From contig NZ_CALUWS010000017.1 of assembly GCF_944324525.1 (NCBI RefSeq), positions 1 through 52,867 of the forward strand: a DNA stretch of 52,867 bases, written 5' to 3'. Position 1 is the first letter of the stretch, and the number at the start of each line of letters is the position of its first letter. The notes beneath the pieces were generated by a model. That model made no database searches, was not told where the DNA came from, and saw only the letters and a list, made by a program, of their open reading frames with translations. This DNA is from an uncultured Desulfovibrio sp. Lineage in GTDB: Bacteria > Desulfobacterota > Desulfovibrionia > Desulfovibrionales > Desulfovibrionaceae. The position numbers and the translations under genes were made by a program. Shown here piece by piece: positions 1-52,867 of this stretch.

Positions 1-124
1 CGGGCTGAAGCCGCCAGCCAGCGACAGGAAAAGAAAAATATACCCGCCGCGCAGGCGACCAAGCCCGGATGCCGGGCAACAGCCGCCATCCCGCGACGGA
101 AGTAAGAAAGAAAAAACAACGCCT

Positions 125-1999
125 TCAGCGCCTATCCCGTGCCTGCCAATGCAGGAGCAGGGCGGAATTGACGATGACCAGCACCGACCCGGCATTATGC
201 ACCAGCGCTCCGCTCACAGGGGAGAGCAGTCCCCCCATCGCCAGAAAGATGGCCGCAAAGTTGAGCAGCAGGGAAAAGCCAAGATTGCAGGTGATGGTGC
301 GCATCATGCGGCGGGCGAGGGCGAAGATGTGCGGCAGCTCGCGGATATCGTCCTGCACCAGCGCCATGTCCGCGGCATCCACGGCAATATCGCTGCCCGC
401 GCCGCCCATGGCCACCCCCACGAACGCCGTCTTGAGGGCCGGCGCGTCGTTGACGCCGTCGCCGATCATGCAGACGGGCCGTCCCTGCGCTTCCTGCCGT
501 CGTATCCAGTGCAGTTTGTCTTCGGGCAGGCAGTGGGCGCGCACATCCGCCAGAGGGAGCTGACGGGCCACGCTCTGGGCGGCGGCGTCGCTGTCGCCGG
601 TCAGCAACACGGTCTCCACGCCGCAGCGCCGGAGTCCGGCAAGGGTCTGCGCCGCCGTGGGACGCAGCTGGTCGGCCAGCGCCACCAGACCGGCCGCCTT
701 GCCGTCCAGCGCCACATAGACGAGGGATTGCCCCTGCTGCTGGGCAGCCTGCGCTTCCTTTTCCAGCTCTGGCGGTAGGGAGATGCCCTGCTCGGCCAGT
801 AGAGCGGCATTGCCCGCCAGCACCTGCCTGCCGTCGCAGCGAGCGCTTACGCCACGCCCGGGCAGCATGCGAAAATCTTCCACCGGCGCGGCCTTTCCGC
901 CCGTTGCCCGAAAGTGCCGCACGATGGCCTTGCCGAGCGGATGCTCGGAGCGTTGTTCCGCCGCAGCGGTCAGACGCAGCAATCCCTCAGGGGCCAGGTC
1001 GGGCAGGGCGCTGTACACCCGGGCCACGCCGGGCGTGCCGAAGGTGAGCGTACCGGTTTTGTCGAAGGCCACGGTGCGTACACGGGCCAGCCGTTCCAGC
1101 GCGTCCCCTTCCTTGACGAGCATCCCGTGCCGGGTGGCGTTGCCGATGGCGGCCATGATGGCCGTGGGCGTGGCCAGCACCAGCGCGCAGGGACAAAAGA
1201 CCACCAGGATGGTCACGGCCCGCAGCACTTCGCCGCTGACGATCCAGGTGCCTGCCGCCGCCAGCAGGGCCGTCAGCACGATCCAGGTGGCCCAGCGGTC
1301 AGCCAGACGCACGATGCGGGCCTTGCCCGCATCAGCGGACTGCACGAGGCGGATCATGCGCTGTAGGGCGCTGTCCTCGCCGACCTTGACGGCGCGCATG
1401 TCGAACGCGCCGAACTGGTTGACCGTGCCGCTGCTGACCTCATCGCCGGGGCCTTTGTCCACCGGCAGGGATTCGCCGGTCATGACCGACTGGTCGATGG
1501 ACGTCTGTCCGGCAAGGATGACGCCGTCCACCGGTACGGTCTCGCCGGGGAGAACTCGCAAGGTGTCTCCCGCCTGGACAGCTTCGGCGGGGATGACGTT
1601 TTCCGTACCGTCCGCCGCCAACCGTCGTGCCGTGCGGGGGGTGAGATGCACGAGCCGCTCGATGCCGGCCCGCGCCCGCGCCACCGTGCGCTCCTCCAAT
1701 AGCGCACCCAGCTGCATGATGAAGGCTACTTCGCCCGCGGCAAAGATCTCCCCGATGATGACGGAGGCCACCAACGCCAGCGACACCAGCACGTCCGCCC
1801 GGATGTCGAAGCGGGTGAAAAGCCCTTCGGCCCCTTCCCGGAGGATGGGTACGCCGCAGAGCAAGACCGCCAGCCAGGCCGGGTCCAGCCAGCCGATGCG
1901 CACGTCCAGGAAACTCAATGCCAGCGCCAATGCGGATGCGCCCAGCGCCGCCGCCTGCCGTGGCTCCTCCCGTAGCCATTGCCGTACCTCTGTCAGCAT
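125..1999 (-). CDS. Heavy-metal-translocating P1B-type ATPase
   Basis: This 624-residue protein should pump a soft metal ion out of the cytoplasm using ATP. Visible P-type motifs are the actuator TGES (174-177), the membrane CPC metal site (269-271), the phosphorylation loop DKTGT (313-317), the SEHPLG nucleotide-binding motif and GDGVNDAP. It has no N-terminal heavy-metal-associated domain; the first membrane segments start near residue 17. The last membrane segment carries HNAGS and NS rather than the MxxSS of classical CopA, so the metal cannot be assigned from sequence. A CsoR-type repressor gene lies just upstream on the same strand with an operator-like palindrome between them, which suggests metal-induced expression. 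The class is certain; copper versus zinc, cadmium or manganese is open. Confidence 0.9.
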   Translation of the reverse strand: MLTEVRQWLREEPRQAAALGASALALALSFLDVRIGWLDPAWLAVLLCGVPILREGAEGLFTRFDIRADVLVSLALVASVIIGEIFAAGEVAFIMQLGALLEERTVARARAGIERLVHLTPRTARRLAADGTENVIPAEAVQAGDTLRVLPGETVPVDGVILAGQTSIDQSVMTGESLPVDKGPGDEVSSGTVNQFGAFDMRAVKVGEDSALQRMIRLVQSADAGKARIVRLADRWATWIVLTALLAAAGTWIVSGEVLRAVTILVVFCPCALVLATPTAIMAAIGNATRHGMLVKEGDALERLARVRTVAFDKTGTLTFGTPGVARVYSALPDLAPEGLLRLTAAAEQRSEHPLGKAIVRHFRATGGKAAPVEDFRMLPGRGVSARCDGRQVLAGNAALLAEQGISLPPELEKEAQAAQQQGQSLVYVALDGKAAGLVALADQLRPTAAQTLAGLRRCGVETVLLTGDSDAAAQSVARQLPLADVRAHCLPEDKLHWIRRQEAQGRPVCMIGDGVNDAPALKTAFVGVAMGGAGSDIAVDAADMALVQDDIRELPHIFALARRMMRTITCNLGFSLLLNFAAIFLAMGGLLSPVSGALVHNAGSVLVIVNSALLLHWQARDRR

Positions 2000-2046
2000 G
2001 ATGTCCTCCTTGCAGAGAATTGAAAATCAAGTTCATTCGGGAGGAA

Positions 2047-2070
2047 CTATACCTATAGGGGTATGGGTAG
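2047..2070. promoter_or_regulatory. CsoR-type operator in the ATPase promoter region
   Basis: The core ATACCTATAGGGGTAT at 2049-2064 is an interrupted palindrome with ATACC/GGTAT ends and a short G tract, the usual form of CsoR/RcnR-family operators. It lies 48-71 bases upstream of the ATPase start and 29-52 bases downstream of the repressor stop codon. The motif is seen directly; repressor binding is inferred. Confidence 0.65.
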
Positions 2071-2098
2071 TCAAGCGCGAGCGAAAAAAAGGAGGGGG

Positions 2099-2374
2099 TC
2101 AGCTGCGGCGGGAAAAATGATCGATAGCCTTGGCAAAAGCGGCAATGGTCGCTTCGGCGTCGCCATGCTCGATGCCGTCACGCACGCAATGCTGCAGATG
2201 TCCCTCAAGGATGATCTGGCCGACTTTGTGCAGGGCGCCCTTGACGGCGTTGATCTGCATGAGCACGTCCTCGCAGGGGACATCCCGGTCGATCATCTGG
2301 TCGATGGCCTTGAGTTGCCCGATGAGCTTGCCGATGCGGCGATGCAGCTTTTCGGCGTCCATACATTGTTTCAT
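2099..2374 (-). CDS. csoR: CsoR/RcnR-family metal-sensing repressor
   Basis: This 91-residue, all-helical DUF156-family protein has the usual family length. Cys34, His59 and Cys63 form the Cys-His-Cys pattern of copper-sensing CsoR; RcnR has His at the last position and FrmR lacks the second Cys. It should bind the palindrome at 2049-2064 as the apo-protein and release it on metal binding, derepressing the adjacent ATPase. It is encoded upstream of the ATPase on the same strand, with 99 bases between them. Family assignment is strong. The Cu(I) specificity is inferred from the three ligands and fits imperfectly with the atypical ATPase. Confidence 0.85.
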   Translation of the reverse strand: MKQCMDAEKLHRRIGKLIGQLKAIDQMIDRDVPCEDVLMQINAVKGALHKVGQIILEGHLQHCVRDGIEHGDAEATIAAFAKAIDHFSRRS

Positions 2375-2535
2375 GGTGTCCTCGTGTGGCAGAGGCCCGC
2401 GAGCGTCCTGTCGGCTGGCGGCGTCAGCCGTCCCTCACGACAGGGGGAGCCGTGCGCGGGCCGGTTGTTACAACACAAATTGGGCAAAGCGTTTCGAGCG
2501 GGAGGACGTTGGCCTCATTCGCAGTCCCTCCCTCT

Positions 2536-2680
2536 CAAGCATTCTTCGCTTGCACGCTTCACGTTACAAACCATACGATCTGTCGTTTCGCGGAAAAAAA
2601 ACGGTCATCCCGCTTGGTTTGGGCCGGACGGCGCCGTGCCGCCGCTTCGCGTTTCGCCGTTTTCACAGCAAACGCACTAA
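2536..2680 (-). repeat. Interspersed repeat family A, copy 1
   Basis: This is one of eight copies or fragments of a structured intergenic element. Read on the minus strand it opens with TTAGTGCGTTTGC (family consensus TTAGAGCGTTTTGCC), has internal hairpins and ends in GCTTG instead of GCTCTA. It is a diverged full-length copy of 145 bp lying downstream of nifS. The rest of the 387-base gap between csoR and nifS holds a short family B piece and no gene. Confidence 0.75.
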
Positions 2681-2682
2681 AA

Positions 2683-2746
2683 GCACGCTGGGGAAGGGAT
2701 GGGGGGGCTTGGGGGGAAGGGGCTCCCTTCCCCCCCAATAAACCAC
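2683..2746. repeat. Interspersed repeat family B, short copy 1
   Basis: This G-tract-rich piece opens with the family B end (AGCACGCTGGGGAAGGG, compare AGCGCGCTGGGGAAGGG at 19222) and ends in an inverted GGGGGGAAGGG/CCCTTCCCCCC hairpin. It lacks the central section with GATGCCCGTAAGG. It abuts family A copy 1 and sits 15 bases beyond the nifS stop, so the hairpin may also terminate the metA-nifS operon. Confidence 0.6.
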
Positions 2747-2761
2747 TACGGCACAGCACCC

Positions 2762-3916
2762 CTATCCCTTGAAGGGCGAGATCTTGCGCAGGGTCTCGAT
2801 GGCGGACGGCAGATGCTGCACCGTGAAGTCCACTTCCTCTTCCGTGGTGTAGCGCGAAAGGGAGAAGCGCACCGAGCCGTGAGCGAAGGTGAAGGGCACG
2901 CCCATGGCCCGCAGCACATGCGAAGGCTCAAGGCTGCCGGACGTGCAGGCCGATCCGGAGCTGGCGCAGATGCCCAGCCGGTCCAGCATGAGCAGGATGG
3001 CCTCGCCTTCCACGTTCTTGAAGGCAATGTTGCTGGTATTGGGCAGGCGGTTCTCCGTATCGCCGTTGACGCGGCAGTCCGGGATGGCCGCCAGCAGGCC
3101 CTGCTCCAGCTTGTCCCGCAGTCGGGCGACGCCGGTACGCTCCTGCTCCATGTGCTCGCTGGCCAGATGCGCGGCCATGCCGAGGCCGATGATGTAGGGG
3201 ACGTTCTCCGTTCCGGCGCGGCGGCCGTGTTCCTGATGCCCGCCGCGCAGCAGGGGACGGAAGCGGACGCCCTTGCGGACGTAGAGGACGCCGATACCCT
3301 TGGGGGCATGCAGCTTGTGCCCGGAGAGGGAGAGCATGCCGATGGCGGATTCTCCCAGGTTCAGCGGCGCCTTGCCCACGGCCTGTACGGCGTCGGTATG
3401 GAAAAGCACGCCCTTTTCCGCCGCCATGCGGGCCATCTTTTCCACGGGATAGATGGTCCCCACCTCGTTGTTGGCGCACATGACGCTCACCAGCGCGGTA
3501 TCTTCCCGCAGGGCCTCGGCGTAGGCGTCAAGGTCGAGCCGGCACTTGTCGTCCACGGGAAGGTAGGTGACGTGGTAACCCTGCCGCTCCCAGTACTGGG
3601 CCACATTGAGGATGGCCGGATGCTCCACCCGGGTGGTGATGATGCGGCGTTTTTCGGGCTGGGTCTGCAGGGCGCTCCAGAAGGCGGTATTGTCGCTTTC
3701 CGAACCGCAAGAGGTGAAGATGATCTCCTCGGGCTGCGCGCCCAGCAGGCGGGCCACGCGCTGCCGGGCCTCATCCACGGCGCCGGCCACCTGACCGCCG
3801 AAGCTGTGCATGGAGGAGGGATTGCCGTAGAATTCGCCCAGATAGGGCAGCATGGCGTCCCGCACTTCGGGAGCCACGGCGGTCGTGGCGTTGTTGTCAA
3901 GATAGATGGTCTTCAT
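2762..3916 (-). CDS. nifS: Cysteine desulfurase NifS
   Basis: This 384-residue PLP enzyme takes sulfur from cysteine and hands it to the scaffold NifU as a persulfide. Visible features are the N-terminal LDNNATT, the PLP lysine Lys201 in SLSGHKLHAPKG, and the catalytic Cys324 in SGSACTSGS, which has the short-loop NifS/IscS form. Length is typical. The start lies three bases from the nifU stop, and its Shine-Dalgarno GGAGG overlaps the nifU end, indicating translational coupling. In a dsr-bearing anaerobe this pair is likely the general Fe-S assembly system rather than a nitrogenase-specific one. Confidence 0.96.
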   Translation of the reverse strand: MKTIYLDNNATTAVAPEVRDAMLPYLGEFYGNPSSMHSFGGQVAGAVDEARQRVARLLGAQPEEIIFTSCGSESDNTAFWSALQTQPEKRRIITTRVEHPAILNVAQYWERQGYHVTYLPVDDKCRLDLDAYAEALREDTALVSVMCANNEVGTIYPVEKMARMAAEKGVLFHTDAVQAVGKAPLNLGESAIGMLSLSGHKLHAPKGIGVLYVRKGVRFRPLLRGGHQEHGRRAGTENVPYIIGLGMAAHLASEHMEQERTGVARLRDKLEQGLLAAIPDCRVNGDTENRLPNTSNIAFKNVEGEAILLMLDRLGICASSGSACTSGSLEPSHVLRAMGVPFTFAHGSVRFSLSRYTTEEEVDFTVQHLPSAIETLRKISPFKG

Positions 3917-3918
3917 GG

Positions 3919-4755
3919 CTAGGCCTCCTCCACCGTGATGTCGTCTTCCACCTGTTCGCGCAGGGTGCGCTGCACAAGGTCATGCAGGGTGACGGCACTG
4001 GCCCGGCACTGGGCGCAGCGGCCGCCCAGACTGACCAGCACCCGCTTGCCGTCCACATCCACCAGCTCGATGGTGCCGCCGTCGGCTTCGAGCTGGGGGC
4101 GGATCTCCTCGTCGATGACCTTCATGACGCGCTGCATGCGCTGCACGTTGGTCAGGCGGGGCTTGGGAGCGATCTCCACAAGGCGGGGGCTGCGCAGTTC
4201 GTCGGCAAGGATCTCCGCGATCTGGTCGAGGCAGTCGCCGCAGGCGCCGCCGGCCTTGGTGTAATTGGTGATCTCCTCCACGGTCTTGAGGCCGTTTTCC
4301 CGGATGGCGCGCAGGATCTGAGCGTCGGTCACGCCGAAGCACTTGCAGATGAGCTTGCCCTCCTCATGGGCGTGGGGCACGGCGGGTTCTCCCTTCCACT
4401 GGCGGATGGCGGCCTCCAGGGCTTCGGCTCCCATGACGGAGCAGTGCATCTTTTCCTTGGGCAGGCCGCCGAGGGCGTTGGCGATGTCCTTGTTGGTCAG
4501 CTTGATGGCCTCGTCCACATGCATGCCCTTGACCAGTTCCGTCAGCACGGAGCTGGACGCTATGGCGCTGGCACAGCCGAAGGTCTCAAAACCGGCATCC
4601 TCGATGATGCCCTTGTCGTTGATGCGCAGATAGAGCTTGAGCGCGTCGCCGCAGGCCAGGCTGCCCACTTCGCCGATGGCGTTGGCGTCGGCCAGAGGGC
4701 CGGCATTGCGGGGATGCAGGAAGTGATCATGGACGGCGTCGGTATAGTTCCACAT
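3919..4755 (-). CDS. nifU: Fe-S cluster scaffold NifU (three-domain)
   Basis: This 278-residue modular scaffold assembles Fe-S clusters with sulfur from NifS. Its N-terminal IscU-like domain has Cys35, Cys61 and Cys105. The central BFD-like [2Fe-2S] domain has Cys137, Cys139, Cys172 and Cys175. The C-terminal Nfu domain has the CAQC pair at 247-250. The full set of ligands is present. The start follows GGAGG at a normal distance. The 136-base space to the upstream rrf2 gene is occupied almost exactly by repeat A copy 2, so the element would lie inside a polycistronic message. Confidence 0.96.
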   Translation of the reverse strand: MWNYTDAVHDHFLHPRNAGPLADANAIGEVGSLACGDALKLYLRINDKGIIEDAGFETFGCASAIASSSVLTELVKGMHVDEAIKLTNKDIANALGGLPKEKMHCSVMGAEALEAAIRQWKGEPAVPHAHEEGKLICKCFGVTDAQILRAIRENGLKTVEEITNYTKAGGACGDCLDQIAEILADELRSPRLVEIAPKPRLTNVQRMQRVMKVIDEEIRPQLEADGGTIELVDVDGKRVLVSLGGRCAQCRASAVTLHDLVQRTLREQVEDDITVEEA

Positions 4756-4774
4756 GGATATATCCTCCGAACGT

Positions 4775-4893
4775 TAGAGCATTTTCAGTTTGGCCTGTCG
4801 TTTCGCGGAAAAAAACGCGGCCTTCCGCTCACGTTGGGCCGGGCGGCGCTGTGCCGCCTTGCGTTTCGCCTTTTGCGCCGGCAAAACGCGCTA
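4775..4893 (-). repeat. Interspersed repeat family A, copy 2 (between rrf2 and nifU)
   Basis: On the minus strand the element begins with TAGCGCGTTTTGCC, where the TAG is the stop codon of rrf2, and ends with AATGCTCTA 20 bases before nifU. At 119 bp it is a shorter variant that has lost the hairpin around the GTTTGAA arm. Internal hairpins remain, including GGCGGCACAGCGCCGCC. Its position inside an operon suggests a possible effect on RNA stability or partial termination. Confidence 0.78.
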
Positions 4894-5304
4894 GGCAGTT
4901 TTTTCGGCGTCGAGGATGTCCTGCAGCGTACGCTTGCGCAGGAAGGTCCTCACATGTTCATCCAGTTCATGCCAGAACTGCCGCGAGGTGCAGGTATCCT
5001 GCCGCTCGCAGTGCTTGCCTCCCGACAGGCAGGAAACAGGCGAGATCTCGCCTTCCAGCCGGGCGAACACCTCTTCCAGATTGATGCGGGAAGCCGGTCG
5101 GGCCAGCCGGTAGCCTCCGCCCAACCCGCGTACGGCAAAGAGGATGTCGAGCGGCTTGAGGGCGCGCACGATCTGTTCCAGATAGCCTGACGAAATGTTT
5201 TCCTCCTGCGCGACCTGCCCCAGCTGTACCAGAGAACCGTCAGGCTGCTGGGCAAGCCGCAGCAGGAAGCGCAGACCGTAGCGGGTGCGGGTGGAAAATC
5301 GCAT
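4891..5304 (-). CDS. Rrf2/IscR-family Fe-S-dependent regulator
   Basis: This 137-residue Rrf2 protein has an N-terminal winged helix (RFSTRTRYGLRFLL) and three cysteines at 92, 99 and 105, spaced almost as in E. coli IscR (92, 98, 104). It probably binds a [2Fe-2S] cluster and senses Fe-S status. It sits between metA and nifU on one strand: the metA stop is 11 bases upstream and AGGAGA precedes the ATG. The simplest reading is autoregulation of Fe-S assembly. Its stop codon TAG is the first three bases of repeat A copy 2. Confidence 0.88.
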   Translation of the reverse strand: MRFSTRTRYGLRFLLRLAQQPDGSLVQLGQVAQEENISSGYLEQIVRALKPLDILFAVRGLGGGYRLARPASRINLEEVFARLEGEISPVSCLSGGKHCERQDTCTSRQFWHELDEHVRTFLRKRTLQDILDAEKTA

Positions 5305-5315
5305 GTCGTTCTCCT

Positions 5316-6245
5316 CTAGGCCTGCTTCGGGATTTCCCGGGTGAAGTCAAAGGGAGTGCCCTGATAGACGTAGTAGTTGAGCCAGTTGCTGTAGAAGAGG
5401 TGGGCATGGGCCCGCCAGGTCATGACCGGCAGTCTGTCCGGGTCCTCGTCCGGGTAATAGTGCAGCGGGGGCGGGGTATCCATGCCGCGCAGGCGGTCGC
5501 GCCGGTATTCGGCATCCAGCGTGCCGCGGTCATATTCCAGGTGGCCGGTCATGAAGACCTGCGTATGGTCCACCCGCTCCACCAGCGTCAGCCCCGCCTC
5601 GTCCGATTCGGCCAGGATGCGCAGATCGGGGATCTTGCGGACGTCTTCGCTGCGCACTTCCGTATGGCGGGAATGCGGCGCGGGGAAGTCGTCGTCGAAG
5701 CCACGGAAGAGGCGGCAGGAGGTCTGCCGCACCTGATGGCGAAACACGCCGAATCGCTTGGACGGCAGATCGTACTTGGGCACGCCGTAAAAATGATAAA
5801 GCGCCGCCTGCGCCGCCCAGCAGATGTAGAGCGTGGAATAGACGTTGTCCGCGGCGTACTGCATGATCTCCAGCAGTTCCTGCCAGTAGTCCACGGCCTC
5901 GAAGGGCAGATGCTCCACCGGCGCGCCCGTTACCACCATGCCGTCGAAGCGGCGGTGGCGTATCTCGTCAAACGTCCGGTAAAACCGTTCCAGATGGATG
6001 AGGGGCGTGTTCTTGGATTCGTGCTGCGCCGTACGCAGCAGGGTGATGTTCACCTGCAGCGGCGAATTGCCCAGCAGCCGCAGGAGCTGCGTCTCGGTGG
6101 CGATCTTGGTGGGCATCAGGTTGACGATGGCGATCTCCAGCGGACGGATGTCCTGGCTTTCGGCACGCTCTTCGGTCATGACGAAAATGTTTTCGTTCTC
6201 CAGGGCAAGGCGGGCGGGAAGATCGGCAGGAATCTGGATGGGCAT
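5316..6245 (-). CDS. metA: Homoserine O-acyltransferase MetA, probably acetyl-CoA-specific
   Basis: This 309-residue protein activates homoserine for methionine synthesis. Cys142 in ICWAAQAAL is the acyl-enzyme nucleophile, and TGHLEYD carries the conserved His and Glu. Residue 111 is glutamate (GAPVEHLPF). In the MetA family Glu111 is known to favour acetyl-CoA and Gly111 succinyl-CoA, so this should be a homoserine O-acetyltransferase despite the usual succinyltransferase label. It heads the metA-rrf2-nifU-nifS run. A 10-bp inverted repeat lies 32-58 bases upstream of the start and probably acts in its promoter. Confidence 0.94.
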
Positions 6246-6276
6246 GGGAATCTCGTTGGTTATGTGTGCTTTCCTT

Positions 6277-6303
6277 CAAAACATAGTCATCAACTATGTT
6301 TTG
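6277..6303. promoter_or_regulatory. Perfect 10-bp inverted repeat upstream of metA
   Basis: CAAAACATAG at 6277-6286 and CTATGTTTTG at 6294-6303 form a perfect palindrome with a 7-base spacer. It is AT-rich in a GC-rich neighbourhood and stands where the metA promoter should be. The weak stem argues against a terminator for the gene ending at 6322, so a repressor operator is more likely. The regulator is unknown. Confidence 0.55.
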
Positions 6304-6321
6304 TCAAGTCGTCCGCGGGAA

Positions 6322-7035
6322 CTAGCCCAGACGCACCGTATGGCTATGCAGGGGAACCTGCACGCCCGCGGCCGCCATGGCCTTTTGCGCCAGAGCATCC
6401 AGGCCGCCGCAGCAGGGGACGCTCATGCGCAGTACGGTGATGTCCTGAACGGCGCTGACGGCCAGGATATCGGTCAGCTTCCGCAGGTACTCGCCGCTGT
6501 CGTCCAGCTTGGGGCAGGCGATGAGCGCCACGCGGCCCGGCAGCCAGTCCCTGTGCAGATCCGGCAGGCAGAATCCCGCGCAGTGGGCGGCCAGCAGCAG
6601 GCGCGCCCCGCGCAGATAGGGGGCGGACGGCGTCACCAGCCGCAGCTGCAGCGGCCAGGTGGCCGTATGGGCAAGGGGAGAATCCGGGGACGCGGCGGGG
6701 GCGGCCAGCGCGCCCGGCTCGGACAGGAGGGGCGTCAGCCGGCGCGGGGCGCTGCCGGGGCAGCCGTGCCCGCCGGCCGTCCCGGCGGGCCGTCCTTCCC
6801 GGGCGGCCTTGGCGGCAAGCGCGGCCTCCTCGTCAAAGGCCGGGGCCTCGCGGGTCACGATGCGCAGCGCGCCGCGCGGGCAGTTGAGGCAGGCCCCGAG
6901 CCCGTCGCAAAAGACATCGCTGATCAGGCGGGCCTTGCCGTCGATGACGGCCAGAGCGCCTTCAGCGCAGTCCAGGACGCACTGGCCGCAGCCGTCGCAT
7001 TTTTCTTCGTCGATCTCGATGATAGGGCGTTGCAT
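6322..7035 (-). CDS. Ferredoxin-domain iron-sulfur protein
   Basis: This 237-residue protein has an N-terminal ferredoxin-like domain. The first cluster motif is CDGCGQCVLDC; the second is shortened to CDGLGACLNCP. A C-terminal region of about 150 residues contains GRVALIACPKLDD and a CCGG motif, suggesting a second cysteine-based site. It probably carries electrons or senses redox state in the cytoplasm; no reaction can be assigned. The start at 7035 is chosen because GGAGAG lies eight bases before it. An in-frame ATG at 7050 overlaps the upstream HAD stop (TGATG) and is the alternative. Confidence 0.75.
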   Translation of the reverse strand: MQRPIIEIDEEKCDGCGQCVLDCAEGALAVIDGKARLISDVFCDGLGACLNCPRGALRIVTREAPAFDEEAALAAKAAREGRPAGTAGGHGCPGSAPRRLTPLLSEPGALAAPAASPDSPLAHTATWPLQLRLVTPSAPYLRGARLLLAAHCAGFCLPDLHRDWLPGRVALIACPKLDDSGEYLRKLTDILAVSAVQDITVLRMSVPCCGGLDALAQKAMAAAGVQVPLHSHTVRLG

Positions 7036-7049
7036 GCGTCGTCTCTCCA

Positions 7050-7721
7050 TCAGTTTGCAAGCAGGGAAGGCAGTTCGGAAGGATGCCGGACAAGGCGGGC
7101 GGCGCCGGCGGCGCGCACTTCCTCCAGTCCCCGGAAGCCCCAGGCCACGCCGACGCCGGCCATGCCGGCATGCCGGGCCGTGAGCATGTCCACATCACTG
7201 TCTCCGACATAAAAACACTGTGCGGGGGCCGTGCCGAGGTCCGCCGCCACGGCAAAGGCCCCGGCGGGGTCCGGCTTGAGCGGGGTGTCCGGGCGAGCGC
7301 CGCGCACCACGGAAAAGACGCCGGGGAAGTGCGCTTCGATGAGGATGCGGGTATATTCGTCCGGCTTGTTGGAAAAAACGGCCAGCGCCATGCCGCGTCC
7401 GGCCAGTTCCCGCAGAGCTTCGGGCATGCCTTCATACGGGCGGGTGGCGTCATTGAGATGGGCGGCGTACACGGTGCGGGTCTCGTCCACCAGGGCCTCC
7501 ACGGCCCGCTCGTCGGGCTCCTGCGCTCTCAGGCGCTCCAGCGCATCGGCGGGCAGGGCGCGCCGCACCAGTTTGCCGAAACCGTTGCCCACCATCCGCC
7601 GGTAGGCTTCCGGCTGATGCACGGGGTAGCCGTGGGCCGCCAGCATGGCATTGCAGGCATGGCCGATGTCCAGCAGGGTATCCAGCAGGGTGCCGTCAAG
7701 GTCGAAGATGAATGCGCGCAT
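7050..7721 (-). CDS. HAD-family hydrolase, phosphoglycolate-phosphatase-like
   Basis: This 223-residue HAD phosphatase begins with the catalytic DxDGT loop (IFDLDGTLLDT). The second motif is the Ser in FSNKPDEY, the third the Lys in LKPDPAG, and the fourth the acidic YVGDSDVDM. The helical cap after motif I and the overall length fit Gph/PGP-type enzymes that remove 2-phosphoglycolate. GGAGG lies just before the ATG at 7721; upstream in-frame codons do not look like protein. The end overlaps the next gene by one base if that gene starts at 7050. Confidence 0.87.
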   Translation of the reverse strand: MRAFIFDLDGTLLDTLLDIGHACNAMLAAHGYPVHQPEAYRRMVGNGFGKLVRRALPADALERLRAQEPDERAVEALVDETRTVYAAHLNDATRPYEGMPEALRELAGRGMALAVFSNKPDEYTRILIEAHFPGVFSVVRGARPDTPLKPDPAGAFAVAADLGTAPAQCFYVGDSDVDMLTARHAGMAGVGVAWGFRGLEEVRAAGAARLVRHPSELPSLLAN

Positions 7722-7903
7722 ACTTCCTCCGCAATAAAATGACCTAGTATTATATAAGGATTTGACCTGGCCGACAAGTGCGCCCTGTGCGGGGAAATCC
7801 GGCGGAACACGGAGGCGGAATAGCGGGATCTTTTTCGTTACTGGACAGCATGCTCGGGCATTGCTATGGTAAAGAGTCGCCAACTCCGATGGAGGTGAGT
7901 GTT

Positions 7904-8788
7904 ATGGCACGACATGTTCTGAGCTTGCAGGATCTGGGAGAGTCGGGAAGCTGGCTGCTGGTGCAACAGGCGCGCGGCATCCCGGACGCCCGCTCACATA
8001 CCGATTTCATGACGGAGCGCATGGCCATGCTGCTCTTTGCGCAGGAATCCCTGCCGGAGCGGCTTTGCATCACGGCCGCCGTGCGGCAGATGGGCGGTTC
8101 CACCCTTTATCAGGGGACCGTCGGCGAGTGGCGCGAAGAGCTGGACCAGCATCAGCATCAGCTCATGGGCGTCATCAACTATTATGTGGACTGCATGTAC
8201 CTCTACGGCTTCCCCGCCCGCATCTGGGAAAAGCGGGAAGTGGAGGTGGAGTTCCCGGTCATCAATGCCGGCAGCCCGGACGGGCATCCGGCGCATGCGC
8301 TGGCGGACATCGCCTGCATGCTCAAGTATTCCAAGGATAATCTTTCGGGAGTGCGGGTCGGCTGGATAGGCTGCACCAACGGCACGCTTTTCTCCCTCAT
8401 CGAGGGCATGCAGTATTTCCCCTACAGTCTCCAGGTCGCCCTGCCGCCGCGCAATGACAGGGAGCCTGTGCTGCGGGCCGCGGCCCGCTACGGCGTCAAG
8501 GTGGATATCGTGGAAACGCCGGAAGAGGCGGCCGGAGGGGTGGACTATCTGTTTGCCGGCTGCCGCAGCGAGCTGGACGTCCATGATGAGCCGCACTGGC
8601 GCATCACGGAAAAGCTCATGGAAAAGGCGGCCCCGGGAGCGCATGTGCTGCTGGGCTCGCAGCCCATACGCGCCATCGGCGTGGAAAGCGGGCTGGCGCT
8701 CAGTCCGCGTTCGCTGTTGCTGTTGCAGGCGGAGAACCGCCTGCGGGTGCACAAGCGGCTGCTGCACTGGGTCTTTCTGGAAAATTAG
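7904..8788 (+). CDS. Ornithine-carbamoyltransferase-like protein without the carbamoyl-phosphate motif
   Basis: This 294-residue protein has the aspartate/ornithine carbamoyltransferase fold from end to end. The C-terminal SPRSLLLLQAENRLRVHK matches the usual family end, and HPAHALADI matches the HPxQxLAD motif. The STRTR loop that binds carbamoyl phosphate is replaced by ESLPER near residue 50, Gln of HPxQ is replaced by His, and the HCLP motif reads GSQP. It is therefore either a pseudoenzyme or a transcarbamylase-fold protein with another substrate. GGAGGT stands before the ATG at 7904, and a terminator follows at 8848. It is monocistronic and not next to other arginine genes. Confidence 0.75.
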   Translation: MARHVLSLQDLGESGSWLLVQQARGIPDARSHTDFMTERMAMLLFAQESLPERLCITAAVRQMGGSTLYQGTVGEWREELDQHQHQLMGVINYYVDCMYLYGFPARIWEKREVEVEFPVINAGSPDGHPAHALADIACMLKYSKDNLSGVRVGWIGCTNGTLFSLIEGMQYFPYSLQVALPPRNDREPVLRAAARYGVKVDIVETPEEAAGGVDYLFAGCRSELDVHDEPHWRITEKLMEKAAPGAHVLLGSQPIRAIGVESGLALSPRSLLLLQAENRLRVHKRLLHWVFLEN

Positions 8789-8847
8789 CCGGGCGGGCGC
8801 CTTGTCTGTCATCCGGCCGTGCGTGAACGGCACGGAGAAGACCGGTT

Positions 8848-8877
8848 CCGGCCCCGCCGGGCGGAGGGGCCGGTTTT
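8848..8877 (+). terminator. Intrinsic terminator after the carbamoyltransferase-like gene
   Basis: CCGGCCCC and GGGGCCGG form a perfect 8-bp GC stem with a 10-base loop, followed by TTTT, 60 bases after the stop codon. A wider imperfect pairing (GGAGAAG with TTTTCTCC) extends it. The 250 bases between 8788 and 9039 show nothing else. Confidence 0.75.
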
Positions 8878-9038
8878 CTCCGCTGCCGCGCAAGCTCCCC
8901 GGCATGCGGCAGGCGCGCATCCGGGGCGGCGTCAGGACCATCGAAAAAACGCCATGCCGCCGAGTGCCGCCGGTGGCGGTGCGGCCGGACAGGCTCTGCG
9001 CGCCGGGGCGCTCCGGCGTTCGGCAAAAAGGGCTTGTC

Positions 9039-11153
9039 ATGAAAGCGTCTGACATTCCGCTGATCGATTCCCGGCAGGATCTGGACGCCCTGTGCGGGGC
9101 AGGGCAGGGGCCTGTCGTGGGGCTGTGGCCACGACCCTTGTCAACGACAATACGGCGTTGCTGCTGCTCCTGCGGGAGGCGCTGGAGCGGCGCGGCGTGC
9201 GGACCGTCTTTTTTCTGACCTGCAAGGAGCAGCTCCCCCGGCAGATCCGCCAGCTGCCCCCGGCAAGCCGCGAGGGGCTGTTCCGGGTGGAAAATCCGCA
9301 TGTCTTCGCGGAAAGCGCCTTCCCCGACCTGCTCATCGCCAATACGCTGACCCTTACGTCCAAGCCCGCGGATTTTCGCGGCAAGACCATGATCCTGCCG
9401 CATGCGCCTTCGGAGCGGATGCCGAACCGGCTTTCCTACTGGGCGGATTATCCGGTCATCCCCACACGCGATGCCGCGCCCTTCGACTACGGCGCCTTCC
9501 CCAATTTCTGCAAGCACTGTGCGGGCAGGACACTTACGCTGCTGCCGGCCGGCTATCTCAAGAACGATCTGCTCTGCGCCTCCGCCCGCCGTCTGGGGCC
9601 CGCGCCCTACAGGCGGGTCAGCTTTTTTCCGCACTGGAAGCTGCCGCGCGGCATCAGGGCGGAAGCGCTGGGCGAGCTCTGGATCGAGCTCATCGAACGC
9701 TTTTTCAGCGAATTCCCCGGCTGGGAGTTCATCCTGCGGCCGCTGGAAAGCCAGCGTGACGCCCCGCAGGTGCGGCTCGTGCGCGAGCATTTCCGCAAGC
9801 TGGAAAAACGCCTTCTCGTGGACTGCGGCAGCGACGGACTGGACAGCCTGCTGCGGACGGATGCGCTGCTGACGGACTACTCCAGCGTCTGGCGCAACTA
9901 TTCCTTCACGACGCTGCGGCCCGCCGTGCTTTTTCAGCCGGATGGGGATGCCGTTCCGGCCGGCGGGAAGAGGTTTTCTGGAAAGCCTCCACGCCGGAGG
10001 CGGCCATCGCGGCCATGCGGCAGGCGATGGCGGACGACGGGGACATGCGGCGGGCCATCCGGGCCCTGCGCGACAGGGAGAGCCTCAATTTCGGCCGGGC
10101 GATCCCCTATGTGTGCGATGCCGTGCAGCGCATCCTGCGCGGCGAGCCGCCCGCGGCCGACGCCATCGTGCTCGACAAGGGCGACAGTCCCTACACGACA
10201 TGCCGGGAGTGGCTGCGCCTGCTGCGGCGTCCCTTTTCCCAGTGGCATCCCGAAAACGTGTCTGCCGTCCAGCAGTGGCATGATACGCTGCGCGGAGCGG
10301 ATCCGCGGGTATGCCTCGCCATCCTGCGCGCCGGTCTGCGCTCCTGGGCCGACTATACCCGCCCCATAACGCGGGATGCCATGATCTTTCGCCTGCAGCA
10401 TGCCCTTGCCTGCATGCCCGCCGCCTGGAGCGTCGCCTTTTTGCAACATTGCCGCCGGGCCGATCCGCGCGATCCGCTGGCTGCCGTGTGGGCGGCGCAT
10501 GCGCTGCAGCGTTGCCAGGGCGACCATCCCGATCTGGCGGCCGGGCTGCGCGCCGCGGTAGGGCATTGCCTGGAGCTTGCCGCGCCCGCCATGCCGCTTT
10601 TGCCGGGCATTCTCAATTTTTCGGATCTCTTGCCGGAAGACCGTCTGCCTGACGCGTCGGCCCCGCCGCTGCAGCATGCCGTCGCCGCGATCATGCGGCT
10701 GCAGCGAGGGAACGTGGAGCAGGGAGCCGCCATCCTGGACGGCGTTTCCCGGCGTGTGGCGGCCGGGCAGGGAACGGCCCTTGCGGCCGCCGCCGTGGCC
10801 ATCGGGCAGTCCCTGCTGCGGCACGCGGACGAACGCCGTCCGCATGCGGGGCGCTACCGGGCGCTGCATCTGCCCGTGATGGGCCTGTGGCTGTCCTTTT
10901 CCAGCGGGGAGGAGGCGCGCACGCTGCTTGCCGACGCGCTGCCGCCCTTCCGGGAACTCGCCCGGCAGGATGCCCGCCTGCTCATGCCCTGCGTGCACCT
11001 TGCCGCGGCCGTGGGGGACGACGACGTACGGCGCGGACCTTTGCCGAGGCCCGGCAGCAGGGCGTCGGCATGCGCGACATGATCATCATGGACGACATCA
11101 TGCGTGCCGTGGCCCAGAACGGCGACGTGCCGCCGGCCGGGCTGCGCCTCTGA
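9039..11153 (+). pseudogene. CDP-glycerol glycerophosphotransferase-like gene (TagB/TagF type) with three frameshifts
   Basis: One reading of about 705 residues runs through all three frames. It starts at the ATG at 9039 (MKASDIPLIDSRQDLDALC), shifts at G4 9119-9122, at GGG 9965-9967 and at GG 11035-11036, and ends at 11153. Each shift is repaired by adding a single G. The middle contains DALLTDYSSVWRNY, the hallmark of the TagB/TagF glycerophosphotransferase family, and FFPHWKLPRG upstream of it. A long helical C-terminal region follows. Such enzymes add glycerol phosphate or related units to surface polymers. Whether the gene is dead or the deletions are sequencing errors cannot be told here. 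Confidence 0.72.
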
Positions 11154-11180
11154 CGCGGAGTCTTCCACCTTCCAAAAAGG

Positions 11181-11228
11181 CTTCCCCCCATTGGCATCCG
11201 GCTGCCCCTGGATGCCAATGGGGGGAAG
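11181..11228 (-). terminator. Perfect 19-bp hairpin between convergent genes
   Basis: Bases 11181-11199 and 11210-11228 are exact reverse complements with a 10-base loop. Read on the minus strand, the stem is followed by CCTTTTTGG, so it fits best as the terminator of the GntR gene ending at 11291. It can also stop the convergent plus-strand gene ending at 11153, although no T run follows on that side. Confidence 0.7.
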
Positions 11229-11290
11229 AGCACGTTGCAACGCATACCATGTTTGCGTACTGCTCGTGAAAATGACGGGCCGCCGCGGGC

Positions 11291-12010
11291 TTATGCGGCC
11301 GTGGGCTCGGGAAGCTGGGAAGCAGGCCGCACGTCGCCGGCATGGCCGGCAAAGACGGCGCCAAACGATTCAGGGACCCAGTATTCGTAGCGCAGGATGC
11401 TGGCGGCTGCCGCCACGTTGCCGCGCAACAGGGAATCAAGGATGCGCTCATGCACGGCCAGCACGGACGTGCAGCGATGCAGGGCGACATCCCGGCTGCA
11501 CGGCAGGACGTCGAGACGGCGGTACAAAGGATCCGTCAGGGCATCCCGCCATGTCTTGCGGGACGTCTCCTGGAGCGTTTTGTGGAACATCCTCTCCGCC
11601 CGGCGAAAACCGGCCGTGTCCTGTGCCTGCGCGAAATGGCGTTGCTCCTGCAGGCTGCTCTCCAGGGCCGGGAGCATGACGTCGTGCCGCAGCGGGAAGG
11701 CGCTCTCCAGGGCGTCGGCCTCCAGCAGGCCGAGGAGGCGGCAGATCTCGGCCAGCTCCGCCCTGCTGACGGGGCGCAGGAAGACCCCGCGGCGCGGGCG
11801 TATCTCGAGCATGCCCTCCTGCTCAAGGCGCAGCAGGGCATCCCGCAGGGGGGTACGGCTGATACGGAGTTCCTGACAGATGGCGTCCTGATCAAGGCAG
11901 ACGGCCTGATGCAGGGGACGGGATTGCAGAACCGCGGCAAGATGCTGGTAGACGCGATCCCGAAGAGACGGGTGGTCGCTCCCAGCCGCTGAATAGGGGA
12001 AAAACGACAT
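11291..12010 (-). CDS. GntR/FadR-family regulator under a cobalamin riboswitch
   Basis: This 239-residue regulator has an N-terminal winged helix (DQDAICQELRISRTPLRDAL, near residues 40-60) and an all-helical FadR-type effector domain. AGGAGG precedes the ATG at 12010. The 5' leader carries a cobalamin riboswitch, an unusual arrangement because such riboswitches normally control B12 synthesis, transport or B12-independent enzymes. The divergent neighbour at 12385 is a paralogue with nearly the same recognition helix (DQDIICERLNVSKTPLRDAL). The effector is unknown. A link to cobalamin or a B12-dependent pathway is inferred only from the riboswitch. Confidence 0.88.
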   Translation of the reverse strand: MSFFPYSAAGSDHPSLRDRVYQHLAAVLQSRPLHQAVCLDQDAICQELRISRTPLRDALLRLEQEGMLEIRPRRGVFLRPVSRAELAEICRLLGLLEADALESAFPLRHDVMLPALESSLQEQRHFAQAQDTAGFRRAERMFHKTLQETSRKTWRDALTDPLYRRLDVLPCSRDVALHRCTSVLAVHERILDSLLRGNVAAAASILRYEYWVPESFGAVFAGHAGDVRPASQLPEPTAA

Positions 12011-12069
12011 GATAACCTCCTGTCCAGACCTCGTGGACAAGCCGGATGCGCGGAGCGCCTTCCGGGTTG

Positions 12070-12240
12070 GGCAATGGCGGGCTGGCTTCCCGGCTCAAGG
12101 ATCATCCTCCTCCGCGCCTTCCCGTGACGGCGGTCACAGTGGCATGATGCGGGATCGTCCCCTTTCACGGTTGCGGGCCAGCGTCGGATTTGCACCGAAC
12201 TTTCCAATTCTTCCGGGCAGAGCCCGGACACCCGCCATAC
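12070..12240 (-). promoter_or_regulatory. Cobalamin (B12) riboswitch
   Basis: Read on the minus strand, the leader contains in the right order GGAAAGTTCGGTGCAAATCC (complement includes 12186-12196), GCTGGCCCGCAACCGT, GCCACTG (complement 12137-12143), GGGAAGGC, and the B12-box-like AGCCGGGAAGCCAGCCCGCC (complement 12076-12095). These are the conserved core blocks of the cobalamin riboswitch. Downstream, TGTCC/GGACA can form a hairpin directly against the AGGAGG of the GntR gene, which suggests translational control. Confidence 0.9.
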
Positions 12241-12384
12241 AAAAATAGTGGCCTCAGCCTTCTTTGAAAAGAGCTTATGTCAAAGATATATCTGATGGCA
12301 AGAAAAATTTTGCATATTCCCTAAGCAGAGCACGTATGCTACATATAAGACAACGCTACAAGTATAATCCAACGGAGTTTATCC

Positions 12385-13080
12385 ATGAAACGCTCGTATG
12401 CTCCCCGGCAGCAGGATGCCTCCCCCGCGCCCCGGCAGGATTCCCTGCGCGAACAGGTGTATCAGTACCTCAAGGACGCCATGAGCGAGGGAACATTGCG
12501 GTATGGCGAATTTCTGGATCAGGACATCATTTGCGAGCGGCTCAACGTCAGCAAGACCCCCCTGCGTGACGCCCTCATTCGACTTGAGGCCGAGGGCTTC
12601 GTCTCCATCCTTCCGCGCAAGGGCGTACAAATCAACCCCATCACGCCCGAGTTCATCAGGAGCGCTTACCAGATCATCGGCGCCATCGAGGTGGATTGCC
12701 TCAACGAAGTGTTTGAAAAACTGACGCCGCGCCATGTCGAGGAATTCGAGGCCTCCAACGAGCGGCAGTGGAATCTGCTCAAGGACGAGAATTACGTGGA
12801 ATACTACGAGGAGAACATACGTTTCCACAATATCTTTCTTAATCTTTCCTCAAACACGCTGCTGGATCAGACCCTGATCTATCTGCGCAGGCGTTTGTAC
12901 GATTTTCCCCGCCGCAGCTATTCCTACGAGTGGGAGGCCTTCAACCTCGAGACGCACCGTCGTTTCATCGATTCCGTGAGATACGGCAACAAGGCCGCCG
13001 CCATGAGCATTTTTCGCATCGAGCACTGGTCCTTCGATGTGCACAAGAAGTTCTTCAAGCTCTACTATGACTTTGACTAG
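12385..13080 (+). CDS. GntR/FadR-family transcriptional regulator
   Basis: This 231-residue protein has an N-terminal GntR winged helix (LREQVYQYL, then LNVSKTPLRDALIRLEAEGF) and a helical FadR/FCD-like ligand domain with several histidines, such as HNIF and HRRF, that often bind a metal in this family. It is transcribed divergently from a paralogue under a cobalamin riboswitch. The 138 bases upstream are AT-rich and hold its promoter; GGAG lies nine bases before the ATG. No regulated metabolic genes adjoin it, so the effector is unknown. After its stop, 13081-13387 contains no recognisable gene. Confidence 0.88.
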   Translation: MKRSYAPRQQDASPAPRQDSLREQVYQYLKDAMSEGTLRYGEFLDQDIICERLNVSKTPLRDALIRLEAEGFVSILPRKGVQINPITPEFIRSAYQIIGAIEVDCLNEVFEKLTPRHVEEFEASNERQWNLLKDENYVEYYEENIRFHNIFLNLSSNTLLDQTLIYLRRRLYDFPRRSYSYEWEAFNLETHRRFIDSVRYGNKAAAMSIFRIEHWSFDVHKKFFKLYYDFD

Positions 13081-13387
13081 GGCCTGTTGAGGCTAGCCAT
13101 TGCTTCTCTTTGGAAAAGGGAATTCTTCGCTCCACTGGCGGGGGGCCCTCAAACAGACGGCAACTCGTGTCGACAGGCCCTATGGCCGTCTTTCGGTCGC
13201 TGCCGGCGCGGGCGGCCCGTCAGCGGCGGAAAAGGGAAAAGCCTCTCCAACATATATCGTGCCGGGGCACGCGGCCTGACGCGTGCGGCTGACCTGGAAA
13301 ATGCGCGAAAAATGCCGGATGCGGCCGGACGAACCGCGCCTGTTGGCGGTCTGACCGTCCGCCGTATGGATTCCATGTCCGCCACCG

Positions 13388-13425
13388 GCAACAAAAAAAG
13401 CTCCCGAAGGAGCTTTTTTTGTTGC
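13388..13425. terminator. Bidirectional intrinsic terminator
   Basis: A perfect 17-bp inverted repeat (arms 13388-13404 and 13409-13425, loop CGAA) has GCTCC/GGAGC at the tip and A7/T7 at the base. It gives a T run in both directions, so it can end the chemoreceptor transcript on the minus strand and plus-strand transcription from the GntR gene. Confidence 0.9.
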
Positions 13426-13466
13426 GTGCGGGAAGGAAGCGATCCGTGCGGCCGGGGCTGCGGCGA

Positions 13467-15566
13467 TCAGGCCCGCTTCATATCCTCGATGACGCTGTCG
13501 AGGTTCCGTGCCTGCTGCGCCAGCTCGGTGATGGCCTGCGCGGCCTGCTGCATGGCCTTGGACGTGCTGGTGGCAATGTTGTTGATGTCGGCAATGGAGC
13601 GGTTGATCTCTTCGCTGGTGGCGGATTGCTCCTCGCCGGCGGTGGCGATGGCGCGCACCTCGTCGGCGGACTGTTCGGCCATGCTGACGATCTGTTCCAG
13701 AGCCTGCCCCGAGCGGTTGGAAAGCTCGGTAACGCGGGCGATGCTTTCCACGGCCACATCCACCTGACGGATGGACTTTTCCGTACTGTTGCGTATGGCG
13801 TTGATGGCGTTGCCCACCTCGCTGGTGGAGGCCATGGTCTTTTCCGCCAGCTTGCGGACTTCATCCGCCACCACGGCAAAGCCGCGCCCGGCCTCCCCGG
13901 CGCGGGCGGCCTCGATGGCGGCATTGAGGGCCAGCAGGTTGGTCTGGTCGGCGATGTCGGAAATGACGCTCATGATCTGGGTGATGGAGCGGGCATTTTC
14001 GCCGAGCTGGGCCATATCTTCCTTGAGCGTCAGGGAAATGGACTGGACATCTTCGATGCCCTTGACCACCTGGCGTACGATTTCCGCGCCTTCATCGGCG
14101 CAATGGCGCATATTGGCGGACATCTCCGCGGCTTCGCCGGCATTCTTGGCCACTTCCAGCACGGTGGCGTTCATTTCGTTCATGGCCGTAGCGGTCTCCA
14201 TGGCCCGGTGGGCCTGCTGCTCGGCGCCGCTGGTGGATTCCTCCACCTGACGGGCAAGCTGGGTGGAGGTGCTGGAAATGATGCCCACGGCGCCGGCAAG
14301 CTGATTGGCGGCATTGAACATGCCTTCCCGCTTGGCATTTTCCGCGCGCTTGCGGGCTTCTTCCGCTTCTTCCACGGCCTTTTTGGCGATGTCGGTCTGC
14401 TTTTGCGCTTCTTCGGTCTGCTGGCGGGATTCGCTGATGAACTTGCGCAGGTTGTTGAGCATGTCCTCCAGCGCGTGGTAGAGGCGGCCCAGCTCACCGA
14501 AGAAGTGACGAGAGTCCACTTGGGCCTCAAGCCTGCCGCCCGCCACTTCGTTGGCATAGCCGACGAGCAGATCCAGCGGCCGGGTGATGGAGCGCACGAG
14601 CACAAGGCCCAGCACGATCATGGCCAGCGTGATGATGAGACTGACGACGGCGATGGTCAGCATGGCCTCGTCAGCGGAGGAATAGATCTCGGCCACATCT
14701 TCCACGAAGGCCATTTTCCAGCCAAAGGGGGTGGTGATGCTCATGGCCATCACATCGGTCTTGCCGATGGTGATGCGGTAGAGACCGTCCGGGCTGTTCT
14801 GCAGGCGTTCGAGCGCCTCATGGCGAAAATCCTTGCCGATGACCTTGCCCACAAGGTCAGGCGTCTGGGGGGAGCAGATGAGCCGCCCCGTGTGCTCGAT
14901 GAGGATAAAGCGACCGCTGTCGCCGAGCCGCATCGCGCCGATGGTCTTGGTCAGATTGGTCAGCGCAAGGTCGATGCCGAGCACGCCGATGAGCTGGCCC
15001 TTGTCGTCCTTGACTTTGGTGGTGGCGCAGACGACCATGTCCCCCTTGATGTTCTGATAGACTTCGCCCAGGGAGGAATCCTTGGGGTTGGCCGTACAGG
15101 AGAGGTACCAGGAACGCTTGGACATGTCCGTCCCGGCGGGGACAAGGGTCTCGGCAAAGGACATGGCATAGCCGCCATCCTTGTAGCCGATGAAGACTTC
15201 CCGGTAATTGGGATTGCTCTCCTGCATGTTGCGCAGCTCGGTGGCGATGGCCTTGGCATCCGGAGGAAGATCGTCGAATTTGTAGGGCGTGTCCTGCTTG
15301 CTGTCCCGGAAGGTGGGGAACTTGCCCATGCTGTTCTTGATCACAGGCGAACGCGCCAGCCCTTCGGCGGTGAAGGTGGCGTTGCTGAGCATCTGATCGA
15401 TGTAAAATCCAAAGAGCTCCAGCTCCTGCTGGGATTTGGCGGTAAAATCGCTGAGGGCGGTATCACGCATTTTCCAGATGGCGACGCCGGCAACGCCGCC
15501 CGCCATGACAAGCAGTGGAATGATGAGCCCCAGCAGAATACGCGCTTTGACAGATGCGATTTTCAC
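13467..15566 (-). CDS. Methyl-accepting chemotaxis protein with periplasmic Cache-type sensor
   Basis: This 699-residue chemoreceptor has a membrane helix at about 8-30, then a periplasmic double-Cache-like region of about 280 residues ([30 protein letters not shown]). A second helix near 322-345 leads into HAMP and a long coiled-coil signalling domain. The hairpin tip [20 protein letters not shown] is the CheA/CheW-contacting region. The Cache domain probably binds a small organic ligand such as an amino or carboxylic acid. It is monocistronic and ends at the bidirectional terminator. Its ligand cannot be named. Confidence 0.95.
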
Positions 15567-16238
15567 GACAACTCTCCCGCAATTTTCCTGAATGATTCAA
15601 CAGTATGGGGAAACACTCCATGCCGGTGCCCCATACCATGAGGCCATGCTGTTGAACATGAAAACTTCATGAGTAATTCTATACCAAGCCGCCGTCAAAG
15701 AAAAGAACTTTTTTGTAATGTTTGAAGCAACGGTTCTCAGTTGGTAAATTGTAGGGATATTTTTGAATATCAAGCAGTTATAAAGAGATGTGCTCTTTTG
15801 CGGCAGAGGGGGACGCAGGAAGGCCGCTGCGTGCTACGGCGTACGCTGATGCCGGAATCTTCCTGATTTGTTAACAAAATGTTTTATATGGATACAGTTT
15901 TTTTGCTTATCTGTACATTTTGCAGGAAAAGGAGTAAGTAAAACAGTATCTTCATTTTTGTATGGAGTCTTATGTCTTATTTTAAGGTGTATTGCACCGA
16001 ATAAAATGTATCATACTGGATGTATTGCGGATATTTTGCATACAGGAAGGGATGGCATGGCGGCGGCATCGTGAACGATGCCGTCCACAGGAAGGGATGC
16101 AGTCCGGGAGGCGGTCAGCGCAGCGTCTGTGAGTCGGGGGGCGCGCCTGCCGGCAGATCCGGGCTGTCAGGGCAGGCGGGGGAGAGTTTTTTTGCCGCAA
16201 GGACAGCCTGCCGGATCTGAGGGAGAAGGGGGGACGGG
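15567..16238. other. Intergenic region between chemoreceptor and flagellin
   Basis: This 672-base stretch holds the two divergent promoters. The part from about 15660 to 16030 is clearly AT-richer than the rest of the window. A possible 68-codon frame at 15868-16074 has no Shine-Dalgarno or recognisable motif and is not called. No clear sigma28 promoter was found by eye. Confidence 0.4.
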
Positions 16239-18889
16239 ATGGGCGCATTTTCGGCCAATCATAATGTGATGTCCAACGGCGTTTCCCGTCAGCTGCGGGC
16301 GCATTACGGCAGACTGAACGATTCCGTCCGCCGCCTCTCCAGCGGCCTGCGCGTGGAGCGGGCCGCGGACGATGCCGCCGGACTGGCCATCCGGGAGCTC
16401 ATACGGGCGGACATCCAGACGCTCGGGCAGGGGCGCGCAATGCCTGCGACGCCGTGTCCCTGATCCAGGTCGCGGACGGGGCCCTGCAAATCATCGACGA
16501 AAAGCTGATCCGCATGAAGGAGCTGGCCGAGCAGGCGGCGACCGGCACCTATGACTCCATACAGCGCCTGATGATCGAATCCGAATATCAGGCAATGGCT
16601 TCGGAGATCGACCGCATCGCCAATTTCACCGATTTCAATGGGGTGAAGCTGCTGGACGGCAGTCTTTCCGGCAGGCATGACGGGAGCGGCCTGACATCCC
16701 GCGGCGCTTTGAAAGTCCACTTCGGCACGGCCAACGACTCGGCGGAAGACTATTACTACATCACGATTGGCAACTGCACGGCGGCCGCCCTGGGGGGCGG
16801 CAATACGGCGCAGCCTACGGGGCCCACCGTCACCCGCGAGAAGGTGGAGACCGTCACGCGGGAGCACAAGACGTTCACGCCGCAGGGGACGGATTACGTC
16901 GAATATGTGGATCCCGATACCGGCAACAAGTATTATACGGATGGCAACTACTGGTTCACCGACCTGCGCGATCCCGGCGGCAGTGCGCTGGACTGGGAAA
17001 CGGATGTGGAGATCATCGAGCGGCTGAAGACAAAGCAGGCGGAATATGTCCGGGACATCAGCTACATCGTCCTCAGGGATCCGGTCACCCAGATAAAATA
17101 CTTTCGGAACTCATGGCCCGCGAACAATGGGAAGTACACCTCGGATCCTCTTGACCCCATCGGCAAGGTGCTGGATCCGAACAAGGCGGCCGACAAGGCC
17201 ATCATCGACCGTCTGGAGTCCACGAACACGAAGGTGCAGTTCACCATCAGCTGGAAGGCCTACCGGACTCCCGACGGCAAAAGCTATTTCAGCTATAATG
17301 ACGGCAAGACGTTCACCAGCGGCACGTCCGATCCCGCCGGCGGCGCGCTGGACCCCAAAGATCCTGACGACAGGGCCATCATCGACAGCCTCAAGCCGGA
17401 CATGGTGACGGCCTTCGTCTACCAGCCGACCGTCCTGACCGTTTGGGAGCTGTACGAAGATCCGCAAAGCGGCGAAGTGTACTATACCCGTGACGGCGGG
17501 AAGTCCTTCGTCGCGGATCACACCAAGCCGAACGCAACGGCTCTTGACCCCGTGGCGGACAAGGATCTCATTTCCCGGCTTGTGGCCGTCCCCACACGGA
17601 CGGCCACCTCGCATGGCTACGATACCTACGAGGACAAGACGACAGGAAAAAAATACTACACCGACGACGGGAAAAACTTCATCACCGACGTCAGAAAACC
17701 CGATGACATCGCCCTGAGCGCCGATGACCCCAAGGATGCGGCGGCCATCGCCAATCTGGAGATCGTCGGCCGCCTGACGTCCGGCAGTGTGGACTGCTCC
17801 GTGTACGAGGATACCGGCAACGGCAACAGGCGCTGGTACAGCGACGACGGCGGCGCGACCTTTTTTGACGATCCCACCGACCCCAAGGGGAGCCGTCTGG
17901 ATGCCGGCGACCCCGATTACGCCACCGTGGTTGCCAGGCTGCAGAAGCTCAACATGACGGCCACCATCTCAAAGACCTATGCCGTATGGAAGGATCCGGC
18001 CACGAGCACCCTTTACTATACGCACGACGGCGGCCAGACCTTCTACAAGGACACGAAGGGAAAGGTTCTTGCGCTGGACAGGAACGATCCCACCGATCTG
18101 CCCATCATCAACAGCCTGGTGCCGGATCCCTCGCAGCAACCGGTGAACACGACCTACGACAATTACCGGGATCCGGTCACCGGGCAAAAGTACTACACGC
18201 TGTCGGACGGCGGAAAGGACATCTTCATCACCAATGTGCTCGCCCCGCACAACGTCGCGCTGGATGCCGGCAACCCGGCCGACAAGCCCATCATCGACAG
18301 GTTGGAGCCTATCCCGGACCATGTGCTGGAGATCTCGGAACAGAAGATCCCCGACAAATATTTCCTTTTCAGGGACACGCGGACAGGCAAGATATATTAC
18401 AGCCCGGACGAGATGGGCACGGAGCTGGTCACCGAGCCCAACAATCCCGCGGGCACAGCCCTGGATCCTACCGATCCCGCGGACAAGGCCATCATCGACA
18501 ATCTTGAACCGGTGGTCGCCACCCGGGTGGAGACCACCTGGATCGAGCGGGTGACGGGAGCGGGGCGCGGCGGCATCGCCGCGGGCTACACCAGCTCGAC
18601 GCAGGAGGCGGCGCAACGCTCCCTGGTGGCCATCGATAATGCCATCGTGTCCAAGGACAGGATCCGTGCGCATCTGGGGGCGCTGCAGAACCGGCTGGAA
18701 AACACCATAACCAACCTCAATGTGCAGGCCGAAAGCCTCCAGGCTGCGGAGTCCCGCATTTCCGATGTGGATGTGGCTGAGGAGATGACGGTCTTCGTGC
18801 GCAATCAGGTGCTGATGCATTCCGCCAGCGCCATACTCACGCAGGCCAATGCCTTCCCGCACATGATCCTGCAGCTCCTCGAACAATAG
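16239..18889 (+). pseudogene. Flagellin with a repeat-filled variable region; one frameshift
   Basis: The first 65 or so codons encode the flagellin N-terminus (QLRAHYGRLNDSVRRLSSGL, then RAADDAAGLAIRELIRADI). The frame breaks in G4 at 16430-16433; adding one G restores QGARNACDAVSLIQVADGAL and a protein of about 883 residues. The downstream frame from 16454 is open to the end. The C-terminal D1/D0 region is intact (NTITNLNVQAESLQAAESRI, VDVAEEM). Between them sits a large variable region of nine tandem repeats. Flagellins are exported and form the filament. If the missing G is real the gene is dead; if it is a sequencing error this is an unusually large flagellin. The TAG stop is the first triplet of repeat A copy 3. 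Confidence 0.85.
16844..18514 (+). repeat. Nine protein-coding tandem repeats of about 62 residues in the flagellin
   Basis: Each unit carries a Y-x-D-P-x-T-G-x-x-Y-Y-T-x-D-G-G-x-x-F core, then A-L-D-P-x-D-P-A-D and I-I-D-R-L-E-P about 30 residues later. Nine units can be laid end to end from about residue 131 to 687 of the downstream frame. They are diverged at DNA level, so the array is old rather than a recent slippage product. I do not recognise the repeat as a named domain. Confidence 0.85.
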
Positions 18890-19042
18890 AGCGTTTTCTC
18901 TTTGAAAAAGATACGATGCGCGGCAGCACAGCGACAAAGTCGGGGCCGCCCTGCCCAAACCAAGCGGGATGACCGCGCTTTTTCCACGAAACGCTAGGCC
19001 GTATGGTTTGCAACGCGAAGCGTTCCAAACGGAAAATGCCTA
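18887..19042 (+). repeat. Interspersed repeat family A, copy 3
   Basis: The element starts with TAGAGCGTTTTCTCTTTG, whose TAG is the flagellin stop, and runs through the GCGGCAGCACAGCG hairpin region and the GCGTTCCAAACGG arm to AAAATGCCTA. At 156 bp it is a full-length copy on the plus strand, so the gene ends exactly where the element begins. Confidence 0.8.
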
Positions 19043-19211
19043 CTGCGCGCCGTCCCCGGCATGTGCCTGCTCCAGCGGGGCGGCCTGACGGCAGCCGCGG
19101 CGGGGGCTTAGGGCGTGGTGACATAAATTTTACAAATAATTTCACTAGAGAAGGAAAATAAACTCTGCACGCTCCGCTTGCTTTTGGGGCAGGGTCGCCT
19201 CGTGACGCTGA

Positions 19212-19363
19212 TCCTTTTCCGGTAAAAGCGCGCTGGGGAAGGGATGAGGGGCTTGGGGGAAGGGGAGCGACCGAATGGCGGCCGTAGGCCGTGCCCGTTG
19301 GGCGACGCAGGAGCCTTACGGGCATCGACAGCAGAGCGAGGGCTTCCCCTTCCCTCCAAACAA
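19212..19363 (+). repeat. Interspersed repeat family B, copy 2
   Basis: The element runs from GCGCGCTGGGGAAGGGAT through GGCCGTAGGCCGTGCCCGTT and CCTTACGGGCATCGACAGC to GGCTTCCCCTTCCC. The outer G and C tracts pair to give a long hairpin. It shares all these blocks with copies at 34829 and 48037. The interval 19043-19211 between the A and B copies has no gene. Confidence 0.75.
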
Positions 19364-19387
19364 ATAGCAAATTGAGTGAACAGGGCC

Positions 19388-19954
19388 TTACCTGGCTTCA
19401 GGCAGGATGTCGTAGGCGTCGAGCTTGTCGTTGAGCGTGCTGATGAGCAAGGCCATGACGGCCGCAAGGCGGGCCTGCGCGGCCAGCGCCTCAGCCTGGG
19501 GGAGTTCCGCGCCTGAACGGCGGTAGAAGAGGGCCGGGCAGCCCTGCGGGCCGGCTTGGGCCAGCAGGGGCATATAGGCGGAAAAGGGGCCGTCCACGAA
19601 GCGGGACAGGGCTTCCGTGAGCGCCGTTGTGCCGGCTTCCTCCCCGGCAGTTCCATCCTTCGCGGGGGAAGGGCCGGCGGGAGTCGTTTCTCCCTGCAGG
19701 AGCTGATGAGTCTGCCGCAGATAGTTCAGCACGACCTCCGCAGGCGCATGCTGCATGAGGGCCGCCGTGACGGCGGCGTGGACGAAGGCCCGCCATTCCG
19801 TACACAGGCCGGCGCTTTCCTCTTCCAGCAGGGCAGGGGGAAAGCCGCACTGGCGCAGCATGCGCAGGATGGCGGCCTCTTCCGTATTCAGGGCAAAGAG
19901 GATGCAGGCGGCCTGCACGCCTTCGGCGGCGCTGAGGCGGCGGCGCTCAGGCAT
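19388..19954 (-). CDS. Uncharacterised protein overlapping queC
   Basis: This 188-residue protein is not recognised. It is alanine- and leucine-rich and probably all-helical, with no membrane segment, signal peptide or cofactor motif. The start at 19954 ([14 protein letters not shown]) overlaps the queC end by eight bases, implying translational coupling as the last gene of a nuclease-queC run. Codons further upstream only mirror queC in another frame. A shared transcript with queC does not establish a role in deazapurine synthesis. Confidence 0.6.
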
Positions 19955-20729
19955 GGGGCGTTCCCTGGGACAGGGCATCCGCACAGGCGGCCTTGTAGGC
20001 GGCATACCCCCGGGCTCGCAGACGGCAGGCGGGGCATTGTCCGCAGCCATAGCCCCAGTCGTGGCGCGTACCGCGCTCCCCGGCGTAGCAGGTATGGCTC
20101 TCTTCCACGATGGCGTCCACAAGGGCCGTGCCGCCGAGCTGTTCGGCAAGCTGCCAGGCGCCGCATTTGTCCAGCCACATGAGCGGCGTGTGGAGGACGT
20201 AGTGCGTGTCCATGCCCAGATTGAGGGCAAGCTGGAGCGCCTTGATGCTGTCGTCCCGGCAGTCGGGATACCCGGAGGAATCGCTCTGGCAGACGCCCAG
20301 CACCAGATGGCGTATGTTCTTCTCGTAAGCCCAGATGGCCGCCTGAAGGCCGAACAGCAGATTGCGGCCCGGCACGAAGGTATTGGGCAGGCCGTCGGCG
20401 GCGGTCGCGCCGAGAGGCGCGGCGTCAGGCGTGCCGGTGGCGGTCAGCGCGTTTTCGCCGCACTGCCGGTAGGTATCCAGCGTCAGCAGCACGTCTTCGC
20501 CCAGACGCTCGGCCCAGCGGGGCGAAAGGGCGGCAAGGGCCTCGCGGACCCGGCGGCGGCAATCCAGTTCCACATGGTGTCGCTGGCCGTAGTCAAAGCC
20601 CAGGGTCAGCACGCGGCCAAAGCGCGCAAGGCTCCAGGCAAGGCAGGTGGCGGAGTCCTGTCCGCCGGAAAAGACCACCAGCGCGGTCTCCTGCGCAAGA
20701 GGCTGCCGGTCAGACTGTTCCCGCATCAT
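19947..20729 (-). CDS. queC: 7-cyano-7-deazaguanine synthase QueC
   Basis: QueC converts 7-carboxy-7-deazaguanine to preQ0 with ATP and ammonia, in the queuosine tRNA pathway. This 260-residue protein has the PP-loop SGGQDS at 21-26, the GFDYGQRH and PGRNLLF segments typical of the family, and a C-terminal zinc site made by one Cys in SHTCYAGE and three in GCGQCPAC. Two adjacent ATG codons (20729 and 20726) follow GGAGG; the second has the better spacing. The gene overlaps the upstream nuclease stop and the downstream unknown gene. No other que genes are in the window. Confidence 0.95.
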
Positions 20730-21535
20730 TTTTCCTCCGCGTCCGGCCAGGGATTGGTACGGCGCGCCGGGGCGTAGCCGGCCAGAAAGGCGTCCATGAG
20801 CGTGCCGAAATGCACGCGGTTGCGCGGCTTGATGCTTTGCGCTTCCTGCGAGGCGGCCGGGAAGAAGCGGCGGCTTTCCTTGTTGCCGGTATAGCTTTTG
20901 AGGGCCAGGGGCTGGGTGAGGATCCAGGCCCACATGCCGCGGCGCTCATGGATGGCGTCCGCCTGAAGAGATTTGAGCCAGTCCTGATAGGCCGGATCCA
21001 GGTCGGCATGGGGATAGAAGAACGCGGCCCCGGCTTCCACCATCAGCGCATTGAGAGAGCGTCCGTCCGGCAGGCAGACGTCGGCGATGAGCCGGCCGTA
21101 CTTGTCCTGCTGCTTGTTGGAAGGCTGGTAAAGGGTGACGTCCTGACCGCGCGCAAGCTCGTTGAGGATCTCCCGCGCCTCGCGGGCGTAATATTGCGGC
21201 TTCTTGTCGCGCTTGCCCATTTCCGGGGTGTCGATGCCCGCCAGCCGGACCGTGCGGCGGCTGGTGAGTTTGAGGGTATCCCCGTCCAGACAGACGGCCA
21301 CGGCCGCCTGCGGTGAGGCGGCAAGGGGCGGCAGGGCGGGGCGTTGCACGGCGGGGACGGCCGGGGCCTCGGCTCCGGTCTCGGCGCCGTCCTGTGCGGC
21401 GGCAACGAGCGCCGTACCGGGCGGCGGGGCCTGGTCCCGCGCCATGACGGGAGCGGCGCAGAGCAGGGCGACGACGAGGAACGACAACGGCAGATGACGC
21501 ATCAGGCGTCCGAGCAGGAGGGAGGAAACGGACAT
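20726..21535 (-). CDS. Secreted thermonuclease-family (SNase-like) protein
   Basis: This 269-residue protein begins with a signal peptide ([18 protein letters not shown]). After a low-complexity Ala/Pro linker comes a staphylococcal-nuclease-like domain: [20 protein letters not shown], then [10 protein letters not shown] and an ERRGMWAW end. Both the DGDT and IDTPE active-site segments are kept, so Ca-dependent nuclease activity is plausible. The start at 21535 is chosen because the signal peptide follows; the earlier in-frame codons are not protein-like. It overlaps queC, but no functional link is obvious. Confidence 0.85.
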
Positions 21536-21744
21536 GACAGCCTCTGGAGGTTGAAAAACGCTGTTCCGGTACGGCGGCATACCGCAAACCTGTCTGCCGG
21601 GCGCATGGCTGCGGGGGCAGGTCCCGGGAAGTATGGCCCGGCGGCAGCCGTCGACAGCCGGGGCACATCCTGCTGACGGCGCGTATCCGTCTCGCGGCGT
21701 CGCACGCAGGGCTTTTGCCGGGACGGACACGCGCCGAAGGCGTA

Positions 21745-23505
21745 TCAGTTGTCGTAATAGGTGCGCAGGGTCTGGCTGCGCACGGGATGACGCAGCTTGC
21801 GCAGGGCCTTGGCCTCGATCTGCCGGATACGCTCGCGGGTCACGTTGAAGAGGCGGCCCACTTCCTCAAGGGTATGGTCGCTCTTCTCGGCGATGCCGAA
21901 GCGCTTGCGCAGCACTTGCTCCTCGCGGGGCGTGAGGTCGGCCAGCACGGCGGCGAGCTGCTCGCTGAGCTTGGTGTTGATGACCTCTTCGGCCGGGGCC
22001 ACGGCCTTCTTGTCCTCGATGAAATCGCCGAGACTGGAATCTTCCTCGTCGCCGATGGGCGTTTCCAGCGAAATGGGTTCCTTGGCGATCTTGAGCACCT
22101 TCTTGACCTTCTCCACTGGATATTCCATGCGTTCGGCGATCTCTTCCGGCGTGGGGTCGCGGCCCAGCTCCTGCACGAGGTAGCGGGAGGTGCGGATGAG
22201 TTTGTTGATGGTCTCGATCATGTGCACCGGGATACGGATGGTGCGGGCCTGATCCGCGATGGCGCGGGTGATGGCCTGCCGTATCCACCAGGTGGCGTAG
22301 GTGGAGAACTTGTAGCCGCGCTGGTACTCGAATTTGTCCACGGCCTTCATGAGGCCGATGTTGCCTTCCTGGATGAGGTCGAGGAACTGCAGGCCGCGGT
22401 TGGTGTACTTCTTGGCGATGGAGACCACCAGACGCAGGTTGGAGCGGATGAGCTCCTGCTTGGCGCGCATGGCGGCCGTGTTGCCGCGCTTGATGCGCCA
22501 GAGCACTTCTTCAAGATCCGTGACGTTGTGGCAGCACTTTTCCTGCAGGCGCTTGAGTATCTCGATCTTGCCGAGGATCATTTCCTTGAAGGAGAAAAGC
22601 TCGTCCACGGAAAGGCCGAGGTCGCGCGCGGCGTCGTTGGGATTGACTTCGCGCTTTTCCAGACCGTCGAACATGGCCTGGATCTCCTGCTGGGTGCGGC
22701 CGGTGGAGAGGATATAGGCGGAAAGGTCGCGCTGGCAGTTGTGCATCTGGCGGACGTAGTCCTCCACCGTTTCGATGATGCGGTCGATGAGGGTCTTTTC
22801 CAGCTTGATGTCCCGCAGGCGGGTGACGATCTCCTCCTTGTAGCTGATAATCTCCTTCTGGGTGGAGGTCACGCGGCGCTCAAGGGTGTTGCAGTCGTCC
22901 AGCTTCTTGTAGATCTTGCGTTTTTTCTTGTAGACGGCCTTGATCTCGTCCAGGAGGAGGATGACGCGCGAGCGCTGGTTCATCTCGTCTTCGCTGGGGT
23001 CGTCTTCCTCGATGGTCTTCACCACGTCCTTGAGCTTGATGCGGTTCTGGCGCAGGTCTTCGCCCACGTTGATGAGCTCTTCCACAGCCACCGGCACTTC
23101 CACCAGCGCGTAGAGCACGTCCTGTTCGCCCAGTTCGATCTTCTTGGCGATGACCACCTCACCGTCACGGTCAAGCAGGGGCACGGCGCCCATTTCGCGC
23201 AGGTACATGCGCACGGGGTCGGTGCTGCGGGAGGAGTAGTCCGCGGATTCCTCGTCTTCCACGAGGTCGAGGTTGCCCACTTCATCGTCATCCACTTCGG
23301 TCGGCGTGGCGGCGATCTTCTTGCCTTCCTTCTCCGAATCGACGATGACGATCTCCAGCTCTTCGAAGATGCCGATGATCTCCTCGAAGCGGATATTCAT
23401 TTCCACGGGCAGGGCCTTGGTGACCTCGTCGAAGGTCAGGAAGCCCGAATCCTTGCCCTTGGCAATGAGGGATTGTATCTGCTGGATTTCTTTAAGATTA
23501 TTCAT
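21745..23505 (-). CDS. rpoD: Primary sigma factor RpoD (sigma70)
   Basis: This 586-residue housekeeping sigma factor directs RNA polymerase to most promoters. Region 1.1 starts at the N-terminus ([14 protein letters not shown]). Region 1.2 has [11 protein letters not shown]. Regions 2.1-2.4 include [31 protein letters not shown] and [19 protein letters not shown]. Region 4.2 ends the protein with [20 protein letters not shown]. An acidic insertion lies between 1.2 and 2. The start at 23505 follows GGGAGAAG and overlaps the dnaG end by eight bases, a coupled dnaG-rpoD arrangement resembling the macromolecular synthesis operon. Confidence 0.97.
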
Positions 23506-25222
23506 TCCGCTTCTCCCTAGTTTCCTGCAACGCGCGAAGATACTCCAAATCCGCCGCAAAGTCACCTGTGCCGGCATTTTTTTGTAAGGCCGCGGAAACA
23601 GAGGACTTTTGCGCAGAAGCGTAATAGGCGTCCAAATGATCTTTCAGACACTGGAATTCGTTATCGCCCGAATCCAGCGGGGCGGCGTGCGGGCCTTCGC
23701 GCTGTTCGAACCAGAATTTCCTTTGTCGTTCGCTGAGATGATAGGGAGCCTCTTCCGGCCCCCACTGCTCAATGGTGTCCCAAAATTCGCGGGCCGATGC
23801 CGATTGCAGGGCCAGGTCCGCGCCGATGTTCCGCAGGTCGTTGAGGCGCTGCGGGTAGCGCACGGCAAACAGCATGATCTGCACGTCGCGCATGTTCCGC
23901 CGCTGCCGTTCCGCCGGACGGGCGACGGGCGGCTGCCCGGTGGGGCGGCGCAGGGCAAGGCCCTCGCGCAGCAGCTCCTCCGAAAGCTGCAGATGGGTGG
24001 CCAGCCGCGAAGCGTACTGGCTGAGCAGCTCCGGCACTTCCACCTGCGCGAGGAAATGGCGCGCCCATTCCACGGTCTCGCGCGGGGCCAGCGTGCGCAG
24101 CACGTCCACGCAAAAGCGCAGGCCGTCCGGGGCCTTGTCCAACAGGGCCTCGAAGGCCTTCGGCCCCTGCGTGCGCAGCAGGCTGTCGATGTCTTCGCCG
24201 TCGGGCATGAGCACCACCGTACAGGCCAGCCCCCGCGTCAGCAGCATCTCGCAGGAACGCAGGGCCGCCTTGCGTCCGGCGCGGTCGCCGTCAAAGAGCA
24301 GCACCAGGCGGGAGGTGAAGCCGGAAAGGCGTTTGATCTGCTCCGGGGTGAGCGCCGTGCCCAGCACGCCCACGGCATTGTCGTAACCGAACTGATGCAG
24401 CGTGAGGACGTCCATATATCCTTCGGTCAGAAGCGCCTTTCCTTTAGTGGTGATGCCCTTGCGGGCCTGCGCCAGACCGTAGAGGTGGTCCCCCTTCTTG
24501 TAGATGGGCGTATCCGCGCTGTTGATGTACTTGGCCTCGTCCTCGTCGGCGATGATGCGGCCGCCGAAGGCGATGATCTGGTTGGACAGGTTCTTGATGG
24601 GGAACATGAGCCGCCCGCGGAAGCGGTCATAGGCCCGTCCTCTGTCCGACTGACCCAGCAGGCCGCACTCCACGGCGAGTTTTTCCGAGAAGCCGCCGCG
24701 TTGCAGGGCCCCGGCCAGGGACTGCCAGTCCCGTCGGGCCCAGCCCAGACCGAAACGCTCCACGATGTCCGGCGACAGGCCGCGCCGTTCCATATAGGCG
24801 CGGCATTCCTCGCCGTCCTTGCCCTTGAGGGCCGCAGCGAAGTGGGCCGCCGCCATCTCGGACATGCGCAGCATCTGCTGCCGGGCGGAACGTTCCTGCC
24901 GGTCCCGCTGCCGGCGTCCGGCATCCGCCGGGCCGCGCTCCAGCGTCACGCCGGCTTCGGCGGCAAGCTGTTCCAGCGTCTCACGGAAATCGAGGCCGTT
25001 GATGCGGCCATAAAAATCGAACAGATCGCCCGAGGCCTGACAGCCGAAACAATAGAACAGCCCCTGTTCCTCATTGACGGAGAAGGACGGCTTGGTCTCC
25101 TGATGGAAGGGACACGGCGCGACCCAGCGCGGGCCGTTGCGTTTGAGCTCCACATAACGGCGCACCATATCCACGATGTTGAGCCGTTCCTTGATGGCGC
25201 GAATGGCATCCCGCGACTGCAT
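23498..25222 (-). CDS. dnaG: DNA primase DnaG
   Basis: This 574-residue protein synthesises RNA primers at the replication fork. It has an N-terminal zinc finger ([13 protein letters not shown] to FYCFGC), the RNA polymerase core with EGYMDVL and LLFDGDRAG of the TOPRIM fold, and a C-terminal helicase-binding part. Length is normal. The ATG at 25222 ([20 protein letters not shown]) is preferred because it matches the family N-terminus; an in-frame ATG at 25252 is the alternative. It is followed by rpoD with an 8-base overlap. Confidence 0.96.
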
Positions 25223-25343
25223 ACGGCTGAAGCTCCCCCTGGGCGAAAACACGACGGTGCGCCGTGCCGCACCCGGTCTCAGTATGATAAGTCCGCCACC
25301 GGACTTGTTAAGGCTCCGGCGAAAAAATTTTTTTATCGCCGCG

Positions 25344-25517
25344 CCCGCCGCCGTTCTCGCCGTCCCACGGCGGATAGCCCGCCCGGCGGATGCGGTCGCG
25401 GCCGTCGGTTCGGGCAGTCAGTCCCGGAAGGCGCGGCTTTCCGCATCGAGCCGGCGGCAGGGGATCATGCAGAGGGCCGCACCGGACGTTCCCCTGCTTT
25501 GCGGCCTTCCCGACGGG
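25344..25517 (-). pseudogene. Remnant of a PstS-like domain C-terminus
   Basis: About 60 codons match the end of the array's binding domain: ALCMIPCRRLDAESRAFRD, then a TGA in place of the conserved Trp, a frameshift, and DGRDRIRRAGYPPWDGE. It directly follows the stop of the sixth array gene, whose own binding domain is missing. The two are best read as one gene that lost its middle by deletion. The rest of the space to dnaG holds no gene. Confidence 0.75.
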
Positions 25518-26359
25518 CTACCGTGTGCGTTTTGAGCAGCAGAAGGCCAGAATGAACAGACAGTAGACCAACAGAAAGCTCATTCCCGTCGCCTTGTACT
25601 GCAGAAACGGCTTGAAAAAATCCATGAAGAACAGGCCGTACAGGGCAAAGGCGGCATACAGCAGCGGCGGCAGCAGGAAGGGCAGATAGCGTGCGCTGAA
25701 GGTGGAGGGGAAAGGGGCTTCGGACGCCAGCCAGTGACCGCAAAGCAGCGGGATGGCGATGCCGGCCAGGGTGAACGGCGGCATGATTATCGAATGCCAC
25801 CAGGGGGAGCTGTTTTCCGAAGGGGCCACACCACAGACAAAAAACAGCGCCGGGAGCAGGAAGGCCAGACTCAGCAGCAGAAAGAAGGTCATCTTCACCG
25901 TCATGAGCGGATAGTGGGGATATGTCTGTTTTTCCTGTTCCGGGCTCGTGTCGCGGCAGGATGCGGCCTTCTCTTTGCGCTGTTCCCGCCGGTAACTGAG
26001 GCAAAAGGTAAAGAGGAGCAGAGCATACGGCGTCAGATAGACCAAAAGCAGCTTATCCGGCCGGCCGAACTCGATAACGACGTTGAAAAAAAGAGCAGGG
26101 GCAACAGCAGGGGAAAGAGCCTTGCCGTGCGCGAGCTGGGACGCGGAGCCCATGTGGCCAGCCGTTTGCCATAAAATATCGGCAGACCGAGGGAAACGGC
26201 AAAGATTGCCGCGGCGAGCAGGGCAAGTTGGGCGTCGGTAAAAAAAATATTCTTTCTGAAAAACCTCGTCATCAGCCATGCGGCTAGTGGCATGACTTGG
26301 GAAATGAAACCCAGCGCGGCGGCCATGAGCGCATAGCAAAGGTATTTGAGTGCCTGCAT
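25518..26359 (-). pseudogene. Array member 6: membrane module only, frameshifted
   Basis: The reading starts at 26359 (MQALKYLCYALMAAALGF) and breaks in the T7 tract (A7 on the plus strand, 26096-26102). Restoring one T continues into FNVVIEFGRPDKLLL and runs to 25518, giving about 280 residues. It contains two copies of the membrane unit, the second marked by STFSARYLPFLLPPLL. The PstS-like domain found in four sisters is absent, and a decayed fragment of it follows. It is the last gene of the array and 30 bases after member 5. Function is unknown. Confidence 0.7.
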
Positions 26360-26389
26360 AAAATTTTTCTCCTGGTTGCGAAGTATGGA

Positions 26390-28367
26390 TTACGGCTGCT
26401 GCGGACTTTCTCTGTCCCACGGCAGATAGCCCGCCCGGCGGATGAGGTCGCGGCCTTCGGGGCCGAGCAGCCAGTCCCGGAAAGCGCGGCTTTCGGCGTT
26501 GAGCGGGCGGCAGGAGATCATGCAGAGGGGGAGGCTGAGCGGATAGCTGCCGTCGCGTACGGTCGCGTCCGTGGGCGGTACGCCGTCCACGGCCAGCGGG
26601 CGGAAATCTCCGTCCGGGAACCACTTGTCCAGATACCAGCGCAGGCCGAAGCCCAGCGCCCCCGCCCGCTTGCGGTAGCGGGCCACGTCACGGGCCAGCC
26701 CCATCGAGGGTTGTTCCAGCAGGGGAGGGGCGGCCTCCTCGTCGCGCAGGACGAGCTCTTCCAGCGCGTGCTGGTTCTCGTCCCATCCTTCATGCTGGAA
26801 GGGGAGGATGCGCTCGTCCCGGCAGCCGACTTCCTTCCAGTTGGTGATCTCCCCGGTGTAGATGCGCCGGAGCTGTTCGCTGCTCAGGTTTCTTACGGGA
26901 TTGTCCTTGTGGACGAAAAAGACGAGGGCCTCGTGGGCCACGGGCCGCACATCGGGCGTCAGCCCCTGGGCGCGCAGCTCGTCAAGCTGATATTTTGACG
27001 GCGGCGGCCCGAAAAAAATGTCCACGGAGTCCGGCGTATCCATCCTGGATGAGAGACGGGCCTGCTTCACGCGCCGGGATCGGACCTCCTCGGAGAGGAG
27101 GCGTCCGTCCTCGTCAAGGCAGGCCACGGCCTGGAAGGCGGCGGCGTACAGGGGCCTGGAGGACTTCACGCCGCTCAGCGTGGGCAGGTTTTCGCCAAGG
27201 CGCAGCGAGGGCGGCGCGGCGGGCAGCTCCAGCGTGTTGCCCGCACGTTCGGGGGAAAATCTCTCCCAGAACTGCAACAACACCGTTTTGTCGAGGGCAT
27301 CGTCCTTGCCGCTGACGGTATCCCGCAACATGGTATGCAGATCGACGGCAACGGCCGCACAGCACAGGACGAAGACAAGCAACTGGCTGATCACCACCAC
27401 GCGGCGGCCTCGCACGGGGGGACAGGCGCGGATCCCGAGGCGGAAGGCAAGCAGGAACAGGCCGTAGGTCAGCAGAAAGGACGCCGTCAGCAGGCCGTAG
27501 AGGTGGGCGGGGCCGAAGTGGATGCGGGCGCATACGAACACGAAGACGAGAAACAGCGGCAACGGCAGCAGGAGCGGCAGATATCTGGCGTTGAACGTGG
27601 ATCTCGTCCGTGCGTGGCCCGCCAGCCATGCGCCGCAGGCCATCGGTACGGTGAGGCTGAAACAGACGACCGCCGCGAGGAGGGGATACTCACCGGGCGG
27701 GCAGCGAAGTTCAGACGCAAGCTCGAGGGGGATGCCGCTATTCTGGATGAGGAGAGAGCCGCCTTTCAGGACGAAAAACGCTTCGTCCAGGATGAACAGG
27801 TTCAGGAGGGTGCAGAGCGGCAGGATAAACACGCTCACGGTAACGGCCGCGATCTGATACCACACTGTCCTCGTCCCGTCGCCGGCGGGCCGCTCTTCTC
27901 CGTCGTGCCCTTCCGCCCTTTTCCGTGCGTGGCTGTGGAAGCAGAAGGCAAGCAGGAACCCCGCATACAGCAGGGCGATGGCAAGCAGCAGCAACAGATC
28001 GAAGGGTCTTGCCCACGGGGGTTGGAGCAGGGAGCGGAGCTTCTCCGTGGCCGGGGGGATGAAAGCAAGCATGAGGAGCGGCAACAGCGGGGGGGAGGAG
28101 CAAGGCGGATACGGAGCATCCCCGGGGCGCTTCGGCGGCCAGCCCGCGGCCCAGGGCCGCCACGAAGGAGATGCTGGTGTAGAGGATGAACAGGCCGAAC
28201 ACCTCCACGTACACCAGGGGAAACCAGATCGACACGCCGAAAAGATTGAAAAGGCAGTTCACCCCCACTTCCAGGCCGCCCCAGACGCCGCCTATGCTCA
28301 CGCAGAGGAGCCAGAAGCCCAGGGCCGTGGCCATGAGCGCATAGCGAAGATATCCCCGCGTCATCAT
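26390..28367 (-). pseudogene. Array member 5: double membrane module plus PstS-like domain, frameshifted
   Basis: Translation starts at 28367 or 28364 (MMTRGYLRYALMATALGF), overlapping the member 4 stop. It breaks in a C7 tract (G7 at 28089-28095). Removing one C joins SALLLPP to LLPLLMLAFIPP and gives about 658 residues ending at 26390. Two four-helix membrane units are followed by a PstS-like domain with IYTGEITNWKEVG, RAGALGFGLRWY and RRAGYLPWD. A tract of over 400 bp in this domain is nearly identical to member 3. A homopolymer on/off switch, a true mutation or a sequencing error are all possible. Confidence 0.8.
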
Positions 28368-30286
28368 TGGGCGTTCTCCTTCGTATCCTTGCGTTCCTTT
28401 GTGTCGTCGCTTCCGCTGTCGTTCCCGCCGTCCCAGGGCAGATAGCCCGCCCGACGGATGAGGTCGCGGCCTTCGGGGCCGAGCAGCCAGTCCCGGAAAG
28501 CGCGGCTGTCGTCGTCGAGCGGACGGCAGGCGATCAGGCAGAGCGGCACGATGAGCGGATAGCTGCCGTCGCGCAGTCTCGCGTCCGTGGGCGTCACGCC
28601 GTCCACGGCCAGCGGGCGAACGTCGCCGTCCGGGAACCACTGGCCCAGATACCAGCGCAGGCCGAAGCCCAGCGCCCCCGCCCGCTTGCGGTAGCGGGCC
28701 ACGCGAGCGGAAGGGAGATCGCTGGACGAAAACGGCAAATAGTCTTCCCGCAAGGGGGGAGCGGCGGCCTCGCCGCGCAGGACGAGCTCTTCCAGCAGGA
28801 GCTGGTTCTCGTCCTCCGCCTCATGCTGGAAGGGGAGGATACGTTCGTCCCGGCCGCCGACTTCCTTCCAGTTGGTGATCTCCCCGGTGTAGATGCGCCG
28901 GAGCTGTTCGCTGCTCAGGCTGCTGATTGGATTGTCCTTCTGGACGAAGAAGATGAGGGCCTCACGGGCCACAGGCCACATATCGGGCGTGATCCCCTGT
29001 GCGCGCAGCTCGTCAAGCTGCCGCCGTGAAGGCGGCGGGCCGAAAAAGATGTCGGTCGATACGGCGGCCAGCCGCTGCTGCTCATAGCGCTTGCTGTATT
29101 CCACACGTTCCCGCGTCAGCCGCTCGTTCCGTTCCCTCCAGGAGAGGAGGCGGCCGTCCTCGTCAAGGCAGGTCAGGGCCTGCAGGGCGGAAGCGTAGAG
29201 CGGCAGAGCGGCCAGCGTGCCGTCCAGACGGCTCGGACTTGCGCCGAGGCGCAGGGAGGGCGGCGCGGACGGCAGCGTGAGGGCGTTATCTTCCTCACGG
29301 GGGAAATACTTTTGGGCGAACTCCCAGTTCAGCGAGGGGATGACATCATGCACGCTGTTGTAGTTCCCCCGCGTCAGCGAGACCATGTTGACCGTATAGG
29401 CCGCACAAGGCGGGACGAGCACGAGCAGCAGGCAGGCCACGCCCACGCGGCGTCCCCGCGTCGGCTCCTGTCCCAAGGTGCGGGCCTCGCAGCCGAAGCC
29501 GAAAAGAAACAGGCTGTAGATCAGCAGGGAGGCTATCCCCGTGGACTGGTACAGGAGCAGGGGCACGGAGTGGTCCGTGCGCATGAAATAAAGACTGAGG
29601 GAAAGAAACAGCAGCGGCGGCAGCAGGTGGGGCAGATAGCGCGCGGCGAAGGTGGCGCGAAAAGGCGCCCCGGAAGCCAGCCAGCGACCGTAGTCCAGCG
29701 CGACGGCAAAGCCCAGGAGGGAGAGCGACGAGGAGGAGCGCAGCCATGACGTGCCGTCGGACAGGCCGTATACTTCCCGACCGAGGAAAAGGAGCAGCGG
29801 CGCGGTCATGCAGCCCAGACTCAGGGCCAGCGGGACGGTCGCGGCGACCGCCATGACCAGATAGCGGACGAGGTCCCTTCCCGCCTTTTCCGGTCGCCGC
29901 GGCGCGGGGCCGGTGAAAAGGCCAAGCAGGAACAGTCCGTACGGCAAAACGAACAGCAGCGTCTGCACGCCGATCACGTCCTCCCCCGCGAACAGGGAAG
30001 CCGTCAGGAAAGGAAGCGCCACCAGGAGATACAGCAGCGGCATCAGCAGCGGCGCCAGCGGAGGGAGCAGTCTTGCCGGGAGCGCGAGGGGGGCCTTGGC
30101 TCGGAGCAGGCGACCGGCATATATCGGCACGAAGAAGAAAGGACAGAAGGACGCCAGGACGTGCGGCGCGAACACGTCATAGCGCAGCAGGTCATGGGCG
30201 AAAGAGATGGCGAATCCCGCGAACAGTGCCAGAAGAGCACAGCCGATGCTCATGGGGATATAGGAAAAAGATCTCGTTTCCATCAT
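28364..30286 (-). CDS. Array member 4: double membrane module plus PstS-like binding domain
   Basis: This protein of about 640 residues starts at adjacent ATGs (30286 and 30283) after GGAGG, overlapping the stop of member 3. Two hydrophobic four-helix units (first marked LARLLPPLAPLLMPLLYLL, second FAARYLPHLLPPLLFL) lead to one more helix, then a soluble domain that begins with LDGTLAALPLYASALQAL. This resembles the first ligand loop of PstS-type proteins. It contains IYTGEITNWKEVGG and ends RRAGYLPWDG with a charged Asp/Lys/Glu tail. The domain should face the periplasm. No ABC transporter permease or ATPase genes accompany it. Transport, sensing or surface roles are all open. Confidence 0.82.
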   Translation of the reverse strand: MMETRSFSYIPMSIGCALLALFAGFAISFAHDLLRYDVFAPHVLASFCPFFFVPIYAGRLLRAKAPLALPARLLPPLAPLLMPLLYLLVALPFLTASLFAGEDVIGVQTLLFVLPYGLFLLGLFTGPAPRRPEKAGRDLVRYLVMAVAATVPLALSLGCMTAPLLLFLGREVYGLSDGTSWLRSSSSLSLLGFAVALDYGRWLASGAPFRATFAARYLPHLLPPLLFLSLSLYFMRTDHSVPLLLYQSTGIASLLIYSLFLFGFGCEARTLGQEPTRGRRVGVACLLLVLVPPCAAYTVNMVSLTRGNYNSVHDVIPSLNWEFAQKYFPREEDNALTLPSAPPSLRLGASPSRLDGTLAALPLYASALQALTCLDEDGRLLSWRERNERLTRERVEYSKRYEQQRLAAVSTDIFFGPPPSRRQLDELRAQGITPDMWPVAREALIFFVQKDNPISSLSSEQLRRIYTGEITNWKEVGGRDERILPFQHEAEDENQLLLEELVLRGEAAAPPLREDYLPFSSSDLPSARVARYRKRAGALGFGLRWYLGQWFPDGDVRPLAVDGVTPTDARLRDGSYPLIVPLCLIACRPLDDDSRAFRDWLLGPEGRDLIRRAGYLPWDGGNDSGSDDTKERKDTKENAQ

Positions 30287-32331
30287 CGTTCTTCCTCCGC
30301 GTCCTCGTTGTCCCCGCGGCTCCCGCGGCTCTCGTGGGCCGCCGTGTCGCCGCCGTTTTCGGCAGTCCCATCGTTTTCCTCGTCCCACGGCAGATAGCCC
30401 GCCCGGCGGATGAGGTCGCGGCCTTCGGGGCCGAGCAGCCAGTCCCGGAAAGCGCGGCTGTCGTCGTCGAGCGGACGGCAGGCGATCAGGCAGAGCGGCA
30501 CGATGAGCGGATAGCTGCCGTCGCGCAGGCTCGCGTCCGTGGGCGTCACGCCGTCCACGGCCAGCGGGCGGACGTCGCCGTCCGGGAACCACTGGCCCAG
30601 ATACCAGCGCAGGCCGAAGCCCAGCGCGCCGCTCCGCTTGCGGTAGCGGGCCACATCACGGGATGGCCCCATTGAGCCTCGTTCGCGCAGGGGCGGTGCG
30701 GCCTCCTCGCCGCGCAGGACGAGCCGTTTCAGCAGACGCTGGTTTTCCCCCCATTTTTCATGCTGGAAGGGGAGGATGCGCTCGTCCCGGCCGCCGACTT
30801 CCTTCCAGTTGGTGATCTCCCCGGTGTAGATGCGCCGGAGCTGTTCGCTGCTCAGGTTTCTTACGGGATTGTCCTTGTGGACGAAAAAGACGAGGGCCTC
30901 GTGGGCCACGGGCCGCACATCGGGCGTCAGCCCCTGGGCGCGCAGCTCGTCAAGCTGATATTTTGACGGCGGCGGCCCGAAAAAAATGTCTACGGAGTCC
31001 GGCGTATCCATCCTGGATGAGAGACGGGCCTGCTTCACGCGCCGGGACAGGATCTCCTCGGAGAGGAGGCGACCGTCCTCGCCAAGGCAGGCCACGGCCT
31101 GGAAGGCGGCGGCGTACAGGGGCCTGGAGGACTTCACGCCACTCAGCGTGGGCAGGTTTTCGCCAAGGCGCAGCGAGGGCGGCGCGGCGGGCAGCGCCAG
31201 AGCATTGCCCGGCGTGTCAGGGGAAAATCTCTTCCGGAAGTCCCAGTTGTCCCCTGTGCCGACGGCATCGTGATCTCCCGTGATCAGGGTGTCGTGCGCG
31301 GCGGACAGACTGACGGCAAGACCCGCGCAGAACGGGACAAGCGCAAGCAGCAGACAGACCACGCCCACGCGGCGGCCCCGCGTAGGCGCACAGGAACGGC
31401 TCCACAGGCGGAAGGCGCACAGAAACAGTCCGTAGGTCAGCAGAAAGGCCAGCATTGCCAGCAGGTAGACGGAGACAGAGCCGAAGGACGCACGAACGTG
31501 CAGGAGCAGGATGGAAAGAAAGATCAGCGGCGGCAGGAGAAGCGGCAGATATCTGGCGCTGAAGGTGGATGCCGCCTGCGCGCGGGACGCCAGCCAGCCG
31601 CCGCAGGCCGCCGGTACGGTGAGGCTGCAGCAGGCGATGGCCGCGTTGCAGAGATACGGAGCGACGATAAGCCCACTTCCCAACCTCGAAACAAGAGCGC
31701 GGTTCAGGTGGAACGGCGCACCGTTATTGAAGAAGAACAGATAGCTGTCGGTGAGGGTGAAAAGAACGCCGTTCACAACGAACATGTTCAGCAGCGTGCA
31801 AAGCGGCAGAAAGAAAACGCTTGCGGCAACGACCGTGCCCAGATAGCGCGGATAGCCCTGTGCCGCCGTGCTCTTGCCGTTCGTGGAAGTGGGCGGCTGC
31901 TCCCCGTGCTTCGCCGCCGTTTTCCGTGCACGACTATGGCGGTGGAAGGCAAGCAGGAACAGCACATACAGCAGGCCGGCGGCAAGCAGCGGCAGCAGCT
32001 CTTCCAGGAATACAAGATAATCCCGGTTGGAAAGTATGACGGCAAGGACGGGGAGCGGCGACAGCAAGGGGAAAAGTCCGGCGAATGCGGAGCACGACAG
32101 GGGCGCCTCGGCGGCCATGCGGCGAGTCAGGGCCGTCACGGCGATCAGGGGAATGCAGGCGCCGCCCACGAGGATGCCCAGCAGGCAAGGGAGGATCGCC
32201 CACGTGGGGACAAGCCGCAGAAAGTAAAAGATGCCCAGCATGCCGCCCCAGCCGAGGCCGATGCTCGCGAACAGGAGCCAGAAGCCCAGAGGCGCGGCCA
32301 TGAGCGCATAGCGCAGATATGCCCGCGTCAT
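30283..32331 (-). CDS. Array member 3: double membrane module plus PstS-like binding domain
   Basis: This is the longest intact member at 682 residues. Residues 1-330 hold two copies of a four-helix unit, each with a loop of the type A-x(2-3)-F-x-A-R-x-L-P-L-L-L-P and each ending LLxYxLFLxAF; a further helix lies near 322-345. Residues 388-650 form the PstS-like domain: SGVKSSRPLYAAAFQAV, IYTGEITNWKEVGG (501-514), RSGALGFGLRWYL, and RRAGYLPWD. A Glu/Asp-rich tail follows. The start overlaps the member 2 stop by four bases. The binding domain is close to that of member 5, and its last third is close to member 4. Confidence 0.85.
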   Translation of the reverse strand: MTRAYLRYALMAAPLGFWLLFASIGLGWGGMLGIFYFLRLVPTWAILPCLLGILVGGACIPLIAVTALTRRMAAEAPLSCSAFAGLFPLLSPLPVLAVILSNRDYLVFLEELLPLLAAGLLYVLFLLAFHRHSRARKTAAKHGEQPPTSTNGKSTAAQGYPRYLGTVVAASVFFLPLCTLLNMFVVNGVLFTLTDSYLFFFNNGAPFHLNRALVSRLGSGLIVAPYLCNAAIACCSLTVPAACGGWLASRAQAASTFSARYLPLLLPPLIFLSILLLHVRASFGSVSVYLLAMLAFLLTYGLFLCAFRLWSRSCAPTRGRRVGVVCLLLALVPFCAGLAVSLSAAHDTLITGDHDAVGTGDNWDFRKRFSPDTPGNALALPAAPPSLRLGENLPTLSGVKSSRPLYAAAFQAVACLGEDGRLLSEEILSRRVKQARLSSRMDTPDSVDIFFGPPPSKYQLDELRAQGLTPDVRPVAHEALVFFVHKDNPVRNLSSEQLRRIYTGEITNWKEVGGRDERILPFQHEKWGENQRLLKRLVLRGEEAAPPLRERGSMGPSRDVARYRKRSGALGFGLRWYLGQWFPDGDVRPLAVDGVTPTDASLRDGSYPLIVPLCLIACRPLDDDSRAFRDWLLGPEGRDLIRRAGYLPWDEENDGTAENGGDTAAHESRGSRGDNEDAEEER

Positions 32332-33233
32332 CGGATGTTCTCCTTTCTTCGTTTGTACGCTATTCGTTTATCCGCAAAAAACGACAGGAACAGGACGTAG
32401 GTCAGCAGGAAAACCAGCATCCACTGAGCGGCATCGCGCACGAGGAGGCTGGAGAAGAAAAAACCGCTCGGTAGCGAGAGGAAAAGGAAGAGCAGCGACG
32501 GCAGCAGGAGCGGCTTGAAGCCGGGAAAGAAGGCGGCTACGGGCTGTGCGCGGGCTGCCAGCCAGTAGCCGCACGCCGCCGGGGTGCAGGACCAGAAAAC
32601 GATGCTCAGCATGGAGAAGCTATCCCACAAGCCTATGCCCAGCAACGTGGAGAGCGGCAGGAAGAGGATGCTCACGACAACGGCTGCGACCAGATAGCGG
32701 CGATAGGCCCGCGCCATCGTACCTGTGTCGCTCGCGGCGGCGGACCGCTCTCCCTCTCCGTGCATTTCCGTCCATTTCCGTGCGCGGTGGCAGAGACAGA
32801 AGGCAAGCAGGAACAGCGCGTACAGCAGGCAGGCCAGCAGGCAGGCTGATAACAGCAGGAAACCCAGCATGTCCAGATCCTTAAACGTGAAGGGCAAACG
32901 GCTCGGCAGCACGCCCAGCCCGGCAGGCAGGAAGGCAAGGGCGGGGGTCGCGATCAGCAGGGGGAGCAGTCCGGCGGATACGGAGTACGACAGGGGCGTT
33001 TTGGCGGCCAGCCAGGAGCCCAGCTTCGTAACGGCGAGGAGGAGACAGTAGGGGCCGCCTATGAAGCCGCAGCAGATCGCCAGCAAGGTGATGAAAAAGT
33101 TGTCGGGAAGAAAGCGGAAAGGGGAGATAAAAAGGTAGGGGAGGATCAACAGGCCGCCCACGATCATGATGAGGACCCCGAAGCCCAGGGCCGTGGCCAT
33201 GAGCGCATAGCGAAGATATCCCCGCGTCATCAT
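32328..33233 (-). CDS. Array member 2: double membrane module without binding domain
   Basis: This 301-residue, almost wholly hydrophobic protein starts MMTRGYLRYALMATALGFG, the same N-terminus as member 5. It has two membrane units (YSVSAGLLPLLIATPALAF and AAFFPGFKPLLLPSLLFLFL) and stops after LLTYVLFLSFF with a basic tail, exactly where its sisters continue into the PstS-like domain. Its ATGATGA start overlaps the member 1 stop and its own stop overlaps the member 3 start. A natural domain-free version, or a truncated one, are both possible. The lack of decay favours a functional protein. Confidence 0.75.
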   Translation of the reverse strand: MMTRGYLRYALMATALGFGVLIMIVGGLLILPYLFISPFRFLPDNFFITLLAICCGFIGGPYCLLLAVTKLGSWLAAKTPLSYSVSAGLLPLLIATPALAFLPAGLGVLPSRLPFTFKDLDMLGFLLLSACLLACLLYALFLLAFCLCHRARKWTEMHGEGERSAAASDTGTMARAYRRYLVAAVVVSILFLPLSTLLGIGLWDSFSMLSIVFWSCTPAACGYWLAARAQPVAAFFPGFKPLLLPSLLFLFLSLPSGFFFSSLLVRDAAQWMLVFLLTYVLFLSFFADKRIAYKRRKENIR

Positions 33234-34693
33234 TGGGCGTTCTCCTTCGTATCCTTGCGTTCCTTTGTGTCGTCGCTTCCGCTGTCGTTCCCGCCGTCCC
33301 ACGGCAGATAGCCCGCCCGGCGGATGAGGTCGCGGCCTTCGGGGCCGAGCAGCCAGTCCCGGAAGGCGCGGCTTTCGGCGCTGAGCGGGCGGCAGCTCGC
33401 CATGCAGAGGGGGAGGCTGAGCGGATAGCTGCCGTCGCGCAGGGTCTCGTCCGTGGGCGGCACGCCGTCCACGGCCAGCGGGCGGACATCCCCGTTCGGG
33501 AACCACTTGTCCAGGTAGCTCCGCAGGCCGAAGCCCAGCGCGCCCGGCCTGTTGCGGTAGGCGGCCACGCGGCGGACGGGGCCGCTGTCACAGGGATCGA
33601 GCCGGCTTTCCTCCTGCAACGGGGTGGTGGGAGCCTCCCCGCGCAGGACGAGCTGTTCCAGCAGGAACTGGTTCTCGTCCCCTTCTTCATACTGGAAGGG
33701 GAAAATACGTTCGTCCCGACCGCCCACGTCCTGCCAGTTGGTGATCTCCCCGGTGTAGATGCGCCGGAGCTGTTCGCTGGTCAGACCGGTAACGGGATCG
33801 TCCTTGCGGACGAAAAAGACGAGGGCCTCGCGGGCCAGCGGCCGCACGTCGGGCGTCAGTCCCCGGGCGCGCAGCTCGTCAAGCTGCCGCATTGACGGCG
33901 GCGGCCCGAAAAAGAAGGTTATCTCCCCGGCGGTCAGCCGTTCCCAGCCGTGCAGGCCGTTGCACTCCACCAGGGGCGGCATACGGCGTTCCCGCCGTTC
34001 GGCGGCGGTGAGACGTTCGCCGTCCACGGCCCAGGATGCGGCGGCGTAGAGCGGCAGGGCGGCCAGCGTGCCGTCCAGAAGGGGCTGGTTTTGCGCAAGG
34101 CACAGCGAGGGCGGCCCGGCCGGGAGAACGATGCCCGTGAAATCGTCGAGACTGTACGGCCGCATGCGTTGCGCATCGTCAAAGAAGGTGACGCGCCGCA
34201 CGGCATACAGATCGACGCCCACGGCGGCGCAGCAGGCGGCCGCCGTCAGCAGCAGGCAGGCAAGACCCCTGCGGCGCTCCCGCGTCGATTCCCGCTTGCG
34301 GTTCCTGACAAGGAAGGCAAGAAAAAAAAGACCGTACTGGGGCAGCAGCAGAAAACGCACGCCGTCCGCAAGATCCGCAAAGGTGGTGGGGAGGACGCGC
34401 AGATGGCGGCCCAGCAAAAAAAGGTAGATGCAGGGCGGCAGCAGCAGGGGCAGGAACTTGGCGGCGAAGGTGGGCGGGAAATGCGCCCGTGCCGCCAGCA
34501 GCCAGCCGCAGACAAGGGGCAGGATGACGCACAACGCCAGCACGCCCGGCACCGTGAGGAGCGAGCAGGCCAGACGAGCAAGGCCGATCATCAGACCGTT
34601 GTCCATGAGGAGATACGGCAACAGCGGCAGCGGAAACAGAAAGCTCACGGCAAAGGCCGTGACCATGTAACGCAGCTTTTCCCCCGTCCTCAT
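33230..34693 (-). CDS. Array member 1: single membrane module plus PstS-like binding domain
   Basis: This 487-residue protein is the first gene of the array. It has only one four-helix unit (FAAKFLPLLLPPCIYLFLL), a further helix (GLACLLLTAAACCAAVGV), then a PstS-like domain from LDGTLAALPLYAAASWAV, with IYTGEITNWQDVGG, RPGALGFGLRSYL and RRAGYLPWDG. The start at 34693 is the first ATG in a protein-like context and has AAGGGG upstream; earlier in-frame ATGs at 34777 and 34729 read into sequence without membrane character. Its 3' end and the following junction are identical to the member 4/member 5 junction. Confidence 0.8.
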   Translation of the reverse strand: MRTGEKLRYMVTAFAVSFLFPLPLLPYLLMDNGLMIGLARLACSLLTVPGVLALCVILPLVCGWLLAARAHFPPTFAAKFLPLLLPPCIYLFLLGRHLRVLPTTFADLADGVRFLLLPQYGLFFLAFLVRNRKRESTRERRRGLACLLLTAAACCAAVGVDLYAVRRVTFFDDAQRMRPYSLDDFTGIVLPAGPPSLCLAQNQPLLDGTLAALPLYAAASWAVDGERLTAAERRERRMPPLVECNGLHGWERLTAGEITFFFGPPPSMRQLDELRARGLTPDVRPLAREALVFFVRKDDPVTGLTSEQLRRIYTGEITNWQDVGGRDERIFPFQYEEGDENQFLLEQLVLRGEAPTTPLQEESRLDPCDSGPVRRVAAYRNRPGALGFGLRSYLDKWFPNGDVRPLAVDGVPPTDETLRDGSYPLSLPLCMASCRPLSAESRAFRDWLLGPEGRDLIRRAGYLPWDGGNDSGSDDTKERKDTKENAQ

Positions 34694-34828
34694 CAGCAGT
34701 CCCCTTGCTTCGCCCGACTGCGCTGGCATGCCGCCTTCCGTACAGCACATCCCCGGCACGATACAAGACATAGCCACCCCGAAGCAAGTCCAACAGCGGC
34801 AACGGCTGCGATGATACTCTTGACGTCC

Positions 34829-35012
34829 GCCTGGGGGGAAGAGGAACCCCTCGCGCTGCTGTCGATGCCCGTAAGGCCTCTTCGTCGCCTAACAGGCACG
34901 GCCCTGCGGGCCGCCTTTCGGTCGCCGCCGTAGCGAAGCGAGAAAAGGCGTTCCCGCCATTCTTCCCCCCAGGCCCCCTTCCCTTCCCCAGCGCGCTTTT
35001 ACCGAGAGAGAC
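34829..35012 (-). repeat. Interspersed repeat family B, copy 3
   Basis: It holds the same blocks as copies 2 and 4: CTGGGGGGAAG, CTGTCGATGCCCGTAAGG, CGGGCCGCCTTTCGGTCGC, then the C tract CTTCCCCCCAGGCCCCC and CCCCAGCGCGCTTTTACCG. It lies upstream of the membrane-protein array, where its long stem could act as a terminator or an mRNA 5' structure. The interval 35013-35148 holds nothing recognisable. Confidence 0.72.
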
Positions 35013-35148
35013 AACGGCACAAGGTGACCCTACTCCCCCAAAAAAGGAGGTGGCGTATGGTGGACGATGTGTTGATATGCTCTGGGGCGCGGGCGTGGTG
35101 ACGTGACAGCGAACGGTGACGGCCGGCCAGGCCTTGCCTTTTCGTCGT

Positions 35149-35264
35149 GCCGCCGGGGGACCGGGAAACGCAGTCGGGACTACGGCGTCACCCGGACTAT
35201 GAGTGACCCCGGCAAGAGTTTCGAGGGGAGGGGGGCCTTTGCAAAGGTCCCCCTCCCCCGCATA
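35149..35264 (+). repeat. Interspersed repeat family C, copy 1
   Basis: The blocks GGCGTCACCCGGACTATG, GACCCCGGCAAGAGTTTCGA and GGGGGCCTTTGCAAAGG followed by CCCCCTCCCCCGCAT are shared, in order, with 40965-41089. The end forms a G-tract hairpin centred on TTTGCAAA. It lies between the dsr terminator and the membrane array. Confidence 0.7.
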
Positions 35265-35290
35265 CGCCATCGCCATCAGCTCCAATGGCA

Positions 35291-35324
35291 AAAAACCGGC
35301 GGGAAGGCACATTCCGCCGGTTTT
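35291..35324 (-). terminator. Terminator of the dsr operon
   Basis: AAAACCGGCGGGAA and TTCCGCCGGTTTT pair with a single bulged G and a short loop. On the minus strand the stem is followed by a T6 run. It lies 77 bases beyond the dsrD stop and should end the dsrA-dsrB-dsrD transcript. Confidence 0.85.
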
Positions 35325-35400
35325 GTGGAGGTCAGCACGGCGTGGAAACGGATGCTGACGCAAGGTGTGGCAAAAAAGTATCCCGGGGCTGGGAGAGCGG

Positions 35401-35634
35401 CTAGTCCTCGCCTTCGGCGTGGGACTGCTTGCCCGCGCCCTTGAGGCCGTACATGGTGGTGGAGCCGGAGGACCAGAATTCCAGCACTTCTTCATTGACC
35501 AGCTGGGTGAGCAGCTTTTTCACTTCGCGGGGGCCTTTGTCGGGGAAAAGATCGGTGAAGTCCTTGAAATAGAATTTGGACTTGGCGGCGGATTTGCCCT
35601 TGAGGAAGTCGATGATCACATCTTTGTCGGCCAT
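35401..35634 (-). CDS. dsrD: Dissimilatory sulfite reductase-associated protein DsrD
   Basis: DsrD is a 77-residue winged-helix-like protein that is found with dsrAB in sulfate reducers and is known to stimulate DsrAB activity. The sequence (FYFKDFTDLFPDKGPREVKK to VLEFWSSGSTTMYGL) matches the family throughout and its length is normal. It follows dsrB by 56 bases and is the last gene before the operon terminator. Its presence points to reductive rather than oxidative sulfur metabolism. Confidence 0.96.
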   Translation of the reverse strand: MADKDVIIDFLKGKSAAKSKFYFKDFTDLFPDKGPREVKKLLTQLVNEEVLEFWSSGSTTMYGLKGAGKQSHAEGED

Positions 35635-35690
35635 TTTCGTCTCCTGTCCCGGCGGCGCGTATGCGCCGCCGGGGTCGCGTCGAACCGGGG

Positions 35691-36836
35691 TTAGAACTTG
35701 AACTGGGTGCTCTGCCGCCAGGTGTAGTAGGCGGGATCGCGGAAATCGTCGATGAGGTGGTGGGTGAACTTCAGGCCGGTGAGCTTGAAGAAGGATTCCC
35801 AGCCGATGCGGTTGGCCCAGTCGCCGAGCCGCTCGTACTTGTTGGCATGAGCGGCGTAGACGTCAAGGATGTGCTTGACGGTCTTGGTGAGGGTGGGCCA
35901 GCGCGGCGGTTCGTTGGGGATGTAGCCCACGACCACCTTGGAGAACTTGGGCATGGTGATGCGGTTGGACACCTTGCCGCCGACCATGATGGCGATGCCG
36001 TCGCCTTCGCTGTCGGCAATGGGCAGGGCGGGGCACATGGTGTAGCAGTTGCCGCAGTACATGCAACGATCCTGCTTGATGGCCACGGAATTCACCTTCT
36101 GGCCGTTCCATTCCGCCTTGGTGGGACGCACGGCGGCGGTGGGGCAGGCGGCCACGGCCAGCGGGATCTCGCACAGCTTGTCGGCCCACTGATGGTCGAT
36201 CATGGGCGGCTTGCGGTGGATGCCCACGAGGCCGATGTCGGAACAGTGCACCGCGCCGCACATGTTGATGCAGCAAGCCAGGGAGATGCGCACCGGGGCG
36301 GGCAGGCGCATGTTCTTGAATTCCTCGAACACGGTGTCCATCACGCATTTCACCGGGCCGGAGGCGTCGGTGGCCGGGGTGTGACAATGGACCCAGCCCT
36401 GGGTGTGGATCATGTTGCTCACGCCCGCGCCGGTGCCGCCCACGGGGAACTTGTGGGAGCCGCCGGCAAAGGTGCGGGAGTTCAGGTCGTCGCGCAGGGC
36501 CTTCATGGTGGCTTCGTCCTCCACCATGAACTCGATGTTGCTGCGGGTGGTCCAGCGCACATAGCCGCCGCAGTATTTGTCCGCGATGTCGCAGATCTCG
36601 CGGATATGGGTGATGGACATGGTGCGGGTGCCGCCCACGCGGACGGTGTACACCTTGTCGCCGCTCTCGGCCACATGCATCAGCACGCCGGGCTCAAGGA
36701 TCTCGTGATAGAGCCACTTGCCGAAGTTCTTCTTGATGACCGGCGGAAAGAATTCGTCATACTTGCGGGGGCCGATGTCGGTGATGCGGCCTTCCATCGG
36801 TTTGTCGGGATTGTATCCGGAAGAAATAAAAGCCAT
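35691..36836 (-). CDS. dsrB: Dissimilatory sulfite reductase beta subunit DsrB
   Basis: DsrB carries the catalytic siroheme of the alpha2beta2 enzyme that reduces sulfite in sulfate respiration. This 381-residue protein shows the siroheme-[4Fe-4S] ligand region [11 protein letters not shown] and a second ferredoxin domain with ACPTAAVRP and [12 protein letters not shown]. The substrate-side segment [14 protein letters not shown] is also present. It starts 18 bases after dsrA. No frameshift or missing ligand is seen. Confidence 0.98.
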
Positions 36837-36854
36837 GATCGTCTCTCCCTTGAA

Positions 36855-38165
36855 CTAGCGTTGATGACGGCTGCGGTAGGCGGCGAGATCGCGGTCCCAG
36901 CCGCCGGGCACTTCTTCCTTGAAGAAGATGTAGGGGTTGGAGCGGGGTTCCTTGACGTGGCAGGCGGCGGCCTCGATGTCGGTGACTTCCAGCAGCTTCT
37001 GGAAGGACAGGCGCTTCATGGTCTCGCCCACGCGCTCGCGGTTCTTGCCTTCCTCCATCCACCAGTCCCAGATCTTTTCGATGACTTCCTTGACTTCGGT
37101 GTAGGGCGCTTCACAGGAGATGAAGGGCACGAGCAGGGAACCCATCTGCGCGCCGTCCACCACCGGGGCCTTGGCGCCCACAAGGATGCTGGCGCCGCGC
37201 TCGTCGCCGATATGCAGGGCGCGGGGCATGGTGTTGATGCAGTGCATGCAGCGCACGCAGTCGGCGGTCTTGATGGAGATCTTGTTGCCGTCCCAGCTCA
37301 TGCACTTGGAGGGGCAGAGGTCGATGACTTCCTTCTGGATGTCGAACTTGCCCCAGTCGCGGCCGGAATGCGCGCCGGCGTTGGGGGCGAATTCGCCGCC
37401 CACATAGGCTTTCACGGCGTCCTGATCGATCTTGATGTCGTCCTTCCAGGTGCCGACGACGGCAAAGTCGGAGCGGGCCATGGCGCAGACGCAGCCGTTG
37501 GGACAGCCGTCGAACTTGAATTTGAACTTGTAAGGGAAGGCCGGGCGGTGCAGCTCGTCCTGATAGTCCATGGTAAGCTGATAGCACATGTCCTGCGTGT
37601 TGTAGCAGGCATATTCACAGCGGGACTGACCGAGACAGGCGGCCGGGGTGCGCAGGTTGGAGCCGGAGCCGCCGAGGTCGTTACGCAGGTTGTGGGTCAG
37701 CTCGTGGAAGATCTCTTCCAGCTGCGGGGTCTGGGTGCCGAGCAGCACGATGTCGCCGGTGGAGCCGTGCATGTTGGTCAGGCCGGAACCGCGCAGATCC
37801 CAGATGTTGCACAGGCCGCGCAGGAATTCCGTATTGTAGTATTTGCCGGAAGGCTGGGCCACACGGATGGTGTGGAAATGCGCCACGCCGGGAAATTTTT
37901 CGGGCTGATCGCAGTAGCGGCCGATGACGCCGCCGCCGTAGCCGAACACGCCCACGATGCCGCCGTGCTTCCAGTGGGTCTCCTTTTCCTCGTAGGAGAG
38001 CTCAAGGACGCCGAGCAGATCTTCCGGGGCGTCCACCGGGATCTGGTAGTCCAGATTATCGGGATTGGCCGCACGGTGCGCCGCTTCCTGCTTGATGTCG
38101 GACACGAAGCTCGGCCAGGGGCCGCTTTCCAGCTGGTCCAGAAGGGGAGTTGCGTGTTTTGCCAT
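36855..38165 (-). CDS. dsrA: Dissimilatory sulfite reductase alpha subunit DsrA
   Basis: DsrA is a 436-residue cytoplasmic subunit that pairs with DsrB. Visible ligands are CLGQSRCEYACYNTQDMC in the siroheme/cluster region, CPSKC, and the inserted ferredoxin motif CVRCMHCINTMP. The N-terminal LDQLESGPWPSFVSDIK is typical of sulfate-reducer DsrA. It is the first gene of dsrA-dsrB-dsrD, with a good Shine-Dalgarno (GGAGG) and a candidate promoter about 90-115 bases upstream. Confidence 0.98.
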   Translation of the reverse strand: MAKHATPLLDQLESGPWPSFVSDIKQEAAHRAANPDNLDYQIPVDAPEDLLGVLELSYEEKETHWKHGGIVGVFGYGGGVIGRYCDQPEKFPGVAHFHTIRVAQPSGKYYNTEFLRGLCNIWDLRGSGLTNMHGSTGDIVLLGTQTPQLEEIFHELTHNLRNDLGGSGSNLRTPAACLGQSRCEYACYNTQDMCYQLTMDYQDELHRPAFPYKFKFKFDGCPNGCVCAMARSDFAVVGTWKDDIKIDQDAVKAYVGGEFAPNAGAHSGRDWGKFDIQKEVIDLCPSKCMSWDGNKISIKTADCVRCMHCINTMPRALHIGDERGASILVGAKAPVVDGAQMGSLLVPFISCEAPYTEVKEVIEKIWDWWMEEGKNRERVGETMKRLSFQKLLEVTDIEAAACHVKEPRSNPYIFFKEEVPGGWDRDLAAYRSRHQR

Positions 38166-38252
38166 TGCCGTACCTCCACATTACATGACAACGATTTTTC
38201 GTTAAATACTTGCTGGCGCTTGCCGGAACCGGCATGTGCCGTTGGTGGAGCA

Positions 38253-38281
38253 ACACTAGCAACGGAAAATCATTTTCTCAA
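38253..38281 (-). promoter_or_regulatory. Candidate sigma70 promoter of the dsr operon
   Basis: On the minus strand TTGAGA (complement 38276-38281) and TAGTGT (complement 38253-38258) are 17 bases apart. This places the start of transcription near 38246 and leaves a leader of about 80 bases that holds the palindrome GCCGGAACCGGC (38222-38233) and a small AACGA/TCGTT hairpin. The region 38282-38410 is AT-rich with no gene. Confidence 0.55.
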
Positions 38282-38410
38282 TACTCTGCGCGAAAAAAAG
38301 TAAATACTCTACATGAATAAGGTGGATGTCCTGAATCTGCACCGTTTCTTGGCACGGCGTCTACAGATGGTGGGTGAATGTTATACAACGAAATTTAGTT
38401 GTAAATGATG

Positions 38411-39331
38411 TCAAAAAGTGCAGAAAAAAGAATAAATAGGGTTTATACAACTTTTTTTCGTTTTTTTGGGAGGAGAGTAGAGGAAGGGGGCGGGTGAAAA
38501 GACGTTAATTTGGTGCAATAAATACACGACATCCTGCTCCGCCTGCAGCAAGGGCAGGCAGCGGCAGTGCCGCCGCAGCCACGTCAGCATGACGCGCCGG
38601 AACGCGCTGTCCGCCTCCGGCAGCAGCAGGAGCGGCCCCGGCCCGCCGTGCCGGGCAAGACGATCCAGAAAGGCCGGGATGGCCTCACCGGCGGACCGGC
38701 CGTCCGGCAGTCCGCAAAAAAGTGCCGTACCGCGCGGAGCAAGGGCCGCCAGCCAGTGGCCGCCAAGCGGGGGACGGCCCGACGCGGCCCGGACAGGATG
38801 CGGCAGACAGCGCAGGAGGAAGAACGGCGGCGCGGGCAGGCCATGCCGCGTACCGGGAGTTGCGGCGGACAGGAGGCGGGTGCATTCCTGCCGGAGACGG
38901 GCAAGCGCCTCGCGCCTTTCCGGCGGCAGCGTCAGTCCCCATTGCTGGAGAAGCCGTTGCACCGTCCAGCGGGAAGGGCAGATGCCGCACTGGGCCTGCA
39001 CGGCGGCGGTCAGGCGGTCCCGCGTCCACAGAAGCGGTCCGCCGGTGTCTGGGTCGGACGGCAGGTTCTCCATGACGAAACGGGCCAGATCGCCGTCCAT
39101 GCCCCGCTCGATGGTCCGGCCTGTGGGCCGTCCTTTCCGACCGCCGCGCAGGGCCGCCGCGCCGCCGCCCCGAAAGGCCTTCATCCAGGCCGCCACCGTG
39201 GAGCGGCTGACGCCGAACACCGCCGCGGCTTCGGTCTGGTTCAGCTCTCCGGCCTGGATGGCTTCCACCGCCTTGCGGCGCATGATGTGCAGGGTCTCCG
39301 GCGAAAGGCGGCGTCCGTCACGTCCGGGCAT
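38411..39331 (-). CDS. IS630-like helix-turn-helix protein with degenerate catalytic half
   Basis: The N-terminal half of this 306-residue protein is an IS630/Tc1-type helix-turn-helix (LNQTEAAAVFGVSRSTVAAW) with a second winged helix (WTVQRLLQQWGLTLPPERR). The C-terminal half resembles the transposase core in layout (IPAFLDRLARHGGPGPLLLL, then VMLTWLRRHCRCLP), but the Asp and Glu catalytic residues and the LPPYSPELNP-type end are missing. No terminal inverted repeats were found. It may be a domesticated DNA-binding protein or a dying transposase. It overlaps the preceding regulator gene by 14 bases and sits directly upstream of dsrA. The last 30 or so residues are low-complexity and may not be conserved. 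Confidence 0.55.
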   Translation of the reverse strand: MPGRDGRRLSPETLHIMRRKAVEAIQAGELNQTEAAAVFGVSRSTVAAWMKAFRGGGAAALRGGRKGRPTGRTIERGMDGDLARFVMENLPSDPDTGGPLLWTRDRLTAAVQAQCGICPSRWTVQRLLQQWGLTLPPERREALARLRQECTRLLSAATPGTRHGLPAPPFFLLRCLPHPVRAASGRPPLGGHWLAALAPRGTALFCGLPDGRSAGEAIPAFLDRLARHGGPGPLLLLPEADSAFRRVMLTWLRRHCRCLPLLQAEQDVVYLLHQINVFSPAPFLYSPPKKTKKSCINPIYSFFCTF

Positions 39332-40958
39332 GGCGGCCGTTCTCCGGGCGTCCGTCACGGCGGGATATGCCGTATTTCTTCAGGCGAGAGCAGAGCGTGG
39401 TGGGACTGATGCCCAGCAGGGCCGCCGCGCCGTCAGGGCCGTAGATCTTGCGGCCGCACTGGTCCAGCGCGCGGACCAGATTGTCACGGAACAGGCTGTC
39501 CATCTCCGTCTCCGTATAGACACGCTCCGCCCTGTCCGGCGGCGGGGCGCAGGCGCGCAGGCTCGCGGCAAGCTGCCCGGCGTCGAGTCGGCCGTCCGGC
39601 GCGGTGATGACGGCCCGCAGCAGGATATTGCGCAGCTCCCGGACATTGCCGGGCCAGTCGTATGCCGTAAGCACGGGCAGGACATCCGTGGGCAGCGCCG
39701 AAGCGGGGCGGTGCAGCTGCGCGGCAAAGGCGGACAGGAAGTGCCCGGCCAGCAGGGGGATGTCCTCCTTGCGCTCCCGCAGGGGAGGCACGTCCAGCGC
39801 AAGGACATTGAGCTGGTAATAGAGGTCCTCCCGAAACTTCCCCTGCCGCACCTGCTGGAAAAGATCCGCGTGCGTGGCGGCAAGAATGCGGATCCGCACC
39901 GGGCGGCGCGCTTTGTCGCCGGGACGCAGGAACGATCCCGAATGGATGATGCCCAGCAGCTTGCCCTGCACATCCAGCGGGATGTCATCGACATTTTCAA
40001 GAAAGAGCGTTCCGTGAGCGGCGGCCTCAAGAAAGCCCACATGCACCGCGTCGTCCTGTCGCTCTCCGAGGAATTCCCGCTCGAACTGCCCCGGTGAGAT
40101 GGCCGCGCAGTCCACCTTGACCAGCGGCCCGGCGGCGACGGCGCTCTGCCGGTGCAGCTCGGCGGCCACCGCGCCCTTGCCCGTGCCCACCTCGCCGGTT
40201 ATCAGCACGGGCGCGGCCGAAAAGGCCACGCGGCGGATGTTCTCCTTCAGGCCACGGATGGCCTGACTGTCGCCTACCAAGAAAGGGCCGGGATCGGCGC
40301 TGTCCCGCTGCAGATAGGAATTCTCGATCTCCAGACGCCGCTTGAGGCGCGTCAGCTCCTCAAACTGCTGGGCATTGGCCAGCGAGACGGCAAGATAATC
40401 GGCGATGAGCCGCAGCCTGTCCAGCGCCAGACCGTCATGACGGCTGCGGCTGAACAAGGCCAGCACGCCGAGCACCTCCCCCTTGTGGGTCAGCGGCTGG
40501 CCGAGGAAGGTGCTGATGCCTTCACGGGCGATCCAGTCCGGGTCGCTCACCCACGGCATGTCTGGGGAGACGGCATCCACATGGAACGCCTCGCCGGAAG
40601 CCGCGATGAGGCCCACCTTGCCGCGCCCCAGCGGGAAGCGCTGATGCCTGCCGTCCAGCGCCGTCCAGGTCTCGCCGCTGACGCGGGACTGCCCGTACCC
40701 GGCCGCAAGGCGCAGGCAGCGGCGATGCTCCGGGCAGTCGTAGAAGTGACGACAGGCGGCGCAGCGTTGGGGATCCGCCTGCTCCATGAGCCAGATGCGG
40801 CAGAGCGCCGTATCGTGCAGGCGGCCGAGATGATCCGTGACCAGCGCAAAAAGCTGATCAAGGTCGTGGCACTGGGCCATCCGCAAAAGGAGCCCGTGGA
40901 CGGCGGCCATATCCCGGAGACTGGTCTCCTCCGACAGGTGAGCGTTGGTTTCCTGCAT
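39318..40958 (-). CDS. NtrC-family regulator lacking the GAFTGA loop (GAF-AAA-Fis)
   Basis: This 546-residue protein has the layout of a sigma54 activator: a GAF domain (20-200) with a cysteine group (C53, C66, C69, C75, C81), an AAA+ domain with Walker A GEVGTGKG (255-262), and a C-terminal Fis-type helix-turn-helix. The GAFTGA loop that contacts sigma54 is replaced by DDAVHV near 302-307. Walker B reads LFLENV instead of LFLDEI, and YYRLN is YYQLN. It may therefore bind DNA without activating sigma54, perhaps as a repressor. The cysteines could hold a cluster or metal. It lies upstream of dsrAB in the same direction. The start at 40958 avoids reading through repeat C. Confidence 0.82.
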
Positions 40959-40964
40959 AGGCTG

Positions 40965-41089
40965 TCCGGGGACCGGGGCCACGGCGGGGGACTGCGGCGT
41001 CACCCGCACGGTGAGGGACCCCGGCAAGAGTTTCGAGGGGAGGGAGCGCGGGGGGGACCTTTGCAAAGGTCCCTCTCCCCCGCATCATC
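40965..41089 (+). repeat. Interspersed repeat family C, copy 2
   Basis: It shares GGCGTCACCCGCACGGTG, GACCCCGGCAAGAGTTTCGA and the hairpin GGGACCTTTGCAAAGGTCCC with copy 1 at 35149. It fills the whole space between the mutS2 stop (41090) and the regulator start (40958). The hairpin could terminate or attenuate mutS2 transcription. Confidence 0.75.
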
Positions 41090-43507
41090 TCAGCGCAACT
41101 GGACGATGGTCATGCCGTCGCCGCCGCGGTCTTCGGGGGCAAGGGCAAAGTGTTCCACGGCCGGGAAGCCGCGCAGGAAATCGTGTATCTGCCGGCGCAG
41201 CGCGCCGGTGCCGCGTCCGTGTACCACTTCCAGCTCATGGAAGCCCGCCAGCAGGGCCTTGTCGAGGAAGCGTTCCACTTCGGCCAGGGCCTGATCCGCG
41301 CGCATGCCGCGCAGATCGAGCTTGAGGGCCGGGGCGCTGTCGTCCGTCTGCGCACGCACGGCCCGGCCCACCGCCGAGGGGGCGGCCGCGGGGGCGGCGG
41401 CCGCTGGCAGGCGCACGTCCTTCACCGCGGCCCAGAGACTCACGCCGTTGAGGTCAAGGCGCAGGCGGTTGCGGCGCTCGTCGATGTCGGTAATGCGGCC
41501 GCGCTTGTTGAAGGCGGTATGCAGCACTTCCTGTCCCACGCGGAAGGTCTCCGCCACGGGCAGGGCGGCGGCGGGGGCTTCCTCCTGCTGCGGGGCGGCG
41601 GCCAGCGAGGCCCGCAGGCGGGACATCTCCCGCAGGGCCTGCTTCTGGGTGGCGCGGCCTTCCTTCCAGGCGCGCATGAGCTCCTGCGCCTGCGCGCGTA
41701 CCTCGTCATGCAGGCGCAGGCGCTCCTTCTCGAATTTTTCGCGGGCGTGTTCGGCCTCCCGCCGGGCCTTGTCCTGCGCCTTCTTCAGATCGCGCAGTTC
41801 TTCCTCACGGCGGGCGGCAAGGTCGTTGAGGCGCTGGAGCACCTGTCCCGTCTCCTGCCCGTCCTGCAAAAGATACTGTTCCGCCCGGCGCAGGATGCTG
41901 TCCGGCAGGCCGTGCTCACGGGCCACGTCCAGCGCCTGACTGGCCCCCACCTGATCGTAGGCCAGCCGGAAGAGGGGTTTCTTGCTCTGCGGGTCAAAGA
42001 GCACCGAAGCCGCCCGCGCGCCTTCGCGGGTGAGGGCGTAGCTCTTGAGGGCCGGGAAGTGCGTGGCCGCGAGAGTGTACGTCCGCTTTTCCAGCAGTTC
42101 GTCCAGCACGGCCTGGGCCAGCGCCGCCCCCTGCGCCGGGTCGGTGCCCGCGCCGAATTCGTCCAGCAGCACGAGGGCCTCGGCGTCCAGATGCTTCCAG
42201 GCCTTGCCCAGATGCTGGATCTGGGCCGTGAAGGTGGAGACGTTGTCCGCAAGGCTCTGCTCGTCGCCGATGAAGGCGTCCACCCGGCCGAACCACGGCA
42301 GATGCGAACCCGCGCCCGCCGGGACGGGCAGGGCGCTCAGGGTCATGGCGGCCATGAGGCCCAGCGTCTTGAGGCAGACGGTCTTTCCGCCCGCATTGCC
42401 GCCGGTGATGATGAGCGCGCGTTCGCCGGGGCGCAGCACGATGTCCAGCGGCCGCACGCGCCGCCGGGCCGCCTCGCGGGCTTCGGCCGCGTCGCGGGCG
42501 TTGCGCCGCTCGCGCTCCGGCGGCGTCTGGCGGGTCTCCTCCGCCCGGCCCAGCAGCAGGAGCGGATGCCGGGCCTCCAGCAGGCAGATGCCTTCCGCCG
42601 CCGGGGTCAGGGGCACGCAGCGGCCGTCATAGCTTTCAGCCAGACGGCGTTTGGCCTGCAGGACGTCCAGCCCGGCCAGCAGGTCGAGGGCGGCCCGCGC
42701 GCCGGGCAGCTCGGCCAGCAGCAGGGAGCGCAGATAGGCAAGGATCTTCTGCTCTTCCTCGCGCTCTTCCCGCTTGAGTTCCTGGAGGCGGTTGTTGATC
42801 TCCACCAGGAACATGGGCTCGAAATAGCAGGTCTCGCCGGTCTGCGACCAGTCATGGATGATGCCCTGCATGCGCCCCTTGAAATTGGCCTTGAGCGGCA
42901 GCACATAGCGGTCGGACGAAAGGGTCATGAATTCGTCCTGCAGATAGGGCAGCATATTGTACTGCACGGCGTAGTCCTTGACCTTGCGCATGCAGTTTTG
43001 ATGCAGGCGGCGCAGCTCGCTGCGGACCTGATGCAGTTCCGGCGAGCTCTCGTCGCGGATGTAGCCGTCATCGGAAAGGCAGCGGTTGAGGGCGGCGGTG
43101 AGCTGCACCGGCAGAGGCGAGCGGCGGGCAAAGTCCAGCAGGTACGGCCATTGCGTCTCGGCTTCGGGCACGGCGATGGATTCCACGGCGGCCTGCGCCA
43201 GACGCAGTACCTCCCGCAGGGCCCAGAAGGCATCCGTATCCGGCTGGGCGTGCGGACGCTCCACCGCACGCAGCAGGCCGCTCACGTCGGGGAAGGAGGT
43301 CAGCATGAAACCGCCGTTGCCCAGCGGACGGGCCGCCCAGACGCGGGACTCGTCAAAAAGGCGGGCTTCCCGCGTGACGGCATCGGCATCGGCAAGAGGC
43401 GCGACACGCAGGGCGTGTTCGCGTCCGACGCCGGAGGTGCAATGCCCGGCCAGATGGGCGATGACGGCGTCAAATTCCAGAGCGGCAAGGGTTCGCGCGT
43501 GAATCAT
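41090..43507 (-). CDS. mutS2: MutS2 family protein
   Basis: This 805-residue MutS2 has the core and lever region, the ATPase domain with Walker A TGGNAGGKT, and VLLDEFGAGTDPAQG as Walker B/signature. After a coiled-coil linker there is a C-terminal Smr domain (LDLRGMRADQA, VHGRGTGALR). It lacks the mismatch-binding domain of MutS1. MutS2 proteins are known to suppress recombination or to rescue collided ribosomes; which applies here is unknown. The start at 43507 is the first protein-like ATG. It lies downstream of yqeY, separated by a terminator. Confidence 0.94.
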   Translation of the reverse strand: MIHARTLAALEFDAVIAHLAGHCTSGVGREHALRVAPLADADAVTREARLFDESRVWAARPLGNGGFMLTSFPDVSGLLRAVERPHAQPDTDAFWALREVLRLAQAAVESIAVPEAETQWPYLLDFARRSPLPVQLTAALNRCLSDDGYIRDESSPELHQVRSELRRLHQNCMRKVKDYAVQYNMLPYLQDEFMTLSSDRYVLPLKANFKGRMQGIIHDWSQTGETCYFEPMFLVEINNRLQELKREEREEEQKILAYLRSLLLAELPGARAALDLLAGLDVLQAKRRLAESYDGRCVPLTPAAEGICLLEARHPLLLLGRAEETRQTPPERERRNARDAAEAREAARRRVRPLDIVLRPGERALIITGGNAGGKTVCLKTLGLMAAMTLSALPVPAGAGSHLPWFGRVDAFIGDEQSLADNVSTFTAQIQHLGKAWKHLDAEALVLLDEFGAGTDPAQGAALAQAVLDELLEKRTYTLAATHFPALKSYALTREGARAASVLFDPQSKKPLFRLAYDQVGASQALDVAREHGLPDSILRRAEQYLLQDGQETGQVLQRLNDLAARREEELRDLKKAQDKARREAEHAREKFEKERLRLHDEVRAQAQELMRAWKEGRATQKQALREMSRLRASLAAAPQQEEAPAAALPVAETFRVGQEVLHTAFNKRGRITDIDERRNRLRLDLNGVSLWAAVKDVRLPAAAAPAAAPSAVGRAVRAQTDDSAPALKLDLRGMRADQALAEVERFLDKALLAGFHELEVVHGRGTGALRRQIHDFLRGFPAVEHFALAPEDRGGDGMTIVQLR

Positions 43508-43583
43508 GGGGCAAGGGGGTGGCCGGGAGGCCGACTGAAGGTGAGCGGGATGACCTCCCCGTGAGCGGGGCAGGCGAAAAACG

Positions 43584-43610
43584 AAAAAAAGGCCGCGCAG
43601 CGGCACGGCC
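43584..43610 (-). terminator. Terminator after yqeY
   Basis: GGCCG and CGGCC arms (43591-43610) form a hairpin that is followed on the minus strand by a T7 run (43584-43590). It begins 15 bases beyond the yqeY stop. Confidence 0.8.
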
Positions 43611-43624
43611 TCCTGTTGCGGGAC

Positions 43625-44083
43625 TTATTGGGGCGTCAGGCGCTGCTTGACGGCTTCGGAAAGCTGCTTGCCGTCCACACGGCCCTTGTGCGTGGCCATG
43701 ATGGCGGAGATGACCTTGCCCATGTCGCGGGGCGAGGCCGCGCCCACGGCGGTGATGGTCTCCTCGATGAGGCGGCCGAGTTCTTCCGCGCTCAGGGGCT
43801 GGGGCAGGTATTCCTGGATGACGGCCAGCTCCTCGGCTTCCTTCTGGGCCAGATCGGGACGATTGGCGGCGGTGTACTGCTCGATGGAGTCCTGACGCTG
43901 CTTGCCTTCCTTGATGATGACGTCCAGCATCTCTTCATCGCTCAGCGTGCCGCCGGGGCGGCGCAGCTCCACCAGCCGGTTCTTGACGGCGGTCTTGAGC
44001 AGACGCAGCACGGACAGGCGCACGGCGTCCTTGGCCTTGTAGGCCTGCACATAGTCTTTATCAATCTGTTCAAACAGGCTCAT
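43625..44083 (-). CDS. yqeY: GatB/YqeY domain protein
   Basis: This 152-residue protein is the stand-alone YqeY domain, related to the tRNA-binding tail of GatB. Conserved parts are VRLSVLRLLKTAVKN, ELAVIQEYLPQPLS and a final MGKVISAIMATHKGRVDGK. The family is thought to act around aminoacyl-tRNA handling, but the exact role is unproven. It follows rpsU, the common rpsU-yqeY order, with a terminator between them that may lower its expression. The start at 44083 (MSLFEQIDKDYV) matches the family N-terminus. Confidence 0.92.
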   Translation of the reverse strand: MSLFEQIDKDYVQAYKAKDAVRLSVLRLLKTAVKNRLVELRRPGGTLSDEEMLDVIIKEGKQRQDSIEQYTAANRPDLAQKEAEELAVIQEYLPQPLSAEELGRLIEETITAVGAASPRDMGKVISAIMATHKGRVDGKQLSEAVKQRLTPQ

Positions 44084-44115
44084 GTCGATATCCTCACGGG
44101 CCGGGACCCGGAAAA

Positions 44116-44152
44116 AATCAAAAAGCGGGAAGCCCAAGGCAGGGCCTCCCGC
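44116..44152 (-). terminator. Terminator after rpsU
   Basis: GCGGGAAGCCC and GGGCCTCCCGC pair with one offset base each, with a six-base loop (44125-44152). On the minus strand the stem is followed by TTTTTGATTTTTT. It lies between rpsU and yqeY, allowing high rpsU output with some read-through. Confidence 0.8.
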
Positions 44153-44196
44153 AAACGGACAGCGTCGCTTGCGCCCCAAGGGACGCGGGCGCGACA

Positions 44197-44406
44197 TTAC
44201 GCCGCGTTCATCTTGCGCATCTTCTTCATCAGGCGCTTACGGGCAGCGGCCTTCTTCTTCTTGCGCATCACGCTGGGCTTTTCGTAGTGCTGACGCTTCT
44301 TCATTTCGGACAGCACACCGGCCTTTTCCACCTGCTTCTTGAAGCGGCGGAGCGCGATATCAAAGTTGTAATCGTCTTCGTTCAGGAATACACCGGGCAC
44401 AGACAT
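44197..44406 (-). CDS. rpsU: 30S ribosomal protein S21
   Basis: This 69-residue basic protein matches S21 ([39 protein letters not shown]). It binds near the anti-Shine-Dalgarno region of 16S rRNA. The ATG at 44406 follows a strong AAGGGGGTG; a GTG one codon earlier is less likely to be used. The 296 bases upstream to the HU stop contain repeat A copy 4 and the promoter. Confidence 0.96.
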
Positions 44407-44577
44407 CACCCCCTTTTTTCAGGGCTCCGGCCGTGGCCGGGCACTCGGCGACCGTAGCCGCCGTCGTTCCAAAGCGAACGAAAAGCGTCTATATACCGTT
44501 TTTCCCCGCAAGGCAAGTCTTTTTTCTCCAGAGGGAGGGCGGCGGGCAAAAAAAGCACAAGGCCACCCACCGTCTCC

Positions 44578-44705
44578 AGGAGCATTTTCCGTGTGAATCG
44601 TTTTACGTTGCACACTATACGGTCTGTCGTTTCGCGGTAAAAACGCGGTTTTTTCGCTTGGCGTGCCGCCGCCTCGCGTTTTATCTTTAAAGATAAAACG
44701 CTCTA
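44578..44705 (-). repeat. Interspersed repeat family A, copy 4 (at the HU stop codon)
   Basis: On the minus strand the element begins TAGAGCGTTTTATC, whose TAG is the stop codon of the HU gene. Its first hairpin is a perfect 26-base palindrome, GCGTTTTATCTTT followed by its complement AAAGATAAAACGC. It ends GGAAAATGCTCC. At 128 bp it has lost the section with the second G/C stem. It could serve as the HU terminator. Confidence 0.82.
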
Positions 44706-44978
44706 GTCTTCGAGGGCGTCCTTGAGCATCTTGCCGGGACGGAATTTGATCATCTTGCCTTCGGCGATGGTGAGCGTCTCGCCGGTACGGGGATTGCGTC
44801 CCTGCCGGGCCTGACGGGTCTCCACACTGAAGGTGCCGAAACCGGTGAGCGTCAACTTGCCCTCTTCCACGAGACTTTCTTCCACGGAGGCAAGAAAGGC
44901 GTTGAGCACACGCTCGGCGGCGGCCTTGGTCAGATTGGATTTGGCCGCGATTTTTTCGATAAAGTCTGCCTTGGTCAT
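44703..44978 (-). CDS. HU-family nucleoid DNA-binding protein
   Basis: This 91-residue histone-like protein has the N-terminal dimerisation helices (MTKADFIEKIAAKSNLTKAA), the GFGTFSVETRQARQGRNP signature, and the basic arm followed by FRPGKMLKDAL. It bends DNA and helps to compact the nucleoid. AGGAGGATAG precedes the ATG. It could be HU alpha/beta or a related paralogue; no IHF-specific feature was seen. Its stop codon belongs to repeat A copy 4. Confidence 0.95.
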   Translation of the reverse strand: MTKADFIEKIAAKSNLTKAAAERVLNAFLASVEESLVEEGKLTLTGFGTFSVETRQARQGRNPRTGETLTIAEGKMIKFRPGKMLKDALED

Positions 44979-45096
44979 GAAACTATCCTCCTACACATAT
45001 CCCGGCCCCCCCGGCCAGGTTTCTTGTACGGCAGGCAAAAAAGGAAGCAAGCAAGGGACCGTACGTGAAAAGGGGAACAATTTTTCAGGAATCTTG

Positions 45097-45909
45097 TCAA
45101 GCTTTGGCGGCCAAAAGAGCGCTCAAACGGTGAAAATCCGCCACGGAAAGCTGTTCCGGGCGCAGCTGCGGCGCAAGTCCCGCCTCTTCCGGCAGGGTGA
45201 GCAGGGCCGCATCCCCGCAACGACGAAAAATGCCGCCGATCTGCTTGCGCCGCTGCTGGAAGCAGATCTTCAGCAGGCGCGAAAGTTCGGCCGCATGTGG
45301 CGGGCGTGCCGCTTCCGGCAGGGGCTCAAAGGTCAGGACGGCGGAGTCCACCTTGGGCGGCGGGCTGAACGCGCCCGGCCCCACGATGAATTCCAGCCGG
45401 GGGCGCACGAAACTCTGCACCCAGACCGACAACGCGCCGTAGTGCGACGTGCCCGGCCGGGCGGCCAGCCGCTGTCCCACTTCCTTCTGTACCATGAAGA
45501 CGCCGCGCTGCAGGCCGCGTGCCTGCGCCACCATGTCCCAGAGCATGGGGGAGGCCACGTTGTAGGGCAGGTTGCCCGCGATCTTCCAGGGATAGGCGGG
45601 CGTGATGCGCGACCAGTCGAAGCGCAGCGCGTCCGTCAGCACGGCCTGCGTGCGGGCTCCGGCCAGCCGCTGCCGTTCCGCCGCCCAGTGATCGTCCTTT
45701 TCCAGCAGCAGCAAGCAGGCGTGCGGCTGCTCCTCCAGCGCGCGGGTCAGCGCGCCCGGCCCGGGGCCGATCTCCAGGACGCGGTCTTCCGGCTGCGGCA
45801 GCAGCAGGGCGGCGATGCGCCGGCAGATATGTTCATGCTTCAGAAAATGCTGACCAAGGCTTTTCTTGGCGGCGGGCTGGGCGGATGCGCCGCCGGGATG
45901 GCGTGACAT
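45097..45909 (-). CDS. rsmA: 16S rRNA (adenine-N6)-dimethyltransferase RsmA/KsgA
   Basis: RsmA dimethylates two adjacent adenines near the 3' end of 16S rRNA during 30S maturation. This 270-residue protein has KKSLGQHFL at the N-terminus, the SAM site EIGPGPGALT, the catalytic NLPYNV motif and the C-terminal helical domain with CFQQRRKQIGGIFRR. GGGAGA precedes the ATG. It starts 23 bases after the EF-G paralogue stop, so the two are probably co-transcribed. Confidence 0.95.
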   Translation of the reverse strand: MSRHPGGASAQPAAKKSLGQHFLKHEHICRRIAALLLPQPEDRVLEIGPGPGALTRALEEQPHACLLLLEKDDHWAAERQRLAGARTQAVLTDALRFDWSRITPAYPWKIAGNLPYNVASPMLWDMVAQARGLQRGVFMVQKEVGQRLAARPGTSHYGALSVWVQSFVRPRLEFIVGPGAFSPPPKVDSAVLTFEPLPEAARPPHAAELSRLLKICFQQRRKQIGGIFRRCGDAALLTLPEEAGLAPQLRPEQLSVADFHRLSALLAAKA

Positions 45910-45932
45910 GCTCTGTCTCCCGTGTGCGCCCG

Positions 45933-47975
<2,043 letters not shown>

Positions 47976-48036
47976 GGGCTGTCCTGTACGATGGTTCAAA
48001 TTTCCCGCCAAAATGCTCCGGTACGGGTGGTCGTCG

Positions 48037-48271
48037 TCTGGGGGAAGGGGCCCCCTCGCTCTGCTGTCGATGCCCGTAAGGCTCCTGCGTCGCCTAACGG
48101 GCACGGCCTGCGGCCGCCTTTCGGTCGCGCTCTGCTGTCGATGCCCGTAAGACCGAAGGTCCGACGGACATGGCCCGTCTGGGGGGAAGGGGGACCCCTC
48201 CGCCGGCGCGGGAGGGGTCCCCCTTCCCCCCAGGCCCCCCAACCCCTCCCCAGCGCGCTTTTACTGGGGAG
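48037..48271 (-). repeat. Interspersed repeat family B, copy 4
   Basis: This is the longest family B copy. It contains CTGTCGATGCCCGTAAGG twice, GGCGGCCTTTCGG-type blocks in the other copies' order, a G/C-tract stem (GGGGGACCCCTCC with GGAGGGGTCCCCC) and the end CCCCAGCGCGCTTTTACTG. It lies directly upstream of the EF-G paralogue, where its stem would enter the 5' leader or end transcription from upstream. Confidence 0.75.
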
Positions 48272-48298
48272 GATGGAAGGGGAAAAGTGGCACGCAGG

Positions 48299-48493
48299 CC
48301 GTCCCCTCGTCTTTCGGTCCCCCGGCGATACGGAAAAGGGATGCAGGGAAGGACGCGCCAGGCTGTCGTCCCCTGCCGTCCGCCTCCTCTCCAGTGTGTG
48401 TTTTTTGGGGAAGAGAGGCGGGTGGCGCGACACAAAAACCGTCCCTTCGTCCGCCGGTCTCCCGGTGATACGGGAAAAGGGACGCGGGGACGG
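48299..48493. repeat. Pair of about 55-bp direct repeats
   Basis: 48299-48353 and 48439-48493 are similar: CCGTCCC(C/T)TCGTC, CCCGG(C/T)GATACGG and AAAAGGGA(T/C)GC occur in both in the same order. They lie between the EF-G paralogue and the gene ending at 48523, and no gene is seen there. Confidence 0.55.
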
Positions 48494-48522
48494 ATCCCCG
48501 CGTAAAATTTGCCTGAACGTCC

Positions 48523-49398
48523 CTACAGCAGGCCGAAGGCCGCGCGCCGGAGAGCGAAGAAATCCGGCGTCAGGCCGTCGTGCAGCCAGAAGCCTTCACA
48601 GCCGGGCGTCAGGGCCAGCGGGGCGGCGCCGCGTCCGAAAGGACGGTCCGCGCTCAGGTGGCAATGCGCGCGGGCGGCCTCCGGCGTAGTGTAGATGGCT
48701 GCCGGGCTTTCGGGCAGAGCGGCGGTACGGGCCCGTTTGACGCAGCCTTCGCCGTGGGCCAGCACAAGGGCTTCCATATCGAAGAGATCGGGCTGCGGCA
48801 GGGCCAGCGCCGGGGCATAGCGCTCCTCGTAACAGGGGATATGGAGGTGGCGCGCCGTCTGTGCGGCAATGTCCAGTTCGCCCTTGTGCAGCAGCACGAG
48901 GCGGCCGGGGCCGGGCTGGGTCTCTTCCAGCAGGCGGCAGAGCGCGGCTTCATCCAGACTGAACACGTCCTCGACGCCTGCCAGCTCCAGAGCCAGCAGG
49001 GCTTGCGGCGTGGGCGTCTGGCCCTGCGAGCCCACGCAGACGGCCCCAAGCAGGGGGACTTGCGCCAGGAGGGCGGGCAGGCAGGCCGCGGTGAGGCGGG
49101 CCGCCGCCGCATAGGCCGGGGTAAAGGCCACCACGGCCCACGGGGCGGGGCAACGATGCTCTTCCTGCCAGAAACCGCTGAAGGGGTCGCGCCAGCCGCC
49201 GCTTTGCTGGGCGGTGGGGCGGCCGAAATACTGGGCCATGAGGGCCAGACCGGTTTTCAGGGCGGCCCGCTGGGCGGGCGGAGCGGCTTCATAGGCGGCG
49301 GCGCTGGCGTCGTCGCCCACGCGGCAGGCATCCAGCCATTGCGGCCAACAGCTCTCTGGGTCAGCGAAAATGTCGGGGAGGGTGCTGCAAGTAGTCAT
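48523..49398 (-). CDS. Uncharacterised protein, weakly histidinol-dehydrogenase-like
   Basis: This 291-residue protein starts MTTCSTLPDIFADPESCW. The middle (VVAFTPAYAAAARLTAACLP, then LALELAGVEDVFSLDEAA) recalls the nucleotide-binding segment of HisD, in which an AGV-x-E/D-x(2) stretch precedes an Ala-rich helix. The end region with CHLSADRPFGRG and TPGCEGFW has no clear parallel. The zinc and catalytic residues of HisD are not apparent and the length is two thirds of HisD. It may be a degenerate paralogue or unrelated. No operon partner is seen. Confidence 0.5.
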   Translation of the reverse strand: MTTCSTLPDIFADPESCWPQWLDACRVGDDASAAAYEAAPPAQRAALKTGLALMAQYFGRPTAQQSGGWRDPFSGFWQEEHRCPAPWAVVAFTPAYAAAARLTAACLPALLAQVPLLGAVCVGSQGQTPTPQALLALELAGVEDVFSLDEAALCRLLEETQPGPGRLVLLHKGELDIAAQTARHLHIPCYEERYAPALALPQPDLFDMEALVLAHGEGCVKRARTAALPESPAAIYTTPEAARAHCHLSADRPFGRGAAPLALTPGCEGFWLHDGLTPDFFALRRAAFGLL

Positions 49399-49582
49399 AC
49401 GGCCTCTCTCGTCTGGCGGGTACGGCAGGGGGCGGCGGAAAGCGGGACTGCCGCCATGCAGGACAATGTGTCGGACGACAATATAGCAAAAGTGCGCCGC
49501 ATGCGCCAGAGGCGGGGCATCCGCCCCGCAGCGGCAGCGCAGCGCGTCCCTTCTTGCCGCATGCGTCCGGCATGCCGGCGCG

Positions 49583-49710
49583 CAAGAGCGTTTTGCCTTT
49601 GAAAAAAGCACACCGCGACGCGGCGGCTTCTCCGGCTCTGACGGAAAAAGCTGTTGTTCCGCCTTCCTTTTTGCTACAAAAACGTGGTTCGCGAAAAACG
49701 CCGTTTTCAC
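49583..49710 (+). repeat. Interspersed repeat family A, partial copy 5
   Basis: It opens AAGAGCGTTTTGCCTTTGAA, matching the family start on the plus strand, with CGCGGCGG soon after. It then diverges before ending GCGAAAAACGCCGTTTTCAC directly against copy 6. Only the first 60 or so bases are confidently family A. Confidence 0.55.
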
Positions 49711-49859
49711 TAGAGCATTTTCCGTTTGAAACGCTTCGCGCTTCAAACCATACGGCCTGGCGTTTCGCGGAAAAAGCGCGGTTTTTCCGCTCACTTTTGG
49801 CCGGGCGGCGCTGTGCTGCCGCCTCGCGTTTTACCTTTTTCAAAGGCAAAACGCTCTAA
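49711..49859 (-). repeat. Interspersed repeat family A, copy 6 (best full-length copy)
   Basis: At 149 bp this is the clearest member. On the minus strand it reads TTAGAGCGTTTTGCCTTTG at one end and GGAAAATGCTCTA at the other, so the ends are inverted repeats. Inside are hairpins GCGTTTTGCC/GGTAAAACGC, GGCGGC/GCCGCC, GCGGAAAAA/TTTTTCCGC and GTTTGAA/TTTCAAAC. It stands about 95 bases upstream of the adhesin-like gene. Confidence 0.82.
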
Positions 49860-49954
49860 GCAGCCTGTGCAGGTGCGGGGTGGTCCCGCGTCTGTTTGCG
49901 CGGGCGCTTTCTGTCCATATCTCTTGTTCAGCCGTCCTGTTTGGGAGATGTCAC

Positions 49955-52441
49955 ATGATCGGACGCAACACTGCATCAGTTTTCGACAACGCCGGCGCCG
50001 CCCGTCCGGCCGTGTCGCGCAAGCGCCGTCTGTCCTCTGTTTTCGGCATTCTTTCCGTGGCCGCCATGCTGCTCATGGGGGGAGCGGGCGTCGCACTGGC
50101 CGAGATCCCCGGCGGCGAGTGGTGGAACTCTTCCGCGCCGGTCAGCCTGGAGCCCGGCGAGCACTGGACGCTGTCCGGCGAACGTCATGAGCAGGTCGAA
50201 ACGACCTGGATCCTCATCCAGAAGGGGGCGCGCATGACGATCGACGGGGGCATGCTTTCCGGCGCTGCGCTCTCGTTTGTTTGCGAGGGCGAATTGATCG
50301 TGCGCAACGCCACGGTGGACGTCCGGTCCTGCACGGTCGCGGATGGCGACACGTCCCGCATCACGCTGGACGGCGGCCGGTTGTCCGTTGCCGGAGCGGC
50401 GCAGATCGGCACCCTTTCGGTGCGAGGCAAGGAAAACATCCTCGCGAGCGACAGGGGCCTTACCGGGCGCATCGAAGGGGACGGCGCCCTGACCCTGCAA
50501 AGCGCAACCCCCGGTCAGACGGCCCGCTGCGAGGTCCGCGAGCTGACCGGGGCCACGCTGACGGTCGCGCCGGATATGGACGTATCGTTCATCTACGACA
50601 AGGTGTCCGGGGCGCATATCGAGGTTCGGGGCACAGTGAAGCACGTGGCAGGGGGGCGGGCGGCATCCCCTGCGATAGCGGAGCAGGCGGCATCCTATGC
50701 CGTCCAGCCCGGCGGAAGTCTTGTCCTTGACGAGAGGATAGCGGACTCCATGATGCACGGCGGCAATATATCCCTTGCCGGGTCGGCCGCTGCTCCCGCC
50801 ACGCTGGATATGGGATCGACGGGGGTGAAGACAGCGAGCCTTGAGCGCGTGACCGACAAGGGCCACGCCGTCTACAAGGCGGATAAGCTGCTGCTGAACG
50901 GCAGCAGCCTCAGCTTTCACCCCAGCAGCCGCCTGGTGTGCAACAATCTGATAGTGATGAACAAGATTACCCTTGCCTCGGGAGAGATCTGTCTCACTGG
51001 CACGGGGGACGAGCCTGCGCTGATTGATGGGCAGGGACTCACGCTTGACAGCAAAGGGGAAGGGGCGGCTGCCGTGCTGCGCCTGAGCGGGAACGGCGGC
51101 AAGCTGCCTCTGCCCGTCACCGTCTTCAACGGTTCGATCATCGTGGATGGCGGTGACTGGTATTTGGCCAGCCCTTATTCCTTTGAGGCGCTGCTCACGC
51201 TTGGTGAGGGCGGCATGGTGGACATGCGTGATGGCAAACTCACGGCTGGGTTGCGCGGCGAGGGCGGAGTCCTGCGGTTCGGCGGCGGCCACATGCGCCT
51301 GCTTTCCAAAACCAGGGCGAGCCTGTCCCGTCTGGAGGCGTCCGGGGCCGGCGAGTTCCAGCTGTACAAGGGCAGGCTTGATGTGAGGAAGGCAAAGATC
51401 GTCATGAACGGTGCTCTTGCCACGAGGATAGATGAGGGGACGCTCCGGCTCGACCCGGAGCAGGTAGAGGCCCTGACGGCGGCCGGCGGGAAGCTGACGC
51501 TGACCGGAGCCACCCTGGATCTTGGTGAGACCGTGACGCTGACGGCGGACATGGTCAGGCGCTGGCGCTCCAACGACAGGATCAAGAGTGACTATCTTAC
51601 CTGCAGGACCGGTAATCTGACCCTGAAGGGCGAGAGCTTTGACTTTGACTGCCGCGTGGAGGCCGACATGCTGACGTTGGACAATAACGGCTCGCCCGTC
51701 ACGCTCGCATCAGGGATGCTCGAGTTCAAAGGCAAGAAGGGGGAGACGCCCAGGTTGCTGGGTGACAGGCTGACGCTTGACGATAGCCAAAGCGCCAACC
51801 GGAACGCAACAGCCCAGCTGCTGCTGGGCGGCGAGCACGCCACTTCTCCAGGCGGCAGGCTGGAGACGGACATCCGTGTCGTCAGCGGCGTGATGCAGGT
51901 GTCCTGCGAATGGACACAGTCCGGGAGCAAGACGCTCATGCTGGAGGAGGGCGGCAAGCTGAGTCTCTCGAGTACGCTGGCGGCGAAAGTGAAAGGGGAG
52001 GGCGGCAGCGTCTCTTTAAATGGCGGCAGTCTGCATCTGAACGACGGCTCGGCGCTACGCCTGTCGCATCTGTCTGTCTTGCTCGGCAAATTCGTGCTGG
52101 AAGCCGCCAGGCTGGACCTGAGCGCAGCGGCTGCCGAAATGAGGGGAACGCTCTACACGACGGTCAACGGCGGCGGGACGCTCCGGCTCGACGTGGGGCA
52201 GATCGATGCCCTGACGGTTTATGAAGGCAACATCATCCTTGCGGGGCAGGAACAGAACGTCGCCACCCTGGACTTTGGCGAGACGGCGACGCTGAGCTCG
52301 GACGCGCTCGCAACCTGGCTCGGCGCGGGCACGATCGTGGACAAGGGGCACGCCGTCTACCGGGCCGGCAAGCTCTCTCCCCCGGCCGGCAGCAAGACGC
52401 TCGCACTTCCCGCCACCAGCAGGGTGAGCGCCGCACACTGA
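49955..52441 (+). CDS. Secreted beta-helix-like adhesin or autotransporter passenger without barrel
   Basis: This 828-residue protein has a long basic N-terminus and a signal peptide (VFGILSVAAMLLMGGAGVALA, cleavage before EIPGGEW), followed by about 770 residues of Gly/Leu/Thr/Asp-rich short strands typical of right-handed beta-helix passengers. Internal duplication is visible: GTLRLDPEQVEALT near 494 and GTLRLDVGQIDALT near 739, and DKGHAVYKADKL near 300 and DKGHAVYRAGKL near 795. No 10-14-strand outer-membrane barrel follows; the protein ends TSRVSAAH. It may be released, partnered with another secretion protein, or truncated. GGGAGATG precedes the ATG. Codon use is less uniform than in its neighbours. 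Confidence 0.72.
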   Translation: MIGRNTASVFDNAGAARPAVSRKRRLSSVFGILSVAAMLLMGGAGVALAEIPGGEWWNSSAPVSLEPGEHWTLSGERHEQVETTWILIQKGARMTIDGGMLSGAALSFVCEGELIVRNATVDVRSCTVADGDTSRITLDGGRLSVAGAAQIGTLSVRGKENILASDRGLTGRIEGDGALTLQSATPGQTARCEVRELTGATLTVAPDMDVSFIYDKVSGAHIEVRGTVKHVAGGRAASPAIAEQAASYAVQPGGSLVLDERIADSMMHGGNISLAGSAAAPATLDMGSTGVKTASLERVTDKGHAVYKADKLLLNGSSLSFHPSSRLVCNNLIVMNKITLASGEICLTGTGDEPALIDGQGLTLDSKGEGAAAVLRLSGNGGKLPLPVTVFNGSIIVDGGDWYLASPYSFEALLTLGEGGMVDMRDGKLTAGLRGEGGVLRFGGGHMRLLSKTRASLSRLEASGAGEFQLYKGRLDVRKAKIVMNGALATRIDEGTLRLDPEQVEALTAAGGKLTLTGATLDLGETVTLTADMVRRWRSNDRIKSDYLTCRTGNLTLKGESFDFDCRVEADMLTLDNNGSPVTLASGMLEFKGKKGETPRLLGDRLTLDDSQSANRNATAQLLLGGEHATSPGGRLETDIRVVSGVMQVSCEWTQSGSKTLMLEEGGKLSLSSTLAAKVKGEGGSVSLNGGSLHLNDGSALRLSHLSVLLGKFVLEAARLDLSAAAAEMRGTLYTTVNGGGTLRLDVGQIDALTVYEGNIILAGQEQNVATLDFGETATLSSDALATWLGAGTIVDKGHAVYRAGKLSPPAGSKTLALPATSRVSAAH

Positions 52442-52522
52442 GCCGCGATCATGTCGCGTTACCGCCGCTCTTGATATCCCCTGCGCCCGCGGGCAGGTCC
52501 TCCATCCCTGCCAGAAACGTAC

Positions 52523-52556
52523 AACGGCGCTTTCCCGCCTGGGGAAGCGCCGTTTT
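52523..52556 (+). terminator. Terminator after the adhesin-like gene
   Basis: AACGGCGCTTTCCC and GGGGAAGCGCCGTT pair around a GCCT loop, followed by a T5 run, 82 bases after the stop codon. Confidence 0.85.
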
Positions 52557-52602
52557 TCCTGCCATGATGCCGGGGAAGCCGCATCTGGAGGATATCCGGC
52601 GC

Positions 52603-52643
52603 CGCCGCTTTACGCTTTCCCTTTTTCAAAGGCAAAAGGCTCC
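52603..52643 (-). repeat. Interspersed repeat family A, fragment 7
   Basis: Only the first hairpin remains: on the minus strand GAGCCTTTTGCCTTTGAAAA is followed by AGGGAAAGCG, which parallels copy 6. The rest of 52557-52784 has no gene. Confidence 0.6.
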
Positions 52644-52784
52644 AGCAGGAGGGAGGAGGGGGGGCAGGACAGTCCCTTGCCGGTATGCAGCCGGGAGACC
52701 TGCGGTCGAGGGGGAGCCTGCCGGGAAAAGTCTTCTTGTCACCCTCCCCGGTAAACGTTTTTGCGGGAGGAAAGGGGGGTGCAG

Positions 52785-52830
52785 GGGGGAAAGGAGGGGG
52801 CTTTTTGCAAAAAGCTCCCTCCTTTCCCCC
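52785..52830. repeat. 46-bp near-perfect palindrome, family C-like hairpin
   Basis: The two arms are reverse complements with one mismatch and no loop, centred on CTTTTTGCAAAAAG. The layout, a G tract, a T-GCA-A centre and a C tract, is like the end hairpin of family C at 35264 and 41085, but the flanking family C blocks are absent. Confidence 0.6.
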
Positions 52831-52856
52831 CGCAAAAAAACACCCCGCCCGCTCCG

Positions 52857-52867
52857 TAGAGCATTTT
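52857..52867 (-). repeat. Interspersed repeat family A, start of copy 8 at the window edge
   Basis: TAGAGCATTTT at the last 11 bases equals the outer end of copies 2 and 6. The element is cut by the end of the window. Confidence 0.5.

Follow-up and report, generated by a model that had tools for sequence, protein, structure and literature searches.

On the minus strand of the window, by which we mean the whole stretch of 52,867 nucleotides analysed from an uncultured Desulfovibrio sp., homologous genes follow one another in tandem at about 25329-34693, all in the same orientation. The first-pass annotation had described six adjacent genes and a fragment of a single architecture. The tandem homologous run holds, but the PstS-like domain is found only in genes A, C, D and E and is missing from B and F, and the membrane part is unequal in size, with one unit in A and two each in B, C, D and E. 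The array comprises:

33230..34693, minus strand: gene A, 487 aa, joining a single membrane unit to a PstS-fold domain
33287..34120, minus strand: PstS-fold domain of A (residues 192-469)
32328..33233, minus strand: gene B, with two membrane units but lacking a PstS domain
30283..32331, minus strand: gene C, 682 aa, carrying two membrane units and a PstS-fold domain
31297..32331 (31882-32331 and 31297-31866), minus strand: homologous membrane units of C
30370..31170, minus strand: PstS-fold domain of C (residues 388-654), with fast-evolving segments at 420-447 and 532-559
28364..30286, minus strand: gene D, 640 aa, carrying two membrane units and a PstS-fold domain
28089..28367, minus strand: gene E, first part, ending at a frame break; the open frame continues out of register to 27738
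28095-28089, minus strand: C7 tract where the frame of E breaks (genomes G063 and G075 have C6)
26390..28081, minus strand: gene E, second part, read in another frame, with the remaining membrane units and a PstS-fold domain
25518..26359, minus strand: gene F, membrane units only, its frame broken at a T7 tract
26092-26086, minus strand: T7 tract at the frame break of F
25329..25474, minus strand: decayed remnant of the C-terminal end of a PstS-like domain, 3' of gene F, seen as tblastn pieces (repeats D4 and D5)
33230-33233 (A/B), 32328-32331 (B/C), 30283-30286 (C/D) and 28364-28367 (D/E), minus strand: ATGA stop/start overlaps

The genes had been reported to overlap by ATGATGA junctions. This is the case at 33233, 30286 and 28367, whereas the B/C junction, although it shares the ATGA overlap, reads CGATGACG. 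Two blocks of 300 nt each occur in four copies, 84-89% identical to the respective reference copy, and this recurrence, together with related arrays in five other genomes, excludes chance. Gene B has no match in Pfam or NCBIfam, and its orthologue G063_4 is intact. A promoter scan found two sites against a mean of 1.2 in shuffled sequences, and terminator-like sites number 18 versus 9.2 in shuffles. As for a tRNA-linked insertion, no tRNA was found across the window.

The first and second membrane units are homologous, as a comparison of their profiles with hhalign indicates (98.5%, E 3e-15), and form an intragenic repeat. Counts of K and R residues favour an outside location of the domain in A (12 in, 7 out), C (18/6) and D (13/8), but hydropathy parity is divided among six domain-bearing proteins, placing the domain outside in A, C and D and inside in G063_5, G063_6 and G075_2, the last with one counted helix that sits within the domain itself. 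The PstS-fold domain probably lies on the periplasmic side of the inner membrane.

The fusion of membrane segments to a PstS-like domain, as initially proposed, is supported. PF12849 (PBP_like_2) matches four of six ORFs, namely A, C, D and the second part of E, with 54.5-57.4 bits (E 2.5e-15 to 1.9e-14, cut-off 27). Structure prediction and structure comparison of the A and C domains confirm the PBP fold. The structural match to type II PBPs spans the array domain, and its closest fold is that of phosphate-binding proteins. These alignments cover 52 (A) and 40 (C) of 79 wide relatives together with four and five window proteins; the rows of the VIA-align set span the PstS domain only, none being listed for the membrane units, on which this comparison hardly bears. 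A BFVD search was uninformative, its three matches at E 0.001 or better being giant-virus kinases and a LysR-type protein.

The segment originally called typical of phosphate-binding proteins, IYTGEITNW, is indeed conserved in the PBP fold, but the anion-loop motif R...SGSQ is lost from all 20 array domains, which read ENQ instead. These 20 include the partial row G043_b0, which was omitted from the tree and the mosaic table. The motif is kept in 79/79 wide relatives, drawn from the best-scoring 80 of 530 (minus L105, which duplicates contig G001 C42) and picked with patterns from conserved stretches outside the SGSQ loop. In the phosphate-bound structure 4gd5 the loop aligned to the array domain reads REDGSGT, and an SGT loop is seen in both 4q8r and 4gd5. 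The second ligand-site loop is ill-defined even in the wide family, where our pattern finds it in 27/79 (best 80 of 530), and the motif argument therefore relies on R...SGSQ only. The sequences suggest that the array domains no longer recognise phosphate, although other residues could hold an anion.

PstS phosphate-binding proteins are partners of the PstCAB transporter. No such partner was found nearby, in agreement with the first-pass annotation: a PstB model gave 50 matches in the same genome and none on C17, the array contig, and a Pfam scan of 36 window ORFs, taken from 224 listed and including several chance frames, showed neither a Pst permease nor PhoU. With no Pst partner found in these scans and the motif lost, an ordinary Pst operon was rejected. 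A convincing conserved partner gene of the wide family did not emerge from 799 clustered neighbour ORFs at 79 loci (best 80 of 530 relatives). The largest cluster, present in 29 loci, is by our own reading of the sequence an ABC-ATPase, and the others, judged by eye, are shared mainly by related taxa. Dpp-like permeases, named by eye only, lie near the G025 and G001 genes. Phage cargo was set aside. In a viral-contig scan, just two of 121 patterned stretches code for a relative, and a distant one (27%). Searches of plasmid and phage records yielded 24 and 16 matches, each below 60% identity and none over more than 80% of the query.

The array is present in a small set of related sulfate reducers, 6/79 genomes of the genus (the window genome and five others), and its copy number and composition differ among them, as the check on related genomes proposed earlier had set out to learn. 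It is inserted between mutS2 and dnaG, which are 15.8 kb apart here and adjacent in all 11 array-less loci examined (from 11 of the 73 array-less genomes). The tree, which took in 11 of the 79 wide relatives, places the array in one clade (support 100/100), nested within a clade of 26 rows (95/89). None of the seven non-array members of that larger clade has the motif, which seven other Desulfovibrionaceae relatives retain. The tree holds two L185 rows, one of them clearly misframed and on a very long branch; our reading of it is confined to the array clade and the sister groups. The sister groups are Desulfovibrionaceae relatives (G025, G048, G020, G043 C8, G073 C138 and G075 C49) that share with the array a multi-TM part, a PstS-like domain and the loss of the anion motif. 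Unlike the array, they are single-copy, save for a tandem pair in G048, and show no unit repeat, and those of G025, G048 and G043 do not adjoin dnaG.

It had been stated that no system with this layout is described. We likewise found no description of the function of yzgL-type multi-TM PstS-domain proteins in the literature searched, larger result sets being judged from listings, but relatives, mostly single genes, are common in E. coli and Bacillota. The yzgL-type architecture, a multi-TM N-terminus followed by PBP_like_2, is found in A, C, D and, over two frames, E. In E. coli, 3316/5426 genomes carry at least 80% of the relative's DNA, and some others carry a stub annotated yzgL; K-12 is among the strains with the stub only. 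The full-length E. coli form, annotated as a PstS family phosphate ABC transporter substrate-binding protein, resembles the array genes in having five predicted TM helices before the PstS-like domain and no Pst gene recognised in flanking frames read by eye. It differs in having one membrane unit, in being usually single-copy (median one place per genome, highest two) and in keeping the anion loop, RPEDSGSQT; its identity to four aligned window proteins is 24-27%. Among the relatives from Bacillota and others (loci L106-L184, best 80 of 530), 66/79 carry three or more predicted TM helices ahead of the PBP_like_2 domain (range 0-6 by hydropathy) and only 3/79 have a PstB-type signature nearby, but in contrast with the array all 79 keep R...SGSQ. 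PstS proper (4gd5, 4q8r, 1twy, 2abh) differs from the array domains, which ride on multi-TM proteins and lack the SGT loop. The layout itself is therefore not new; what is unusual is the tandem expansion, and we treat the array as a putative derived side branch of the yzgL-type family rather than a typical member.

The array copies are mosaics with uneven substitution rates, consistent with the variable system that was among the options first raised. Mosaic breakpoints were supported in 4/4 tests (0/3000 permutations in each), and a nearest-neighbour table of the copies was also used as a basis for mosaic exchange. Two fast segments, at C residues 420-447 and 532-559, lie at or beside the former ligand loops. 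Their six windows have pN of 0.24-0.57 and pN/pS of 0.70-1.15, and the remaining 19 have pN of 0.00-0.19, three of them reaching pN/pS of 1.02-1.61 with pS of 0.06-0.18. As pN/pS in the fast segments is not clearly above 1, diversifying selection cannot be separated from relaxed constraint. Orthologue omega is 0.15-1.40 for array genes versus 0.04-0.05 for dnaG.

The explanation that we favour, and consider about an even call, is that these are domains for binding rather than transport, tethered to the membrane, which ceased to recognise phosphate before the expansion and are now being diversified by gene conversion. The proteins would sit in the inner membrane, anchored by their membrane units, and expose the PstS-fold domain to the periplasm. 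Members of the wider family, at the E. coli yzgL locus and in Bacillota, have kept the oxyanion loop and would probably bind phosphate or a similar anion without passing it to an ABC transporter. The anion loop may have been lost in the ancestor of the Desulfovibrio clade, after which the gene would have duplicated at the site beside dnaG, the membrane unit been repeated inside genes and the domain dropped from some copies. Gene conversion would shuffle domain segments among copies and homogenise much of the domain, while the two segments that coincide with or adjoin the former ligand loops keep changing fast. The likeliest role, as far as sequence can tell, would be diversified binding of a non-phosphate target, either a changing ligand or a protein partner.

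The main rival to a binding repertoire is relaxed, mostly neutral expansion, in which a redundant tandem family with little or no selected role decays by frameshift, domain loss and concerted evolution. We regard it as rather unlikely but to be taken seriously. Two of the six window genes are frame-broken, and the decayed domain tail has a counterpart in G073, 3' of its domain-less gene 3; omega reaches 1.40 in some orthologue comparisons, and arrays vary in copy number and composition between genomes. That some genes lack the domain also shows it to be dispensable. Yet domain-less genes keep an open frame, those of the B type in the window and in G063 and those of another type in G063, G072 and G073, and all 17 fully read genes of G063, G072, G073 and G075 have every matched piece in one frame, over pS of up to about 0.25. 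The membrane part of gene A has an omega of 0.15-0.36 in three comparisons with the window (0.67 for G075-G073), and ENQ is retained in 20/20 domains. Assembly or sequencing artefacts, such as collapsed or chimeric repeats and false homopolymer frame breaks, are an extremely unlikely account: both frame breaks fall in 7-base homopolymers and the assemblies of G043, G073 and G075 end inside the array, but similar arrays occur in five other genomes and gene D is 94% identical to its orthologue G075_4. The array as such is real, and the two frame breaks could still be errors.

Two functional alternatives must be weighed against the non-phosphate binding domains that we prefer. Membrane-anchored sensors or capture proteins for phosphate or oxyanions, feeding or regulating a Pst system elsewhere in the genome, would fit the phosphate-binding-like fold, the anion loop of the wide family and contig C85 of the same genome, which encodes PstB and a PBP_like_2 protein, both over the cut-off. 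This seems distinctly unlikely, however, with the loop gone from every array domain, no Pst gene found near the array and TIGR02136 (PstS) scores of 71.5-86.2 bits in 4/4 proteins, far below the cut-off of 206.6. The other alternative, polymorphic proteins that give immunity to membrane-acting toxins or phages or act as decoys for them, maintained as an array since the attacker changes, would explain the tandem arrangement, variable copy number, mosaic exchange and fast segments. We find this very improbable: PADLOC profiles, which cover known systems, matched 0/5 array proteins at E 0.01, no toxin gene was recognised among the 36 scanned window ORFs, and relatives are scarce and distant in the viral-contig scan.

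It is tempting to extend the favoured reading to a repertoire of recognition modules in the periplasm that is driven by recombination. A substrate-binding fold released from transport and phosphate would sit on a modular membrane scaffold, conversion between tandem copies would re-assort the two variable segments at the former ligand loops, and homopolymer breaks would toggle copies off and on. This extension is speculative and fairly unlikely to hold in full. The array coding strand has one C7 and four T7 tracts, and three of the T7 tracts sit in parts without a frame break, so the homopolymer coincidence is weaker than it first appears.

More broadly, a widespread kind of protein, found in the majority of E. 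coli genomes and in many Bacillota, is uncharacterised and probably mislabelled: genes named as PstS transporter partners encode multi-TM proteins, usually without a recognised transporter alongside. Comparison of the single-gene and array forms makes a change of ligand in a substrate-binding fold testable. The yzgL stub of some E. coli strains may explain why the family was overlooked.

The array lies in the window, contig C17 of a 2.9 Mb genome, on which dsrA, dsrB, dnaG and rpoD genes were recognised; these help to place it in Desulfovibrio. According to the open reading frames and the sequence, ATGA overlaps join A to B, B to C, C to D and D to E.

Features of the array
34693 down to 25329, minus strand: genes A-F and a decayed tail, between a dsrABD copy and dnaG
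Gene A: one membrane unit and a PstS-like domain
Gene B: two membrane units, without a PstS-like domain
Genes C and D: two membrane units and a PstS-like domain each
Gene E: two membrane units and a PstS-like domain, split over two frames
Gene F: membrane units only, also frame-split, followed by a decayed domain tail

The first-pass annotation was mostly right, and the PstS-like fold that it proposed was confirmed. Its description of six genes and a fragment with one architecture is true for four genes only, as profile searches matched PF12849 in A, C, D and the second part of E and did not find it in B or F.

In PstS proteins, phosphate is gripped by a loop of the REDGSGT type. In sequence alignments, this loop of the PstS structures 4q8r and 4gd5, the latter phosphate-bound according to its title, corresponds to HEKWGEN in C. 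All 79 wider relatives retained from the best 80 of 530 have the motif R...SGSQ, which ends with T or S in 77, A in one and V in one. None of the 20 array domains, which come from six genomes, has it, and each of them reads ENQ instead. Outside arrays, seven family relatives keep the motif (two of G001, two of G255, and those on loci L185, L187 and L188) and seven lack it (G043 C8, G025, two of G048, G020, G075 C49 and G073 C138). In the tree, 19 array domains form a single clade (support 100/100), and a 26-row clade (95/89) unites the array with exactly the seven motif-less relatives. Because of this nesting, the anion motif would most likely have been lost ahead of array expansion. Transport and phosphate binding by the array proteins are unlikely. 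Diverged motif-less relatives are also found elsewhere in array genomes (contigs C8, C49 and C138 of G043, G075 and G073; loci L040, L085 and L086), and a search of the window's own genome revealed no such non-array relative.

This kind of protein is already in databases but, as far as we found, unstudied; the array represents a derived variant of it that recombines. Among the 79 relatives from the best 80 of 530, 66 have at least three predicted transmembrane helices ahead of the domain, and 3 of the 79 loci have a PstB-type signature. On plasmid pTS1 of Treponema saccharophilum (L048), a related substrate-binding protein gene is found near RelE/ParE-type, Imm1-family and leucine-rich-repeat genes. 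Escherichia coli has a 501-residue protein with five predicted transmembrane helices and the domain, whose loop, RPEDSGSQT, is intact, unlike that of the array. The upstream gene is presumably glgP, and we take yzgL to be the K-12 stub of this relative. Some match to it is present in 4602 of 5426 complete genomes, and at least 80% of its DNA in 3316, a count of DNA extent rather than of intact genes; matches are on chromosomes only, at a median of one place. A 253-base match is annotated yzgL in three genomes among the matches listed, and in one strain (NZ_CP044443.1) the gene is cut by an IS1 element. Literature searches on yzgL, multi-helix PBP_like_2 proteins, tandem or membrane-anchored PstS in Desulfovibrio, PstS-like domains and tandem arrays with gene conversion gave no account of a function among the papers listed. 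There, yzgL is an uncharacterised protein with a value of -2.0 in a CpxR-regulon table (PMC2731931) and is mentioned in passing elsewhere (PMC8406316, PMC6127932), and a transmembrane region is reported in ~10% of the proteins retrieved by binding-protein profiles (PMC9602780).

Gene D has matches in 10 of 79 genus genomes (E 1e-22), and family-level matches occur in 18 of 288 genomes (E 1e-30). Arrays are present in six genus genomes, that of the window (G000), G043, G063, G072, G073 and G075, with varying copy numbers and mixes of domain-bearing and domain-less genes; G048 and G255 have non-array pairs of related genes. The array contig includes dnaG in the first four, and the contigs of G073 and G075 stop short of it. 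In all 11 array-less genus genomes examined (out of 73), MutS2 lies within ~350 bases of dnaG, as measured between match ends. The distance is 15.8 kb in the window, where a sigma-54 activator gene, an IS630-like transposase fragment, a dsrABD copy and the array intervene. MutS2 is established as the other border in the window only, since the contigs of the other array genomes examined (L082, L084 and L098) do not reach it. The content of the insertion varies, as in G063 (C21:1-11900; L098, L084) a dsrD fragment lies at the end of the contig and ~11.8 kb of other genes separate it from the array.

The profiles of the first (12 rows) and second (16 rows) membrane units align over 138 columns with an hhalign probability of 98.5% (E 3e-15), and thus the membrane part expanded via internal duplication; the G063 gene 6 product has 850 residues and 14 predicted helices. 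By charge and hydropathy, the domain of A, C and D falls on the outer side. This crude method puts it inside in G063_5, G063_6 and G075_2, for one of the three because a helix that was counted sits within the domain, and gives no clear side for B and G063_4, which have no domain.

In 30-codon steps, the closest relative of each window domain alternates between a same-genome paralogue and a gene elsewhere. Over codons 0-150 C resembles E (94-100%), and over codons 210-270 it resembles D (98-100%); in each of four maximum chi-square tests 0 of 3000 permutations were as extreme. Paralogues diverge more in their membrane parts than in their domains (C vs E, pS 0.359 and 0.125). Orthologue dN/dS is 0.15-1.40, depending on the gene and its part, and 0.04-0.05 for dnaG.

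We give even chances to the idea that the array provides diversified, non-phosphate binding upon a membrane scaffold; its chief rival is a mostly neutral, decaying tandem family. Residues 420-447 and 532-559 of C (six windows) have pN of 0.24-0.57 and pN/pS of 0.70-1.15. In the other 19 domain windows pN is always below 0.20; pN/pS is 0.00-0.76 in 16 and 1.02-1.61, at pS 0.06-0.18, in three. As far as the alignment shows, the first segment overlies the place of ligand loop 2, and the second comes after the lost SGSQ loop. These fast segments fit diversification, but they allow relaxed constraint as well, because pN/pS is not clearly above 1. The frame breaks might reflect phase variation, with recent loss or sequencing error equally possible. 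E breaks at a C7 tract, which is C6 in G063 and G075, and F at a T7 tract, for which we found no orthologue to compare. Along its coding strand, the array contains a single C7 and four T7 tracts; three of the T7 tracts are in unbroken parts. Matched pieces share one frame in all 17 fully read genes of G063, G072, G073 and G075, and in G073 a domain-tail fragment follows the domain-less gene 3.

Within the mutS2-dnaG insertion, 39318-41066 encodes a GAF and sigma-54 activator protein. The 38411-39358 ORF matches the N-terminal part of IS630-family transposases at 58.3 bits, short of the cut-off (100), and adjoins the dsrABD copy (35401-38165), itself inside the insertion. The genome has a second dsrABD copy on contig C7 (L099 5875-8660), 91.9% identical across 2788 bases; DsrD is identical between the two, DsrA 93.8% and DsrB 95.8%. 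Genomes G006, G057, G050 and G071 have dsrD twice, with ~5-6 kb between copies.
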